This document shows positions 1-64,000 of a DNA stretch of 64,000 nt, piece after piece. Origin of the DNA: Acidobacteriota bacterium (GTDB lineage Bacteria; Acidobacteriota; Blastocatellia; UBA7656); the NCBI GenBank assembly GCA_040754075.1, contig JBFMDH010000031.1:1-64000 (forward strand), written 5' to 3'. The position numbers were made by a program, and so were the translations under genes. Under the pieces are notes generated by a model, which saw only the letters and a program-made list of their open reading frames with translations, was not told the DNA's origin and did no database searches. Position 1 is the stretch's first letter, and every line of letters begins with the position of its first letter.

Positions 1-92
1 TTGGTCATCTGATCTAAAATCTGGTTGACGAAAGTCATAAGCCAATCTCCGATTGTCTGGTGTCTGGAAACATCCATTTAATCGGTATTGGC

Positions 93-338
93 TTATTTTT
101 TCATCTCATTTTTTGTCCGAACCATTGCATGATGATTGCGCAAAAGTTCTTCTATCGTATGATTCGTGCAGTTGCCGCGACGAATCCAAATCACTTTTGG
201 CGGGAAGCCGTAAAGCATACAAAGGTCGCTGAAATCGGCATCTTTTGTGACTAATAAATAATTTTCAATTTTTGCACGCTCTCAAACTTCCATGTCGGAT
301 GCTTTATCCAATCCCATATGATCAAAAAGTAATTTCAC
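93..338 (-). pseudogene. Broken DUF5615 PIN-like toxin
   Basis: This is the toxin half of a DUF433/DUF5615 pair. A GTG start overlaps the antitoxin stop (GTGA), and the frame runs 82 codons to a TAA. It begins KLLFDH and ends with the family's core, including LLVTKDADFSDL and PPKVIWIRRGNC. Two lesions are visible. A TGA at 282-284 falls in SDMEV*ERAK, where relatives usually have Trp. The roughly 20 residues that normally follow the first FD motif are also missing in frame. I infer a non-functional toxin; family members are PIN-like RNases by comparison only. Confidence 0.75.
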
Positions 339-559
339 TCTTGAACAACCATCAAACTTTTTTCCCGGTCAGCAGCGTAACTGAGACAGGCGCGAATGTC
401 TTCTTCGGTTAGATAAGGAAAATCATCAAGGATTTCCTGGTGCGTCATGCCTGCCGCTAAATATTCAAGCACATCATAAACCGTGATTCTCATGCCTCTG
501 ATGCAAGGCTTGCCGCCACGCTTTCCCGGCTCAATGGTTATGATGTTTTGATAATTCAT
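335..559 (-). CDS. DUF433 family antitoxin
   Basis: A 74-residue protein of the DUF433 (VapB45-like) family. It carries the hallmark ITIEPGKRGGKPCIRG and a helix-turn-helix-like second half (ITVYDVLEYLAAGMTHQEIL). The start was taken at MNYQNIITI because relatives begin there; the frame remains open 12 codons upstream. Its stop overlaps the start of the toxin relic by GTGA, the usual coupling of such pairs. It would normally bind and neutralise the toxin and repress its own promoter. With the toxin broken, it appears to be an orphan antitoxin. Confidence 0.85.
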   Translation of the reverse strand: MNYQNIITIEPGKRGGKPCIRGMRITVYDVLEYLAAGMTHQEILDDFPYLTEEDIRACLSYAADREKSLMVVQE

Positions 560-611
560 ATGCCTGATAGTAAAACTCACGCTTTTGGATAGCAAGCTAC
601 CTTAAATTGCT

Positions 612-3140
612 TTATTGCGTTCTCAGAATGCCGAGTGGTTTTTGCGTCAGCACATCCAAAGTCGAAATTGCGCCGACGATGGTGACTAACAAAATGGTTG
701 CCGCGACCCCGATGAAATTTAACTGCGGCGTGAATGCCCATTCGATGTCAAAGATGTATTTCGAGGTCGCGTAAGATAACCCTTCGGCGGCGAATGCGCC
801 AATGAGTCCCGACACCAATCCCAGCAAGCCATATTCGGCAAGCAGAATCACCAGCAAGGTTTTGCGTTTTGCGCCGAGCGTTTTTAAAACTGCCGCTTCA
901 TAGATGCGCTGGAATTTGGTAATCGCTATCGAGCCAATCAAAATCAACACGCCGCTCAAAAAGACAAACAGACCGGTAAAGGAAACCGTCAGCGTGACGT
1001 TGTTAATAATTCGCGTGATTGAGCGCACAATTTCAGTTACATCAATCACCGAGAGATTCGGGAATTTATCGAGCAGGCGTTTTTCAAAACGCGATTTTTC
1101 GATTTCGTCGGTTGGCCCGTTAATCGCTCCGACCATCATCTGCGGGGCATTCTCTAAAGTGCCCGGTCGGAACAAGACCATAAAACCGGTGCGCGAATTG
1201 CGCCAATCGACTTTGCGAATGCTCGTCACTTTCGCGGTCAACTTGCGCCCTTGAATATCAAAGGTGATGTTGCCGCCGACATCCAGACCGAGCAATCCTT
1301 TCATGCTCTCTTCAATGGAAATTTCACCTTCCGGTGAAGGCGTCGGTTCCCAGAACTCGCCTTCGATGACGCGCTCGTTGTATTCAAGGTTGGCTCTGAA
1401 AGTCGTCACATATTCGCGTCCAAGTCTGCCTCGTTCGCGCCGCATATCTTCATTCTCGAAATCAATGTCGCGTCCGTTAATCGCGGTGATGCGCGCGCGA
1501 ATGGTTGGCACCAGTAGCGGCTCTTCGCCGGTTTCCTGTTTGATGAACTGAGCGAGCGGTTGCTCCTGGTCTTTTTGCACATCAATCAAAAACATATTCG
1601 GCATATTCGAGCGTTTGCCCAAATCCAAATCGCGCAAGAGATTTTTTTCAAGCGATTGAATGGCGATGACCAGAAAGACGCCGAGGCCAACGACCATCAC
1701 AATCACGCGCGTTTGATTGCCTGGTCGATAAAGACTGTTGATGGCTTGGCGGAAAGCAAATGATTGAACATTTTTGGTGCGCCGCACGAGGGCGATGAGA
1801 AGCGAAGCTGCGAGATAAAGCAACCCCGCAGTGACAGCAATACCAAGCAAGAAGAAAAAGCCGACGCGCAGGGAACCCGCTTGCCACGAAACCAGGGCGA
1901 CGAGTCCTGCGACGACAATGAAACCTGTTGCCCAACGCATGAAATCGAAACGTTGTTTGACGTGCGCGACATCATCGCGCAACAACAGGTTCGGTTTGAT
2001 TTTGCGAATGCGCAAGAGTGGCAAAGCCGAAAATAGTAATGAAATGAGCACGCCGACGCCAATGCCTTGAAAGACCGCGTAAGGGCGAAGTTCATAAGAG
2101 AGATTTTCGGGAAGCAAATCCGCGAAATTATATTTCACCAGGGCAAGCACCCCACGCGCTAAGATGACGCCGAGCACACTGCCGGTAAAGCCGAGCAATA
2201 GAACCTGCGAAAGATAGGCAACGGTAACACGCGAGCCAGTTGCGCCGATGCATTTCAACACGGCGATGGATTTTTTCTTCTGCTCAACGAAAACCCGCGT
2301 GACGTTGGAAATGCCGATGCCACCAAGCACCAGAACCACCAAGCCGGTGAGCGACAAATAATCTTCGGCGCGTTGCAAAGAGTTATTCAAATTGCCTTCA
2401 GCATCGCGATAGGAACGCGCCGACACCAGTTGATTTTTGAGCGCGGCTTTCAGTTGTTTGGTGAGCGGTTCGGCTTGATTTTCAATGGTGGTGAATTGAA
2501 TTTTGCGCCGCGCTCGACTGCCAAATCCTGTAAGCCCTGTGGCTTCGACATCGGAACGCGCAATGAACAGACGCGGTCCCAAACGAAAGCCGCCACCGGC
2601 AACCCCGGGTTCTTTATCAAACACGCCGCGAATCTGAAATGTCGCTTCGCCGATTTTTATCGAATCGCCGACTTTCAAACTCAAACGGTCAAGCATAGCG
2701 GGCGAAGCCACCGTGCCGAAATTCTGTAGCAGGGAAAAATCGAAATTGCTGCCGTCCTGCATTTTGAATTCGCCGACCAGCGGGTAATTCGCTTCGATGC
2801 CTTTGAGTTCGACCATCATCACCGCTTCGTTCGCTTCATCGGCGGGACGCGCCATGGTCGCCGATTCGATGGTCTCTGTGCGACTGACAACGCGCGGCGC
2901 TTGCATCACCCGATTGATGATTTCGAGTTGTTCATCAGTCCACGGGCGGTCTGAATCGACCTGGACATCGGCGGTTAAAATGGCGCGCGCGTCACCGGCA
3001 ATGGCGCGGTTGACGTTTTGAATCATCGACCGCAAAGCAACGATGGCACATACGCCGATGGCGATGCAGACAAAGAAGAATAACAACCTGCGCCACGATG
3101 AGCGCAATTCACGGCGAGCCATTTGAATGATGAAATTCAT
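612..3140 (-). CDS. FtsX/MacB-type ABC transporter permease (YbbP-like)
   Basis: An 842-residue inner-membrane permease. The N-terminal membrane segment (RLLFFFVCIAIGVCAIVAL) is followed by a large periplasmic MacB-PCD-like domain, an FtsX block near residues 265-390 (ends with RIRKIKPNLLLRDD), more membrane helices, a second periplasmic domain and a C-terminal FtsX block. This duplicated layout and length match the YbbP family. It pairs with the ATPase gene upstream at 3398-4105; the 257-bp spacer holds a palindromic repeat. The substrate is unknown, probably a lipid or lipoprotein-type cargo by family analogy. It is complete, with a weak ribosome site. Confidence 0.9.
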   Translation of the reverse strand: MNFIIQMARRELRSSWRRLLFFFVCIAIGVCAIVALRSMIQNVNRAIAGDARAILTADVQVDSDRPWTDEQLEIINRVMQAPRVVSRTETIESATMARPADEANEAVMMVELKGIEANYPLVGEFKMQDGSNFDFSLLQNFGTVASPAMLDRLSLKVGDSIKIGEATFQIRGVFDKEPGVAGGGFRLGPRLFIARSDVEATGLTGFGSRARRKIQFTTIENQAEPLTKQLKAALKNQLVSARSYRDAEGNLNNSLQRAEDYLSLTGLVVLVLGGIGISNVTRVFVEQKKKSIAVLKCIGATGSRVTVAYLSQVLLLGFTGSVLGVILARGVLALVKYNFADLLPENLSYELRPYAVFQGIGVGVLISLLFSALPLLRIRKIKPNLLLRDDVAHVKQRFDFMRWATGFIVVAGLVALVSWQAGSLRVGFFFLLGIAVTAGLLYLAASLLIALVRRTKNVQSFAFRQAINSLYRPGNQTRVIVMVVGLGVFLVIAIQSLEKNLLRDLDLGKRSNMPNMFLIDVQKDQEQPLAQFIKQETGEEPLLVPTIRARITAINGRDIDFENEDMRRERGRLGREYVTTFRANLEYNERVIEGEFWEPTPSPEGEISIEESMKGLLGLDVGGNITFDIQGRKLTAKVTSIRKVDWRNSRTGFMVLFRPGTLENAPQMMVGAINGPTDEIEKSRFEKRLLDKFPNLSVIDVTEIVRSITRIINNVTLTVSFTGLFVFLSGVLILIGSIAITKFQRIYEAAVLKTLGAKRKTLLVILLAEYGLLGLVSGLIGAFAAEGLSYATSKYIFDIEWAFTPQLNFIGVAATILLVTIVGAISTLDVLTQKPLGILRTQ

Positions 3141-3238
3141 AAATCAATCCGGTTCAAATCAGTTTTTATGAGCAGTGAAAATGGTTTTGCATGTTCGACG
3201 GAATTTCACTCAATTTACCTTTGAGTTTGAATTTCCCA

Positions 3239-3307
3239 GCGGATAACGCGGATGCGACGGATGAGGACGGATAATCCGCGCTTATCCGCTTAATCCGCCG
3301 CATCCGC
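3239..3307. repeat. Palindromic GCGGAT-type intergenic repeat
   Basis: Repeated GCGGAT(G/A) units on the left are mirrored by ATCCGC units on the right (GCGGATGCGACGGAT facing ATCCGCCGCATCCGC), so the transcript can fold into a long hairpin. It lies between the permease and ATPase genes. A diverged relative with the same order of units sits at 52793-52843. Confidence 0.7.
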
Positions 3308-3397
3308 GGGGAACCCGGAATTCAAATAACGAATCGTGATTTTCCGTCTGAAATTTTATTTTCTGTCTGAAATCTCAAAACAACTTTTCATGGCAAT

Positions 3398-4105
3398 CTA
3401 AACAGAAAGTGCTTCGTTTTCTTCTACTGCCGCATTGCTGGTGCTGTCGCTGACCACGCGCCCGTCGCGCAAGGAGACCAGTCGGTCAGCCATCGCAGCG
3501 ATTTCGCGGTCGTGAGTAATCAACACCAATGTGGTTTTGCGTTTGCGATTGAGGTTGACCATCAACTCTAAAATGTGTCCGCCGTTTTTCGAGTCGAGGT
3601 TGCCGGTCGGTTCATCTGCGAGCAATATCGAAGGATTATTGGCAAAGGCGCGGGCAATCGCTACACGTTGTTGTTCGCCGCCCGACAGTTGCGACGGGTA
3701 ATGATGGGCGCGCGCCGTCAGTCCTACGTCTTCGATTAACTCTTTGGCATGCGCGAAAGCGTTTTTGGCTCCGGCGATTTCCATCGGCACCAGAATGTTT
3801 TCAAATGCCGTGAGCGACGGAATGAGATGAAACGATTGAAAGACGATGCCGATTTTTTCGCCGCGTAGTTCTGCGAGCGCATCTTCGTTTAAATCGTTAA
3901 TCGATACGCCGTCAATTTTTATTTTCCCCGAAGTCGGCGCATCAAGTCCGGCAATCAGTCCGAGAAGCGTCGATTTGCCGCTGCCGGAAGGTCCGACAAT
4001 GGCGACGAATTGACCATCAGGGATTACCATGCTTAATTCATCGAGAATGGTTAAGGTTTCACTGCCGGAGGCAACTTGCTTTGTAACTTTATACAGTTCG
4101 ATCAT
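3398..4105 (-). CDS. ABC transporter ATP-binding protein (YbbA/LolD-like)
   Basis: About 235 residues from the start used here. Walker A is GPSGSGKST, the signature is [14 protein letters not shown], Walker B is [13 protein letters not shown] and the switch His is in LITHDRE. The GNLDS ending is typical of the MacB/LolD/YbbA class, which works with FtsX-type permeases like the gene downstream. The open frame extends 41 codons further upstream, but that part is low-complexity and has no ribosome site. MIELYKVTK, preceded by AGG, matches family starts. Together with the permease it should form a complex at the inner membrane. Confidence 0.9.
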
Positions 4106-4326
4106 GTCGTCTACCTGAAAATTCTGCGCAGAGGATGAGCGTCCGCTCAAGCGTTCGGTGCCGGGCGTCCTTGGTTTTTTGACGTTCAGACGTTTTCGTC
4201 CCGCATCAACCCGAACAGATTCAATCATACACGCCGGAAGATAGCGGCGCTAATCGCCCAATGAGACTTCAATCCCCCTTCATCGCTCTACGGACAGAGA
4301 ATAAATTTCGTTGCGCTAAAAATATA

Positions 4327-4361
4327 TTTGACAAAGTCAAATATATAGTTGATAAAGTCAA
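4327..4361 (+). promoter_or_regulatory. Promoter with two MarR-type operator palindromes
   Basis: TTTGACAAAGTCAAA (4327-4341) is a perfect 15-bp palindrome. TTGATAAAGTCAA (4349-4361) is a near copy, 22 bp on in register. The first contains TTGACA (4328-4333), and a -10-like GATAAA (4351-4356) follows after exactly 17 bp inside the second copy. Bound repressor would therefore cover both promoter elements. The adjacent MarR-GNAT gene is the obvious candidate to bind here. Inference from sequence. Confidence 0.65.
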
Positions 4362-4390
4362 TGTTGTTTCAAACGTAAAGGATGGCGATA

Positions 4391-5323
4391 ATGATGACAA
4401 TCAGTAAACTGATGAAACAGATTGAGGCAGTGCGCCGGTTCAATCGGTTTTACACCAGGCGAATCGGGGCGCTGGAGGAACATTTGCTACAGAGTCCTTT
4501 TTCTCTGACGGAGGCGCGGCTGATTTATGAACTCGCGTACAGGGAAAAGGCGACGGCGACCGAGCTTGGCAGCGAGTTGGGTTTGGACGCAGGCTATCTC
4601 AGCCGCCTGTTAGCCCGATTCAAGAAACGCGGTTTGATCGCCAAACAGCCGTCCGCGAGTGATGGTCGCCAGGCAGTCTTGTCGTTGACCGAAAAAGGGC
4701 AACAGGCATTCGTGGAACTCAACGCTCACTCGAACGAGCAGATCGAGGCTACGCTCAATCAACTCTCGCCTTCCGAACAAAACCGTCTGGTCGGTGCCAT
4801 GAACACGATTGAACGGTTGCTTGGCGAACGTACCGAAAAAAACGTCCCCTACATCATCCGCCCTCACCAACTCGGTGATATGGGTTGGGTCACCCACCGG
4901 CAAGGATTGGTTTACAACGAGGAGTACGGTTGGGATGAGCAATATGAAGCGATGGTGTCGGAGATCGTGGCGAAGTTCATCCGCAACTTTGACCCCAAGC
5001 GCGAATATTGCTGGATTGCCGAGCGCGACGGCGAAATTATCGGCTCGGTCTTTCTGGTTAAGCGGTCGAAAACCGTCGCGCAATTACGGCTGCTGATGGT
5101 CGAACCGGGCGCCCGCGGACTCGGTATCGGCAAGCGACTGGTGAATGAGTGCGTGCGCTTTGCCCGTCAGAAAGGCTACAAAAAGCTCATGCTCTGGACT
5201 AACAGCGTGTTGGCTGCCGCCCGGCATCTTTATGAAGAAGCCGGATTTCAACTCGTTCAGGAAGAAGCGCACCACAGTTTCGGCAAGGACTTAGTGGGGC
5301 AGGTGTGGGAACTCAAGCTGTGA
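4391..5323 (+). CDS. MarR-family regulator fused to GNAT acetyltransferase
   Basis: Residues about 1-150 are a MarR winged helix (TATELGSELGLDAGYLSRLL as recognition region, then the wing near SDGRQAVLSLTEKG). Residues about 155-310 are a GNAT N-acetyltransferase with the acetyl-CoA loop VEPGARGLGIGKRL and the C-terminal ARHLYEEAGF. Such fusions are an established family, but the acetyl acceptor is unknown. AAAGG lies directly before ATG 4382 and 9 nt before ATG 4391, so the later ATG was chosen. Two palindromes upstream suggest autoregulation. It begins a same-strand run through the cupin, ThiF and esterase genes. Confidence 0.9.
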   Translation: MMTISKLMKQIEAVRRFNRFYTRRIGALEEHLLQSPFSLTEARLIYELAYREKATATELGSELGLDAGYLSRLLARFKKRGLIAKQPSASDGRQAVLSLTEKGQQAFVELNAHSNEQIEATLNQLSPSEQNRLVGAMNTIERLLGERTEKNVPYIIRPHQLGDMGWVTHRQGLVYNEEYGWDEQYEAMVSEIVAKFIRNFDPKREYCWIAERDGEIIGSVFLVKRSKTVAQLRLLMVEPGARGLGIGKRLVNECVRFARQKGYKKLMLWTNSVLAAARHLYEEAGFQLVQEEAHHSFGKDLVGQVWELKL

Positions 5324-5379
5324 AATATGTGAAGCCGCAGTCGAGTCAAACGCAAATAGCTTCTCGGAGGGATAAGCAA

Positions 5380-5868
5380 ATGAATGTTGACCTTGAAAAA
5401 CTAAATGCCGCTGTCGAATTCCTCGTCAATCGAAAAACTTTCTTAGAGACCATTGAGCAATTGAGCGAGGCTATCGAACATTCTCAAGAATCATTCGTCT
5501 GGTCAGTAATTGACCTGAGTTCCATAGAGTGTCAACTGCCTGAAGGTATTCAATCAAGTTGGATTTTTGTTCTAAAGAAGAATGCTTGGTCAGGGTGCCA
5601 TTATCATCCTAATAGTATTCAGCATATGGTGACCATCAAAGGACAGGGGATGGCGAAGGTCGCAGAGGAATACCAGCGGATGGTGCCGTTTGCAGCAAAC
5701 GATTCACTGACCGATAAATGGCTTGTAATAGGTCAAGGCGTTCCGCATGAATTCTTTCCGGAAAACGAGAATATGGTGGTTGTCTCTTTTCACACGTGCG
5801 CAGCCAGCGAGTTGGAAGAAGTCGATTGCGAGACGGGTGAAAAGCGAGTATACGAGCAAGCAAACTGA
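5380..5868 (+). CDS. Cupin-fold small protein
   Basis: About 162 residues. The cupin metal motif is visible as GCHYHPNSIQHMVTIKGQG (two His, a later His, then the turn Gly), and the second motif as GVPHEFFPE followed by VVVSFHT. The start is set by GGAGGG just upstream of ATG 5380; the longer open frame overlaps the preceding gene's end. Cupins of this size can be metal-dependent enzymes or ligand sensors, and the sequence does not tell which. It sits between the MarR-GNAT and ThiF genes, probably in one transcript. Confidence 0.75.
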   Translation: MNVDLEKLNAAVEFLVNRKTFLETIEQLSEAIEHSQESFVWSVIDLSSIECQLPEGIQSSWIFVLKKNAWSGCHYHPNSIQHMVTIKGQGMAKVAEEYQRMVPFAANDSLTDKWLVIGQGVPHEFFPENENMVVVSFHTCAASELEEVDCETGEKRVYEQAN

Positions 5869-5992
5869 ACAACTTTTGAGTTGAGTATAAACACCGGTCG
5901 TCGTTTACCAAACTGCTTGCAGTGGAAGCCGCGAAACTCAGTTCATCTGATTACTTTCAATGCCGTTCGCGGATTTATTGAACAGGCGCAAT

Positions 5993-7102
5993 ATGATTAA
6001 CACATACAATTTTGAAAATTTTGTCAATGAGGTCAAAGCGCCACCTGTTCAGCCGGAATTGAGCTGGCGGGCGGTGGTCATTCAGTTGACGCATGAGGCT
6101 TTGCCGGAGTTCAAGGATTTTTGCCGGCGTCAGCAGATTGCGGTTATTGATACGTTTGACCGGCAACTCGCCGACCTCGCTCTGGTGAAATTTCCGGACA
6201 CCCGAAACCTTAAAGAGCGGCAGTCGTTCGTCACCGACAGACTGGCGGCGTGTGGTGGGCAAGCCGTCTGCGGCAACTGGGTTTACCTGCCTTGGGAAAA
6301 GAAGGTTGCGCACCTGCTGAGTGAAGACGATTATTTCGAGGTAATCACCAACCGCAATCAAGACAAGATCACCCGTGATGAGCAGCAAGTATTGCGCACC
6401 AAACGCATAGGAGTAATCGGGCTGTCGGTCGGCGGTGAAGCTGCTGTGACGGTTGCCCAGGAACACTTGTGCGGCGAGATCAGGCTGGCTGATTTTGACC
6501 GGCTCGACCTGTCCAACCTGAATCGCCTCAACGCCGGTTTCGATGAACTCGGCACTGCCAAAGTGCTGATCGCAGCGCGCCGCATCGCGCGGATCAACCC
6601 TTATCTCGAAGTTAGAATTTTTGACGAAGGGGTGACGGCGGAAAATGCCATAGAGTTTCTGGATGGGCTAGACCTGCTCATTGAAGAATGTGATCACCTG
6701 CAAGTCAAACGCGATGTAAGACAACTGGCAAGAGGTCGTGACCTTAACGTCATATATGCTGCCGACGAACGCGGCTTCCTCAGCATTGAACCCTATCAAT
6801 ATTGTGCAGACTTACGTCCGTTCCACGGGCGCGCTGAACAACCGCAGCCGCCGCGCCAGTCCTTCCCGACACCGCTGGCGTTTATGCAGGCGCTCGCCCT
6901 CTGGTTGGGTGGTTGGGAAAATTTGTCCAAACGTTCGCAAGGCTCACTTGAGCGCATCGGTCAGTCGCTGTGCGGCTACCCGCAACTGGCTAGTGAGGCG
7001 CGCTATGCGGCAGGGCAACTTGGGCACGTCGCCCGCCGCCTCCTGCTTGGCGAAAAACTTCCCCCCTTCATCGGCAACCTAGACTTGGCTGAACTTATTT
7101 GA
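5993..7102 (+). CDS. ThiF/E1-like adenylyltransferase family protein
   Basis: About 369 residues. An N-terminal region of about 135 residues is followed by a ThiF/MoeB Rossmann domain with the nucleotide loop VIGLSVGGEAAV, the acidic strand LADFDRLDLSNLNRLNAG and the IEECDH motif. It resembles the E1-like half of the Rv1355c family but lacks the nitroreductase half found there. ThiF proteins activate a carboxyl group by adenylation, often the C-terminus of a ubiquitin-like carrier. No such carrier is encoded nearby. ATG 5993 was chosen because AGG precedes it. It ends 12 bp before the esterase gene. Confidence 0.8.
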   Translation: MINTYNFENFVNEVKAPPVQPELSWRAVVIQLTHEALPEFKDFCRRQQIAVIDTFDRQLADLALVKFPDTRNLKERQSFVTDRLAACGGQAVCGNWVYLPWEKKVAHLLSEDDYFEVITNRNQDKITRDEQQVLRTKRIGVIGLSVGGEAAVTVAQEHLCGEIRLADFDRLDLSNLNRLNAGFDELGTAKVLIAARRIARINPYLEVRIFDEGVTAENAIEFLDGLDLLIEECDHLQVKRDVRQLARGRDLNVIYAADERGFLSIEPYQYCADLRPFHGRAEQPQPPRQSFPTPLAFMQALALWLGGWENLSKRSQGSLERIGQSLCGYPQLASEARYAAGQLGHVARRLLLGEKLPPFIGNLDLAELI

Positions 7103-7114
7103 TAATTCAATCAT

Positions 7115-7840
7115 ATGAAAAAAATATTCTTCAGCTTGGCGCTGGTCGCCATCACCAGTCTGGCGGCTTGTCAAAATAACGCGAAAGAGGCTACCGCTGA
7201 TAAGGTATCCAATGCGCCATCGTCTCCTGCCTTGACCGCCAACAAGACGTCTGCGCCTCAGAAAAACTCGGCGAAGGTCGTCGCCTTCGGCGATAGCTTG
7301 ACCGCAGGTTACGGACTGTCGCCGCAACAAAGCTATCCGTCACTTCTGCAAGAGAAATTGCGTGCCGATGGATTTGATTATGAAGTCATCAATGCAGGAA
7401 TTTCCGGTGATACGTCGGCAGGCGGGGTGCGCCGCATTGACTGGTCTCTGGAAAGCGGCGATGTGAAATTTGTGATTATTGAACTTGGCGCGAATGATAT
7501 GTTGCGCGGGCAACCGGTCGAGGCGATGAAAAAAAATCTCAGCGCGATTATTGAACGCGCCAAAGCCAAAGGCGCAACCGTGTTGCTTGCCGGAATGGAA
7601 GCGCCAACCAATTCCGGTGCGGATTATCGTCGCAAAGTTCACGAAGCCTTTCCGCAACTTGCTAAAGAGCACCGTGTCACCCTGATTCCATTTTTTCTTG
7701 AAGGGGTAGCGGGTATGCAAACATTAAATCAACAGGATGGCATTCATCCGAATCCCGAAGGCACACGATTGGTTATGGAAACCGTCTATAAATATTTGCA
7801 GCCGTTACTGGAAAAAGCCCGACAGCAACCGGGTCGTTAA
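7115..7840 (+). CDS. SGNH/GDSL esterase, TesA-like lipoprotein
   Basis: 241 residues. Block I is VVAFGDSLTAGYG with the catalytic Ser, block III is ELGANDMLRG, and block V is DGIHPNPEG with Asp and His. The N-terminus is a lipoprotein signal (MKKIFFSLALVAITSLAAC), so it is probably anchored in an envelope membrane. TesA-type enzymes hydrolyse thioesters, esters and lysophospholipids. In many bacteria tesA lies divergently beside ybbA-ybbP, and the same arrangement is seen here with three genes in between. Confidence 0.9.
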   Translation: MKKIFFSLALVAITSLAACQNNAKEATADKVSNAPSSPALTANKTSAPQKNSAKVVAFGDSLTAGYGLSPQQSYPSLLQEKLRADGFDYEVINAGISGDTSAGGVRRIDWSLESGDVKFVIIELGANDMLRGQPVEAMKKNLSAIIERAKAKGATVLLAGMEAPTNSGADYRRKVHEAFPQLAKEHRVTLIPFFLEGVAGMQTLNQQDGIHPNPEGTRLVMETVYKYLQPLLEKARQQPGR

Positions 7841-8013
7841 AAAATTTATTGATAAAGTTAAATTTTTGCATCGTTTTGATTTTGATTTCCGTCTTTAAGC
7901 TATAGCAACCCTAATATCAAATGGATTTTAGGAAGTAAATGCCTGAATTTGCAGTTCTTTAGTGTCATCCCCGCAAAGAACTCGTGAATGAAATTTTGAA
8001 TAAGAAGTTAAGA

Positions 8014-8340
8014 ATGAATCTGAAAAAAATACTGGAATTAATAAATAAAGACTCGCAAACGGGTGGGGCTGGCGGGGAAGAGGGTCGTGACAAAACCCAT
8101 TGTCTTAGTGAAATCGAAATCGCTGCCTACTATGAAAACAGCATTCCTGCGGAAAAACGCGCCGGTATCGAACATCACCTGGCAGATTGTCACGATTGTA
8201 TTGACCTGCTGGTGACGTTTTCGAGAATTGCCGCTGAACTTAAACAGGAAAGCCCAAGCGATAGCTTGCCAAATGCCGAAGTGGAAAAACTGACCAATAA
8301 GGTTTTGAAGCTCATTAACGAAGATGATACCCACAACTAA
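8014..8340 (+). CDS. Putative anti-sigma factor, zf-HC2 domain
   Basis: About 108 residues with no transmembrane segment. The core HHLADCHDCIDLLVTF carries the H-x3-C-x2-C zinc motif of anti-sigma ZAS/zf-HC2 domains, followed by a helical tail. Such proteins usually bind an ECF sigma factor, but none lies beside this gene, so the partner is unknown. ATG 8014 has AGAAG upstream; a GTG at 7984 in the same frame is possible. The gene stands alone and faces the peroxidase gene across a terminator. Confidence 0.65.
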   Translation: MNLKKILELINKDSQTGGAGGEEGRDKTHCLSEIEIAAYYENSIPAEKRAGIEHHLADCHDCIDLLVTFSRIAAELKQESPSDSLPNAEVEKLTNKVLKLINEDDTHN

Positions 8341-8399
8341 ATCGTAGATAACTGTTCATCGCCTCCCTACCCGTTGACCGTTCTGGAAACCCATCTGAC

Positions 8400-8546
8400 T
8401 TAGAGCGATTTGCGATTGCTTTTACTCATAAGCGTCGCGGTCAATGACCGCTCTCTCAACATCCCCTGAGTTCCAGGGCAAGGCGCTCCAGGTTGAACCA
8501 GCGCGTCGTTAGCGAGTCGCTTGGACTCAATCACAAATGGCTCTAA
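8400..8546. repeat. MITE-like element with 19-bp terminal inverted repeats
   Basis: TTAGAGCGATTTGCGATTG (8400-8418) is matched in inverse orientation by CAATCACAAATGGCTCTAA (8528-8546), 17 of 19 positions agreeing. The 147-bp unit has no coding frame. A solo end with the same consensus occurs at 60668-60684, which suggests a dispersed non-autonomous element. Confidence 0.6.
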
Positions 8547-8573
8547 ATAAACCTTGCTGATGATTCAGGCAAT

Positions 8574-8612
8574 AAAAAAGCAGCGCGGGATTTATGTGCC
8601 CGCGCTGCTTTT
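8574..8612. terminator. Bidirectional rho-independent terminator
   Basis: AAAAAAGCAGCGCGGG and CCCGCGCTGCTTTT form a strong GC stem around an 8-9 nt loop, with an A-run on the left and a T-run on the right. It can terminate both converging genes, the zf-HC2 gene from the left and the peroxidase gene from the right. Confidence 0.9.
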
Positions 8613-8639
8613 CAGGAAATCGGTTAAATCGAAACCGGC

Positions 8640-9227
8640 TTATTTCAAAGCCTGTTCGATAGCCTGAGTAACCTTTTCGTCTTCGGGTTTGTCTTTGGTG
8701 GAGAAACGGTTGATGATTTTGCCATCTTTACCAATCAGGAATTTATTGAAATTCCAGGTGATTTCACCGGCGTATTGCGGATTGGTTGTGGGTTCCGTCA
8801 AATATTTGTAAAGCACATGTTTGTCTTCGCCTTTAACGGAAATCTTGGCAAACATTGGAAAAGTTACACCGTAATTGAGCGAGCAAAACTCTTTGATCTC
8901 TTCATTGGTGCCCGGCTCTTGTCCCATAAAGTTATTCGCCGGGAAACCCAAAATCACAAAGCCCTGATCTTTGTATTTGTTATAAATTTTCTGCAAGCCT
9001 TCGTATTGCGGGGTGTATCCGCATTTGCTGGCAACGTTGACAATCATCACGACTTTGCCTTTGTAAGCGTCGAGCTTGATGTCTTTGTTATCAATGCTCT
9101 TCATGGTGAAATCATAAATGGACGAGTAAGCGGGCGGATTTTCGGATTTAAGCGAAATGGTTTTGCCGATAGCCAGACAAGTCATCAAAAACATTGTCGC
9201 ACCGACAAGGATTAAACTCTTTTTCAT
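8640..9227 (-). CDS. Glutathione peroxidase family protein, exported
   Basis: 195 residues. An N-terminal membrane or signal segment (LILVGATMFLMTCLAIG) precedes a complete GPx fold. The peroxidatic residue is Cys, not Sec (NVASKCGYTPQY). The Gln is in FPANNFMGQEPGT and the Trp in ITWNFNKFLI. It reduces hydroperoxides; Cys-type bacterial GPx enzymes usually take electrons from thioredoxin-like donors. Start at MKKSLILVG, preceded by AGGAGAG. The longer open frame would overlap the polymerase gene upstream. Location is predicted to be periplasmic or membrane-anchored. Confidence 0.92.
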   Translation of the reverse strand: MKKSLILVGATMFLMTCLAIGKTISLKSENPPAYSSIYDFTMKSIDNKDIKLDAYKGKVVMIVNVASKCGYTPQYEGLQKIYNKYKDQGFVILGFPANNFMGQEPGTNEEIKEFCSLNYGVTFPMFAKISVKGEDKHVLYKYLTEPTTNPQYAGEITWNFNKFLIGKDGKIINRFSTKDKPEDEKVTQAIEQALK

Positions 9228-9325
9228 AACACTCTCCTGATCGTATGGGTTTTGATTTTCCAGACCGGTTATTATGACCGCAATCTTTTGCGAGTCCAAA
9301 TGGGTTAATCGCATTTTCAATAAAT

Positions 9326-11077
9326 TTATTTCAACCACGCATCGGCAATCGCTATGTCAACCGTGACCGGAACGCTGCGAATGTATTCACGGGCAGCCTG
9401 AACCATGGTTTGTTCCAAAACCTTCGCGCCTTCTTGCGCTTGATTTTCAGCGGCTTCGATAACGATTTCATCGTGAATGCAATTGACGATTTTCGCGTCA
9501 AACGGTTTCAATGCTTCATAAATCAAGGTCAAGGCGCGTTTGGTGATGTCGGCGGAACTGCCTTGCACCGGGGCATTTTTGCCGTAGCGTTGTGTCGCGG
9601 CGACTTGCGAGCGGTCATTGGGATCAAAGTTGAAGGTGACTAAACGCCCTGACCGGGTACGGCTTTCGTGTTCCTGCACAGCGCGATTTGCCGCTTCACG
9701 CAAAAACCCATCAACCCCTTTGTAAGCGGCGAAATATTTTTTAATCAGATTTTCGGCTTCACCATTCGAGCAGTCGATGCGTGCCGCAAGCCCCGATGCG
9801 CCCAGTCCGTACATAATCCCGTAGTTGAGTTGTTTGGCGGCGGCGCGTTGCTCTTTGGTTACTCCGTCCAGAGGCACATTGAACATCTGGCTTGCCGTCA
9901 CCCGATGTAAATCTTCGCCCGACATCAAGGCTTTCACCAACGCCGTATCCTGTGACCAGTCGGCTAGGATACGCAATTCAATCTGCGAATAATCGGCGAT
10001 GATGAGCTTGCGCCCTGCCGGAGCCCGAAAGCATGAGCGATATTCTTTGGTGTTGGGCACCTGTTGCAAATTTGGTTCGGAACAACTCATCCGTCCGCCC
10101 GCCGCGCCGATTTGGCGAAAATCCGAATGAATGCGCCCGGTCGCCGCGTGTATGTGGGTCAAAAAATTCAAGCCATAACTCGACAGGGCTTTTTGCACAT
10201 GGCGATAGGCGAGCAATTTTTCAATCACCGGATGCTCTTTGACGAGCGGTTGCAATTGCCAACTGCGCGTGCCCTCGACCTTGATGCCCATGCGCGCGAG
10301 CGCGTCGGTGACTTGCGAAGGACTATCGAGGTTGATGGTCGGTTCATCAAACAGCGAGAGTTGTTCGATGCCGGATGCGAGTTCGCGTTTGAGGTCTGAG
10401 GAAATCGCCGCGTGTTCGCGTTCGACACTTTCGACCTGTTTGCGCCAGCAATCGGCGCTCAAATACATTCCGGCAATTTCCATCGCCGCAACCGGCAACA
10501 CACAATCGAATTCGAGTTTCGCCACTTCAACCATGTGAAGTTTGACCAACTCCTGCGTCATGCGTTCCCTGAGCGGCAGCAGGATGGTGACATCCTTTGC
10601 CGCGTATTCGTATTGCGCATCGGTTAGCTTGCCCGACCAATCGCTGACTTGCAGCGATTTATCAAGTTCCTGATTGAGGTAACGCGAGACCACTGCCGCG
10701 AGACTGTTGCCGCCTTCACTGCGCCCGGCGCTGATCAGTTGACTCGCCAGCATGGTATCGAAGATGCCATAGGCTTCAAGGTTGAAATGATGCAGCAACA
10801 TCTTGAGGTCGAATTTGGCATTGTGAAAAATTTTGATCGGATGCGGTTGCGAGAAAAACTGGCGCAGGTGCGGATCATTGAAGGCGTCAATCTCGAAGAG
10901 ATCGATGACAAAGGTTTGCTCATCGGTCGCAATTTGCGCCAGCCGCACCTCGCTGGTGAACGGGTCAAGCCCTGTGGTTTCGGTATCGACACCAATGACC
11001 GAGGCTTTGGTGATGGCGCGAATGACTTCTTCGAGCGCAGGGGCTGTAGTTATCAATTTGACAGGCGATTGGTTCAC
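9326..11077 (-). CDS. Bifunctional 3'-5' exonuclease / family A DNA polymerase
   Basis: 583 residues. The N-terminal DEDDy exonuclease shows Exo I (GVDTETTGLDP), Exo II (FHNAKFDLKML) and Exo III (YEYAAKDV). The polymerase part shows motif A (IADYSQIELRILADW), motif B (RAAAKQLNYGIMYG) and motif C (CIHDEIVIEA). It lacks the 5'-nuclease domain of E. coli Pol I and is shorter than PolA, matching the compact exo-pol class found in several bacterial phyla and phages. Role in repair or replication is inferred. All catalytic residues look intact. Confidence 0.93.
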   Translation of the reverse strand: MNQSPVKLITTAPALEEVIRAITKASVIGVDTETTGLDPFTSEVRLAQIATDEQTFVIDLFEIDAFNDPHLRQFFSQPHPIKIFHNAKFDLKMLLHHFNLEAYGIFDTMLASQLISAGRSEGGNSLAAVVSRYLNQELDKSLQVSDWSGKLTDAQYEYAAKDVTILLPLRERMTQELVKLHMVEVAKLEFDCVLPVAAMEIAGMYLSADCWRKQVESVEREHAAISSDLKRELASGIEQLSLFDEPTINLDSPSQVTDALARMGIKVEGTRSWQLQPLVKEHPVIEKLLAYRHVQKALSSYGLNFLTHIHAATGRIHSDFRQIGAAGGRMSCSEPNLQQVPNTKEYRSCFRAPAGRKLIIADYSQIELRILADWSQDTALVKALMSGEDLHRVTASQMFNVPLDGVTKEQRAAAKQLNYGIMYGLGASGLAARIDCSNGEAENLIKKYFAAYKGVDGFLREAANRAVQEHESRTRSGRLVTFNFDPNDRSQVAATQRYGKNAPVQGSSADITKRALTLIYEALKPFDAKIVNCIHDEIVIEAAENQAQEGAKVLEQTMVQAAREYIRSVPVTVDIAIADAWLK

Positions 11078-11228
11078 AGTTGATTCCTTTAAACAGTAAA
11101 AATTGTTACATCCCCTTGACGGATGGGCAATTCAAATTTGCGCGTTGCAGAGTATTAATGAAGTGAATGGAAGATAAATTGAAGTTTTAAGCTTGCCGCC
11201 GAATCCGTAACATCCGGGTTACGGATTT

Positions 11229-11675
11229 CTATTTAGGTGCGAGGCTGCGAAGAAAATTGACCACCTGCCAAATCTGTTTTTCTGTGAGTTTTTCTTTATA
11301 AGCCAGCATATCAGCCGAAACCCCGTCGCGAATGGCAACGAAAATTTCGCCATCCGTCGAACCGTAATCCCAGGTCTCATCGGTCAAATCCGAAGGCGTG
11401 CCGCCCGATAGCGCCATCCCGCCGTCGCCTTTGGCAGTTGCCCCGTGACAAGGCGCGCAGTGGCGTTTATAAAGCGCGCGTCCGGCTTCAATCGATTCGG
11501 CATCCGCAGGCACAGGGTTTTTCAACTTTTGCGCTTCAGGGTTGCGACGCGGCGCTTGCGCACTTGCGTGGTTCGTCGCCCACATCACTGCGAAAACGAA
11601 AATCATAAAGCTCAGCGCCACGATGCGGCGTAACCGAAAAGGATGATTGATTAAAAAACTATTCTTGCGGAACAT
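11229..11675 (-). CDS. Small exported c-type cytochrome
   Basis: About 148 residues. A signal peptide or anchor ([22 protein letters not shown]) is followed by one class I cytochrome c domain with heme motif CAPCH and axial-Met candidates in the second half, such as [13 protein letters not shown]. It should carry electrons in the periplasm. Start is ATG 11675 with GGAG at good spacing; it overlaps the 3' end of the upstream gene by 17 bp, suggesting translational coupling. The redox partner is not evident from neighbours. Confidence 0.88.
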
Positions 11676-12120
11676 CGAAATTCTCCACCAGATAATCGGG
11701 ATGTTTATCGCGAAGATAGACAAATAAATCGTGAATCAAATTAACCAGACGATTAACCCCGTAAGTATACTGATTTTTTTTGACCTTGAGCGAGATGGAA
11801 ACCATTCCTCCACGACTGCTACAGGAAACCTCTGCGCGCCTGCGATCAACCCGCCGATGTTCGGGCAAGCGGCGGTCGTGACGTTCAGTTAAAAATTTTT
11901 TCAATTCCGCATGGAGCGCAGACCCTGTAGGAATGCCCGGCAACAGTTGTTTAAATCTTAACGTCTGTGTTGCCGTATCAACTTGCAAATTCATCTCGCG
12001 ATGCAACAACCAGACGAAATGAAACTGCCCGGTTTTGCTTTCGCTAAATTCGCGAAAGATGCCCCGGTCGGCATAAGTTTGCAAACTTTCGCGAATCACC
12101 TGCAATTGACTTTTAGCCAT
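11659..12120 (-). CDS. Conserved-looking hypothetical protein
   Basis: 153 residues with no signal peptide or membrane segment; mixed alpha/beta composition. The middle is basic ([19 protein letters not shown]), and the C-terminal half reads like a compact domain ([30 protein letters not shown]). I do not recognise a family. It overlaps the start of the small cytochrome gene, so the two are probably co-transcribed, although one looks cytosolic and the other exported. Confidence 0.6.
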
Positions 12121-12124
12121 TCTA

Positions 12125-12206
12125 TCGGTAGCCGGTAGTCGGTAGTCGGTAGTCAGAAGTCAGACTTTTTTTTTACACTGCCTACTGCCTACCGCTTACT
12201 GCCTAC
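12125..12206. repeat. Inverted heptamer-repeat hairpin (GGTAGTC / GCCTACT)
   Basis: The left arm has tandem CGGTAGT-type heptamers and the right arm tandem CTGCCTA heptamers, in opposite orientation around a T-rich centre. The transcript would form an imperfect hairpin between the ThDP enzyme gene and the hypothetical gene. A right-arm-like run recurs at 23552-23587. Confidence 0.8.
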
Positions 12207-12209
12207 TTT

Positions 12210-14162
12210 TTAATGATTGTATGACATACAGCCCGGTTCAACCGTACCTAAGAAACCGGGTTCGTATTGTTGCCTGACCCAGAATTCTTTTTTCGCCTGA
12301 CAGTTGATGAGCGAGGGACGGCTCTCTTTGATAGCGATTTGATAGGCGCGTTCCAACGCCGCGCGAAAATCCGTGGGCTTGGTCACATATTCACCGTGCG
12401 CGCCCAAGCCTTCGGCGACTTTGTCATAACGGACATTCTCTTGAAACAGGTGCAAACTCAAGGTGACAGGACTGCGACTGCTGCCTGTCCAGGTTCCCCA
12501 CGCATTGTTGTTATAAACGATAACGATGATGGGCAAACGATATTTCGACGCAGTCTCAAGTTCCATAATCGTATAACCGATACCCGCATCGCCAGTGACA
12601 CAAATGACCGGCGCGCTTTTATGCGCAGCCTGAACACTCACCCCATGACGCACCGCAACCGCTGCACCAACTGCGTAACCAACATCTGGACCAATCGCGC
12701 CATATTGATATGCGCCGTTTAGAATCTGCCCCGGGCGATACCCGCGCAGCCAGCGCCGCACGTAACGCGCGATGCCATAACCACCCGCTACAAATGTGGT
12801 TTGCTCTTTGGGCAGTTTGCCGCGATACATAAAATCACTCAGCTCTTTGGCAATCACCGCAGGATGCACGGCATCTGTGTAGCTTGCGCCTTTGGCATAA
12901 AAAGTCTCAAGTTCATCTTCAAATTTTTTGCGCGCCGCGGCAATCTCGGCAATCCAGGCATCGTGTTTCATCGCCGGCATCGCCTCGGCTAAAGCTTCAA
13001 GCGCGGCTTTTTCGCAACTCACCATGCCGACATCAATCGGCAGATTGCGTCCGATGTCTTCAGCCACAGGGTCAATGCGAATGTATTTGGCATCGGGACC
13101 GAAAGCGAATTCGCCGACCGTCGGCATACAATATTGCCCGACCAGTACGACGACATCGGCGCTGGCGAGCGCACCGGGCGCAGCGTTTGCCGAAAGCGGA
13201 CTGGCATCGGAAAATTGCCCTTTCATTGCGCCCGATTCGACCACCGGAATCTGCGCTTTTTCCGCCAGGGTTTTCAAAGCATCCCAGGCGCGGCTATAGA
13301 AAACCCCGTTGCTTGAGACAATCATCGGACGCTGGGCTTGTTTCAGAAGTTCAACCGCTGCCGTTATGTCTTTGGGATTTGGATAAGGTTTTGCCGTGGT
13401 GCGATATTTGGTCTTGTCGTAGTAGTAATCAAGGTCGCTCGGTTTTTCAAATTTTGCGCGCGTCACTTCAGCGGGGAAATCCAGATGCACGGGGCGCGGC
13501 ACGCCGGTGCGCAACTGGCGAAACGCATATGCGCCGTATTCATGAATGCGTTTAGGCGTAATCAACCGCTTGCCGTATTTTTTCAAGCCTTCGGTGGTCG
13601 GTTGTTGATAGCCCAGTTGAATCCCTGCCTCGGTGTCTTCGTTGACAATCGCCATGTTGCTGGCAAGCACCAGTACAGGCGAACGCGCAGCATTGGCGGC
13701 AGCGATGGCGTTAATCATGTCGGTGAAGCCAGGACCTTCAGTGCCCGATGCCGCAGCAACTTCGCCGGTCACGCGACAGAACCCGTCGGCAGCGTGACAC
13801 ATCGCGCCTTCGTGACGCCCCGAATAAGTGGGAATGCCTTCCTGGGCAATGGCGTTGACGATGGAGTAATTGCCCGGACAGGAGAAAAGAACGGCGAGAC
13901 CTTCTTCTTTACAAACCCGCGCGAAAACCTGCGCGCCGGTCATCGGAAATTCGGCTTTTGCGAACTGCGCTTTTGCGGCAAGCGCGAATTCATCGGGAAC
14001 TTTTATCGGTTTGATGTCCGGGTTGTCGATTGCCGATGCGGCTTTCGTTTCGCTGAACGCGCTGACCGCAGTTGCGCCTGCGCCAATGGCTGCGCGGGTA
14101 ATAAATTTTCTTCGCGAAACATCGGCTTTGGTTTTTTTATTGGTCTCAGGGGTCTCTTTCAT
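12210..14162 (-). CDS. Tat-exported thiamine diphosphate-dependent enzyme
   Basis: About 650 residues. A twin-arginine signal ([20 protein letters not shown]) is followed by three acetolactate-synthase-like domains: PYR with the activating Glu ([15 protein letters not shown]), a central domain, and PP with [13 protein letters not shown]...YNNNAWG. The usual GDG is GDA here. The fold covers decarboxylases and ligases such as oxalyl-CoA decarboxylase and acetolactate synthase; the substrate cannot be read from sequence. Start at MKETPETNK with GGAGAAG. It is divergent from a VOC protein and a CoA-transferase gene. Export of a ThDP enzyme is unusual. Confidence 0.85.
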
Positions 14163-14598
14163 AACTTCTCCTTCAATTGGAATGCGCAAAATTTTCCAGC
14201 AAGTGGTTGAATAAATCGTTCCGGGTCTATTTGAAAAGAGCCGTTTTGGTAACGAACTGATTGGTGATGTCTGAAAGGTTCAGATAAGGCTAAAGGATTT
14301 CCACTGCGGCTTTATCCAACGCTTGCCTTACTTTTGGAAAATGCGAAAATCAGGCGCATAAACCAGCCTGATTTTTTGTAAATCGCCCACAGAAGTTGAT
14401 AATTGAGAACTTTATTTGTGCAAAACTGCAAAATGCATCGCAAATACCTTGCTTACCGACCGGTTAGTATAGTGAAATTAGCAGCGACTGACAACGCGCG
14501 CGTAAGCAATTTCTGTGGGTTAAATCCAAAGCAACTTTTTTATCAACTCGCTCTCGTTAAGCTGATTCGAGGCGGGTTTTATTGAGCAGGAGACCTCG
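14163..14598. other. Divergent intergenic region, no gene
   Basis: This 436-bp spacer separates the divergent ThDP-enzyme and VOC genes. It contains no frame with a ribosome site. A 60-codon frame at 14403-14585 looks random. The only structured element seen is the TetR-like palindrome at 14454-14469. The VOC ribosome site (AGGAGA) is at the right end. Confidence 0.6.
14454..14469. promoter_or_regulatory. TetR-type operator-like palindrome
   Basis: TACCGACCGGTTAGTA is a 16-bp imperfect palindrome centred on ACCGGT. It resembles operators of acyl-CoA-responsive TetR regulators such as PfmR (consensus TACCGACCGNTNGGTN, from memory), with one mismatch. It lies 130 bp upstream of the VOC/CoA-transferase genes and could serve either side. 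No TetR gene is in the window. Confidence 0.4.
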
Positions 14599-15474
14599 AT
14601 GCGACCGCTTGTTTTGCTGCCACTTCTCATGTTCGGTATTTTAATTCCGGTAATTTCATATCCGCAGCAACCTTCTGCCGGTTCGCCTGACCAATCACCA
14701 AATGTTATTCGGTTTCATCATCTCCACCTCAATTCCATTGACCCGCCGAAAGCGATGGATTTTTATCTGCGGACCTTTGAGGTGACCAAGCGAACCGCGC
14801 TTGCGGGGTTTGATGCCGTTCAAAGCGAAAATATTTATCTGCTGTTTAACCAAGTGAAAAAGCCGCCCGCCCTTGCTCCCGACAGCGCCATCTGGCATTT
14901 CGGTTGGGGAAGCCCCGCGATGGAAAGCGATTATCAAAAACATCTCGCTAACGGCGTAGTGTTTGCCACACCGATGACCCGGCTCAGTGCCAATTTGTTA
15001 TTCGCCTATATGAAAGCGCCCGATGGAGCTTTGGTAGAAATCAACACATCGAATACGCGAAGCTTTATTCACACGCATCTCTACAGCCGTGCGCCCTTAT
15101 GCGCCGCTGAGTGGTATGTGAAAAATCTTGGCGCAACCGGTCGCGCACAAACTCGCGCGCCATGTGATGTGCCGTTTGCCGCGCCGAGTGAACCGCTTGG
15201 CGTCATTCGCTCACCGGCAACCACTGTGCGTTTCGACAACATCAGCTTGATTATTTATCCCAAACAACGAAGCGGCGATTTAGTCAGCCCGCGCGGGCAC
15301 GTCGTTGACCACATTGGGCTGAGTGTCCGAGACCTCGATGCAACGCTTGAACGCTTACAAAAATCGGGCGTCAAAATTTTGCAAATGCCATATGCATTCG
15401 GCAAAAGTAAAAACCGCGCGGCGATGATTGAAGGTCCCGACGCCATCGCCATCGAACTCGTCGAGGTGAAATAA
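14599..15474 (+). CDS. Exported VOC (glyoxalase-fold) family protein
   Basis: 291 residues. A signal peptide (LLPLLMFGILIPVISYPQQ) precedes two vicinal-oxygen-chelate modules, near residues 35-145 (FHHLHLNSIDPPKAMDFYLR) and 165-290 (DHIGLSVRDLDATLERLQ, ending AIAIELVEV). Candidate metal residues are the His of FHHLHLN, the His of DHIGLSV and the terminal Glu. VOC proteins include glyoxalases, dioxygenases and resistance proteins; the substrate is unknown. AGGAGA supports the start. The CoA-transferase gene follows 48 bp downstream. Confidence 0.83.
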   Translation: MRPLVLLPLLMFGILIPVISYPQQPSAGSPDQSPNVIRFHHLHLNSIDPPKAMDFYLRTFEVTKRTALAGFDAVQSENIYLLFNQVKKPPALAPDSAIWHFGWGSPAMESDYQKHLANGVVFATPMTRLSANLLFAYMKAPDGALVEINTSNTRSFIHTHLYSRAPLCAAEWYVKNLGATGRAQTRAPCDVPFAAPSEPLGVIRSPATTVRFDNISLIIYPKQRSGDLVSPRGHVVDHIGLSVRDLDATLERLQKSGVKILQMPYAFGKSKNRAAMIEGPDAIAIELVEVK

Positions 15475-15522
15475 TCGCCCGGTTTTATTGACTATTTTGA
15501 TTGATAAGGCAGACCACAACGC

Positions 15523-16722
15523 ATGACTCGAAAAGAAAATTTACAACCAACCACAGGGGCATTAACCGGCGTGCGAGTGCTTGATTTTTGCAGTTTCATC
15601 GCCGGGTCTTACAGCGCCATGCTGCTTGGACTGATGGGCGCGGAAGTAATTAAAGTCGAACCGCTCACCGGCGATTTGTCACGCGCCTGGGGTCCGTTTT
15701 TTAGCGGCGAGAGCATGTTCTTTCAAGGCTGGAATCTCAATAAACGCAGTCTTGCAATTGACCTGCTCTCTGAGTCCGGTCGCGAAGTGATTTACCAACT
15801 GGTCGAACGCGCCGATGTGGTGATTGAAAATTTTCGACCGGGCGTTACTGCCAAACTCAAAATCGATTATGAGACCTTGCGCGAAATCAATCCCAAACTG
15901 ATTTACTGTTCGTCAACAGCGTTTGGTTCCAAAGGTCCTTATCACAAACGCCCGGGTTACGACCCGGTGTTGCAGGCGATGGGCGGCGCGGCAAAAGAGA
16001 ATACTCGCTATAGCGGCAAAGTCGCCATCTGTTCAGTGGCGGTTTCCGATTATCAAGCCGCGATGCTTGGACTCGCGGGCATTACGGCGGCGCTTTATCA
16101 CCGCGAAAAAACCGGCGAAGGACAAAAGCTTGAGACTTCATTACTGCAAGCGGTGATGTCCGTGCAATCGCATTATTACGTGCGCGCATTGGAACGCGAG
16201 CAGGAAGGCGCGCTCGGCATCTTTCCCTATCGCCTGTTTGAAACCAAAGATGACTTGATTTTTATCGGCGCGGCGACCAATAAATTCTGGCAGATTTTGT
16301 GCGAGGCGCTCGGCGCGGCGGAACTTGCAGATGACCCGAAGTATGACACCAACGCCAAGCGCGTCTGGCACAAGGATGAACTGTTTGAAAGATTGCAGCC
16401 GCACTTTCACCGGAAAACGACCGATGAATGGGTCAGAGTGCTTATCGAAAAAGGTGTGCCGTGCGGGCCCGTCATGAGTTACGACGATTTTTTTGTTGAC
16501 CCGCAGGTCGAAGCCCTGGAGATGAATCCCGTCATCGAACATTCATCCATCGGGCAGATTCGCGTGGTTGGCATTCCCATTCATTTTGAAAAAACTCCGG
16601 CGCGAATTGAGCGCGCCGCGCCGCTTCTGGGCGAGCACACCGAAGAAATTTTGCGCGAGTTGAATTTTGATATAACCCGCATCAAGCAGTTGCAAAACGC
16701 CGGGGTGATTGCCGGTAATTGA
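15523..16722 (+). CDS. CaiB/BaiF family CoA-transferase
   Basis: 399 residues, the usual size of family III CoA-transferases. Hallmarks are GVRVLDFCSFIAGSYSAMLL, GAEVIKVEPLTGD, the large interlocked domain, and KRPGYDPVLQAMGG carrying the conserved Asp expected to form the acyl-anhydride with substrate. These enzymes move CoA between carboxylic acids, for example formyl-CoA:oxalate or carnitine systems. A ThDP enzyme is encoded divergently, a combination seen in oxalate metabolism, but that enzyme here is exported, so a shared pathway is doubtful. The specific acid is unknown. Confidence 0.9.
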   Translation: MTRKENLQPTTGALTGVRVLDFCSFIAGSYSAMLLGLMGAEVIKVEPLTGDLSRAWGPFFSGESMFFQGWNLNKRSLAIDLLSESGREVIYQLVERADVVIENFRPGVTAKLKIDYETLREINPKLIYCSSTAFGSKGPYHKRPGYDPVLQAMGGAAKENTRYSGKVAICSVAVSDYQAAMLGLAGITAALYHREKTGEGQKLETSLLQAVMSVQSHYYVRALEREQEGALGIFPYRLFETKDDLIFIGAATNKFWQILCEALGAAELADDPKYDTNAKRVWHKDELFERLQPHFHRKTTDEWVRVLIEKGVPCGPVMSYDDFFVDPQVEALEMNPVIEHSSIGQIRVVGIPIHFEKTPARIERAAPLLGEHTEEILRELNFDITRIKQLQNAGVIAGN

Positions 16723-16847
16723 AGGCGATTGCATAGACGAAGCAACAAATTCTCTCAGCTATACTGAGATGGTGGTTCGATAAACCAGCAAACCGGGCTA
16801 AATCAAAATAGAATAATCGGGAGCAATTATTCAGGAGGATAAGTCCG

Positions 16848-17183
16848 ATGACTTACGCAGGGACACTGGCGATTCACGATGCCGATTCGCATTTTATGGA
16901 AACGCCGAATAGGTTGCACGAATTTGCCGATCCGCAAATTCGCGAACGCATCGACCCGCAATATTTTTTCAATGCCATTGGCGACCATCGTTTGCCAAGC
17001 TTCATCGACCAGCGCGCCGATGCCGATTATCACAGCCAAGGGCAACCCGCTACAATTGTGGCGGGAGATTTGATTTACAATCGAAAAGGAGATTCCTATG
17101 CTTTGGACAAAACGCGCGATGTTAGTTTTATTCATTCTCGCGGCAGGCGCGACACCGGTTGTGCGCGGCGCTGCCGATATTGA
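16848..17183 (+). pseudogene. Amidohydrolase N-terminal fragment
   Basis: A perfect AGGAGG-type ribosome site precedes ATG 16848. The first 65 or so residues (IHDADSHFMETPNRL, EFADPQIRERI) match the beginning of metal-dependent amidohydrolase family 2 proteins, including the D-x-D/H start of the metal site. Homology then stops, and the frame runs on through the ribosome site and start of the hydrolase gene to residue 111. The rest of the catalytic domain, roughly 300 residues, is missing. It looks like a deletion relic that still carries a good translation start. Confidence 0.6.
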
Positions 17184-17997
17184 AATCGTTCCCGATGTGA
17201 TTTACGGGCACAAAGACGGAATGGCGCTCACCTTCGATATTTTAAAGCCGAAAGCCAAACCTAATGGCGCGGCGGTTTTATTTATGGTGAGCGGCGGCTG
17301 GGTTTCGGCTTACAGTCCGCCGCAACAGATGGCAACGCGCTTTCAGGATTTATTGGACAAAGGTTTTACGGTGATTGCCGTGCGTCACGGCAGCAGCCCG
17401 AAATATTTCATTCCTGAGATTGTCGCCGATGTGCGCCGCGCCGTGCGCTACATTCGCTATAACGCCAGGCAATGGAATGTTGACCCCAATCGCCTGGGGG
17501 TATTCGGTGGCAGCGCGGGCGGTCATCTGTCATTGATGCTTGGCACGGCATCGGATAACGGCGACCCCAATGCTCAGGAAGCGTTTATGAAAGAGAGCGA
17601 CCGCGTGGCGGCAGTCGTCGCTTATTTTCCGCCGGTTGATTTGCGACCCATCACGCGCGGCGTCAATCCGCCGCTGCCGCCTGATGGTAAACCTTATCGC
17701 TTTCCGGCGTTGAATTTTGATAAAGAGAAAGCGCCCGATTATTCGCCCATCGTTCATGTGTCGCCCGATGACCCGCCGACCTTGCTGATTCACGGCGATA
17801 AAGACGATTTGGTTCCCATCAACAACAGCAAAATTATTTTTGAAGCCTTTCAAAAAAATAATGTGAAGACCGATTTCATCACTATCCCAGGCGCAGGACA
17901 TGGTTTTCGCGGCGAAGATGCCAAACGCGCCAGCGCCGCGATGGTCGCGTGGTTTGAACAGACGCTTTTGAAACCCGCGTCGCCAGCGAAACCCTAG
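17098..17997 (+). CDS. Exported alpha/beta hydrolase, esterase-like
   Basis: 299 residues. A signal peptide (MLVLFILAAGATPVVRGA) is followed by an alpha/beta hydrolase fold of the esterase/lipase (BD-FAE-like) type. The nucleophile Ser is in GVFGGSAGGHLSL, the acid in IHGDKDDLVPI and the His in GAGHGFRGE. AAGGAG precedes ATG 17098. It probably hydrolyses an ester or carbohydrate ester outside the cytoplasm. It overlaps the 3' part of the amidohydrolase relic in another frame and ends before a strong hairpin. Confidence 0.9.
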   Translation: MLWTKRAMLVLFILAAGATPVVRGAADIEIVPDVIYGHKDGMALTFDILKPKAKPNGAAVLFMVSGGWVSAYSPPQQMATRFQDLLDKGFTVIAVRHGSSPKYFIPEIVADVRRAVRYIRYNARQWNVDPNRLGVFGGSAGGHLSLMLGTASDNGDPNAQEAFMKESDRVAAVVAYFPPVDLRPITRGVNPPLPPDGKPYRFPALNFDKEKAPDYSPIVHVSPDDPPTLLIHGDKDDLVPINNSKIIFEAFQKNNVKTDFITIPGAGHGFRGEDAKRASAAMVAWFEQTLLKPASPAKP

Positions 17998-18029
17998 AAC
18001 CGTTGGCAATTGAAATTGAATCTGTTTGA

Positions 18030-18081
18030 GAAAGCGGGCTTTGACCACGACAATTTGTGAAACGCAGTCAAAGCCCGCTTC
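18030..18081. terminator. Strong hairpin between convergent genes
   Basis: GAAAGCGGGCTTTGAC (18030-18045) pairs over 15 bp with GTCAAAGCCCGCTTC (18067-18081). There is no long T-run, but the position between two converging genes fits a transcription stop. Confidence 0.65.
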
Positions 18082-18132
18082 CTCAACTTCAGTAAATCAT
18101 TTTGCCAACAACTCTGAATTTTTGTCCGCGCT

Positions 18133-20034
18133 CTATTTCCCCTCTACCGAAAAAGCCAACAACAGATTGCCCGGTTGCCCGATTAAACGACCATAGCCGG
18201 AGTTGGTGTAGAGCATGCCGTTTGCCACAGTCGGTCCTCCGCCATCAAGCGTGCCGCCTTTTTGCTTGCCGCCATTTACCGTATCAATCATTGCCGCCGT
18301 GTCATAATCCCATAACACTTTGCCATCTCTGGTTGAATAAGCGCGCAAATGTCCGTCGGTCGTGCCGGAAAACACCACACCGGGAATCAAAGTTGCCGCC
18401 GCCGATTGCGCGTTATTGCAACGGGTCGTCCCCCAACTGCATTTCGCGGGCGGCGCAGGCACATGCCACAACTGTTCGCCGGTGGCAATTTTCAAAGCGG
18501 TAATGCCGGGCTTGCGATTGGCGCCGCTCACATCAGCAACCGGCACATAAACATTTTCCGTATCGGCAGCAAAACCCCATTCGATGCCGCCAAGCGCGCC
18601 GCCATTGCCGATTTTAACTTCCCATAATTTTTTGCCGTTATTATCGGGGTCGAGCGCGTACATCACGCCGGATTTTTGTCCCGCGAGAATCACCTGTTTG
18701 CCATTCGGCAGGGCGCGAAGAATCGGCGAACTGCCAAAGTCATGGTCAGGACCTGCTTCTTCGGGACAATTGCCAACGCCTGCCTGACGACAACCGACCA
18801 GAAAATTATCTTTCGGTGTGACTTGATTCACCCACTTGAGTTTCCCTGTCGCCATATCCAGGGCGATGATAGCGTCGGAATGTTTGGTTTCGACATCCGT
18901 ATAAGAATTGCCGGTCGCGGCATAAATCACTCGCCGTTTTAAATCCAGAGTCGGAGCCGACCAGATCGCGCCGCCCGCCGGACCATACATTTGCGTGCCT
19001 GCGGAATTTTTCTTGAAGGGTTTCGGCGCGCTTTGCACCGCATAAGTTTTCCAGATGATTTTGCCGGTGTAGGCATCAAGCGCCACGATGCTGCCGCGAA
19101 AGGTGCAGCATTCATATTTGGCATCGCGTCCGGCGGTCTCTTCAAACGACGACACCGGCACATAGAGGCGATTGCGATAAAGCACAGGCGAGCCGGTGAT
19201 GCGCGATAAAAAATGGTCTTCGATTTTGGTTTTCCAGAGTACCTTGCCGGTCATTGCATCAAGCGCCTGCACCGTCGATTTTTCATCGCCGAGATAGAGC
19301 GCAAATTTGGCTTTTGAACCGGCGGGAAGATTGCCCACGCTCATCGCGGCGCGAACCGCAGCCCCCGCGTGGGTTGTCCAAATCGTGCAACCGGTCTGCG
19401 CGTTCAAACAAAAAATCTGTCCGACTTCGGTGGTGATGTATAAACGATTGCCGATAATAGTCGGCTGTCCGGTCGCCATCGGCCCGGGGTGTGCCCACGC
19501 CCATTTGACTTTGAGTTTCGGCACCTCTTCGGCTTTGATTCCGGGACGGGGTTGAAAGCGGGAATTATCGAGGTCACGACCCCAGCCGTTCCATTGCGGG
19601 GCGCTCAGATTGATGGCGCTTTCAGGCGTTTTGCAATGATTGGCTTCGACGAGTTCCTGATAGGATGCGCCCGGTTGTTTGCCCGTGAGGTAAATTGCCA
19701 GTTTACGAATCTCATCGGCGCTGAGTCCCGCCGCCTGTTGTTTCATTGAGCCGTTGGTGAGGGTGTGAATCACGTCTTCGGCTGAGCGTCGGCGAATTAA
19801 AAAGAGCGGCGGAATGCGGTCTTGCGGATTGTCGTGACAGACAGCACAGCGTTGTTTATAAATCTGTTCACTTGCAGGGTCAGCCGGTGGCTGTTGCGAT
19901 GTTTGTTGCAATGCCGATTCATCGGCAAACGCCACGGTTTTTTCAAGCGAAAAAGTTATCAGTGGAAAAACCAGCGCCGCACATAAAAAAACTGCTGATA
20001 AAAATTTGCCGGGCAAGCTGTTTGACAAATTCAT
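18133..20034 (-). CDS. Cytochrome c-PQQ beta-propeller dehydrogenase (PVA dehydrogenase-like)
   Basis: 633 residues. A signal peptide precedes a cytochrome c domain ([14 protein letters not shown], with the axial-Met region near [13 protein letters not shown]), then an eight-bladed PQQ-type propeller with tryptophan-docking repeats ([36 protein letters not shown]). A Cys-Cys pair (YECCTFRGS) matches the vicinal disulfide of quinoprotein dehydrogenases. The N-terminal heme order resembles polyvinyl-alcohol dehydrogenase (cytochrome). It should oxidise an alcohol in the periplasm and pass electrons to heme; the substrate is uncertain. It stands alone. Confidence 0.87.
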
Positions 20035-20160
20035 TTCATCTCCTGTTTCGCCATTAATTGAACTCCATGCGATGAATGGCTTTTAGAAAATATTGCCAAT
20101 GTGAATGGGCGTTGTTGAGCTTAGGTTTTCCACTGAATTTGCGGACTGTTGCTTCGCGCA

Positions 20161-21090
20161 TTATCGCAAGCGCAAAACCGCAGTCATTGCGAAATGATCC
20201 GAAGGCGTGCGCCCGTTGCGAGCCGCGCGGTCAATATCGGCACGAATGACCTGCCACTCTTTTGAAATCGCTATCCAGTCAATGCGCGCGCCTGTGGTGG
20301 TTTCGGCTTTGAAATCCGAAAAAGTCCCTTCGTTTTCACTGCGCGCGGGATGCGCAATGCGAAAGCTGTCGCGCAAGAGCATCGGTTTTTTGTCATCCGC
20401 GCCGAACAAGGCTTTGTATGGTTCGCTTGCTTCACCGGCATTGAAATCGCCTGTGACAATCACCGAACAAGTCTTGCTCATTTCTGCTGCGCGACGACGC
20501 AAGAGCCGCGCTGATTCGAGTCGCGCCGCTTCGCCGCGATGGTCGAAATGGGTATTGAAAAAAACTAACGGTTTGGCTTTTGGATAGCGCCGGTCGCGGA
20601 GCTTGACCCAACTCACCATGCGCGTAATCGCCGTGTCCCAACTTTTGCTGCCCGGCTGCTCTGGGGTTTCGCTCAACCAGAAATGACCGCCGTCGAGTTT
20701 TTCAAATCGCTCGCGTTTGTAATAGAGCGCGGTCATCTCGCCGCGTTCGCGTCCATCATCGCGCCCGACGCCGAAGACATCATATTGCGGCAACTCTTTT
20801 GCCAGAAAATCGCGTTGAAAAGCGAGGGTTTCCTGCGTCCCCAGTAAATCCGGGTCAAAGGCTTTAATGGTTGCGACGAGAAAATCTTTGCGATTATCCC
20901 AACGATTTTCGCCGTCGTTGGCGGTGCCGTAACGAATATTGAAACTCATCACCCGTATATCGGATGATGGTTTTTCGACAATGCCAAACGTCGGAAAGCA
21001 CATCAGCATGGCGAATAAAATTGAAAAACTGCACTGTCTGAGGCGCATCAATCGGATAAAGAAATTTTTAGTATTTGAATGATTAATCAT
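20161..21090 (-). CDS. Endonuclease/exonuclease/phosphatase (EEP) family protein, exported
   Basis: About 309 residues. An N-terminal signal segment (SFSILFAMLMCFPTFG) precedes an EEP domain: MSFNIRYGTANDGENRWDNR with metal-site Asn, LLGTQETLAFQ with Glu, VTGDFNAGE with Asp and Asn, and PSDHFAM with Asp-His. This type usually acts on phosphodiesters of nucleic acids, lipids or sugars; an exported phosphodiesterase is likely. ATG 21090 overlaps the upstream stop as ATGA, the classic sign of coupled translation with the sialidase-like gene. A GTG 9 bp upstream is less likely. Confidence 0.87.
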   Translation of the reverse strand: MINHSNTKNFFIRLMRLRQCSFSILFAMLMCFPTFGIVEKPSSDIRVMSFNIRYGTANDGENRWDNRKDFLVATIKAFDPDLLGTQETLAFQRDFLAKELPQYDVFGVGRDDGRERGEMTALYYKRERFEKLDGGHFWLSETPEQPGSKSWDTAITRMVSWVKLRDRRYPKAKPLVFFNTHFDHRGEAARLESARLLRRRAAEMSKTCSVIVTGDFNAGEASEPYKALFGADDKKPMLLRDSFRIAHPARSENEGTFSDFKAETTTGARIDWIAISKEWQVIRADIDRAARNGRTPSDHFAMTAVLRLR

Positions 21091-22169
21091 TTCGTCCACT
21101 CGCCATTTTTTATTTCACTGAGTTTGAGTTTTCGCGGGTCGAGAACCACATGTTTTACCTTTTTGCGATTCCACGTATAAGTGATATGCACCAGTCCATC
21201 GCGGGTTTGAATGACTGCCGGATAGGAATACTCTGCCGAAGCCGGACCCGTTTCCAACACCAACGCGGCTTTCCAGATTTTACCGTCAAGGCTTACGGCG
21301 ACATTGAGCGGCGCGCGGTCGCCCCATTTTCCTGCTATGGTCGGAACGTGATTGTAAACCAATAAATGCCGACCACCTTTGAGCGTCACGCCATCAATGC
21401 CGGAATTGGGATTCGGTAAATTCGTTGCATTCAACTGGCTCCAGGTTTTGCCATTATCTTCAGACCACGATTCGATGATTTTTCCTTGACGGCTGCGAAA
21501 CAAAGCTTGCAGTTTGCCGCGCTTGTGAAAAAAAACCGTCGGTTGAATCACCCCAAAAGTTTTACCATCGTTGATGGCCTCGGTGCGTTGCCAGGTTTTT
21601 CCGAAATCCGCCGTGCGCTCGAAATGCACGCGCCAGCCTTGATCTTCGCTGCTTGATGGACAAAGCCATTCGCCGTTTGCAAGTTCAACCGGTTTATTTT
21701 TAATTGGTCCGGCAAAGCTATCCGGGAGTCGCGTCGGTTGGCTCCAACTTTTGCCGCCATCGGTTGAGGTCATCTGCATGCCCCACCACGAAGAAGGACT
21801 TGGCCCGACTTTGTAAAAGAGTCTGAGCGCCCCCGCCCGTGGTTGAAAGAGCACAGGGTTCCAGGTCGGATAACGCTTATCAGGTGGCACGATGCCGTTA
21901 GCGACTTCGACGGGGATTGTCCATTTGCCGTTTTCAAATCTGGAAACCCAGATGCCGACATCCGGGTGTTTTTCTTTGGTGCCGCCAAACCACGCGGCAA
22001 TCAGTTTGCCATTCGATTCGGCAATCGTTGAGGCATGGCATTCGGGAAACGGCGCGGTTTCGTAAATGAATTCACTTTTAATGAGTCCCGGCACAGCGTT
22101 TTGCGCCAACGTTCCAAGGTTCAATATCAGTATGAGCGTGAAGCAAAAGATGGTGTTCAACATTCGCAT
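21087..22169 (-). CDS. Exported sialidase-like (BNR/Asp-box) protein
   Basis: About 360 residues from the chosen start MRMLNTIFCF, which has AAGGAGAG upstream and begins a good signal peptide. The open frame continues 77 codons upstream without a ribosome site. Asp-box repeats (STDGGKSW, SEDNGKTW and related TADFGKTW) and the early ATIAESNGKLIAAWFGG match the exo-sialidase six-bladed propeller. Substrate may be a glycan, but many members of this fold do not cleave sialic acid. Translationally coupled to the EEP gene downstream, suggesting joint breakdown of an external polymer. Confidence 0.83.
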   Translation of the reverse strand: MRMLNTIFCFTLILILNLGTLAQNAVPGLIKSEFIYETAPFPECHASTIAESNGKLIAAWFGGTKEKHPDVGIWVSRFENGKWTIPVEVANGIVPPDKRYPTWNPVLFQPRAGALRLFYKVGPSPSSWWGMQMTSTDGGKSWSQPTRLPDSFAGPIKNKPVELANGEWLCPSSSEDQGWRVHFERTADFGKTWQRTEAINDGKTFGVIQPTVFFHKRGKLQALFRSRQGKIIESWSEDNGKTWSQLNATNLPNPNSGIDGVTLKGGRHLLVYNHVPTIAGKWGDRAPLNVAVSLDGKIWKAALVLETGPASAEYSYPAVIQTRDGLVHITYTWNRKKVKHVVLDPRKLKLSEIKNGEWTK

Positions 22170-22305
22170 AACAACGGCGCTCTCCTTGTCTGTGGAAGCG
22201 GCAATTGTAAACGTCCAAACCCGACGCGACAACAAACAAACGATTCCGACAATCAAAAAATGAAACAGTGATGCAATGAATTTGCTGCAAAGCCTGAGTG
22301 AAAAT

Positions 22306-22773
22306 TTATGGCGCGAAACTCGAACGCAGTTTGACTCCCCAATGCCCGTTTTCTTTGGTGAGAATATAGAGCGATTCATATGAACCGATGCGCGAACCAT
22401 CGGCGCGATAGCGCGTGAATTGGGTATCGACGTGAACTTTATCGGCGGTCGCCTGAATGATGCGGCAATGATCCCATTTGCTGTGATGCCAGCCCGTGTC
22501 AGCCATCGCTTTCCAGAGTCGCGCCGCGTCCTGCATACCGGGTCGTTCCAGTACGGACATTTTGCCGCCTGCCAGACGATAATGCGGAAATTGAAAAGTG
22601 CGCTCCCACGCCGCTATATCTTTGTTGTTCCAGGCGTCCATATAATCGTCGAGCAACTTCAGGGCTTCGGCTGCAACTTTCGGGTCGATGGGTGATTTGC
22701 TTTTCGATTGCGCAAAGCCCAGTGCAATGTTGAGTAAAAAAATAAGGATGAGAATTGCCGAGATTTTTTTCAT
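22306..22773 (-). CDS. Exported NTF2-like (SnoaL/DUF4440-type) protein
   Basis: 155 residues. A signal peptide (SAILILIFLLNIALGFAQ) is followed by a single NTF2-like cone fold: LLDDYMDAWNNKDIAAWERTF at the start and SYESLYILTKENGHWGVKLR near the end. Exported NTF2-like proteins can be small enzymes or binding proteins; no catalytic residue can be named here. It lies in a same-strand run between the sialidase-like and DUF1579-like genes. Confidence 0.75.
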   Translation of the reverse strand: MKKISAILILIFLLNIALGFAQSKSKSPIDPKVAAEALKLLDDYMDAWNNKDIAAWERTFQFPHYRLAGGKMSVLERPGMQDAARLWKAMADTGWHHSKWDHCRIIQATADKVHVDTQFTRYRADGSRIGSYESLYILTKENGHWGVKLRSSFAP

Positions 22774-22837
22774 GATTTGCTCGAACGATTGAAAGAAGTC
22801 ATTACCGTAGCCCGATGGTTAGTAATAACACCTGCGA

Positions 22838-23422
22838 CTACTGACTTTCAGTTTTGCGAAACCAGGGATTGCCAAAGTTGGTGTACGCTCCGCCATCAAC
22901 CGAAATCTGCATCTGCACGCGGAAGCTTGCAGGCGAAAGCATTTGCGTTCGACCTTTTAATTTGATGGTTTTGCCCTGTTTTTTTATCGGCGCGGTTTCC
23001 CAGAAGATGGTGTAATAACCGCCGAGGTCGCCGCCAATGGTTCCGCTCTTGATGAGGTTTATGCCGAACATTCCCGATTCCGCGCGCATCACCGATTTTT
23101 CTTTTTCGTGGTAGGCGAGTGTCGCGCGCCCTTTGAAAGCGCCCGCCGGGGTTTCGCCTTCGATGACGCTTTCATAAGTCGCGGGCTTTGCGCCTTTCTT
23201 ATAAATTTCCGTGCCTTTGATTTTGCCCGCCGGTCCCAACGGTGATTCCGGCACATTCCATTCAAACGACCAACTGCCGATGAAATAATCGAGATTAGGC
23301 GGCGGCATCGGGTCTGTGGGTTCCGTAGGACGCGACGGTTGTTGTGCAGGTTTTGATTGCTGCGCAGTTAATTGAAACGGCAACAAGAAAACAAACAAAG
23401 TAAGAAATAGTAATCGTTTCAT
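22838..23422 (-). CDS. Exported DUF1579-like protein
   Basis: 194 residues. A signal peptide ([19 protein letters not shown]) and a Pro/Gln-rich linker precede a lipocalin-like beta-barrel with the opening [14 protein letters not shown] typical of DUF1579-type proteins. Function is unknown for the family. It sits downstream of two dicopper cytochrome fusions on the same strand. The link to DUF1579 rests on the first strand pattern and domain size, so it is moderate. Confidence 0.65.
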
Positions 23423-23551
23423 GTCAGGTGGCTTGTGATTAAGAAATTGATTGAAAAACTATAATCGCGCCTCTGCGCGATCTCCGCGTTCTCTGCGTCG
23501 CTGCGGTGAAAAGACCAGAGTAAAATCAACATTGAGTCTAATCATAGAACA

Positions 23552-23587
23552 TCATTCTGCCTACTGCTTACTGTCGATTGCCTACTG
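23552..23587. repeat. Heptamer repeat run (CTGCCTA-type)
   Basis: CTGCCTACTGCTTACTG and a following TTGCCTACTG repeat the right-arm unit of the 12125-12206 hairpin without an obvious left arm. The last unit overlaps the stop codon of the gene at 23582. A CTGCG-rich run lies just to the left (23468-23510). Confidence 0.6.
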
Positions 23588-25024
23588 TTGTTTGCTGGCG
23601 CTCGGCGTTGCCGTTGATTTCGTCAACGCTTTGCTATCGACGGTGTATTCAAACCACGGGATGAACATCTCATCCCAACTCTGTTCACTCCAGAAGACCT
23701 CTTTGTCGGGCGCAGGATTGTAACGATTCTTGATGGAATTATCGTAATGCGCGACGGCTGCAAGTCGGCTGCCCGCAGGAATTTTCAACGGCTCGGCGAG
23801 TTCATAATGCAACTGCCAGTTGAAATCGAACTTTGGCACGTTGAGCAATACCTGTTGGCGACCATCAGGCAAAATGAGCGTGTATTTGATGTCTTTGCCG
23901 CGCAGGTGCATATGCGGCGCAAAGGCATAGAGCGTGATGGCTTCTTTGATGAACACTTCGCCGCCGATTTCCCAATTATCGGCATGTGGCGGAATGTTGG
24001 GAATCTTGCCGCGAACCTTAATGGTTTTGCCATTCACGGTGCGGGTTTCGCTGAGTTCTTTGCCGCCGATAAAAATGGTGTCGCTCACGCCTTTGGTCAA
24101 TACTTCGTGGGTGACTGGCGTTTTGGCAAACCAGAGTCCGAGACGTGAGCGGTCTTTTTCGGCGCGTCCGCTCGGTTGATAATGCATATTGAATTGAATG
24201 TACATACCGGGCAGGATGCGTTTGGCAGTTCCCGGAAAATGTTGCTCGAAGCCTTTGCCGGGCGCTTGCCCTACGAGTTTAAATGCGCCTGAGCGGGTGA
24301 ACGAATCCTGCGTCTGTGCGACTTCGCGCGCGCCGCCTTCCGTAAGCCCTCCGGTTTCTCTTGCCGATTGACTGTTGAGCGCAGTTGTTGATGCGCCGTC
24401 GCGCACCGCTTTGCCATTGACGATTTTAGTGCCTTCGGGAAGATTCACGACATTGGCAATCGAATGATGGACGACCGCCGGGTTGCCCGGTCGCAGTTCA
24501 ACTTTCTCGACCCAGCGCTCTTCTTTGAAAGGCACAGGCACATAGAAATTCTGCATGGGGAGTTCGCCTTCGGCGGGGACTTCAAAATCCACAGGCATTT
24601 CGATAATCACGTCGGGTTCGCCAAACGTCCAACCCGGCGTGTATTTCGGCAGGGGCGGCAAATCTTTATCGTTGCCTTTGGGCGCGCCGCTATCTACCCA
24701 GGCGACAATCGTCTCTATTTCAGTTTGCGAAAGCCTGCGGTCATTGCTGAATTTGAGCGTAGAGGTATGCGGGTCGGCAAACCACGGCGGCATTTCGCGT
24801 TTAATGATTTCTTCGCGAATCGCTTTGCTCCACGGGCGAACTTCTTTGTATGAAGTAAGCGGCATGGGCGCGACTTCACCCGGACGGTGACAGTTGGCAC
24901 ACTTGTTGAAGATGATGGGCGCGACATCTTTGGCAAAGGTCGGCGCGGCGGCTTGCGGTTTTTGGGTGCTGAGGATTAAACCTGCCGAGCAAATAACCAA
25001 CAGGATGAGTGATAAGCGTTTCAT
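23582..25024 (-). CDS. Cytochrome c-dicopper monooxygenase fusion (PHM-like), paralog 1
   Basis: 480 residues. A signal peptide is followed by a cytochrome c domain with heme motif C42-x2-C45-H46 ([12 protein letters not shown]). The rest has the two-domain fold of copper type II ascorbate-dependent monooxygenases (peptidylglycine hydroxylase class). The first copper site appears as H186-H187 plus H281 (FNMHYQPSG), the second as H371-x-H373 (APHMHLRGK) plus M453 (WDEMF). All expected ligands are present. The reaction is probably a copper hydroxylation with the fused heme as electron source (inference). AAAGGAGG precedes the start, 17 bp after paralog 2. Confidence 0.85.
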
Positions 25025-25041
25025 AAAAATTCCTCCTTTGA

Positions 25042-26376
25042 TTATTTGCTGCCTTTACCGGCGGGTTGCGGTTGTGTTTGTCGCAAATCCTGTTTATCGA
25101 TGGTGTAATCGAGATAGCCAATCATCATCTCTTCCCAGGTTTGATCGCCCCAACGCACCTCTTTGGTGGGGTCTGGGTTGTACTTGTTGTTAATCGAATT
25201 GTCGTGATGGGCGATGCATTCCAGACGACTGCCTTTCGGCGCGGCTACGGGTTCTTTAAAGAAATAGGTCAACTGCCAGGCGAAATGAAAACGCGGCACC
25301 GAAAGCAGAATCTTTGAGGTGCCATCGGGGTAGACCAAGCGATAGAGAAAATCTTTGCCGCGCACATGCATATGCGGGTGCAGGCTGTCGATGTGACTGT
25401 CTTCTTTAAAGGTGAAAGTGCCCGACGATTCATAATGCGGGTCGCCCGGCGGGATGACCAGATTGCGCGCCGAAGCGCCTGCCGTAATGACCCGTTTTTC
25501 AACCGGGACTTTTGAAAAAATCAAACCGACACTGGTGCGGTCTTTGCCCGCTTCGCCGTTGGTTGTGTAGTGCACCTGAAAAATCAGCACCGAACCTTTC
25601 TTGATTAACTTGGCTTGACCGGGGCGCATGATTTGCGGCGCTTCGCCGGGTGCCCACCCCACCAGACGACCATCGGAATCTTCGGCGCTGCGCGCCTGCG
25701 AGTTGGCATTTTGCGCGCGCGCTGCGGCAAGCGCCTGCGGGTTGATTTCACCGGCTTGGGGCAATGGGTTGCCATCGGGGTAACGAACACTGACGATGAC
25801 GTGATGCACATGGGCGCGGTCGCCCGAACGAATCTCGGCAAATTGCACATACTTGTCTTCGGCGAAATTGGTTGGCACCGCGAAATATTTATAGGGGATG
25901 ACGCCTTCGGCAGGAACCTGGAAATCCTGAGTCATGGTTAAAACGACGTCGGGATTACCGATTTGCCAGCCTGCGGTGAATTTCGGATTGGGCGGCAAAT
26001 CTTTCGGGTTGCCCTCTTTTGCGCCGCTGTCTGCCCACCTTGAAAGCGTATCAATATCTTTTTGCGACAATCGGCAATCATTGGAAAATTCACCGTGTTT
26101 GGGGTCGGCAAACCAGGGAGGCATTTCGCGGGTCACGACTTTTTCTTTAATCGAGCGCGCCCACGGTCGCGCCTCTTTGTAGGTCATAAATGACATGGGC
26201 GCGACTTCGCCCGGACGATGACAGACCTGACAGTTTTTTTGCAATATCGGCGCGACATCTTTGGTAAAGGTGACCACAGTTGGCATATCGATTGAAGCCT
26301 GAGTGGAATCAAGCGTCAGAAAGAGGAGCAATGCCAGGCAAGACACAAATAAGCAGATGCTAAGGACACGTTTCAT
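25042..26376 (-). CDS. Cytochrome c-dicopper monooxygenase fusion (PHM-like), paralog 2
   Basis: 444 residues with the same architecture as its downstream neighbour. The signal peptide is followed by heme motif C49-x2-C52-H53 ([15 protein letters not shown]), then the PHM-like pair of domains with H191-H192, H269 ([10 protein letters not shown]), H335-x-H337 (HPHMHVRGK) and M417 (WEEMM). It is shorter between the HH and HY motifs than paralog 1. GGAGG supports the start. It is the first gene of a minus-strand run, and a tandem duplication is the simplest origin of the pair. Confidence 0.85.
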
Positions 26377-26957
26377 CTTAAACCTCCCGCACAGGTGTTG
26401 GGGTCAATCGTTGGAATAGTACAATGGCAATCCCACGGCTAGCCGCATAGGAAAATTAAGATTACGAATGTCGCCAAAAGTCTGAATGACAAGAACTGCT
26501 TGCCGGTATCAATTATTGCGCGCTTCTGTTTAAGAATGCTGCTTGAATTTATAGCATAGGAAAGCGTTGACTCAAAACCGCAAAACGTCAAAAGTTGCCT
26601 GAAACGAGGGCGATGAAAACGTTTTTTGCAGTGCGGTGACCGGTCGCCGCTTTTGCATTCGCTAAGGAGCGATTGACGCTTCGCCATCGCTCACGAAAGT
26701 TGGTTCCGACACAAAAACGATAGTCAGTTATCACGCGCCAATCTCAGGCGGCGGTTTGGTTGCCCGGTGATTTTTGTTGCTTTATAGTCAAAACTCTTGC
26801 GCTACCGGACAAAACGCTTCAACAAATCCCTGAAAGGGTTTTAAATTTTGAGTGGATAGAATGAGTGAACGCCAATTATTATGGATTGCATCCCATCTCA
26901 GCCTGAACGTGTACAACAAAGTACCCGTGCTAACGAAACTTTGAAGGGAGAAAATTT
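26377..26957. other. Divergent intergenic region, no gene
   Basis: A 581-bp spacer between divergent genes. No frame has a ribosome site and family features; the 82-codon minus frame at 26439-26687 looks random. One short inverted repeat, GAGCGAT/ATCGCTC near 26669-26695, is present. It should hold the promoters of the dicopper-fusion run (left) and of the small secreted protein (right), but I cannot assign boxes. Confidence 0.5.
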
Positions 26958-27362
26958 ATGAAGCAAACCCTTTTTTCGCTCCTGCTACTGGTGGTCTTAG
27001 GATTTCATCAAGACCCTGCCTCGCCAAAAAAGGTCGAATTGGGCAAAGAGTTCACCATCAAAATCGGGCAGAAGGTTGTCGTTAAAGACACCCAACTCAA
27101 AATTAAATTTACCGCTGTCAGCGAAGAATCACGTTGCCCTGAGGATGTGACCTGTGTGTGGAGCGGCAATGCCAAAGTCAATCTCGATGTGGTATTCAAA
27201 AAGAAATCATCGGCGGTCGCCTTGAACACCCATCTGATACCGAAAGAAAATTCATTCAAAGGCTACACCGTTAAACTCATTTCGTTGACGCCAACACCGA
27301 GATCAGGACAACCAATCAACCCGGCTGAATATGAAGCCACCTTGATTGTCACCAATAAATAA
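26958..27362 (+). CDS. Small exported protein, unknown function
   Basis: 134 residues. A signal peptide (TLFSLLLLVVLGFHQD) is followed by a small beta-rich domain with the recognisable motif SRCPEDVTCVWSGNAKV, two Cys that could form a disulfide. Related secreted proteins with RCPxxVxCVWxGxA occur in several phyla without known function. GAAGGGAG precedes the start. It lies 10 bp before the PepP gene, so the two are probably co-transcribed. Confidence 0.7.
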   Translation: MKQTLFSLLLLVVLGFHQDPASPKKVELGKEFTIKIGQKVVVKDTQLKIKFTAVSEESRCPEDVTCVWSGNAKVNLDVVFKKKSSAVALNTHLIPKENSFKGYTVKLISLTPTPRSGQPINPAEYEATLIVTNK

Positions 27363-27371
27363 GAGATTTGC

Positions 27372-28694
27372 ATGACGCACGATTCAAATAACTCTAGCGA
27401 ATTAGCCAGACAAAGGCGCGAACAATTTATGCAGCACATCAAAGGCGGCGCGGCAATCTTTCCCGCCGCCGCAATGTGCATTCGCAATAACGATGTCGAA
27501 CATGAATACCGACAGGATTCGGATTTTTATTACCTCACAGGTTTTGAAGAACCCGACGCGGTTGCCGTTCTTGTACCTGACCACTCGGAAACCCGCTTCG
27601 TGCTTTTCGTGCAACCCAAAGACCGCGCCAAAGAGGTGTGGACAGGATGGCGTGCCGGTGAAGAGGGCGCGCGTCGCGACTTCTTTGCCGACGCCGCTTT
27701 CACCATCGACAAACTTGACGAAGAATTGCCGAAACTGATTGCCAAAGCCGATACCCTCTATTATCGCTTCAATGATTCGCGCTTTGATGAGCGTGTGGTT
27801 GGCTGGCTTCGCCGCTTTCAACGCGACCGGCAGCGCAACGGCTATGGGCCAAAAGCCATTGTTGACCCGGTTGACCTGCTGCATGAGATGCGGCTCGTTA
27901 AGACCGCAGATGATTTACAAGCTTTGCGACGCGCCGTTGACATTACCAGCGAAGGTCACATCGCGGCAATGCATGCGTTAAAGCCCGGAATGTACGAATA
28001 CGAAATCGAAGCCGTATTGCGTTATGTGTTTCGCAAACACGGCAGCCCTCGTCACGGTTACGCGCCGATTGTCGGCACCGGCGCAAACGCTACGGTGTTG
28101 CATTACATCACCAACAATGCGCCGATTAAAGACGGCGATTTGCTGTTGATTGACGCGGGCGCGGAATTCGATTACTTCACCGGCGATGTGACGCGCACCA
28201 TGCCTGCAAACGGTCGGTTCACTCAGGCGCAGCGCGACGTCTATCAAGTCGTGCTGGACGCTCAACTCGCTGCCATCGAAGCGGTACGTCCCGGCGCGAC
28301 TTTCATTGACCCGCATAATGTGACGGTTCGCGTGCTGGTCGAAGGCTTGCTGAAACTCGGATTACTGACAGGCGAGATTGACAAAATTATCGAAGAAAAA
28401 CAGTACGAAAAATTTTATATGCACCGCACCAGTCACTGGCTAGGCATGGATGTTCACGACGTTGGAGCTTACAAAGTCGCCGATGAATGGCGCACCCTGG
28501 AGCCGGGAATGGTGCTCACAATTGAGCCGGGACTTTACATCGCCGCAGATTTAGAGGAGGTTGATGAGCGTTATCGCGGCATCGGCATTCGCATCGAAGA
28601 CGATGTGCTGGTTACAACGGAAGGCGCAGAGGTCTTATCATCGCGGGTGCCGAAAACCATTGAAGACATTGAAGCCTTAATGAACAGGGATTGA
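27372..28694 (+). CDS. pepP: Xaa-Pro aminopeptidase (M24B)
   Basis: 440 residues. The N-terminal creatinase-like domain includes DSDFYYLTGFEEPDAVAVL. The C-terminal pita-bread domain carries the dimetal ligands: DAG and GDVTRT (two Asp), HWLGMDVHDVG (His), LTIEPGLYI (Glu) and GIRIEDDVLV (Glu). It removes an N-terminal residue before proline, in the cytoplasm. Length and motifs match aminopeptidase P. It is followed by a repeat-rich spacer. Confidence 0.95.
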   Translation: MTHDSNNSSELARQRREQFMQHIKGGAAIFPAAAMCIRNNDVEHEYRQDSDFYYLTGFEEPDAVAVLVPDHSETRFVLFVQPKDRAKEVWTGWRAGEEGARRDFFADAAFTIDKLDEELPKLIAKADTLYYRFNDSRFDERVVGWLRRFQRDRQRNGYGPKAIVDPVDLLHEMRLVKTADDLQALRRAVDITSEGHIAAMHALKPGMYEYEIEAVLRYVFRKHGSPRHGYAPIVGTGANATVLHYITNNAPIKDGDLLLIDAGAEFDYFTGDVTRTMPANGRFTQAQRDVYQVVLDAQLAAIEAVRPGATFIDPHNVTVRVLVEGLLKLGLLTGEIDKIIEEKQYEKFYMHRTSHWLGMDVHDVGAYKVADEWRTLEPGMVLTIEPGLYIAADLEEVDERYRGIGIRIEDDVLVTTEGAEVLSSRVPKTIEDIEALMNRD

Positions 28695-28728
28695 AAAAAT
28701 TTTCACTACAGAGACTTTAATGAAGAAA

Positions 28729-28852
28729 TGAAGAAAGGGAGAGAGGGAGACGAAATTTTTCACCGCTTCTTTTGATCAATTGATCGGAGAGTTCGTTTTG
28801 GTTGTGTAAAGAAATTGAGTACCCTTCTTCTCCTCGTCTCCCCTTCTTCTGT
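28729..28852. repeat. Purine/pyrimidine inverted repeat spacer
   Basis: GAAAGGGAGAGAGGGAGACG on the left is mirrored by CGTCTCCCCTTCTTCT on the right. Between them lies the 12-bp palindrome GATCAATTGATC. It resembles the purine-tract hairpins at 43212-43425 and 43980-44110, and should stop or stabilise the pepP transcript. Confidence 0.55.
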
Positions 28853-28898
28853 GCTAAGGTATTTTTCTGTTACTTCATTGACTCAACACCGAGGAAAA

Positions 28899-29300
28899 AT
28901 GACTAAAATTGAACAGGCATTGGCAAACTGGCACGAATGCGTGAAGACGCGAAATATGAATGCGCTGGGCGAATTGCTCGCCGACGAGGCGCGTTTTCAT
29001 TCGCCGTTTTTGTGGAAACCGAAAGAAGGTAAAACACTCACGGCAAGTTATCTCACCGCTGCTTCGATGGTGCTCGAAGATTTTCACTATCACCGCGAGA
29101 TGACCGACGGCACGAGTTGGACCTTGGAATTCAGCGCGCGGGTTGGCGAATTTTCTTTAAAAGGCGTAGACCTCATTCGCTTCAATGAAGACGGAAAAAT
29201 TGTCGAGTTTGAAGTGATGATTCGCCCGTTTAAAGGACTCACGGCACTTGCCGAAGCCATGCAAAAACAACTTGCCGCGCAAGACACAAGTGAAGCGTAA
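28899..29300 (+). CDS. NTF2-like (SnoaL-type) protein
   Basis: 133 residues, cytoplasmic. It shows KIEQALANWHECVKTRNMNALGELLADEARFHSP, the normal first two helices of an NTF2-like fold, and ends with the strand IVEFEVMIRPFKGL. ATG 28899 was preferred over an upstream in-frame start because GAGG precedes it and family members begin at this helix. Function is not predictable. It ends 13 bp before the nth start. Confidence 0.75.
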   Translation: MTKIEQALANWHECVKTRNMNALGELLADEARFHSPFLWKPKEGKTLTASYLTAASMVLEDFHYHREMTDGTSWTLEFSARVGEFSLKGVDLIRFNEDGKIVEFEVMIRPFKGLTALAEAMQKQLAAQDTSEA

Positions 29301-29313
29301 ACAGGAGAGCCGA

Positions 29314-29961
29314 GTGAAGAGCGCCGAAGAAAAACAACGCACCCGAAAAATTATCAGTTTACTCAGAAAAGCCTACCCCGATGTCAAATGCAGTTTGAAT
29401 CACGCCAATGCGCTTGAACTGTTGATTGCGACGATTCTTGCGGCGCAATGTACAGACGAGCGGGTGAATATGGTTACCGCCGAGCTGTTTCGCAAATACC
29501 GCAAGGCGGAAGATTATTTGCAGGTGCCGCTTGCCGAACTCGAACAGGATATTCGCTCGACCGGATTTTATCGCAACAAAGCGAAATCCATTCAGGGCGC
29601 TTGTAAATTGCTGGTCGAAGAATTCGGCGGGCAGGTGCCGCAGGATTTCAAGGAGTTGTTGCGACTCCCCGGCGTAGCGCGCAAGACCGCAAACGTGGTG
29701 ATGGGCAATGCGTTCGGGGTGGCGTCAGGTGTGGTGGTTGACACGCACGTTTCGCGCCTTACGCAGTTATTGGGACTCACGCAAAACAGCGCGCCGGAAA
29801 AGATAGAACAGGATTTGCTTGAACTGGTGCCGAAAAATGACTGGATAGATTTTTCGCACCTGTTGATTTATCACGGTCGCGCTGTGTGCATCGCCCGCCG
29901 CCCGCAATGCGATAAATGCGTTCTGGAAAAACTCTGCCCGTCGTCGTTGCTAAAACAATAA
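29314..29961 (+). CDS. nth: Endonuclease III
   Basis: 215 residues from a GTG start preceded by AGGAG; the open frame extends upstream into the previous gene without a ribosome site. The helix-hairpin-helix is LPGVARKTANVV with the catalytic Lys, the catalytic Asp is in VVDTHVSRL, and four Cys (CIARRPQCDKCVLEKLC) bind a [4Fe-4S] cluster. It is a base-excision-repair glycosylase/lyase for oxidised pyrimidines. Its stop codon lies at the breakpoint of a truncated gene on the other strand. Confidence 0.95.
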   Translation: MKSAEEKQRTRKIISLLRKAYPDVKCSLNHANALELLIATILAAQCTDERVNMVTAELFRKYRKAEDYLQVPLAELEQDIRSTGFYRNKAKSIQGACKLLVEEFGGQVPQDFKELLRLPGVARKTANVVMGNAFGVASGVVVDTHVSRLTQLLGLTQNSAPEKIEQDLLELVPKNDWIDFSHLLIYHGRAVCIARRPQCDKCVLEKLCPSSLLKQ

Positions 29962-30583
29962 TCGCCGACTCCAAATCTTTTTCATCGAAAGTTTCTTTGA
30001 GTCCGAGAAAGTCCAGAAAATAGGGGTCGCGAAAAACCATGCTGGGGGTTAAACGGTCATCTTCGCGCAACGTCTGCAACTCTTTTTCGATTAGTTTTGC
30101 AGGCTTTTTGGAAAGCGCCGCGCGCTCATAAAGCATCCCGCCGATTTTCTGTCTGAGGGTACGAACACTCCAACGTTCAATGCGACACATCTCCGCATAA
30201 AATTGGCGTTGCAACGTATCTTTGAGCGAAATGATCGTAACGAAATGGCTCCAATTCAATTGTCGTGACAGTGTAACGACAATTTCATAGTCGGAAAATA
30301 TTTCAGCGAATTGAATCATGCGACGCAGGTTTTTCTCAGTAAAACCATTACCAAATTCTTCTACCAATTGTCGTGACATTGTCGCGACAATCTCTTCGCC
30401 GTAACGAGCACGTTTGCCTTTGAGAATATCCTGACGGATGCGGTGCGCGATGCTCCAATACGACATCACCAGCGTTGAATTGACCGATTGAGCGACCAAC
30501 TGTTTTGCATCGGTAATCATCTCGCGCAAATCACGCAACAAGGGCGCAGACGACCGGCTGAGGTTTGCAGGTTGCTTTCTCAT
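29962..30583 (-). pseudogene. Truncated DUF1016 (YhcG-type) nuclease gene
   Basis: The gene starts at MRKQPANL after GGAG. It shows a normal DUF1016 N-terminal domain (SYWSIAHRIRQDILKGKRARYGEEI, FTEKNLRRMIQFAE, LSRQLNWSHFVTIISLKD) and the linker up to FLGLKETFDEKDLESAI. It should continue for about 130 residues into a PD-(D/E)xK nuclease domain. Instead, homology ends exactly where the nth stop codon begins. The frame then runs on antisense to nth until 29777. The catalytic domain is lost, so the gene is inferred to be dead. Confidence 0.75.
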
Positions 30584-30788
30584 TTCCGTTACTCCTTCAC
30601 GCAAGAATTGCCGAAAGCTTGCGTTGCAAAGGTTTTGATTTGCCGAAAGCTTAACCCACCACGCTGAACCTGTGAAGTGAAGGGTTAAATTTTGTAAGCC
30701 GGGATTGATGACGAATTGCAATCTCACCGGAACTTTGCCAGCCGCAATTTGAAAAGCCTCGCGCTCACAAGTAGTATTGCCGCAGGTT

Positions 30789-31676
30789 ATGAATGACAAA
30801 TTCTCGAATAAAATCTGGCATCTGGTGAGCCTCACCGTTGCGCCGGATGCGGAAGAACTCGCCGGTTCAATACTATTTGATATGGGGGCAACCGGAACCA
30901 TCACTCTTGAAGAATCACCGGAGCGTACAAAACTCGGCGCTTACTTTGACGAGCAACGCGATTCTGACAATTTAGCCAGGCTCATCGAAGCCGAATTTGC
31001 GCGCGCCGGAATTTTAAATTCGCTTTTCGCTATTACCCTCGAAGCGATTCCCGAACAGGACTGGATGCAGAAATGGAAAGAAGGCTTTGAGCCAATCCAT
31101 ATCGGCAATCGTTTGCTGGTTGCGCCGTCGTGGAAAGTGCCCGAAAAGCGTGAGGCTCGCGCGGTTATTCAAATCGACCCGGGCATGGCATTCGGTACAG
31201 GCACCCACGAAACCACACGGCTTTGTCTTGAAGCCATCGAAAAATACTGGCAGGGCGGCACCATGATTGACGTTGGCACCGGCACAGGGATTCTTGCCAT
31301 CGGCGCGGCGCTGCTTGTGCCGACGTCGCGCATCACCGCGATTGATATTGACCCGCTTGCCGTCGAAGTCGCCGGGGAAAACATTGCCATCAACAAGGTT
31401 GAAAAAAATATTGATGCGCGAGTCGGTGAACCCGCCGAATTTGCCGGGCAGACCTTTGATGTGGTGGTCGCCAATCTGACCGCCGAAGTCATCATTGCCT
31501 TGATGGGCGACCTTGCCGCGTGTTTGCAAGATGCGGGGGTGATGATTCTTTCAGGTATTCTCACCACTTTGCGCGAAGATGTTCAGCGAAGCGCCGCGCA
31601 ATTCAATTTAAAAATTATCGAATGTCAGGAAGCCGGCGAGTGGTCAATGCTGGTGGCGCGAAGAGGTGACATCTGA
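30789..31676 (+). CDS. prmA: Ribosomal protein L11 methyltransferase
   Basis: About 295 residues. The N-terminal substrate domain is followed by a SAM-binding Rossmann domain with GTGTHETTRLCL, motif I DVGTGTGILAIG, the acidic strand AIDIDPLAVE and VVVANLTAEVI. It trimethylates ribosomal protein L11 in the cytoplasm. ATG 30789 is used; a TTG 12 bp upstream is in frame, and neither has a strong ribosome site. Its stop overlaps the rsmE start (TGATG), the common prmA-rsmE pairing. Confidence 0.93.
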   Translation: MNDKFSNKIWHLVSLTVAPDAEELAGSILFDMGATGTITLEESPERTKLGAYFDEQRDSDNLARLIEAEFARAGILNSLFAITLEAIPEQDWMQKWKEGFEPIHIGNRLLVAPSWKVPEKREARAVIQIDPGMAFGTGTHETTRLCLEAIEKYWQGGTMIDVGTGTGILAIGAALLVPTSRITAIDIDPLAVEVAGENIAINKVEKNIDARVGEPAEFAGQTFDVVVANLTAEVIIALMGDLAACLQDAGVMILSGILTTLREDVQRSAAQFNLKIIECQEAGEWSMLVARRGDI

Positions 31677-32428
31677 TGCAACGTCGCAGATTTTACGCTT
31701 CGCCCGATGCGATTAACGACCGTCGCATCACCCTTTCCGGTGACGAATCGCATCACCTGCTGCGCGTTTTGCGATTGCAGGCGGGCGATGAAGTTTTTGT
31801 TTTCGACGGGTGCGGTCAGGAATATCGCTGCCAGTTCGTGGAAGCCAAATCCAAATTGGCAGTCGTTGAAATTGGTGAAGCGTTAACCGATGTAGTTGAA
31901 TCGCCGCTTGCTATCACTTTGGCGCAGGCGCTGGTGAAAGGTGAGAAGTTTGATTTGATTGTGCAGAAAGCCACCGAACTCGGGGTATCGCGCATTGTGC
32001 CGCTGGCGACCGCGCGCGCCGATATGAAATTAAATGCCGAACAGGCGAACAAACGGCAAGACCGCTGGCATCGCATTGCCCTTGAAGCGTTGAAACAATC
32101 GGGGCGGCGAACCCTGGTTGCAATCGAAAAGCCAAGCGCGATTGACAAATTTATTGCAACTCATGACAGCGAATCACAGGGCGAAATCATTTTTTTTAAT
32201 GAACGTGGCGGCGCGTTACTTGACCAGACAATGAGCGAATTAATCAATAAAGACGCGGTGACGGTGATGATTGGACCCGAAGGCGGTTGGGGCGATGACG
32301 AGATTGATTGCTTCAACCAATGTGGAGCCAAAGCGGTCACCCTCGGACGACGGATACTCAGAAGCGAAACCGCCGCACTCGTCGCTGTGACCTTGTTGCA
32401 ACACCGGCTTGGCGACCTGTCACGATAG
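31676..32428 (+). CDS. rsmE: 16S rRNA (uracil1498-N3)-methyltransferase
   Basis: 250 residues. The N-terminal PUA-like part contains LSGDESHHLLRVLRLQAGDEV. The SPOUT methyltransferase part shows ALVKGEKFDLIVQKATELGV, the knot motif MIGPEGGWGDDEI and LGRRILRSETAALVAV. It methylates U1498 of 16S rRNA. Start overlaps the prmA stop by TGATG, so the two are translated together. Confidence 0.95.
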   Translation: MQRRRFYASPDAINDRRITLSGDESHHLLRVLRLQAGDEVFVFDGCGQEYRCQFVEAKSKLAVVEIGEALTDVVESPLAITLAQALVKGEKFDLIVQKATELGVSRIVPLATARADMKLNAEQANKRQDRWHRIALEALKQSGRRTLVAIEKPSAIDKFIATHDSESQGEIIFFNERGGALLDQTMSELINKDAVTVMIGPEGGWGDDEIDCFNQCGAKAVTLGRRILRSETAALVAVTLLQHRLGDLSR

Positions 32429-32440
32429 AAAGGAGCAATT

Positions 32441-32848
32441 ATGTGGAGTGAAGAACAACAACGAGAATTCAAAGAACGCATCGCGAAATTTTCTGACGAA
32501 GAACTGTTGCAAATCGTTTGCGAAGATTATGACGATTATCACGAAACCGCTTTGCAGATTGCCGAAGCCGAACTCAACCGGCGCGGTATCTATCTCGAAG
32601 ATGAGGAGTCGGCGGCAACGGCTGATGAGCAGACCGCTCGCGCAGCCAGGCTGAATGGGTCTCAGGCAAAGCCGCCGGCTTGCGCAGCGTGCGGCAGCGC
32701 AATGCGCCCTGCCTATTTATTTGCGGGCAAAGAAGTGACGGTTTTGTTCACAGACAATAACGAAGAGCGTTTCGTTGATGTGCTGGCTTGTGCGCGTTGC
32801 GGACAAATTAAACTGAGTGTAGATTACGCGACCGATGTTGAAGGTTGA
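32441..32848 (+). CDS. Small protein with C-terminal zinc ribbon
   Basis: 135 residues. The acidic helical N-terminal half (EEQQREFKERIAKFSDEELLQIV) includes AEAELNRRGI. The C-terminal half has two CxxC knuckles (CAACGSAM and CARCGQIK) that should bind zinc. AAGGAG precedes the start. The function is unknown. It may be co-transcribed with rsmE, 12 bp upstream, and lies 99 bp before the selenoprotein gene. Confidence 0.75.
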   Translation: MWSEEQQREFKERIAKFSDEELLQIVCEDYDDYHETALQIAEAELNRRGIYLEDEESAATADEQTARAARLNGSQAKPPACAACGSAMRPAYLFAGKEVTVLFTDNNEERFVDVLACARCGQIKLSVDYATDVEG

Positions 32849-32947
32849 AAATAATCAGTAACCCGACCGCAAGGAGCGCGCGGATTCAAATGCTCTGCCT
32901 CACGTTCGGACTACTGACAAAGATTTCGCAGTTTACCGGAGAAAGAA

Positions 32948-33562
32948 ATGCCCGATAACCAATTGCGCCAACCTAAAATTGGCGAACTCGCGCCCGATTT
33001 CACTTTGCCGGCAGTTGATGGCGATAGTGTCCATCTTGCAAATTATGCGAAGCCCGTAAGTCTGGTGTTTTTGCGCCATCTTGCTTGAGTGCTTTGAGCC
33101 GAGCATCTGGTGCAGTTGCATCAGCCCGATATACAACGAGAGTTGACGGAATTAAACGCGCAAATACTGGTAATTTCGTTTGCGCCTGTGAAAATTCTGA
33201 GCGATTGGCTGCCATATTTTCGCAAACATTTTCTGGAGCGGTTTTTTAAAGCCCAGCGCATTGAACGCCCTGCGGAATTTTTTCCGCAAATGCGTTTCTT
33301 GTCAGATGTGGAGCTTGCGGCTTATCACGCCTACGGGCTTGGCAGATTTTCCATCTGGCAAGCCTACGGGCCAAACATTATTCGCCGGTACATGAAATTT
33401 ATTTTTCAAGGCAAGTTGGGGCGTTTGCCCGATGGCGATACTTTGCAAAAAGGCGGCGATTTTGTGGTCAACCGCGAGGGACGTTTAACGCTTTCGCAGG
33501 TTGGCAATGACCAGAGCGAAAGACCGCCAATCGGCGATATTCTCGCGGCGCTCAAAAAATAA
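32948..33562 (+). CDS. Predicted UxxU selenoprotein, peroxiredoxin-like (SelL-related)
   Basis: 204 residues if both in-frame TGA codons (33086-33088 and 33095-33097) are read as selenocysteine, giving U47-V-L-U50. The N-terminus is a redoxin opening (IGELAPDFTLPAVDGDSVHL, SLVFLRHLA). After UxxU the fold continues in the same frame (EHLVQLHQ, ILVISFAPVKILSDWLPYF). Relatives have CxxC at exactly these positions. A hairpin with SECIS-like spacing follows. GGAGA precedes ATG 32948. It should act as a thiol/selenol oxidoreductase. A pseudogene would need two nonsense changes at just the two redox positions with no other damage. A disulfide reductase gene follows. Confidence 0.85.
33107..33124 (+). 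promoter_or_regulatory. Candidate bacterial SECIS hairpin
   Basis: CTGGTGC (33107-33113) pairs with GCATCAG (33118-33124) over 7 bp, including one G-U, around the loop AGTT. The conserved G is the second loop base, as expected for bacterial SECIS elements. There are 17 nt between the second TGA and that G, and 26 nt from the first TGA; both fit the accepted 16-37 nt range. One hairpin may serve both codons. Confidence 0.7.
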
Positions 33563-33710
33563 AAAGCTGATGGGACAGGCGAAATCAGCCAGGGGAGACT
33601 GTCAAATTCGGTTACGCAAAAAATGGGTTATGGTGTGGGGGCATCCGATGATGAAAGCTGTTGAGTTGCTGCATCCCTGCGCCCCTTAGCTAATGAACAG
33701 GAGCGGTTCA

Positions 33711-35135
33711 ATGAGTGAAAAATACGATCTGGCGATTATCGGCGCAGGTTCCGGCGGATTGACGGCGGCACAGGTTGGGGCGCAGGTTGGGGCACGGGTT
33801 GCCCTGATTGAAAAGCATCGCATCGGCGGCGATTGCACCTGGACGGGATGTGTGCCGAGTAAAGCCCTGCTCAAAGCCGCAAAGGTTGCGCAACAAACAC
33901 GCCTGGCTTCGCGCTTTGGTCTGACGGCGGCGCTGGAGCCGGTCAATCTCAAAGCGGTGATGGCTTATGTTCGCAGTTCGATTGCCGCAATTTATCAGCA
34001 CGAAGAACCCCGGACGTTGGGCGCTCAGGGCATCGATGTGGTGATGGGGCAAGCGCGGTTTGCAGACCCGCAGACGCTCGCCATTACGATGGCTGAAGGC
34101 GAAAAGCGAATCGTTGCAAAAAACATTCTCATCTGTGCAGGAGCGCGACCGCGATTGCCGCAAATCAGAGGCTTTTCCGAAGTGCCTTACCTGACCTATG
34201 AGACCATCTTCGAGATGGAAACCCTGCCGGAAAAATTTGTAGTGATGGGCGGTGGACCCGTCGGCATCGAAATGGCGCAAGCCTTTTTAAGACTGGGTTC
34301 CGATGTCACCCTTCTGCATTCCCGCCCGCGTTTGCTTCCTAAAGATGAACCGGAAGCCGCGGCGGTCTTAACCCGTTGTTTGCAAGCGGAGGGCGCCAAA
34401 CTTTTTCTCGATGCCAGAGTCTTTTCTGTCGCGCAAACTTCCTGTGGGATGACGCTACGCGCCAATGTCGGCGAATTCTGTTGCGACGCTTTACTGGTTG
34501 CCACCGGTCGCGCCCCCAATATTGATACGATGGCGTTGGAGAAAGCCGGTGTGCAGTTTAGCGAAAAGGGCATTCCGGTTGATGAAAATTTACAAACCAA
34601 TGTCAAGCATATTTATGCGGCGGGTGATTGTCTGGGCGGTCCGCAATTTACCCATTATGCCGCCTATCAGGCTTTTATTGCGGCGCGCAATGCGCTCTTT
34701 CCCGGTTCGTTAAAAGGGCTGGCGCAATCGGTTCCCTGGACAACCTTCACCGATCCCGAAATCGCTCACGCCGGATTGACGGAAGCTGAAGCGCGAGTCA
34801 AGTATGGCGACAACCTCGAGGCGCGGGTCGTCGAGATGGGGCGCGTTGACCGCGCCGTAACCGAAAGCGATACCTCAGGGTTTATCAAAGTCATTCATAA
34901 AAAAGATGGCACCGTGGTGGGCGCAACCGTTGTTGCCGAACGCGCCGGTGAAGTGATTCACGAATGGGCAATCGCCATCGCGCAAAACTGGAAGATCAGC
35001 GAACTCTCATCGATGATTCATGTTTATCCGACCTATTCAATTGCCAATCAGCAACTGGCTTCGGAATATTCGCTTGAACGATTTTTGCGCGGCTCGGCAG
35101 GGAAAATTTTGAAACGACTCAGTGGCTTGCGATAG
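33711..35135 (+). CDS. FAD-dependent pyridine nucleotide-disulfide oxidoreductase
   Basis: 474 residues, class I family (dihydrolipoyl dehydrogenase / mercuric reductase-like). The FAD loop is DLAIIGAGSGGLTAA, the redox disulfide is GGDCTWTGCVPSKAL, the NAD(P) loop VMGGGPVGIEMAQAF, and the second FAD motif IYAAGDCLG. The dimer-interface His lies in SMIHVYPTYSIANQQ, differing from the HPTLSE of lipoamide dehydrogenase. No N-terminal HMA domain or C-terminal Cys pair for mercury is present. ATG 33711 has AGGAG. It is 148 bp downstream of the selenoprotein and may reduce it (inference). Confidence 0.9.
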   Translation: MSEKYDLAIIGAGSGGLTAAQVGAQVGARVALIEKHRIGGDCTWTGCVPSKALLKAAKVAQQTRLASRFGLTAALEPVNLKAVMAYVRSSIAAIYQHEEPRTLGAQGIDVVMGQARFADPQTLAITMAEGEKRIVAKNILICAGARPRLPQIRGFSEVPYLTYETIFEMETLPEKFVVMGGGPVGIEMAQAFLRLGSDVTLLHSRPRLLPKDEPEAAAVLTRCLQAEGAKLFLDARVFSVAQTSCGMTLRANVGEFCCDALLVATGRAPNIDTMALEKAGVQFSEKGIPVDENLQTNVKHIYAAGDCLGGPQFTHYAAYQAFIAARNALFPGSLKGLAQSVPWTTFTDPEIAHAGLTEAEARVKYGDNLEARVVEMGRVDRAVTESDTSGFIKVIHKKDGTVVGATVVAERAGEVIHEWAIAIAQNWKISELSSMIHVYPTYSIANQQLASEYSLERFLRGSAGKILKRLSGLR

Positions 35136-35177
35136 GGAAGAGAAGCGTTGATACGGTGATTGGCGTTGGCTGCCGGT

Positions 35178-35195
35178 CTTAACTTCATGCCATTG
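35178..35195. repeat. Solo end of the MITE-like element at 49730-49884
   Basis: CTTAACTTCATGCCATTG differs by one base from the right terminal repeat of the 49.7-kb element. No partner repeat is seen within 300 bp, so this is either a remnant end or a short dispersed motif. Confidence 0.45.
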
Positions 35196-35269
35196 AACCG
35201 TTGTGGTCGCGATGACAAACGGATGAACTCACTTGCCTGCGTGAATTTCGTGTATGTTCAATGGGTTGT

Positions 35270-35893
35270 TCAGACAATTCTTTTTAAAGCGGAAACCTGA
35301 TCGAATTCTTCTTCAGGAAAATGTGCTCTGAGTGATTCAATCGTTCCATACCCCCAGGACACCGCTCCAAAAGCTACGTTTTCCTTACGCGCTGCCTCCA
35401 GGTCGGTAACTTGGTCGCCGATATAGATGGATTCGTGACAGGAAATGCCGGTCTTTCTGAGTACCTTCTGGATTCTCGCGGGTTTGCCAAAAATCGACAT
35501 TCCACACTCAAATTGGTCAATTAACTTTTTATTTGCAGGACCCAGAATCCGGCTTACATTGTCATATGAGTTTGATGAAACGATTGCCAGTGTCACGCCG
35601 TTATTCGCCAGATGCGGCAACACCTCGTCAATCTGTTCAAACAGCGGGATGCTTGCCGCATTTTGCCGCATCAAAGAGATAAAGTGCTTTGCCACAAGCG
35701 GAAGTTTCCAGGCAGGCATTCCTACATATTCCATCATCTGCCTGGCAGTGTAATGCCTGAAAGTCGGCACCAAATCCGGAGCGATTCCCTTGAAATCATG
35801 CTGTTCGGCGAGTTGATTGAATACGCGAACAAAAAAGGGAAATGAGTTGGCTAAAGTTCCGTCGAAGTCGAAAATTGCCAGCCGATATTTCAT
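35270..35893 (-). CDS. HAD-family phosphatase (phosphoglycolate phosphatase-like)
   Basis: 207 residues. Motif I DFDGTLANSF carries the nucleophile Asp, motif II is AIVSSNSYD, the Lys lies near PARIQKVL and motif IV is YIGDQVTDLEAA. The helical cap between motifs I and II is the small C1 type seen in phosphoglycolate phosphatase and beta-phosphoglucomutase. Substrate not determined. It stands alone on the minus strand after the small 59-residue gene. Confidence 0.88.
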   Translation of the reverse strand: MKYRLAIFDFDGTLANSFPFFVRVFNQLAEQHDFKGIAPDLVPTFRHYTARQMMEYVGMPAWKLPLVAKHFISLMRQNAASIPLFEQIDEVLPHLANNGVTLAIVSSNSYDNVSRILGPANKKLIDQFECGMSIFGKPARIQKVLRKTGISCHESIYIGDQVTDLEAARKENVAFGAVSWGYGTIESLRAHFPEEEFDQVSALKRIV

Positions 35894-35916
35894 ATGAGAG
35901 AATTGCCGAACGCAAA

Positions 35917-36096
35917 TCAGCCCAACAACCCGCCGATTTTATCGGCGACTCCGCCCATCCCGAATTTCCCCAGATACTCGGTGATTTGTTCGGGGTTGGA
36001 TTTTATATATTCCAAAATCGTATCGACGGCTTGATTGGCTTTCTCTTCATCAAGCCCGACTTTTGCGGTCAATAAAGCCACCAGTTGTTCTTTCAT
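35917..36096 (-). CDS. Small conserved-looking protein (59 aa)
   Basis: Starts at MKEQLVALLTAKVGLDEEKAN after AGGAG at ideal spacing. It is a short helical protein ending in a Gly-rich tail (GKFGMGGVADKIGGLLG). I do not assign a family; the helix-plus-Gly-tail layout is reminiscent of small DUF2267/DUF2780-type proteins. The ribosome site directly follows the T-run of the hairpin terminator at 36114-36149, so expression probably depends on read-through or an internal start. Confidence 0.65.
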   Translation of the reverse strand: MKEQLVALLTAKVGLDEEKANQAVDTILEYIKSNPEQITEYLGKFGMGGVADKIGGLLG

Positions 36097-36113
36097 TGTC
36101 ATTCTCCTGAAAA

Positions 36114-36149
36114 AAAGTAGAGCAAGCATTTTGCGGCTTGCTCTACTTT
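36114..36149 (-). terminator. Rho-independent terminator after the LysM gene
   Basis: AAAGTAGAGCAAGC and GCTTGCTCTACTTT form a perfect 14-bp stem around an 8-nt loop. Read on the minus strand, it is followed by a seven-T run. The run abuts the ribosome site of the next gene, so the hairpin may act as an attenuator. Confidence 0.9.
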
Positions 36150-36171
36150 CGGTTTAACCATTTGAGCTTGA

Positions 36172-36561
36172 TTACTCAAAATTCGGAATCACCAGTTTCT
36201 GACCGACTTTAATCATATCGGGGTCGTTCAATTGATCACGGTTGGCTTCAAAAATCTGTTGATAGGTAAGTTTTCCGTGCGTCACCTCTTTGGCAATTCT
36301 GGAAAGCGAATCGCCGGATTCGACCGTGTAATGTCCATAGATGTCTGAACGCGCGGTAGAGAAATTCAAGGTCAAATCGCCGTCATCAAGACCCGGATCA
36401 ATCTCTTTGGCTTTATCCCAGACTTTATTCACATCATATTTGGTTGGCAACGTACCGCTAACGGTTATGTGACCGTTCTCTTCGTTGGCAGCCAAGCCGG
36501 TGCCGCCCAACTGTTCCGCTAAAATGTAAATCGGTCCGTATTTATCTGTTAATGCTGACAT
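36172..36561 (-). CDS. BON-LysM domain protein (Kbp/YgaU-like)
   Basis: About 129 residues. A BON-like region (TDKYGPIYILAEQLGGTGLAANEENGHITVSGTLPT) is followed by LysM (HYTVESGDSLSRIAKEV...QIFEANRDQLNDPDMIKVGQKLVIP). Length and order match E. coli Kbp (YgaU), a potassium-binding protein. No signal peptide is present, as in Kbp. GGAGG lies 9 nt before ATG 36561. It ends before a strong terminator. Confidence 0.88.
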   Translation of the reverse strand: MSALTDKYGPIYILAEQLGGTGLAANEENGHITVSGTLPTKYDVNKVWDKAKEIDPGLDDGDLTLNFSTARSDIYGHYTVESGDSLSRIAKEVTHGKLTYQQIFEANRDQLNDPDMIKVGQKLVIPNFE

Positions 36562-36825
36562 GATGTTCATCCTCCGAATTGGAATTGATCGTTACTGTAA
36601 AGCGAAAGCTCTTGCGTGAGGGGAATAAGTTGTCACCGGAGCTTTTGCAACTGTTTGAGTATGCCGATTGACTATAGCGAAGTGGTAATGGTTTTTCAAC
36701 GCAGCGCCGATTGAAAAACCATTTGTAACAAAAATGCAAGGTGGCTTCACGAAAAGGTTAAATGAGCAAACGGATTTAGCCGCGAGCACCAGCGCGGGCA
36801 GGATGGTTTCTAAAAAATTAACCCG

Positions 36826-38109
36826 CTAAATCACTGTGCCATCGGCAATCTCGCCGTTTTTCGGCACGATGACAATGCCTTCGCGAATAAAAAAACCGTC
36901 ACCATCGTGATGTTGCCGGTTGGCTTCATTGACAATGCGCACGCCCGAACCGATACGGGCATTTTTATCGATGATAGCTTTGCGAATAAAACAGTTTTGC
37001 CCGACGCCAACTCGCGGTCGGCCTGCGGCGATATCCATCTGCATCACATCAAGCGTTTGATAGTAATCCGACCCCATCATCAACACCCCTTCAAGGTGTG
37101 AGCCGTGTTCAACGCGGGCGCGAATGCCAATAACCGAATTTTTGATGACCGACCCGTTCAAGATACAACCTTCGGTAATGATGCTGCCTTGCACCTGACA
37201 ATCGAGAATTTTCGAGCCGGGCAAATAACGCGGGCGGGTGTACATCGGCGATTCCGTATCAAAAGCATTAAACGGCGGTAACGGCAAGGTCATATCGAGA
37301 TTGGCGCGATAGAAGGCGCTGATGGTGCCGATGTCTTCCCAGTAACCGTCAAACAAATGCGCCTGGACATTATAACGCGACAAAGCTTCCGGGATGACCT
37401 CTTTGCCGAAATCAATCGCCGTCGGCATATCCTTCAACAGCAACTCGCCGAGCACCTTTTTCTTGAAAACATAAATGCCCATCGACGCGAGAAACGGGCG
37501 ACGCGAGGCTTCTTCGGCGCTCAGTCCAAGCGTCGTGGTATCAACGCGCATGGCTTCAAGTTCCTCGCCTTTGGGTTTCTCTTTGAATTCGATGACCCGC
37601 CCGCTCTCGTCAATCTTTAACAGACCAAACCCCGAAGCGTCTTCGGCGCGCGCCGCGGTGACGGAAATCGTCAAATCGGCATTGGTCACCTGATGGCGTT
37701 CGACGAATTTGCGGTAATCCATGCGATAGAGATGATCGCCCGATAAAACCAGAACCGTATCATCGGTGTAATCTTCGAGGTGATGAAAACATTGGCGCAC
37801 CGCATCGGCGGTGCCTTGAAACCAGTCGGGACTCGACGGCGTGATTTCCGCCGCGAGAATTTCGACAAAGCCATTGGTGAACCGGCTGAACCGATAGGTG
37901 CGCGCGATGTGACGATTGAGTGAAGCGGAGTTGTATTGCGTAAGAATGAAAATGCGAAGCACATCCGAATTGATGCAGTTGGAAACCGGTATATCGATTA
38001 ACCGATATTTGCCGCCGAGCGGAACCGCCGGTTTGGCTCGTTGACGGGTTAGCGGAAAAAGTCTCTGACCAACGCCTCCACCCAGAATCACAGCTATCAC
38101 GTTATCCAT
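36826..38109 (-). CDS. glgC: Glucose-1-phosphate adenylyltransferase
   Basis: 427 residues, the normal size. The nucleotidyltransferase domain shows [18 protein letters not shown] (relatives have GTRL), [22 protein letters not shown] and [11 protein letters not shown]. The C-terminal left-handed beta helix ([22 protein letters not shown]) is complete. It makes ADP-glucose for glycogen synthesis. No other glycogen gene is adjacent. The start is near repeats separating it from psuG, which is transcribed away. Confidence 0.93.
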
Positions 38110-38176
38110 GCTTGTCTTGATCTCCTGTCAAAGAATTTATTCCTGCAAGCGTTGCGCGCGAAAGTATACCGTAGTC

Positions 38177-38251
38177 ATTCGTCATTCGTCATTCGTTATT
38201 GCTATGCTTACACGCGAATTTACAACTGGGGACGAATGATAAATGACGAAT
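38177..38251. repeat. Inverted heptamer hairpin (ATTCGTC / GACGAAT)
   Basis: Three ATTCGTC-type units at 38177-38197 face GACGAAT, GATAAAT and GACGAAT at 38231-38251. The right arm contains the ATG start of psuG (38243), so the messenger start could be buried in a hairpin. Confidence 0.8.
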
Positions 38252-39184
38252 GCGAGAATAAATATTCCTGAACCGATTCAACAGGCGATTATCAATCAGC
38301 AGCCCGTCGTGGCGCTCGAATCCACCGTCATCGCGCACGGCTTGCCTTATCCGCTCAATCTGGAAACCGCAAGCGCCTGCGAACAAATCATTCGGGAGAT
38401 CGGCGCGCTTGCCGCAACCGTGGCTATCGTTGACGGACGCCCAACCATTGGACTGAGCGACGATGAATTGAAGGTGTTTGCGAAAAGTTGCGCGCCCGAT
38501 GATAGCCCGATTGAAAAGGTCAGTTTAAGCAATTTCGCGGGCGTGATGCTCAGGCGCAAATGGGGCGCGACGACCGTGTCGGCTTCGCTGAAACTTGCCT
38601 GGCTTGGCAACGTCAAGGTTTTTGCAACCGGCGGCATCGGCGGCGTGCATCGCGGCGTCAGCGAGACCTTCGATATATCGGCGGACTTAACGGCGCTCGC
38701 AGAGTTTCCGGTAATCTGCGTGTGTGCGGGAGCCAAAGCGATTTTGGATTTGCCGAAAACCATCGAGCAACTGGAAACCCTCGGTGTACCGGTTGTGGGA
38801 TTTCAAACCCAAGAATTTCCGGCATTTTATTCGCGTTCGAGTGGCTTGCCGGTCGATGTCAGTGTGCAATCGGCTGACGAAGTTGCGCGACTCGCGCTCG
38901 CTCACTGGCAGATGCAATCGACAAGCGGGTTACTGGTTTGTGTGCCGATTCCCCAAGCCTTTGAAATACCGGCAAACGACATCGAACGCGCGACAGGTGA
39001 GGCGTTGAAACTCGCACAGGCGCGCGCTATTCGCGGCAAAGCGGTGACGCCGTTTCTGCTTGAACAGATGAAGGAGATAACCGCCGGGCGTTCGCTGCGC
39101 GCCAATCAAGCCTTGCTTACCAACAACGCCCGCGTCGCCGCCCAGATTGCGGTGAGCCTCGCGAAAATTCAAACGGTTAAGTGA
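38243..39184 (+). CDS. psuG: Pseudouridine-5'-phosphate glycosidase
   Basis: 313 residues. Signature stretches are PVVALESTVIAHGLPYP, RRKWGATTVSASLKLA, KVFATGGIGGVHRG and LVCVPIPQAFEIP. The enzyme reversibly splits pseudouridine 5'-phosphate into uracil and ribose 5-phosphate in RNA-nucleoside salvage. No PsuK kinase gene is adjacent. The start lies inside a heptamer repeat and has only a weak ribosome site. Confidence 0.93.
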   Translation: MTNARINIPEPIQQAIINQQPVVALESTVIAHGLPYPLNLETASACEQIIREIGALAATVAIVDGRPTIGLSDDELKVFAKSCAPDDSPIEKVSLSNFAGVMLRRKWGATTVSASLKLAWLGNVKVFATGGIGGVHRGVSETFDISADLTALAEFPVICVCAGAKAILDLPKTIEQLETLGVPVVGFQTQEFPAFYSRSSGLPVDVSVQSADEVARLALAHWQMQSTSGLLVCVPIPQAFEIPANDIERATGEALKLAQARAIRGKAVTPFLLEQMKEITAGRSLRANQALLTNNARVAAQIAVSLAKIQTVK

Positions 39185-39194
39185 GAAGAAAAAA

Positions 39195-39567
39195 TTAGAC
39201 TGGGGTTTGGGATTGCAGCCATTCATCAAAGGCGATAAGAGCTTGAAACTCGCCTTCGTTGCGCATACGAATGAGAAAATCTGTGAGCCGTTGAGCGGTG
39301 AGCAAAGGTAAAGCAAGACTTGTGGGGGATTCGATATAACGGTCTTCCTGCAAAAGATGAATGGTTAAATTGCGTCCGTTAAGCGGATGAAAGAGTCATA
39401 ATTTGCAACATCCCATCTTGATAATTGATTCGCAATCCTGATGCTTCACCGACTTGCTCAAGCAACTCTTCGTACTCTTCCCAAGCGATATTGCGCAAAA
39501 TCAGTTGGCTGTCGGCAGGCAGCCGTTCAATCAGTTCAAGCCAATTCGTTGAAACACTCGTAGTCAT
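39195..39567 (-). pseudogene. Uma2 family (DUF820) gene relic
   Basis: The N-terminal part (MTTSVSTNWLELIERL, then INYQDGMLQIMTLSS) is a normal Uma2 opening and stops at a TAA at 39379-39381. In another frame, 39365-39195 encodes what looks like a Uma2 C-terminus (GRNLTIHLLQEDRYIESP, FLIRMRNEGEFQALIAF). The central PD-(D/E)xK core of about 100 residues is missing and the two ends are out of frame. An intact relative is at 47102-47722. Confidence 0.65.
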
Positions 39568-39595
39568 AGGTTCCCTTGACGTTGTGGACTCAATT

Positions 39596-41131
39596 CTAAT
39601 GCAAGGTGAAACCGTATTCCGCAGAACGCACCCCGTCGGTATTGAGCACAGTGATTTTTGCTGTTGTGCCGCGTGGCAAGAGCCTCTGCCAATCATCGCT
39701 TGAATAGAGATGTTTGCTGGCTTTCTTCGCCTTTTTGTGATTGCGCGTGTCTTTCACTCTGACGCCGTTGATTTCAATATCTGCGCCAATTAAAAAACCG
39801 CTGCCTGTAACAATCAAGCGATTGCTGCTCGCGTCAAATTCCACGCCGTTAATATGCGGCGACGACAGCGCCAGGTTATCCGAATCAAAGGTAAACAGGA
39901 CAAACGCGATAGCCATTTCATCGGTCGTCTGTTCGCCCCAGCGCACCGCTTTAGGCGGCGAATTGGGATTGAAAGGATTGTTCGCCGAATTATCAAAAAT
40001 CGCATTCAAGGTGAGCAGCGTCCCGCCTTTCAATGCGACAGGCTCTTTGTAGTAATACGCCCCCTGCCAGTTGAAATTCCAATCATCGATGTTAATCAAA
40101 CACTCAGTCCCGCCGATTGACCGCGCTTCGACTTTCATTTTTTTACCGAGCAAATGCATATGCGGAAAAATGCCGATGGCATGCGCGTCAAAACCCAGTG
40201 GAATAGGCAATGCGGCATTAACCGGATAGTTCGCATTATCGGCAGGGATGGTGAAATTGGTGTTAAGAATCGGCGCCCAATTTAACCCCTTGGTTACTGG
40301 CTTTCGGGAAAAATAGATGCCGATTTGCGTGCGGTCTTTTTCCGTGAGACCTCGCGGATGATAATGCACCTGCGCGACGATGCGCGAACCGGCTTTCACT
40401 TTATAAGCCACGCCATCAGGAACCAGGCGGGCGCGTTCGCCGGGCGCCCAACCGCCAAGCGTGCCGAATAAATCAAAGCCTGGCCCACCAAACGACGTAT
40501 AGCCGGGACCCGGGTCTTTGGCATCGAGGTCAACCGATGCGCCGGTTTCGTCTATGTACAAAATGACGTGATGGACAACGTTGCGATTGCCCGGTTTGAT
40601 GTCAACCGCTTGAACGAAGCGGTCGCCTTTCAAATTCGTCGGCATGGTAAAGCAGCGATAAATATCCCGCCCCGGCTCGACGGTGTAATCTTCATCGGGC
40701 GTGAGAATCATATCGGGTTCGCCAAGCGCCCAGTTGCTGCTGAAATCGAGCGGCGCAGGCAGCATCGCGGTATCGCCTTCGGGGGAGCCGTTTTCGACCC
40801 ATTGCGAAATTGTTGAAATCTCTTCATCCGTCAACACCCGCGCATCTTGAAATTCGCCGCAACCGGCAGTCGCTTTCCAGGGTGGCATCGAACGCATCAC
40901 CACGCGCTCTTGAATCGAACGCGCCCAGGGACGCGCTTCGCGATAGCTCATCAATGAAAACGGCGCGATGTCGCCCGGATGATGACAGACCTGACAATTA
41001 CGCTGAAAGATGCGCACCACTTCATTGCTGAAGGTCGGCGCGGCGCTTTGCGTTTTGCGTGTGTGGTTGTGCCCCGCGCCTATCGCAAGCAAGGCGACAG
41101 TAAGGAACATCAGAGCCAAGAGTTTTTTCAT
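39596..41131 (-). CDS. Cytochrome c-dicopper monooxygenase fusion with TIG tail, paralog 3
   Basis: 511 residues. A signal peptide precedes heme motif C46-x2-C49-H50 (CQVCHHPGDIAPFSL). The PHM-like domains keep H187-H188, H256 (VAQVHYHPRG), H324-x-H326 (FPHMHLLGK) and M405 (TTDEMAI). Unlike paralogs 1 and 2 it has a C-terminal IPT/TIG-like Ig domain of about 85 residues (SPHINGVEFDASSNRLIVTG). Predicted periplasmic or surface copper oxygenase with its own heme donor. GGGAG supports the start. It lies alone, divergent from an Asp-box protein. Confidence 0.85.
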   Translation of the reverse strand: MKKLLALMFLTVALLAIGAGHNHTRKTQSAAPTFSNEVVRIFQRNCQVCHHPGDIAPFSLMSYREARPWARSIQERVVMRSMPPWKATAGCGEFQDARVLTDEEISTISQWVENGSPEGDTAMLPAPLDFSSNWALGEPDMILTPDEDYTVEPGRDIYRCFTMPTNLKGDRFVQAVDIKPGNRNVVHHVILYIDETGASVDLDAKDPGPGYTSFGGPGFDLFGTLGGWAPGERARLVPDGVAYKVKAGSRIVAQVHYHPRGLTEKDRTQIGIYFSRKPVTKGLNWAPILNTNFTIPADNANYPVNAALPIPLGFDAHAIGIFPHMHLLGKKMKVEARSIGGTECLINIDDWNFNWQGAYYYKEPVALKGGTLLTLNAIFDNSANNPFNPNSPPKAVRWGEQTTDEMAIAFVLFTFDSDNLALSSPHINGVEFDASSNRLIVTGSGFLIGADIEINGVRVKDTRNHKKAKKASKHLYSSDDWQRLLPRGTTAKITVLNTDGVRSAEYGFTLH

Positions 41132-41400
41132 AAATTAGACTCCCGAAGTTTTTCGGTTTAACTGAAACGACAATCGATTGTCTGCACATCGTGAAGGAGC
41201 AATAAAGACAGCGGGGATTTTAATGGCTTTCAAAATTCGATTCAAGATGACAATCCGGAGCTGAAGGTTTCCCTGAATGCATTGATAGCAAGGTTTGCAA
41301 ATGATGAATGTCGAATGAAACGGTTGAAGTGAGCTTTCCGAGTCGTGTAACATCAACCTTGCGCTCATTCTCCCAATTGAAAATCTTCCGGTGAGAAATC

Positions 41401-42660
41401 ATGAACAAACGATTCATCCTTATCTTTTTCACGCTCGCTTTAATCGTGATGGCGGGCGCATTGCCTTATCGTCAAATTATCGTTCCCGTTGTTGAAGCCC
41501 AGATTCCGGGCGCGGGCGCGCAACGCGCGCCGTCCATCAATATCGACCGAACAGACAGATTGTTATTGATGATGTCGACGGCTACGAAACCTCCAAGCGC
41601 CGGAACCCCGGGCAGCCAAATCTTTTTCACGCAATCAACCAATGGCGGGTTGAACTGGGATAATTTCCCGGTCACGCGCAACCTGTCAAATTCCAACGGC
41701 GAAGCGTTCGGTCCATCGGTTGCCGTCAATCGCGTCGGCAAAGTGCATATCTATATCACCTATCACGATAATCGAAATGGTACGACGCAGGTTTATTTGC
41801 TGCGTTCACTCAAGAACGCAAAATTTAAAAAAGCCCGAAATATTACGCCCAATGATGGCGGGGCATTTGCGCCGCGCATTGCGCTCGACTCGGCAGAAAG
41901 CCTCAACATCGTCTGGTACGATTTGCCTGCGGCTCATCGCCGCGTGGTGTTTACGCGCTCGACCGATTTAGGCGATACCTTCACGGAATTGGTCGATGTG
42001 TCGCGTTCTGCCGGTAATGCCTTTGACCCGGAAATTGCCGTTGACCCGAATGACAATATTCATGTGATTTGGCAGGATGAGGGGTCGGGCATCAGCGCCA
42101 TTATGTATGCGCGCTCAACCGATGGCGGCAACACGTTTTCAGAACCGAAAAAAATCTCCGGCGCAGGAGCCGCTGCCGAGCCACAAATCAAAACTTCATC
42201 TTCAGGGCAAATCAATGTCGTCTGGAATGAAGTGGTCGAAGACGGTTCTTCGCAAGCATTCTTTTCGCGCTCAACCGATGGCGGTGATAGCTTCGTGACA
42301 CCGCTTAACCTGAGCAACAATCCCGGCGCGGATATTCATAAAACCGTAGTGACGGCATTTGAGAATGTCGTTTATGTCGCTTACAACAACGATGAAGACC
42401 GCAGTCGTCAAGCCTATGTGTTGAAATCTTCGGATAACGGGCAAAGCTTTGGCGACCCGGTGCAGATTTCCAACGCCACACGCAATCGCGGACGCGCGCA
42501 CAGCGTTTCAATGGCGGTCGATAGCACAGGCACTTTGCACGTTACCTGGATTGACAGTTCGATTCTCGGCAATGATGAAGGCTTGCTGTTTTACAGCCGC
42601 ACCTCGAATGGGCGCAATTACACCGTGCCTCAACAAATTCTGGCGATTGTTATCGGATGA
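41401..42660 (+). CDS. Exported sialidase-like (Asp-box) protein
   Basis: 419 residues. An N-terminal signal or anchor (FTLALIVMAGALPYRQIIV) is followed by a six-bladed propeller with many Asp-boxes: STNGGLNW, STDLGDTF, STDGGNTF, STDGGDSF and SSDNGQSF. The Arg triad and Tyr nucleophile of true sialidases cannot be placed with confidence, so a binding or structural role is possible. The next gene starts 5 bp downstream, suggesting co-transcription. Confidence 0.8.
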   Translation: MNKRFILIFFTLALIVMAGALPYRQIIVPVVEAQIPGAGAQRAPSINIDRTDRLLLMMSTATKPPSAGTPGSQIFFTQSTNGGLNWDNFPVTRNLSNSNGEAFGPSVAVNRVGKVHIYITYHDNRNGTTQVYLLRSLKNAKFKKARNITPNDGGAFAPRIALDSAESLNIVWYDLPAAHRRVVFTRSTDLGDTFTELVDVSRSAGNAFDPEIAVDPNDNIHVIWQDEGSGISAIMYARSTDGGNTFSEPKKISGAGAAAEPQIKTSSSGQINVVWNEVVEDGSSQAFFSRSTDGGDSFVTPLNLSNNPGADIHKTVVTAFENVVYVAYNNDEDRSRQAYVLKSSDNGQSFGDPVQISNATRNRGRAHSVSMAVDSTGTLHVTWIDSSILGNDEGLLFYSRTSNGRNYTVPQQILAIVIG

Positions 42661-42665
42661 ACTGA

Positions 42666-43211
42666 ATGAAAATATTTTTGAGCCGTCTGGCGCTGTTGCT
42701 TTTCCTCAACCTGCTGGCGTTTGGTGTTTCTGCAACCGCGCAAACACCGACAAGCGTTTATACAAGTCTCGAAGAAAAATCCTGCAAGACGATTCGCCTT
42801 GACCGCGAAAGCGAAAGCAGTGTGCAAAGTTGTCCGGGGATTGCCGGGTATAAACTCTTAGTCGAAGAGGGCGATTTACGCTCATCCGTCACCGTAATTG
42901 CGCCCGACGGCAAAAAACATGAACTGGATTACTGGACAGTGGTAACTTCGGCATTCAGTTCGCTCGGAGCCAAAGCCGAATGGCGAGCGGTGAAAAAAGC
43001 GGGCAAAGCGGTTCCCATCGCTTTAATCGTTCGCGTCAATGCCAGCGAAGACCCCGATAATCCCAATAAAATCACTTCATATTTAGCCGTAGCGAAAATC
43101 ACTCGCGATAAAATTTGCGTCACCGACAAAATCAAACCCGGCGCGACACAAAATGCCGAAGCGCGTCGCGCCGCTGATTCTTCTGCAACCCGCAAATGTC
43201 TTGAACCCTGA
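42666..43211 (+). CDS. Exported protein of unknown function
   Basis: 181 residues. A signal peptide (LALLLFLNLLAFGVSATAQ) is followed by a domain with Cys40, Cys56, Cys151 and Cys178 and the stretch YTSLEEKSCKTIRLDRESES. The pattern ESSVQSCPGIAGYKLLVEEGDLR resembles small secreted proteins seen in several soil bacteria. No function can be named. It is tightly linked to the Asp-box gene upstream. Confidence 0.7.
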   Translation: MKIFLSRLALLLFLNLLAFGVSATAQTPTSVYTSLEEKSCKTIRLDRESESSVQSCPGIAGYKLLVEEGDLRSSVTVIAPDGKKHELDYWTVVTSAFSSLGAKAEWRAVKKAGKAVPIALIVRVNASEDPDNPNKITSYLAVAKITRDKICVTDKIKPGATQNAEARRAADSSATRKCLEP

Positions 43212-43425
43212 AAGAAGAAGGGGAGAAAGGGAGAAGGGGAGAAAGGGAGAAGGGGAGAAGAGGTGAAGAGGTGAAAGGGAGATTTTTCTTGCAGTCCGAA
43301 TTTTTCTAAATCTCGAAATAATGCGTCCGATGCAGAGAGTTAAATAAGCGCCAAACAAATTTTATCACCCTTTCTCCCCTTCTCCCTTTCTCCCTTTCTT
43401 TCTCTCACTCTCCCTTTCTTCTAAC
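43212..43425. repeat. Purine-tract inverted repeat (GGGGAGAA / TTCTCCCC)
   Basis: The left arm (about 43214-43275) has 8-bp units AAGGGGAG and AAAGGGAG in tandem. The right arm (about 43370-43425) has CTCCCCTT and CTCCCTTT. The arms are complementary and would form a long purine-pyrimidine hairpin between two convergent genes. The right arm reaches the stop codon of the yfiT gene. Confidence 0.75.
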
Positions 43426-43948
43426 TCCATCCTTCCCGTTCACGTAAATTGGTAATGTGCGTGGTGTGGTGTTTACCATGCCAGGCGTACAAGCCGATAT
43501 TTTTTGCAAGGGGCACGGTGCCGAGTTCCGGGTGGCGAAATTCGCGTTGTAAATCTTCACTGGTGAGAGCGCGAAGCAGCGTGACCCAACGCTCGTGCAA
43601 CGGTTCAAGCAGAGCGAGCGATACTTCTACAGGTAAAGTTTTCGCGTCGATGAGTTCAGCCCACGCGCCTTCATCGTAAGGCTTGATGGTCGGTACCTCT
43701 TCGGTGAGCGCCAGGCGAAAGCGAATATAACTGTTCACGTGACTGTCAACCACATGATGCACAACCTGTCGCACTGTCCAACCGCCTTCGCGATAGGGCG
43801 TATCGAGTTGCGCGTCGGTGAGTCCGGCGATTGCCGCGCGTAATTTCGCGGGCGTTTCGGCTATCGCTTCAATCGCTGCTTTAATCTGCTCGTCGTTCAG
43901 TTCTTCTTGAAAATTGAATTTGCCAATCGGATAACGCAGGTCTTCCAT
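43421..43948 (-). CDS. DinB-fold bacillithiol S-transferase (YfiT-like)
   Basis: 175 residues. It opens with [16 protein letters not shown], typical of YfiT. The metal site is formed by [14 protein letters not shown] and [13 protein letters not shown]. YfiT/BstA enzymes use a divalent metal to transfer bacillithiol to reactive compounds. The gene suggests bacillithiol use by this organism, but no biosynthesis gene is in the window. It is flanked on both sides by repeat hairpins. Confidence 0.85.
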
Positions 43949-43979
43949 TTTTTCTCCTTCATCTATTGGGGATTAGAAA

Positions 43980-44110
43980 AACCACAGAGACACCGAGACA
44001 CAAAGAAGAAGAAAGGGAGAAGGGGAGAAGGGGAGAAGGGAAACATTTGGATGTTTCACCTCTTCACCTTTTCACCTCCTCACCTCTTCATCTTTCCTCT
44101 GTGTTTCTGT
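43980..44110. repeat. Inverted repeat with purine tracts
   Basis: Outer arms CCACAGAGACAC and GTGTTTCTGTGG, with AAAGGGAG/AAGGGGAG units inside the left half and CACCTCTTCAC units in the right half, make one more spacer hairpin of the same style, between yfiT and the barrel gene. Confidence 0.65.
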
Positions 44111-44126
44111 GGTGAAAACATCTTTT

Positions 44127-46439
44127 TCACAGTCTAAACAAGTATGAAAACTTCACGAATAATTGCCGGCCATCATTAATGAAACGGTCTCTGGGTCTAA
44201 GAATGCCGAAATCATTGACGCGCAACGCCGGGTCAAGATTTTGCAGGTTGCTGTTATAACCGATGTAGAGCGCCGTGCCCGGATGCGGCAACCAGGTAAC
44301 GAGAAAATCGGCATTGAAATTTTTCGTGGTTTGCAAAGAGGTCAACTCAGGATTTGCCAATACCGTATCGTACTGGAAAATCAATCGCAAAGAGAGGGCG
44401 CGGTTGAATTGCCAGTTCCACTTTGAACGGTAGATGTGATTGTTAAAAATGCCCGCGCCGCTGTCACGCCGCGCCAGCCGTTCAAAGATGTAGGTGTTAT
44501 CAATTTTGAGTCGCGTGGCGGGTCTTACCGTCAGTCCGAAAAAGCCTGTGGTGCGGTTTTCGATTTCCGGCAACTCACCCGCAGCGGGAACAAAATTCAA
44601 CCGCTGTCCGAACCGCCATTCCGTATTAATGCTGACTTCGGAAAAGTAAGAGCTGTTGATTTGGAAACCTTGATTGGTGCGATGGTAATTGGTCGCGCGT
44701 GTGAGTCCCGGAAAATCACGCGGTCTTAACACTTCGCTTTCAGTCGCATAAAAAACCTGCGCAAAGGTTTGTCGGGCAAATTCAAAATTGAGTTCCTGAA
44801 TGTAAGATTCGTTTAACTTCGTGCCATCGTGATCCCAACTGTGAATGGCAATCGCATTCGGACCCCAGGAGATTAAGCGTTTTCCTTCGGGTCTGAAGGT
44901 ATAGCGGAAAAAGTTGGTCGTCTCGCGAATATCCGGGCGTTGAAAAAATCCGGTCTGGGTACGGTAGCCTTTCGAGAAATCCTGATAGCTTGCGAAATAA
45001 CCAACCTTTCTTGAGGTGAAATCGAGATTGGCATAATAAGCCGTGCCGTTCATCTTCGTGCCATCGAGAAAGCGGGTGGAACTGGCAACCGCCTGCATAC
45101 TGGTCACCCATTGCGAATTCAATTTAAATCGCGCATCGATGCCACCGACGCGATTGAAACTGTTTTCAAATTCGCGGTCAGTATAGATTGCGCCGATGCT
45201 CGATTGATTCAAAATGTCGCGGCTGACGCGGGCAACCGTGAACAGCGCGCGTTTGTCTTCGAGCGGGTCGCCGTTTGCAACCGCCTTACCGGGCGACTCG
45301 TCATCGGCAATCAACGCGCCGATATTGTATTTGCCGAGTTTGCCGGTGAGTCGCGCGCCAAATTGCGGGTCAGCGATGCGGCGGGTGAAGAGTAAATTGA
45401 TTGGAGTTTGAAAAAAGCCGGAATTTTCGAGGAAAAACGGGCGTTTTTCGGGAAAGAAAACCTCGAATCGCTGATTGACGGTGGCTTGCGGTTCGTCGGA
45501 TTCCACCTGGCTGAAATCGGGATTGAAGGTTAAATCCAAAACCAGACTGTCTTTTAAAACGAATTTCGCATCCAGCCCGCCATCGAATTCGGCGCGCTTG
45601 CTGGCGAATTGCGGATTGTTGAAATCGCGTGTATCGAGGGCGCGAAACGAACGCAAGGCGGCATAGGGAATCAATTGAATGTTGCGACCAGGCGAGATAT
45701 TCGCAAGTCCCTGTACCACGCCCGCCTGATTTAAACGCCCTTGAACGCGGCTCGACACATGCGGCCAGTATGACCATTCGTTGGCGCGTGGAATGTGTCT
45801 GAGCAAGGTGATGCCCCAGGTCTGCTCGTCATTTGGTGAAAAGCGCAGGCTTTTAAAGGGAATCGCCATATAGACGACATAGCCATCTTCGGTAATTTGG
45901 GCTTCGGAATCCCACACCGTATCGAAAGAAAAATCGGGTCCGTCGTCAGGACCCGGCGCGCGGTTTTCATTCCAGAGTCCATCGGCTTGCACCCCCACAG
46001 GATTTGACCAGAACACGAAACCATGCAAACGGTCGTGAAAAGTATCAAGGGTGATTTCGACAAAATCATCGCCAAATGCGCCTTCGCGTCGGGTCATGCG
46101 GGCGCGGAGTTTATCGGGTTCGGAATCGAAGCACACCATGACGATATAAAGATTTTTGTCATCGTACCCTAGATAAGCATCGGTTTTTTGTGAGGCAGGG
46201 TCGCCGTCTTTGGGCTGGCGTTGGGTGAAGCCTTCGACCTTGACCATTTCAGGCGATGACCCATTATGCGGTTTCATCCCCAGGAAATTTTCTATCGTCG
46301 GTTTGCCGGAAAGACGCGGAATCGTGATGGTTTTGCCGGTTGCTTCACCATCACTGGCAAGGGTATTCGCGGGAGTCGAAAAAGCCAGAGCAAGCAATGC
46401 GAAAAACGCTACGTGCCCAAAGCGTTTAAGTGAAAACAT
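44127..46439 (-). CDS. CBM9 / DUF5916 outer-membrane beta-barrel protein
   Basis: 770 residues. A signal peptide is followed by a CBM9-like sandwich (DAYLGYDDKNLYIVMVCFDSEPDKLRA, FVEITLDTFHDR) and then DUF5916, a large barrel-like domain rich in alternating strands (LDLTFNPDFSQVESDEPQATVNQRFEVFFPEKRPFF). The C-terminus LFVKFSYLFRL ends in an aromatic strand as in outer-membrane proteins. The family is widespread in Bacteroidota and Acidobacteriota with unclear function; carbohydrate binding and transport are guesses. Confidence 0.88.
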   Translation of the reverse strand: MFSLKRFGHVAFFALLALAFSTPANTLASDGEATGKTITIPRLSGKPTIENFLGMKPHNGSSPEMVKVEGFTQRQPKDGDPASQKTDAYLGYDDKNLYIVMVCFDSEPDKLRARMTRREGAFGDDFVEITLDTFHDRLHGFVFWSNPVGVQADGLWNENRAPGPDDGPDFSFDTVWDSEAQITEDGYVVYMAIPFKSLRFSPNDEQTWGITLLRHIPRANEWSYWPHVSSRVQGRLNQAGVVQGLANISPGRNIQLIPYAALRSFRALDTRDFNNPQFASKRAEFDGGLDAKFVLKDSLVLDLTFNPDFSQVESDEPQATVNQRFEVFFPEKRPFFLENSGFFQTPINLLFTRRIADPQFGARLTGKLGKYNIGALIADDESPGKAVANGDPLEDKRALFTVARVSRDILNQSSIGAIYTDREFENSFNRVGGIDARFKLNSQWVTSMQAVASSTRFLDGTKMNGTAYYANLDFTSRKVGYFASYQDFSKGYRTQTGFFQRPDIRETTNFFRYTFRPEGKRLISWGPNAIAIHSWDHDGTKLNESYIQELNFEFARQTFAQVFYATESEVLRPRDFPGLTRATNYHRTNQGFQINSSYFSEVSINTEWRFGQRLNFVPAAGELPEIENRTTGFFGLTVRPATRLKIDNTYIFERLARRDSGAGIFNNHIYRSKWNWQFNRALSLRLIFQYDTVLANPELTSLQTTKNFNADFLVTWLPHPGTALYIGYNSNLQNLDPALRVNDFGILRPRDRFINDGRQLFVKFSYLFRL

Positions 46440-47101
46440 TCAATCTCTCCATGTTCGATGAACTGTGGCTGGTTTTTAACGTGTCATTGTCGCTTATGAA
46501 GCGGGAAAAATCTAGGTTTAATGCCAAACTTTCGTTGGCATTTTTCAACTCACGCCGCACTCAGCTTTTTGATATGGCGTATGAGGAATGCGAGCAGCAG
46601 CGCGCCTGCCGTAACAACTGAACCGCTCCCACATCTCGGTGAAAACAGGGTCGTGAGTCTCACCAGATGACCGCCGATGCCTGTGCGGTCGCGCGCAATT
46701 TCGTTAAAGGATGGATTGACGGTTTGTGGCGCGATGGTTGATCTGCTCATAACCCTGGCATTCCTTCTACTCGAAAAATTTCTTTTTAGACGCAGTCCCC
46801 GATAGCCAATTTTTTTTGAGTTTGCGGAACCCAGCCGAAAGACCGGAGACCGCTTCTAAAAAGAACTCCTTTGTTTCACCCGAAGCTTTTGAACTTACAA
46901 AAAATTTAAGATGAGCGGCTAAAAAGCGACTAGCGATTTGTCACCAAGTGGCTATTTAATGGCGCGAATTGTTGGTTTGCGGCACGAATTGCTTGCCTGA
47001 AAAACTATCCGTTGCCGCTTTGACGATTACTGACAAAGCAATTGAATGATGGAAAGCAGTAGAGGTAAACTAGCGGCAAAACGAAATTGAGGAGAAGCCT
47101 G
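46440..47101. other. Intergenic region with little coding signal
   Basis: A 662-bp spacer between divergent genes. The only candidate is the weak minus-strand frame at 46550-46750. Otherwise it is AT-richer than its surroundings with no repeats. The Uma2 ribosome site (GAGGAG) lies at the right end. Confidence 0.5.
46550..46750 (-). CDS. Possible small membrane protein (66 aa), doubtful
   Basis: A 66-residue frame with one hydrophobic segment (GSVVTAGALLLAFLIRHI) and a basic tail. AAGGA lies 11 nt upstream of ATG 46750, longer than ideal. I recognise no family, and the frame could be chance. It is listed because it is the only plausible gene in this spacer. Confidence 0.25.
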   Translation of the reverse strand: MSRSTIAPQTVNPSFNEIARDRTGIGGHLVRLTTLFSPRCGSGSVVTAGALLLAFLIRHIKKLSAA

Positions 47102-47722
47102 ATGTCAGCAATTCCGAAAACCTCATACACTCTTGAAGAATATCTCGAACTCGACCGCACGTCCGAAGAACGCTTTGAATTTTGGAACGGCGAAATTTTC
47201 TTGATGAGCGGCGTGAGTCCAAATCATGCGCGGATTGAAATGAGTGTTGCGCTTTCATTAAGCAACTGTACATCCAGGCGTGGTTGTGAAGTTTTTCCTG
47301 CCAACATTCGCTTAAAAGTTCCGAGTATGCCACCCTATCATTATGCGGATTTGTCTGCGCTTTGCGGGAAAGCTGAGTTTGAAGAGATTGGCGGCATTGA
47401 TGCGCTTACCAATCCGGCACTAATTGTCGAAGTGCTTTCGCCATCAACAGAAGCTTATGACCGCGGCGATAAATTTTCGCACTACAAATCGATTCCGAGT
47501 TTCACGGAGTATCTGCTAATCGCTCAACATCGCCCGCACATTTCACAATTCATCCGACAAAGCGACGATTCGTGGTTGCAAAGAGAGTTCAACGATTTAG
47601 CCGATACTGTGAAGTTGACTTGGGTTGAATGCGAATTGCCGCTCAAAGAAGTTTATCAAAACGTCTCATTTGAATCGGCTGCAAGTTCGAGGCAACCCGC
47701 TTCTCCTGATGTGGTTATCTGA
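47102..47722 (+). CDS. Uma2 family (DUF820) putative endonuclease
   Basis: 206 residues. The usual layout is present: TSYTLEEYLELDRTSEERFEFWNGEIFLMSG, then the PD-(D/E)xK core with YADLSAL (Asp), ALIVEVLSPSTEAYDRGDK (Glu and Lys) and YKSIPSFTEYLLI. The core is complete, unlike the relic at 39.2-39.6 kb. Such genes occur in many copies in cyanobacteria and soil bacteria with unknown role. GAGGAG precedes ATG 47102; the frame's first ATG lies 15 bp upstream. Confidence 0.87.
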   Translation: MSAIPKTSYTLEEYLELDRTSEERFEFWNGEIFLMSGVSPNHARIEMSVALSLSNCTSRRGCEVFPANIRLKVPSMPPYHYADLSALCGKAEFEEIGGIDALTNPALIVEVLSPSTEAYDRGDKFSHYKSIPSFTEYLLIAQHRPHISQFIRQSDDSWLQREFNDLADTVKLTWVECELPLKEVYQNVSFESAASSRQPASPDVVI

Positions 47723-47757
47723 AGCCGCATTCATCATTGCTGAAACACCAGGCAAAA

Positions 47758-48534
47758 CTACAACTCGCTGCCGAGCAATTCGCCGAGGCGTTTGCGGCAA
47801 CTGCGACTCATCATGAGTTTGGTTCCGTCGCGCAACACCACACGGTATTCATGATTAAACCAGGTTTCGAGTTCTTTGATGCGTTCGAGGTTGACGATGG
47901 TCGAGCGATGTATGCGAAGGAATTTTTTCGGGTCGAGCCGGGCTTCGAGATTGCCGATGGCTTCGCGCAACAAGTGCGCATCTTTGCCGATATGCAAACG
48001 GACATACTTTCCTTCGGCTTCGAGCCAGTCAATATCATCGGTTTTGATAAAGAAAATTCGCCCGCCCGATTTAATAATAAAACGCTCAAGAAAATTCGCT
48101 TTGGCGCGCAACTCTTCCAATAAGGTGAGCGTCCGCGTATTCAATTCATCATTGCTTTCCGTGTGCAATCGGCGCTTGACCTGGGCAATGGTTTTATCAA
48201 ATCGCGCCCGGTCAAAGGGTTTCAGCAAGTAATCAATCGCATGCACTTCAAACGCCCGCACCGCATATTTGTCGTGCGCGGTGACGAATACCACCAGCGG
48301 CAAAGCGTTTTCATCAAGCGCATCAAGCACATCAAAGCCGCTGATTTCGGGCATCTGCACATCAAGAAAGATTAGTTGGGGCTTTTCGTTAAGGATTGAC
48401 TGAATGGCTTCATGACCATTGGCGCATTCGCCGATGATCGCGAATTCACTATCTGCGCCAAGCAGTTTTCGCACGCGGCGGCGTGCCAGCGGTTCATCAT
48501 CAATAATCACTGTGCGGATTTTTTCTTTCGCCAT
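47758..48534 (-). CDS. LytTR-family response regulator
   Basis: 258 residues. The receiver has VIIDDEPLARRR (acidic pair), the phospho-acceptor Asp in LIFLDVQMPEISG and Lys in YLLKPFDRARFD. The C-terminal LytTR DNA-binding domain begins near residue 145 (GRIFFIKTDDIDWLEAEGKYVRLH). It starts 2 nt after the histidine-kinase gene ends, so the two form a LytS/LytT-type pair. Targets are unknown. Confidence 0.93.
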   Translation of the reverse strand: MAKEKIRTVIIDDEPLARRRVRKLLGADSEFAIIGECANGHEAIQSILNEKPQLIFLDVQMPEISGFDVLDALDENALPLVVFVTAHDKYAVRAFEVHAIDYLLKPFDRARFDKTIAQVKRRLHTESNDELNTRTLTLLEELRAKANFLERFIIKSGGRIFFIKTDDIDWLEAEGKYVRLHIGKDAHLLREAIGNLEARLDPKKFLRIHRSTIVNLERIKELETWFNHEYRVVLRDGTKLMMSRSCRKRLGELLGSEL

Positions 48535-48536
48535 CG

Positions 48537-49676
48537 CTATACCGTAAGACGGGTTGCCGCATCAACGATGAAAGGAATTTCAAGGGTTACGAGTGTTCCG
48601 CCTTCCTCTGCATTCACTAACTCGAAACGATGCAGCGCGCCGTAAATCTGTTGCAAGCGCGCGCGGGTGTTGGCAAGTCCGACGCCCTGCCCGTTCGAGG
48701 TCGCCGGGTTGCTGTGAAGTCCCGCGCCATCATCTTTGATTTCCAGGAGTAGTTTGGCGTTTTGGTTGCGCGCGCGAATTTCAATACGCCCGCCGCTGAT
48801 GCGTTCGGCGATGCCGTGACGAATAGCGTTTTCAATCATCGGTTGCAAAATCATATTCGGCACCTGCGCCGAAAGCGTTTGCGGTTCGATGTCAAATTGC
48901 ACCTGTAAACGGTCTTGAAAACGCACCTGCTCGATATCCAGATAACGCCGCAAAAATTCCAACTCTTCCTGAAGCGTGACCGTCTGCGCTCCCGAATTTT
49001 CAAGCGTCAAACGCAGAAAATCGCCAAGACGCGCCAGCATTTCATCAGCGGCTTGGGCGTCTTCATCAAGCAGCGCGGAAATCGAATTGAGCGTGTTGAA
49101 TAAAAAATGCGGATGCAGTTGCATCTTGAGCGATTGCAACTCAGCCTCGGTGATTTGCAATTTGGCTTCGGCAAGTTCGGCTTTGAGGTGCGAAGCTTTC
49201 ACCTCTTCCTGTTGATAACGTTTGTAATAATTGATGACATGCGCCACCAGCAAAATCACCCCGTATGCCATAAACCCGGTCGGCAGATTGAAAAATAAAA
49301 GATGACGAAAGAGACTTGCCAGCGAATCAAGCGATTCGTCGGGCGCGATGTAAAACAACCAGGCAATCGACAGATACACTGTGCGATGAATGATGGTGAT
49401 GAGCAGTCCGGCGGCGATGTTAATGGAAAAGTTACGCAACCATTTTGCGCGTTCCAATGGGAAGCGCCGGGCAATGAAAAAGATCAATGGCGAAAAACTC
49501 GCCCACACGGGCCAGTAAACCAATTCCCACATCAAGACGCTTGAAAGCGACAGCGGTTGCTGATAGAACTGCACGTGGACTTCGGAAAACAGATAATCAT
49601 TGATGCCAAACGCCAAACCGACGAGCAACCAACCGGCAAACACCAACGCAAAAATAGTCCAACGCTTCTTAGACAT
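48537..49676 (-). CDS. LytS/YehU-type sensor histidine kinase
   Basis: 379 residues. Four to five membrane helices in the first 170 residues are followed by a short coiled coil and a His_kinase domain with the phospho-His in QLHPHFLFNTLNSIS. The ATP-binding part shows QPMIENAIRHGIAE (N box) and GQGVGLANTRARL (G box). No extracellular sensor domain is evident, so the signal is probably sensed in the membrane. It is co-transcribed with the LytTR regulator. Confidence 0.92.
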   Translation of the reverse strand: MSKKRWTIFALVFAGWLLVGLAFGINDYLFSEVHVQFYQQPLSLSSVLMWELVYWPVWASFSPLIFFIARRFPLERAKWLRNFSINIAAGLLITIIHRTVYLSIAWLFYIAPDESLDSLASLFRHLLFFNLPTGFMAYGVILLVAHVINYYKRYQQEEVKASHLKAELAEAKLQITEAELQSLKMQLHPHFLFNTLNSISALLDEDAQAADEMLARLGDFLRLTLENSGAQTVTLQEELEFLRRYLDIEQVRFQDRLQVQFDIEPQTLSAQVPNMILQPMIENAIRHGIAERISGGRIEIRARNQNAKLLLEIKDDGAGLHSNPATSNGQGVGLANTRARLQQIYGALHRFELVNAEEGGTLVTLEIPFIVDAATRLTV

Positions 49677-49729
49677 ATTGAACAGCAGGGTTATTCAACT
49701 ACTACAGAGATCACTCAAAATTAACAGGG

Positions 49730-49884
49730 CATTAGCATGAAGTTAAGCGGCGCGGATGTAGCGCAGGTTGTCTAACCTGCGGCAGTCTTGGTCTAAGACC
49801 CTTTGAAATTTCGAGGACATACTTTCCTGAGTCGGCGCAGACCAGACAGTCTGCGCTACAGCTTTTCTTAATTTCATGCCATTG
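49730..49884. repeat. MITE-like element with nested hairpin ends
   Basis: Outer ends CATTAGCATGAAGTTAAG (49730-49747) and CTTAATTTCATGCCATTG (49867-49884) are inverted repeats, 15 of 18 matching. Inside lie TGTAGCGCAG (49757 on) and its inverse TGCGCTACA (to 49860). Each inner arm also holds its own small hairpin (GCAGGTT-AACCTGC and GCAGAC-GTCTGC). There is no coding frame. It fills the 275-bp spacer between the kinase and purD. Confidence 0.65.
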
Positions 49885-49951
49885 ATTAACAGGGATGGGC
49901 GGGATAGCAAAATAAACATTCATCTATCCGGTCTATCCCCGTTTGAATTTC

Positions 49952-51211
49952 TTAAACTGCGATGTCTTTGCGATAGTGGATGCGCTCGAAATGGATTTTG
50001 CGCGTCGCTTCATATGCTCGCGCGCGGGCTTCCTGCAAAGTTGCAGCGCGCGCCGTCACGCCCAACACGCGACCGCCTGAGGTCACGAACTCGGCATTGT
50101 CATTAAACGCCGTGCCCGCATGAAAAACCGTCACGCCTTCGACCGCTTGGGCTTCAGCAAGTCCGGTTATCACTTTGCCTTTTTCAAAGTCGCCCGGATA
50201 GCCGCCCGATGCCGCGACGATGCACACAGACGCATCATTGCTCCATTTAATGTCGATTTCTCCGATGCGTTTATCGATAATCGCTTCGCAAATTTCGATG
50301 AGGTCGCTGTCGAGCCTCACCATAATCGATTGGGTTTCCGGGTCGCCAAAGCGCGCGTTGTATTCAATCACTTTTGCGCCATCTTTGGTGAGCATCAAGC
50401 CGATGTACAACACACCGCAAAACGGATTGGCTTCTGCCAGCAGTCCCGCAAGCGTCGGCTTGATGATATGGCGTTCGCATTCGGCAATCGTCGCCTCATC
50501 CAGAAGACCGGGTAGGGAAAACGAACCCATGCCGCCGGTGTTCAAACCTTCGTCGTTATCGTTGGCGCGTTTGTAATCCTGCGCCGGCGCGATGATTTTA
50601 TAATCGCGCCCGTCTGTGAAAATCATCAGCGACGCTTCACGACCGACCAGACATTCTTCCAACAACACGCGCCGTCCGGCATCGCCAAATACGCGGTCAA
50701 CCATCATCGCTTTGATGGTTTCTGCAAATTCCTGTTGGCTATCCGCAAGGCGCACGCCTTTACCGGCGGCAAGTCCATCGGCTTTGACAACGATAGGAAA
50801 CTGGTAATCTTGCGCGGCACGAAGCGCGGCTTCAGCCGAATCACAAATCGTAAATCGCGCGGTCGGTATTCCATGACGCGCCATAAATTCTTTGGAGAAA
50901 ATTTTACTGCCTTCAAGTTGCGCGGCTTTCGGTGAAGGCGCAACGATGCGCAGGTTGTGTTTGGCGAAGACTTCGGCGATGCCTGCAACCAGCGGCGCTT
51001 CGGGACCGACAAAGGTCAAATCAATCCGGTGTTGTTCGGCAAGCGCGGCAAGCGAATCAAGGTCATTTAGATTGGCTTTCAAACAGGTTGCAACTTGCGA
51101 AATGCCTGCATTGCCGGGCGCGCAAAAAAGTTCGGTGGTGTGCGGGCTTTGGGCAAATTTCCAACAGATGGCGTGCTCTCTGCCGCCCGAACCGATGACA
51201 AGAATTTTCAT
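49952..51211 (-). CDS. purD: Phosphoribosylamine-glycine ligase
   Basis: 419 residues. The N-terminal domain begins MKILVIGSGGREHAICWK. The ATP-grasp part shows PIVVKADGLAAGKGVRLA, NTGGMGSFS and VIEYNARFGDPETQ. It catalyses the second step of purine synthesis (GAR formation). No other pur gene is nearby. A heptamer-repeat hairpin starts directly at its 5' end. Confidence 0.96.
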   Translation of the reverse strand: MKILVIGSGGREHAICWKFAQSPHTTELFCAPGNAGISQVATCLKANLNDLDSLAALAEQHRIDLTFVGPEAPLVAGIAEVFAKHNLRIVAPSPKAAQLEGSKIFSKEFMARHGIPTARFTICDSAEAALRAAQDYQFPIVVKADGLAAGKGVRLADSQQEFAETIKAMMVDRVFGDAGRRVLLEECLVGREASLMIFTDGRDYKIIAPAQDYKRANDNDEGLNTGGMGSFSLPGLLDEATIAECERHIIKPTLAGLLAEANPFCGVLYIGLMLTKDGAKVIEYNARFGDPETQSIMVRLDSDLIEICEAIIDKRIGEIDIKWSNDASVCIVAASGGYPGDFEKGKVITGLAEAQAVEGVTVFHAGTAFNDNAEFVTSGGRVLGVTARAATLQEARARAYEATRKIHFERIHYRKDIAV

Positions 51212-51212
51212 A

Positions 51213-51332
51213 GTTTCTGGTTCCTGATTTTTAGTTTCTGGTTTCTGGTTGTTGCTGCAAATTCACTGTTCGTCTCGAAATCGAAATTTACCACTTCAAG
51301 CCGGAAACGATAAACCGGAAACCGGAAACTAA
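51213..51332. repeat. Inverted heptamer hairpin (TTTCTGG / CCGGAAA)
   Basis: TTTCTGG units at about 51213-51250 face CCGGAAA and CGATAAA heptamers at about 51299-51331. The right arm reaches the stop codon of the MFS gene, and the left arm lies within the leader of purD. Confidence 0.75.
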
Positions 51333-52645
51333 TCGCCGGTTTCGATGACAGGTTGTGAGGGTTCGAGTTTATGCGCGTCGGCTCTGTCGAGTCGCCTTTG
51401 AATCACCCACCAGATGATGCCGGGAATGATGAACGCGAAACCGAGCATCGAAGCGAGTGGTTTGGGATGATAGCCGAAACTATCCATGCCTTTGGCAGTG
51501 AGATAGGTCGAGGTCGAAAGCGTCAGCGTCATAAGTGATTGTTCGAGCGCAAAGACGCGACCTAAGAAACGATTGTCGGTTGAAAATTGTAAAAGGGTTG
51601 TTGAAAAGACCCATTGAATGCTGCCGCCCGCGTGACCGCCGATGACGCATAAACAGGTAAGCGCAAAAAACGGTGAGGTCGCAAAGAGCAAATAAAAAAA
51701 TGTGCTGATGAAAAACGCGACGGTAATCGAACGCCGCATTGTCGGAATTGAGGCGCTCGTTATGGCGCGGGCAATCATCGGCCCAATCAGTGCGCCAAAT
51801 CCCCGACAACCGTACAAAATGCCAATCGAAGTGCTGCCGTCCGCGCCAATCGGAAAAACCTCTTTGCCGAAAATCGCCAGTAAAAACAGCACGCCGCCGC
51901 CTGCTACCCCCCAACCGCTTTTAATCCACATCACCGAAACCACACGCGGGTTGGCTTTCAAATAGCGCGCCCCTTCAACTAAATCGTTGATGCCGGTGGC
52001 TTCGGCAAATGAGAGTTTCGATTCGAGGTTCGCTTTTTTTGGCGTCGGCGGAACGCGCGTGATGAGGACGAAAAAGGCGGAAAGAAAAAATGACAGCGCA
52101 TCGATGATGAATGCCGTATTGCGTCCGAATAAATCGGTGACTATGCCGCCCGCTGCCGCGCCCAATGCCAGGGTGATTGACCAGGTCGCCGAACTGAGCG
52201 CATTTGCCGAAACCAGGTCTTCGCGACGCACGATGTTGGGAACCGCAGCCGATTCGGCGGGTTCAAAAAAGGTTGAAAGGATAATCTGTACGGCGCTCAG
52301 CGCATAAGCAATCCACACCTGATCGGCGCGCTGAATGAAAAGAAAGCCGAAACCCAATATGCCGCGCAACACATCCGTAACCATCATAATGGTTTTGCGA
52401 TTGAAGCGGTCGGCAACCACACCCGCAAGCGGCCCGAAAAAAAAGGTCGGCAATAATTTGATGATTAGCACCAGCGCCACCGCTTCGCCTGAACCGGTGA
52501 GGTTTAAAAGCAGTGTGGAAAGCGCCACGAAATTGAACCAGTCACCGGCTTGCGAAATGAACCGGCTCATCATGAGATTGCGAAAATCGCAGTTCTCGCG
52601 CAGCAATTCAATGAAACCGGTCGATGTATCCGCTTTGCTTTTCAT
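51329..52645 (-). CDS. MFS transporter (MFS_3/EntS-like)
   Basis: 438 residues with 12 predicted membrane helices. The loop between helices 2 and 3 has GPLAGVVADRFNRKTIMMVTD, the conserved A-motif. The N-terminus (LLRENCDFRNLMMSRFISQAGDWFNFVALSTLL) is typical of the EntS/MFS_3 group that exports siderophores or drugs by proton antiport. Substrate is unknown. Complete, with no operon partners. Confidence 0.9.
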   Translation of the reverse strand: MKSKADTSTGFIELLRENCDFRNLMMSRFISQAGDWFNFVALSTLLLNLTGSGEAVALVLIIKLLPTFFFGPLAGVVADRFNRKTIMMVTDVLRGILGFGFLFIQRADQVWIAYALSAVQIILSTFFEPAESAAVPNIVRREDLVSANALSSATWSITLALGAAAGGIVTDLFGRNTAFIIDALSFFLSAFFVLITRVPPTPKKANLESKLSFAEATGINDLVEGARYLKANPRVVSVMWIKSGWGVAGGGVLFLLAIFGKEVFPIGADGSTSIGILYGCRGFGALIGPMIARAITSASIPTMRRSITVAFFISTFFYLLFATSPFFALTCLCVIGGHAGGSIQWVFSTTLLQFSTDNRFLGRVFALEQSLMTLTLSTSTYLTAKGMDSFGYHPKPLASMLGFAFIIPGIIWWVIQRRLDRADAHKLEPSQPVIETGD

Positions 52646-52792
52646 CTTGTCATTCTAGTTGGGCAAAATCTCTCTTTCAATGAATCCGCACGGCAAGGTT
52701 TTATATTCCCGATGAGGATGCCGGATTTGCAGTTCGTATTGGATTTTTTAAAGCACAGCCGCGCAAGGTTAAGTTTTATCTTAGGATTGAAC

Positions 52793-52843
52793 GGATGAAA
52801 CGGATTGGGCAGATTGAATGTATCCGCTAAATCTGCCTCATCC
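52793..52843. repeat. Palindromic GGATGA/TCATCC repeat, relative of 3239-3307
   Basis: GGATGAAACGGATT on the left and AAATCTGCCTCATCC on the right form an imperfect palindrome. Its right half and flank (ATCCGCTAAATCTGCC, then CCCGGG) line up with the right half of the 3.2-kb repeat, so both belong to one dispersed family. Confidence 0.55.
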
Positions 52844-52927
52844 GCCGAGTCCCGGGCGTGAACTTTTATTTTCAAAAACGGACATTCACTTCAAGTAAAA
52901 CCGCTTGCCCCTGAGACAACAGCGTAC

Positions 52928-52955
52928 TTTTGCCTTTTGCCTTTTGCCTTTTGCC
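52928..52955. repeat. Tandem TTTTGCC heptamer, four copies
   Basis: Four exact TTTTGCC units with no inverted partner nearby, 45 bp upstream of the LysR start. The same unit appears in the hairpin at 59823-59895. Confidence 0.9.
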
Positions 52956-52999
52956 TTCGCTATGATGAGCCAATCAGAGCGGGAACCTGAAGGAAGGCT

Positions 53000-53884
53000 A
53001 TGCATATAGAATCTCTGAAAGTATTTTGCGATTTGATTGATACGCGCAGTTTTTCCAAAGCGGCGGCTAAGAATTTCATTTCTCAATCTGCCGTCAGTCA
53101 ACAGATTCGCGCTTTTGAAGAGAAGTTCGAGCGTCAGCTTGTCGAACGCAGCCGCAAAGGTCTGGTGCCGACCGCCGCCGGTCTCACGTTTTATAAAGGT
53201 TGTCGGGAAATCCTCGACCGTTATAACGCGCTCGAAGAAGAATTGAAAACCCTCGGCAATCTCGTGAGCGGGCAGGTGCGGGTGGCGACCATTTATTCGG
53301 TCGGGCTTCATGAAATTTCGCCGATTGTTAAGAATTTTATAAAAAATTATCCACAAGCCAACCTGCATATCGAATACAGCCGCGCCAATAAAGTTTATGA
53401 TGATGTGATTAACGGCACCAATGACATCGGCATCGTCGCCTATCCGAAAGCCCAACCGCAACTTGAAATCATTCCCTATCGCTCGGAACCGCTTTCATTG
53501 ATTTGTTATCCTGAACATCCGCTGGCAAAACGCAAACGGGTTGACATCGAGCATCTCAAAGATGAGCGGTTGATCGGTTATGAACGCGACATTCCCTCGC
53601 GCAAAGCTTTGGATAAAATTTTTCGCACGCAGGGCATCACCCCGAATTATGTGATGGAATTCGATAACATTGAAATCATGAAACTGTATGTTGAATCGGG
53701 GCAGGGCATCACTATCTTGCCGGCAACGGTTGCCGAAGCGGAAACCCGCGCAGGAACCTTGAAAGCCGTGAAGTTTACCAAACCTTATATTCGCTCCGTC
53801 GGCATCATCTATCGCAAAGGCAGAATTTTCAGCACCGCCGCGCGCAAGTTTCTGGAAATGCTGGTCGCTTCGGCAATGGCGTGA
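53000..53884 (+). CDS. LysR-family transcriptional regulator
   Basis: 294 residues. The N-terminal winged helix (MHIESLKVFCDLIDTRSFSKAAAKNFISQSAVSQQIRAFE) is followed by an effector domain (RVATIYSVGLHEISPIVKNF, ILPATVAEAE) of the CysL/CysB-like type. The gene it regulates is not obvious; the neighbour on the left is the divergent MFS gene. GAAGGAAG precedes the start. A terminator-like hairpin follows. Confidence 0.92.
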   Translation: MHIESLKVFCDLIDTRSFSKAAAKNFISQSAVSQQIRAFEEKFERQLVERSRKGLVPTAAGLTFYKGCREILDRYNALEEELKTLGNLVSGQVRVATIYSVGLHEISPIVKNFIKNYPQANLHIEYSRANKVYDDVINGTNDIGIVAYPKAQPQLEIIPYRSEPLSLICYPEHPLAKRKRVDIEHLKDERLIGYERDIPSRKALDKIFRTQGITPNYVMEFDNIEIMKLYVESGQGITILPATVAEAETRAGTLKAVKFTKPYIRSVGIIYRKGRIFSTAARKFLEMLVASAMA

Positions 53885-54068
53885 TTTTTTGCAGGTGCAT
53901 TTGTATTATCATCTCCCGACCATAAATCAGCGGAAAAATCTGAGCATTGGTACTTTTCTCTACCAGAGCAGTTGGCGAGGTGTAGACGCTGTCTGTTTCG
54001 CTAATATTTTAGAGATGCATTTTTGATTAACCAAACCGTTGCTTTTATGAGTAAAATAGCGCCCCTGA

Positions 54069-54094
54069 CCTGTTCATCCCCGAACAGGGTTTTT
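54069..54094 (+). terminator. Rho-independent terminator or attenuator
   Basis: CCTGTTC and GAACAGG form a 7-bp stem around ATCCCC, followed by GTTTTT. It lies 185 bp after the LysR stop and only about 13 bp before the TPR gene ribosome site, so it can act either as LysR terminator or as an attenuator of the TPR gene. Confidence 0.75.
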
Positions 54095-54120
54095 GCAGAA
54101 TCAATCAAGGAGTTTTGGTA

Positions 54121-57100
54121 ATGGATAGCCCCCTCAATACTGCACAGCAATATTTTGAACGCGCGCTTGAACTCTATAACAAAGGGCTACTTGACGAAGC
54201 CATCGAACGTTACCGCATCGCCATTGAAATGCGTGATGGCAATTTTCCACGCGCTCACTATTTTTTAGCGCACGCCTTACTTGCCACAGGCAACCCGGAA
54301 GCCGCGCTCGAAGCCTTTCAACGAGCTATCGAACAACAGCCCGAAAATCCCGATGCTTATTACCATCTCGGCAACGCCCTTGCCCGCATCGGCAATCACC
54401 CGGAAGCCATCAAAGCTTTCAATAAAGCCATCGAACAACGCGGCGGCAATCATGCCTGGGCGCACCACGATTTAGGACTCACCCTGCTGGGAAGCGGGCA
54501 CGCGGCAACCGCAATCGAGGCGTTTAAAAAAGCCATTGAACAACGCCAGGAAATTTTTCCCAAAGCCTGGCATAACCTCGGCGTCGCCTATGCCCGAAGC
54601 GGCAAGTTAGACGAAGCCATTCGCGCGCTTGGCAAAGCCCTGGAGCAACGGCAGGGCGTATATCCCGAAACCCAGTTTGAACTCGGTCGCGTACTCACCG
54701 AAAAAGGCGATTTGCAAGCCGCGGTCACGGCGTTTCGCGAGTGTCTGGCGAATCGTCAAAAGCGTTTTCCCGAAGCCCATTTTGAACTTGGTCGCGCGTT
54801 TTATGGTCTCGGACAACTCGACGACGCCACCGCTGAATTTCACGCCGCGCTCGCTGAACAGACGCATTACCCGGAAGCCTATCACGGACTTGGTCGTGTA
54901 CTCGCAAGACAGGGCAACGTTGCGGAAGCCCGTGAAGCTTACCAGGCGGCGATTCGACAGCAAGGGGATTTCCCCTGGGCGTATCACGGACTCGGCAATC
55001 TCTTTGCCCGACAAGGAAACCTCACTGAAGCGATCAACGCCTATCGCCAAGCCATCAAACAAAACCCGCTGTTTCCCCGCGCTCATTACGATTTAGGCAT
55101 GGCGCTCAATGCCCAGGGCGCAGGCGACGACGCTATCAACGCCTTTAACAAAGCCATTGAACAGCGCGGCGGCAATTACCCGGAAGCCCATTATGAACTC
55201 GGTCGCCTGTACGCTTTGCAGGAACAGACGTTGCTCGCCGCGCAATCATTTAAAACCGCCATCGCGCAAAACCCGCATTTTCCTGAAGCCCATCAAGACC
55301 TCGGCGTCGTGCTCTATCGCAGCGGTAACACGCACGAAGCGATTACCGCCTATCGCGCGGCGCTTGCCCAAAGCAATGGCGATTTTGCCACCGCGCATCA
55401 TAATCTCGGTCTGGCGCTTCTGGATTTGGCTGAGTACGACGAAGCCATCCGCGAATTGCACCTGGCGATTCAACAACAGACGCGCTTTCCGAAAGCCTAT
55501 CGCAATCTTGGTCGCGCCTATTATTCGGTCGGCAATTTCGACAGCGCCATCCAAGCCCTGCGCACGGCAGTTCAGCAACGCGAAGGCAAATTCGCCGAGG
55601 CTTATTATGATTTAGGTCTGGCGCATTTCAGCAAAGGGCATTTCGACGACGCGATTGCCGCCTTGCAAACTGCCATTGAACAGACCGACGAACGAGCTTT
55701 CCCCGAAGCCCATTTCTGGCTCGGCAACGCCCATAGCGCCAAAGGCGATGCGCCAAGCGCCGTGCGCTCTTTTAAAGCCGCGCTCGCCACGCGCGAAGGC
55801 ACTGCCTATCCCGAAGCCCATTACAGTCTCGGTCTCGCATACGAACAACTCGGCGACCACACCAATGCGATTGCGGCGTATCGTCAGGCGCTTGCTGAAA
55901 ATGAAAATTTCGCGGCGGCGCATTACAGCCTCGGCAATGCGCTGTTGCGTTCAGGCGCGATTGAGTCGGCGATTATCAGTTTGCAACGCGCCACCGATTT
56001 GCAAAACGATATGCCCTGGGCGCATCAGAAACTCGGTCAGGCGTTGCATCAGGCAGGCAGGCTCGACGAAGCCCTTCAGGCTTTGCAACGCGCCATTGCG
56101 TTACAGTCCGATTTCCCCGAAGCCAAACTCAATCTTGCGCAATCGCTTTATGCCAACGGCAACACCGCTGCGGCGATTGATGCCTGTAACGAAGTGATTG
56201 CCATGAGCAGCCTCGCTTTTCCCGAAGCCCATTATCTGCGCGGGCGGGCGCTTTATGAAATGAATGACCTCGAAGAAGCCGCGCTTGGGTTCCGCACCGC
56301 TATCAGTATCAATCCCGAAATGGCTGAAGCGCATCGCGACCTGGGACACACGCTTTATGATTTGGGCGATCTTGACGGCGCAATCAATGCCTATCGCACG
56401 ACCCTCGATTTGCACCCCGAATACATCCTCGTCCATCACGATTTGGGCGTGACGCTTTGTGAACGCGGGCGCGTCGAAGAAGCGATTACCAGTTTGCGCC
56501 GCGCTACAGACAATCCCGAAGAAGCTTTCCCGTTCGCCTGGCATGACCTGGGCGTGGCGCTTTACGATTCGGGTGAAATTGATGAGGCAATACACGCCTT
56601 CAATAAAGCCATTGAACAACGGCGCGGACGTTACCCGCAGGCGTTCTACAATCTCGGCAATGCGTTTTATGCGCGCGGCGACGTGGATGGCGCGGTGCAG
56701 GCTTATCAAACGGCTATTGACCAACAGGGCGGCAATTTCCCCGACGCTTATCGCAATTTAGGAAATGCGTTGGCGCGACTTGGCAAACTTGATAGCGCCA
56801 CCGATTCGATTAAACAAGCGATTGCGCAAGGCGATACGGCTGCCGATGCGCACCACGATTTGGGATTGATTCTGTACGGGCGCGGTCAACTGGACGAAGC
56901 AATTAAAGAATTTCGTCAGGCGATTGAACTCCGTGATGGCGTAGACCCGGAAGCGCATCGCAATCTCGGTCGCGCGCTTTATCAAATGGGTGCGCTCGAA
57001 GAGGCGCGAGTTGAATTTGAAACCGCTATCGCGCAACGCGAAATTCAATCTGCGCCGCGCGCGGCAACTACCGGGTTGCTTTCGAGTGAAGCGACGCTTG

Positions 57101-57840
57101 ATGAGCATAAAGGCGCGACCGCTAATCTGGTCGCCGAACTCAACCAATATGCAACCTATGTGACAGGGCTTTTCCCGGAAGCCCATTTCGATTTGGGGCG
57201 TGTGCTGTTTAGTCTCGGTCGAACCGAAGACGCCATCAAACAATTTCGCTTGGCTATCGAACAACGCGACGGTCATTATCCACGCGCCCACTTTGAACTC
57301 GGACGCGCGCTCGGTCGCGCGACGGCGCTTGCGGATGCCATCAACGAATTGCAAAAAGCCATCCAACAGCAGGGCGGACGGTTTCCTGAAGGCTATTTCC
57401 AGATGGGCACGTTTTATGCGCGACAATCGGATTACGATGCGGCAATCGAAGCTTACCGAACCGCCATTCAACAATCGGGCGGCGTTTATCCACAGGCTTT
57501 CTATCAACTCGGAACCGCTTATGTGCGAACCGGAAATCAAAGCGCCGCGCTTGACGCCTTTGACCGCGCCATCGAACAACGCGGCGGTTATTACCCGGAA
57601 GCCCATCAGGATAAAGGTCGGGTGCTTTATGCAATGGATCGGCTTGATGAAGCCAACAACGCCTATTCGACAGCGGTTCGTCAGAAAAACGGTAATCATC
57701 AGCCGGTTGAAGAAACGCCAGCCGAGATTCCCGAATCGGTCAGCGAAACGTTAGGCAATCGGTTGAGACAAGCGCCCGCGGCAAGTAGCGGCGAAGCAAC
57801 GATTAAAGTGGAAACCAAAGTGACGAAACCGTCCGAATAA
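54121..57840 (+). CDS. Giant tetratricopeptide-repeat protein
   Basis: 1239 residues made almost wholly of TPR units, more than 30 in tandem, with 34- and 35-residue periods (AHYDLGMALNAQGAGDDAIN is one). Many units share an EQRGG(N/Y)YPEAH link between repeats. A non-repeat insert lies near residues 975-1015. The C-terminus is a short disordered tail. No signal peptide or membrane helix is seen. It should form a long superhelical scaffold binding other proteins. AAGGAG precedes ATG 54121. A coiled-coil membrane protein follows 41 bp downstream, probably in one transcript. Confidence 0.9.
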   Translation: MDSPLNTAQQYFERALELYNKGLLDEAIERYRIAIEMRDGNFPRAHYFLAHALLATGNPEAALEAFQRAIEQQPENPDAYYHLGNALARIGNHPEAIKAFNKAIEQRGGNHAWAHHDLGLTLLGSGHAATAIEAFKKAIEQRQEIFPKAWHNLGVAYARSGKLDEAIRALGKALEQRQGVYPETQFELGRVLTEKGDLQAAVTAFRECLANRQKRFPEAHFELGRAFYGLGQLDDATAEFHAALAEQTHYPEAYHGLGRVLARQGNVAEAREAYQAAIRQQGDFPWAYHGLGNLFARQGNLTEAINAYRQAIKQNPLFPRAHYDLGMALNAQGAGDDAINAFNKAIEQRGGNYPEAHYELGRLYALQEQTLLAAQSFKTAIAQNPHFPEAHQDLGVVLYRSGNTHEAITAYRAALAQSNGDFATAHHNLGLALLDLAEYDEAIRELHLAIQQQTRFPKAYRNLGRAYYSVGNFDSAIQALRTAVQQREGKFAEAYYDLGLAHFSKGHFDDAIAALQTAIEQTDERAFPEAHFWLGNAHSAKGDAPSAVRSFKAALATREGTAYPEAHYSLGLAYEQLGDHTNAIAAYRQALAENENFAAAHYSLGNALLRSGAIESAIISLQRATDLQNDMPWAHQKLGQALHQAGRLDEALQALQRAIALQSDFPEAKLNLAQSLYANGNTAAAIDACNEVIAMSSLAFPEAHYLRGRALYEMNDLEEAALGFRTAISINPEMAEAHRDLGHTLYDLGDLDGAINAYRTTLDLHPEYILVHHDLGVTLCERGRVEEAITSLRRATDNPEEAFPFAWHDLGVALYDSGEIDEAIHAFNKAIEQRRGRYPQAFYNLGNAFYARGDVDGAVQAYQTAIDQQGGNFPDAYRNLGNALARLGKLDSATDSIKQAIAQGDTAADAHHDLGLILYGRGQLDEAIKEFRQAIELRDGVDPEAHRNLGRALYQMGALEEARVEFETAIAQREIQSAPRAATTGLLSSEATLDEHKGATANLVAELNQYATYVTGLFPEAHFDLGRVLFSLGRTEDAIKQFRLAIEQRDGHYPRAHFELGRALGRATALADAINELQKAIQQQGGRFPEGYFQMGTFYARQSDYDAAIEAYRTAIQQSGGVYPQAFYQLGTAYVRTGNQSAALDAFDRAIEQRGGYYPEAHQDKGRVLYAMDRLDEANNAYSTAVRQKNGNHQPVEETPAEIPESVSETLGNRLRQAPAASSGEATIKVETKVTKPSE

Positions 57841-57881
57841 GTGGTTGAGGTTCGGTTTGCCGTTAGAGGAGAAAAAAAGCA

Positions 57882-59801
57882 ATGGAAAGCCTCACCTTAC
57901 CGATGCTGATTGGTTTAATTGTAGGACTGACTATCGGCTTTGGCATTTGCTGGTTAATTTTTAAACGCCGCGAATCGGTAAAAAATGAATTATCAGAGCG
58001 TGACCTGACCAATCATTTTGCTGCCGCAAGGAATCTGGAAACGATTGTTATGCTTGAACATGAAGTTGCTGAAAAATCCGCTAAACTGTCTGCGCTTGAC
58101 CAGGATGTCAAAACCAACGTGGCAAGACTCACGGCTTTGGAAGAACAATTGACCACCGCACAACACTCGCTCAAAGCCAAAGATGAGGAACTCGCGGTGT
58201 TTGAAGAACGCTTGAGAATCAACAAAAGCGACCTTGAATATACCGCGACCTTGGAATCGCGGTTGCTCGAATCCGCAAAAGAATTTCAACTCAAACTGAG
58301 CGATAAGGATTTGGAAATTCTGCGACTACAGGAACGCCTCGAAAGCTTTGAAAAAACCAGTCCCGCAGAAAAACTCGAAGCTTTAACTCTTGAACGCGAT
58401 GCCTTGATTCGTGAAAAAACGCTTGCCCTTGAACAGAAAAATGCCGAAGTTCAGGAACTGCAAAATGCCGTCAACGCTTTGGTTCAAGAATATACTGACG
58501 CGAAAGCTGAGATGAGTGGGCAATTGCAAGCCGTCGAAGCCAAACTCGCGGAAAAGGATGCGGAGTTGGAACGCTTGCAAGCGCAACTGGAAATTTTTCA
58601 AAAAAGCGATTTGCCGCTTCTTGAATTAGACCGCGAGAGTTTCATTGATGCCAAACTTGCTGACCTCGATGCCACCTATCAAAAAGCGCTTCACGAAAAG
58701 GATGCAGAGATTTCGCAACTCCTTGATCACCTGAAGAGCGTTGACAATCTCGGCGCGTTAATGGCTGAGCGCGATGCGAAGTTACAGGAAACCGAAGCCG
58801 CATTCAGCGAGTTGCAAAGCCAATATCAAACCCTTGAGAGTGAAACCTCGGCGCGTCAAGCGGCGTTTGCAGCACTCAAAAAACGCGCCGATGAATTTGA
58901 ACAACTGAGCAAACGAAATGCTGAGAGTTTCGGCATCAAGCTACAGGAAGCAGAAGACCAACACCGTCAATCGCTCGAAGAAAAAGAGGCGGAACTTGCG
59001 GAATTGCGCGAGCGCGTCGGATTCGTCGGCGCTTTGCGAAAACAATACGCCGAAAAAGAGGCAGAGTTACAATCGCTTGACGAGAAGTATCAGACGACGT
59101 TGAATAACAAAAATCTGGAAATCCATTTTCTCAAAGAACACCTCGATAACCTTGAAAAATTGCAGACCTCTTCGATTGACGAATTGAGAGACAATCAGCA
59201 ATCGCTGCTCGCCGAACAGGAAAATCGAATTGCCGAATTGGAAGCCGGGCTTATCGAAAAGGATTCGTTGATTGAACAATGGCAGGCAAAAGTTTTTGAA
59301 CTTGAACAAAGCAGCGCCGGACAAACTGAAACCTCGGATGACGATTTGCGCCAAGAGTACGAAACCCGGTTGCAGGCTAAAGAGACTGAGATAACCGAAT
59401 TGCTTGAACGCATCACGGCGCTTGAAACGCTATTTGCCGCGCATTCCGAAGAGGTTGATTTAAAGTTCAAGGAGAAAGAGGCTGAACTTACGAAATTGCG
59501 CGAAGATGCGCGGGCGTTGGAAGTTTTCGTGGGCAGCCATTCTGAAGAAGTGGATAGGCGATTGCAGGAAGCCCAAGCAAAATATAAGACGGCTGTCATT
59601 GCCAAAAATGCCGAGATTTCGCGGCTGCAAATGCGCATCAATCAACTGGAACCGTTCAGCGCCCTAGTGGCGCAACGCGATGCGCGAATTCGCGAAATGG
59701 ACAATCGTTATCAAACCGCCATCAGCACCAAAGATGCGGAGATTCAACGATTGCAAAACAAACTCCGCGAATTAAACGGCAACGCCCACATGGCTTCGTA
59801 A
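57882..59801 (+). CDS. Membrane-anchored coiled-coil protein
   Basis: 639 residues. One N-terminal membrane helix (LPMLIGLIVGLTIGFGICWL) is followed by about 600 residues of heptad-rich coiled coil. Inside it a loose module recurs, for example YQKALHEKDAEISQL, YQTTLNNKNLEIHFL, YKTAVIAKNAEISRL and YQTAISTKDAEIQRL. It should form a rod anchored in the inner membrane with the coil in the cytoplasm. No enzymatic domain is present. It lies between the TPR gene and a membrane-associated protein. I do not recognise an orthologue. Confidence 0.85.
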   Translation: MESLTLPMLIGLIVGLTIGFGICWLIFKRRESVKNELSERDLTNHFAAARNLETIVMLEHEVAEKSAKLSALDQDVKTNVARLTALEEQLTTAQHSLKAKDEELAVFEERLRINKSDLEYTATLESRLLESAKEFQLKLSDKDLEILRLQERLESFEKTSPAEKLEALTLERDALIREKTLALEQKNAEVQELQNAVNALVQEYTDAKAEMSGQLQAVEAKLAEKDAELERLQAQLEIFQKSDLPLLELDRESFIDAKLADLDATYQKALHEKDAEISQLLDHLKSVDNLGALMAERDAKLQETEAAFSELQSQYQTLESETSARQAAFAALKKRADEFEQLSKRNAESFGIKLQEAEDQHRQSLEEKEAELAELRERVGFVGALRKQYAEKEAELQSLDEKYQTTLNNKNLEIHFLKEHLDNLEKLQTSSIDELRDNQQSLLAEQENRIAELEAGLIEKDSLIEQWQAKVFELEQSSAGQTETSDDDLRQEYETRLQAKETEITELLERITALETLFAAHSEEVDLKFKEKEAELTKLREDARALEVFVGSHSEEVDRRLQEAQAKYKTAVIAKNAEISRLQMRINQLEPFSALVAQRDARIREMDNRYQTAISTKDAEIQRLQNKLRELNGNAHMAS

Positions 59802-59822
59802 AGCAAAACCGAAATTAAAAAC

Positions 59823-59895
59823 AAAAGGCAAAAGAAAAAACCGATGGTTTGCGCTTTTTCTTTTGCCTTTTTACTTTTTACTTTTTACTTTTTAC
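59823..59895. terminator. Hairpin with heptamer tail (AAAAGGC / TTTTTAC)
   Basis: AAAAGGCAAAAGAAAAA (59823-59839) pairs over 17 bp with TTTTTCTTTTGCCTTTT (59855-59871). Four exact TTTTTAC heptamers follow (59868-59895). The stem is U-rich on its right side and could terminate the upstream run, but the next gene starts 8 bp later. Confidence 0.6.
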
Positions 59896-59902
59896 TTAAC
59901 CG

Positions 59903-60610
59903 ATGGCGCAACTAAGCGGCACAAATCAACGACAAATTATTCTGCACGCGGTGCTGGCGGGACTGACGCCGCTGATTCCGGTGCCGCTCGTAGATGATCT
60001 GGTGAAGAGCTATTTTCAACGGCGCATGGTTCGCAAACTCGCAGCGGCGCATGCTCGCGTATTAAACCATCAAGACACCGAAACCTTTGCGGACGATCAA
60101 GACACCGGTTGTTTACGCGGGTGTTTGGTCACTGTGTTGCTATTGCCGCTCAAGGCTATCTTTCGCAAAATATTTTTCTTTCTCGAATGGAAACGCGCCA
60201 TTGATGTTGTCTCTCACACCTATTATCAAGGTTTTCTGATTGATTATGCGCTTGCGGAAAACTGGTTGAACTGGCGCAGCGCCCAAGAGATTCGCGGCGC
60301 TATCGATGAGGTGCTTGCCAGGCTAAACACCAGTTTGATTGAACGCGCTGTAAAAGGGGTTTTCTATCAATCGAAAAGCGTGTTGCAAAATGCGGCGCGA
60401 CTGCTGCAAAACAGTTTGCGCCGCATCACCCGTCGCCCTTCACAGGAAGAAGTTGCCGAAGTCATCGAATCCATTCAACCCGAAGAAGAACGCGAAGTCG
60501 CCGGTCTTGTCGGACAACTCGAAAATGCCATCAACAAAATTCCTGCCGAACATTTCGAGCAGTTGCGCTTGCAACTTGCCAACCGGCTGTTTCCACCCGC
60601 AAAGCAATGA
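59903..60610 (+). CDS. Membrane-associated hypothetical protein
   Basis: 235 residues. An early amphipathic or membrane segment is HAVLAGLTPLIPVPLVDDLV, and a longer hydrophobic stretch is CLVTVLLLPLKAIFRKIFFF. The C-terminal half is helical and charged. The motif AGLTPLIPVPLVDD is distinctive. I recognise no family. It is the third gene of the TPR/coiled-coil block and is followed by a terminator, so it may be part of the same system. Confidence 0.7.
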   Translation: MAQLSGTNQRQIILHAVLAGLTPLIPVPLVDDLVKSYFQRRMVRKLAAAHARVLNHQDTETFADDQDTGCLRGCLVTVLLLPLKAIFRKIFFFLEWKRAIDVVSHTYYQGFLIDYALAENWLNWRSAQEIRGAIDEVLARLNTSLIERAVKGVFYQSKSVLQNAARLLQNSLRRITRRPSQEEVAEVIESIQPEEEREVAGLVGQLENAINKIPAEHFEQLRLQLANRLFPPAKQ

Positions 60611-60667
60611 GAAAATTCTGCTCATCGAGCGACTTGCAAAAACCATTTCTTGAGGTCGCAGTAAAGC

Positions 60668-60684
60668 CAATCGCAAATGGCTCT
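60668..60684. repeat. Solo end of the MITE-like element at 8400-8546
   Basis: CAATCGCAAATGGCTCT matches the inverted consensus of the 8.4-kb element ends. A poorer match to the opposite end (TCGAGCGACTTGCAA at 60625-60639) may mark a 60-bp remnant. Confidence 0.5.
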
Positions 60685-60699
60685 GGTTGTTTATAAATG

Positions 60700-60735
60700 A
60701 TTGTGGGGACAAGATTCATTTTTGTCTCCCACAAT
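60700..60735 (+). terminator. Rho-independent terminator
   Basis: ATTGTGGGGACAA pairs with TTGTCTCCCACAAT with a one-base bulge, followed by TTTCT. It closes the TPR/coiled-coil block before the convergent dioxygenase gene. Confidence 0.75.
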
Positions 60736-60762
60736 TTTCTACATAATCAATCGGAAGCTGGT

Positions 60763-61791
60763 TTATTCAACCGGACGGGCGTAAAGAAATTCATCCGAAA
60801 GCGTGTTGTCGGAATTTCTCACCTGAAGTGTAACCGTTTGTCCGGCGGCAATTAAATTTCCGGCTTTTTTGGCGATTAATATGGTGGTTGGGTTGGTTTC
60901 ATCATTAGCCGTCTTTTTCTGTTTCTCGCCATTTAAAAATATTTTTGCCCCAAGGTCAAAATTTGCGCCGGTGACGATTAACTTTTTTCCGCTCACACTA
61001 GCCCCGTTGATGGTTGGCGCAGCCGTTGGCGGGTCAACAACCGTTACGCCTTCCAAAGCGATGTTGAAAATCCCCAAATAACCTTGCCCTTCGGCGTTTA
61101 GCGGCAAAAGCATAGCGCTGCGATAGATGCCATCGTTGCTGTTGCGAGTGCCGCGCGCGCTTTTCGAGTTATAAGGCGCATTGGTGAACACCTGGTCGGT
61201 CAGGGTGTCGTCAAAAAAGAATTGCGAAGTAAACTCATAGGTTTCCTGAGACCCGGAATAGAGACGAACCTTGAAATGAATGTGAACGGTTCTGCCGGTG
61301 TAATAACCCGGATAGATGGTCGTGAATTGAGCAGCGCCGTTGCTGTCTGTGACTTGATAACCGCGCAGGAATTTCTGCCCGATGGTGCTGGATTGTCCCG
61401 CGCCGCTCACATCCGAATAAGCGCCCAGCGCATCACAGTGCCAGATGTCAACATAAGCATTGGGAAGCGGTGTGCAACTGCTGCCGGTAACGCGGCTCAC
61501 ATTAAATATCAATCGAAGCGGCACGCCGGTTTTGGTGACGTTGGTAGTCGGGTCCAGGCGAATGTCTGAACGATTGAGTTTTTCATCGACAAAATAGGGT
61601 CCTTCGGTTAATGCGGGTCTGACGACGCACGATAGCGATTGCGCTTGGGTCAGGGAGCCGAAAGCGGTTTTCGGTAAGAATCGTTTTGCCGGTTCGCCCG
61701 CCCAACCGACTAAAGCGGTGGCTCCTGCCGCGCCGAGTAAACGCAAGGTGTGGCGGCGGCTGATCAAATGTTTAGAGGTCTTTTTATCCAC
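60763..61791 (-). CDS. Tat-exported intradiol dioxygenase with TIG tail
   Basis: 342 residues from a GTG start with AAGGAG upstream, chosen over an ATG 27 codons earlier that has none. The Tat signal (SRRHTLRLLGAAGATALVG) is followed by an intradiol dioxygenase domain with iron ligands in IWHCDALGAYSD (Tyr) and YPGYYTGRTVHIHFKV (Tyr, His, His). The last 85 residues are an IPT/TIG-like domain (APTINGASVSGKKLIVTGAN). It should split catechol-type rings outside the cytoplasm; the exact substrate is unknown. Confidence 0.88.
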   Translation of the reverse strand: MDKKTSKHLISRRHTLRLLGAAGATALVGWAGEPAKRFLPKTAFGSLTQAQSLSCVVRPALTEGPYFVDEKLNRSDIRLDPTTNVTKTGVPLRLIFNVSRVTGSSCTPLPNAYVDIWHCDALGAYSDVSGAGQSSTIGQKFLRGYQVTDSNGAAQFTTIYPGYYTGRTVHIHFKVRLYSGSQETYEFTSQFFFDDTLTDQVFTNAPYNSKSARGTRNSNDGIYRSAMLLPLNAEGQGYLGIFNIALEGVTVVDPPTAAPTINGASVSGKKLIVTGANFDLGAKIFLNGEKQKKTANDETNPTTILIAKKAGNLIAAGQTVTLQVRNSDNTLSDEFLYARPVE

Positions 61792-62171
61792 TGAATTGCT
61801 CCTTCTATTTGTTGATGCAGCGCGAGGGTTCACGTCGGGAGTCTCGCCTGCTCCGTTGAAATATCTCTCCATTATACGCAGCAACGCCGAAGGCTATCGT
61901 TAAGTCTTCGTCAGCGTTTTGTGAAGTTTTGTGAAGCGCAATCGGCGGGTGATGAAACCTGAAGCGACGGGCTGATGCGAACGGCAGCTTGCGTCCCCTA
62001 TCATGCCTGTGTCATTCAGTTAAGAAAAAGGCTGAACCCGAAGACCACGAAGCAACACGAAGCGTTTAAAATTTATAAGTCTTTATTGCTTTTCGAGTTC
62101 TTTGAATTCTTCGCGTTAAAAAAAAATTCAGCAACTTAATGCCCTTGTCCTATGACGCTGTGGACTGGCAA
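61792..62171. other. Intergenic region, no clear gene
   Basis: A 380-bp spacer on the 5' side of the dioxygenase and the 3' side of the receiver gene. It holds an ACGAAG-rich run near 62039-62064 and a partly inverted TTCTTCG run near 62104-62117, in the style of the other spacer repeats. The upstream continuation of the dioxygenase frame has no ribosome site. Confidence 0.5.
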
Positions 62172-62591
62172 TCAAGCGCTTTTTTTCTCTGTGGGATTTT
62201 GTTCAATCGGCAAGTTGTGATTGAGCAGGAATTCGATTTTAGGAATCAGGCTGACCGCAACAAAAGGTTTATACAACAGCTCGACCGCGCCGCTATTGAT
62301 CGCTTCCAGAATGATTGCCGGGGTAATCTGCACGCCCATTAAAAAGACGGCGATCTCATCAGGCAAGTTTTTTATTTTTCTGAGCAAATCAATGCCGGTC
62401 ATATCGAGCAACCAGAGATTGATTAAGGCAATGTTGAACGATTCGCTGTACAGATGGATTAATGCATCGTGTGCGGTCTGTACCACTACGGATTCATAGC
62501 CTTGATGATGCAACAGCGTCTGCAACTCCGCAGCGGTTTGTGGTTCCGGTTCAACGATCAAAATGCGGACGTTTGTCTGAATTGCTGTCAT
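62172..62591 (-). CDS. Degenerate receiver-domain protein
   Basis: 139 residues, receiver fold only. The conserved Lys is present (LLYKPF). The acidic pair is replaced (LIVEPEPQ instead of VDD), the phospho-acceptor Asp aligns with Asn (ALINLWLLDMTG), and the Thr/Ser position is Gly (VFLMGVQ). It is thus probably a pseudo-receiver that binds partners without phosphorylation. It lies 267 bp from and divergent to a CpxR/CpxA-like pair. Confidence 0.8.
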   Translation of the reverse strand: MTAIQTNVRILIVEPEPQTAAELQTLLHHQGYESVVVQTAHDALIHLYSESFNIALINLWLLDMTGIDLLRKIKNLPDEIAVFLMGVQITPAIILEAINSGAVELLYKPFVAVSLIPKIEFLLNHNLPIEQNPTEKKSA

Positions 62592-62858
62592 CCTTTGACT
62601 CGACTTAAAAAAAACTTTTCATGTCCTGAACGATTAAATCGCTACAGGAAGTTCTCGAAAAATTTGCTGCATTCATTGGAACGCGCCAGTCTGGTAAATC
62701 ATCGTGAAGTTTGGGTCAAGGCTATGTTAAGTTTTGTGAAGTTGGCGAAATCCTGCTGGACACCCGGCGACAGGCAACGCATAAACTCATGCGCGATTGG
62801 CGAATGCGCCATAACTCGACCGTTTAGATTTAGCGAAAGTAGCCGATGAGGTTAAGTG

Positions 62859-63575
62859 ATGAACCGCATTTTGATTGTCGATGATGATTTGGATTTGTGT
62901 GAATTGCTGGCGAAATACCTGCAACGCGAAGGCTTTGATTTCGATATGGCGCATAGCGGCAGGCTCGGCGTTGAGCAGGCGCTTGCGGGAAATTATGCGC
63001 TGGTGGTTTTGGATGTAATGTTGCCAGGAATCAATGGCTTCGATGTGCTGCGCGAAATTCGCAGCAAATCGAATCTGCCGGTGTTGATGCTCACGGCGCG
63101 TGGCGATGATGTTGACCGCATCGTCGGTCTGGAAATGGGTGCCGATGATTATTTGCCGAAACCTTTCAACCCGCGTGAATTGATTGCGCGAATCCGCGCC
63201 ATTTTGCGGCGCGCAAAACCTGAACCCAGTGATGCCGACTTGACTATCGCGTCCGAACAGATTGCGCTTGGCGATGTGGCGCTCGATAAAGCGACACGTG
63301 TGGTGACGCGCAACGGCGAAGCCTTGCCGCTTACCGCCGTTGAGTTTGATTTGCTCGAAGCCCTGTTGCGTTCGGCAGGACAAATCGTCATGCGCGAAGA
63401 GTTGGTGAAATCCATACTCGGTCGCAACTTCTCGCCTTATGACCGCAGCATCGACACTCACGTCAGCAACCTCCGCAAAAAACTCGGTCATTTCGTTGAC
63501 GGCATCGAACGCATAAAAACGATTCGCGGCGTCGGCTACATTTACGCCAAGACCGGCGAGGCATCAAAGGAGTAA
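62859..63575 (+). CDS. OmpR/CpxR-family response regulator
   Basis: 238 residues. The receiver shows ILIVDDDLDL, the phospho-Asp in LVVLDVMLPGINGF, Thr in LMLTARGDD and Lys in YLPKPFNPREL. The C-terminal winged helix shows LTAVEFDLLEALLRSAG and DTHVSNLRKKLG. ATG 62859 follows GAGG; the GTG three bases earlier is less likely. The sensor kinase gene starts 5 bp after its stop. It is CpxR-like by overall pattern. Confidence 0.94.
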   Translation: MNRILIVDDDLDLCELLAKYLQREGFDFDMAHSGRLGVEQALAGNYALVVLDVMLPGINGFDVLREIRSKSNLPVLMLTARGDDVDRIVGLEMGADDYLPKPFNPRELIARIRAILRRAKPEPSDADLTIASEQIALGDVALDKATRVVTRNGEALPLTAVEFDLLEALLRSAGQIVMREELVKSILGRNFSPYDRSIDTHVSNLRKKLGHFVDGIERIKTIRGVGYIYAKTGEASKE

Positions 63576-63580
63576 AGCGG

Positions 63581-64000
63581 ATGCGCAGTCTGTTTTTTAA
63601 AATTTTTATCTGGTTCTGGGTAGCGATGGCGCTCATTGTACTGGTGCATTCGCTTTCGGCAATGATGGTTTTCGATAGCGGGGCGAAAGGTTTCGTCGGC
63701 GGACAACTGGCGATGCACGGCGTCGCGGTCGCTGAAATTTATGAACTGCGCGGCAAAGATCAGGCTAATGAATATTTGAAACTATTGGAACGCAACACCC
63801 GCACCCGCGCCGGTTTGTTTGATGACAGCGGCAATCGGCTGGCGGGCAGTGAATTGACCGACGATGCCAGAGCCAGTTTGCAAGATGCCATCGCCACCGG
63901 CAACGATAGTTTCCGACAGACCGCGAAAACCGATTACCTCGCTAAATGGTTAGAGCGCCCCAACGCTAAGCGATTGATTATTGTCAGCGAGTCCGGGCGT
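63581..64000 (+). CDS. Sensor histidine kinase, N-terminal part (CpxA-like), cut by window end
   Basis: AAGGAG precedes ATG 63581, and 140 codons are present before the window ends without a stop. It starts MRSLFFKIFIWFWVAMALIV, a membrane helix, and then a periplasmic sensor region (RNTRTRAGLFDDSGNRLAG). The kinase core lies beyond the window. Position directly after the OmpR-type regulator gene supports a two-component operon. Confidence 0.88.
   Translation, partial: MRSLFFKIFIWFWVAMALIVLVHSLSAMMVFDSGAKGFVGGQLAMHGVAVAEIYELRGKDQANEYLKLLERNTRTRAGLFDDSGNRLAGSELTDDARASLQDAIATGNDSFRQTAKTDYLAKWLERPNAKRLIIVSESGR

Follow-up and report, generated by a model that had tools for sequence, protein, structure and literature searches.

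An Acidobacteriota gene with two in-frame TGA codons is most likely a SelL-like selenoprotein gene of the UxxU type

Is a frame that seems to be broken twice by a stop codon a dead gene, an error of sequencing, or an intact gene whose TGAs are read as amino acids? The question is raised by a frame near the middle of the window, that is, the whole stretch of 64,000 nucleotides of Acidobacteriota DNA analysed here. The initial annotation had described an undamaged frame holding two TGAs, at residues 47 and 50; its coordinates, its frame and both TGA positions were all reproduced from the sequence and its translation (Table 1), and besides these two codons there is no further stop and no frameshift ahead of the terminal TAA. 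Our results indicate that this is most likely an undamaged gene for a redox protein, with selenocysteine (Sec, U) encoded by each of the TGAs. We hold with high confidence that the product is a SelL-like thioredoxin-fold selenoprotein with a UxxU motif and one SECIS for both UGAs, which would act as a diselenide-type oxidoreductase or in a peroxidase-like manner. When TGA is translated as Sec, its predicted active site reads FLRHLAUVLUAEH, with His-Leu-Ala-Sec-Val-Leu-Sec at its core.

Table 1. Positions in the window of the two-TGA gene, its predicted elements and the reductase gene downstream
Feature	Positions	Strand	Remarks
GGAG ribosome-binding site	32938..32941	+	6 nt upstream of the ATG; from sequence
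SelL-like two-Sec redox protein gene	32948..33562	+	204 residues + TAA; TGA translated as U
First TGA, predicted Sec47	33086..33088	+	first position of the relatives' CxxC
Second TGA, predicted Sec50	33095..33097	+	second position of the relatives' CxxC
SECIS-like hairpin, 7 bp	33107..33124	+	loop AGUU (33114-33117, G at 33115); from fold and covariation; probably common to both UGAs
First insert, residues 81-92	33188..33223	+	in this protein and that of G331; absent from the other nine alignment rows
Second insert, residues 109-116	33272..33295	+	in this protein and that of G331; absent from the other nine alignment rows
FAD-dependent pyridine nucleotide-disulfide oxidoreductase gene (MerA/lipoamide dehydrogenase-like)	33693-35135	+	130 bp further downstream, on the strand of the two-Sec gene

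Recurrence of the two codons and the coding capacity of the genome

Under the standard code the two TGAs are in-frame stops, as they would be in a dead or misassembled gene. However, six other genomes also have TGA at both of these codons, which puts the double TGA beyond chance. Three of these genomes belong to the same family (G331, whose protein is 58% identical, G397 and G398), and three are more distant members of the same phylum (G008, G172 and G148). A pseudogene or sequencing error is refuted by this recurrence and is rejected here as extremely unlikely; the lack of any other stop or frameshift, the purifying selection upstream as well as downstream of the TGAs and the Sec machinery of the genome, described below, argue against it as well. 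The remaining relatives carry UxxC in 24 cases, CxxC in 44 and UxxP in one. Nearly all of the CxxC relatives stem from a scan of named genomes, which returned only Cys at the first position because its pattern fixed Cys there; the second position was left free, yet it was always Cys. The columns aligned with the two TGAs thus hold CxxC, UxxC or UxxU among homologues, in keeping with the initial annotation, and relatives with random stops were not found, with the exception of a single TAG. This TAG lies, besides a TGA, in the frame of a SelL-like relative with the motif UIFC (L152 in G385), which is possibly decaying or affected by a sequencing error. In another SelL-like relative, that with UxxP (L047 in G038), Pro occupies the second motif position, and the protein is therefore without the second redox residue. 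As for the origin of UxxU, the tree favours three changes without rejecting a single clade (AU p 0.246). An Acidobacteria record, L064, clusters in this tree with the rows of the same phylum.

Comparison with G331 suggests that purifying selection acts on both flanks of the TGAs, with dN/dS of ~0.17 on the 5' side and ~0.12 on the 3' side, figures that are rough because synonymous sites are close to saturation. This bears on a further explanation, according to which the gene is what a standard gene caller would predict, namely a shorter protein of 150 residues from an internal GTG at 33110, the part 5' of the TGAs being untranslated. The frame 33110-33562 is indeed open and has this GTG as a start. 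However, the fold of its product would lose its first strands together with the active site; residues 1-46, which share 70% identity with G331, fall in the 5' flank whose dN/dS is given above; and the ATG at 32948 is preceded by a good ribosome-binding site. In the light of the conserved N-terminal part and this ribosome-binding site, we reject the internal start as most improbable.

A check of the rest of the genome for the Sec machinery found all of it: tRNA-Sec, selA, selB and selD are above their cut-offs in this assembly (7.58 Mb, rated 100% complete), and selB and tRNA-Sec are above theirs in 7/7 genomes of the window's family. The selD gene itself has an in-frame TGA (SCAGUAAK; L019). 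Could TGA instead have been reassigned to an ordinary amino acid throughout the genome? Nothing speaks for such a code change except the in-frame TGAs, and it is contradicted by the neighbouring gene at 32441-32848, which uses TGA as a normal stop, and by the genome's other in-frame TGAs found, which sit at catalytic Cys/Sec positions; we regard it as vanishingly unlikely and reject it.

The genome also holds another SelL-like gene, in which a single TGA gives the motif UIFC (L106, G000:C2:130910-131332), and 3' of that TGA lies a 7-bp hairpin, GCGUAAA-GGA-UUUACGC. Further redox genes with TGA in place of a Cys codon encode a BCP-type peroxiredoxin (TPGU), a WUGC redoxin and an AhpC-like protein with UPYC (L161, L162 and L113).

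A hairpin shared by two UGAs

The hairpin and the distances given in the initial annotation proved correct: the G of the loop lies 26 nt after the first TGA and 17 nt after the second, so that one hairpin would be able to serve both UGAs. The element, CUGGUGC-AGUU-GCAUCAG, belongs to the minimum-energy fold. On its own it is not significant, as it is matched by 4-10% of synonymous recodings and has an RNA fold z-score of -0.77; because the hairpin is weak when it stands alone, the case for it rests on covariation. Among the 22 Sec-type relatives that share its register, 93.5% of the cells are paired versus 73.6% in shuffles, changes on both sides of the stem occur in 29 cells versus 9.7 in shuffles, covariation is seen at five of the seven pairs, and sliding the stem to other positions yields nothing comparable. 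It is this covariation across relatives that lifts the hairpin beyond chance, and the claim that it fits a bacterial SECIS is borne out insofar as a hairpin with a loop G downstream of the UGAs has been kept by compensatory changes. In the seven UxxU sequences alone pairing reaches 98%, and several Sec relatives in other registers have a hairpin at almost the same place. An Rfam search of the window returned no match.

The synonymous-recoding test separates the forms in a similar way, with Fisher p values of 7e-5 for UxxU and 2e-6 for UxxC and of 0.85 for the CxxC relatives, which lack the hairpin and show no excess over synonymous recoding; these p values are too sharp because the sequences are related. 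A strict independent-pairs test of the hairpin against Sec points in the same direction, but is underpowered. In stem and loop the hairpin resembles the upper stem-loop of Escherichia coli fdhF, the sequence of which was confirmed. By direct count, the second UGA stands at about the fdhF spacing and the first at the spacing seen in UxxC relatives.

These spacings also bear on a reading in which, for most molecules, Sec is inserted at just one of the two UGAs and the other acts as a stop or is decoded by a different tRNA, the main product being truncated or having one Sec. Such a reading would suit a single hairpin at unequal distances from its two UGAs, and one-Sec relatives with a hairpin at the first-UGA distance do exist. 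However, both spacings fall inside the range of bacterial SECIS elements, with the second near that of fdhF; a stop at either UGA would cost most of a conserved protein; and four genomes of one family keep UxxU. We consider the reading with one Sec very unlikely, and prefer Sec at both positions.

Fold, family and known UxxU proteins

The N-terminal part of the protein matches the Pfam family AhpC-TSA (1.3e-7), and the AlphaFold model, with a mean pLDDT of 93.6, confidently predicts a peroxiredoxin/thioredoxin fold in which residue 47 directly precedes the active-site helix (48-57). The best solved folds are those of Bcp4, Bcp1, AhpE and 2-Cys peroxiredoxins, with PDB matches up to Z 18.9. BCP/AhpE and 2-Cys peroxiredoxins (3hjp, 3drn and 4x0x) have the same fold, with VIA-align Z of 17-19, as does the human prostamide/prostaglandin F synthase of the CxxC type (9usa; Z 16.9). 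The active site differs from that of these peroxiredoxins: the signature PxxxT(S/T)xxC is absent, the site FLRHLAUVLU carrying neither Pro nor Thr where the signature requires them. Inspection alongside the BCP gene of the same genome (TPGU) places Sec50 at the peroxidatic position, at which that gene has its catalytic Sec, and Sec47 at the peroxiredoxin Thr, and hence the classical signature is missing. The label "peroxiredoxin-like" in the initial annotation is therefore valid for the fold, but not for the active site.

The best NCBIfam model is NF040769, SelL-related redox protein (SelL_rel_redox; E 1.3e-30), which matches on both sides of the two inserts and is the closest curated family. 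However, the score of 106.3 bits is just under the curated cut-off of 120, as is that of G331 (117.1 bits), and for this reason we name the protein SelL-like rather than a member of NF040769; the UxxU proteins of G008, G172 and G148 score 153.9-182.6 bits. Likeness to SelL lies in the peroxiredoxin/thioredoxin-like fold, in UxxU at the position of CxxC and in one predicted SECIS for two Sec, and was drawn from motif, fold and SECIS rather than from sequence alignment. The protein departs from SelL in its two inserts, and its host is not known as marine. The 2007 SelL paper by Shchedrina and colleagues reportedly described bacterial SelL genes in which a single SECIS in the coding region is so placed that it serves both Sec.

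According to the SelL literature, one SECIS directs the insertion of both Sec, a diselenide bond joins them, and the protein is known from marine bacteria as well as from fish and invertebrates (PMC2397514, PMC3316567); one of these papers describes SelL as confined to marine bacteria and animals that live in water (PMC2397514). Reviews list a Prx-like thiol:disulfide oxidoreductase with UxxC/UxxU (PMC9312934, PMC13188914), and Prx-like 2 sequences with UxxU were seen in ocean metagenomes (PMC2398784); going by their descriptions, these have the AhpC-TSA type domain and UxxC/UxxU in common with our protein. Because UxxU SelL proteins in bacteria are already known, the gene is a new, somewhat divergent example of the SelL type and not a new system. 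Natural UxxU proteins are nevertheless rare, and here the UxxU, UxxC and CxxC forms coexist in one phylum with the SECIS at the same place, which opens to direct testing both the gain of a second Sec and the way in which one bacterial SECIS serves two UGAs. Gene callers that use the standard code would truncate the two-Sec gene and its relatives.

Proposed mechanism and genomic surroundings

The scheme that we propose starts from what was observed or computed (the frame and its conservation, the Sec machinery, the covariation of the hairpin and the predicted fold), to which it would add Sec incorporation at both positions, a diselenide, catalysis, a substrate and a reductant. SelB with Sec-tRNA would bind the single in-frame hairpin and, from there, recode the UGA at 33086 and then that at 33095. 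The protein may work as an oxidoreductase of the dithiol/disulfide type or as a peroxidase-like reductase, cycling between two selenols and an Se-Se bond, and its oxidised form might be re-reduced by the thioredoxin system of the cell or a similar reductase. We speculate that UxxU arose by a single base change in the second Cys codon, from TGC to TGA, under a pre-existing SECIS; this change alone could suffice because the hairpin lies at the same place in many UxxC relatives.

It would be tempting to picture a distinct SelL-like clade of four genomes in three genera in which UxxU, with one in-frame SECIS recoding two UGAs, has become fixed, and whose protein in the window's organism is reduced by the FAD-dependent reductase encoded just downstream, acting as a diselenide reductase, but we consider this unlikely. 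A homologue of the reductase (39% identity) lies ~75 bp upstream of the CxxC relative in L064; however, no such gene turned up close to 15 other relatives or in the regions that flank the remaining 43 named loci, and the G331 contig ends too early to show whether one is present. The reductase is thus unproven as a conserved partner, and the neighbourhoods of the relatives show no conserved partner beside the gene, whether reductase or substrate.

A plasmid search gave no match. The upstream neighbours prmA and rsmE are common to G331 only, in what looks like housekeeping synteny. Elsewhere in the window, two genes on the minus strand (25042-26376 and 39596-41131) encode proteins that are alike in their N-terminal parts, each with a CxxCH motif (NCQVCHRPG and NCQVCHHPG) as in cytochrome-type heme-binding sites.
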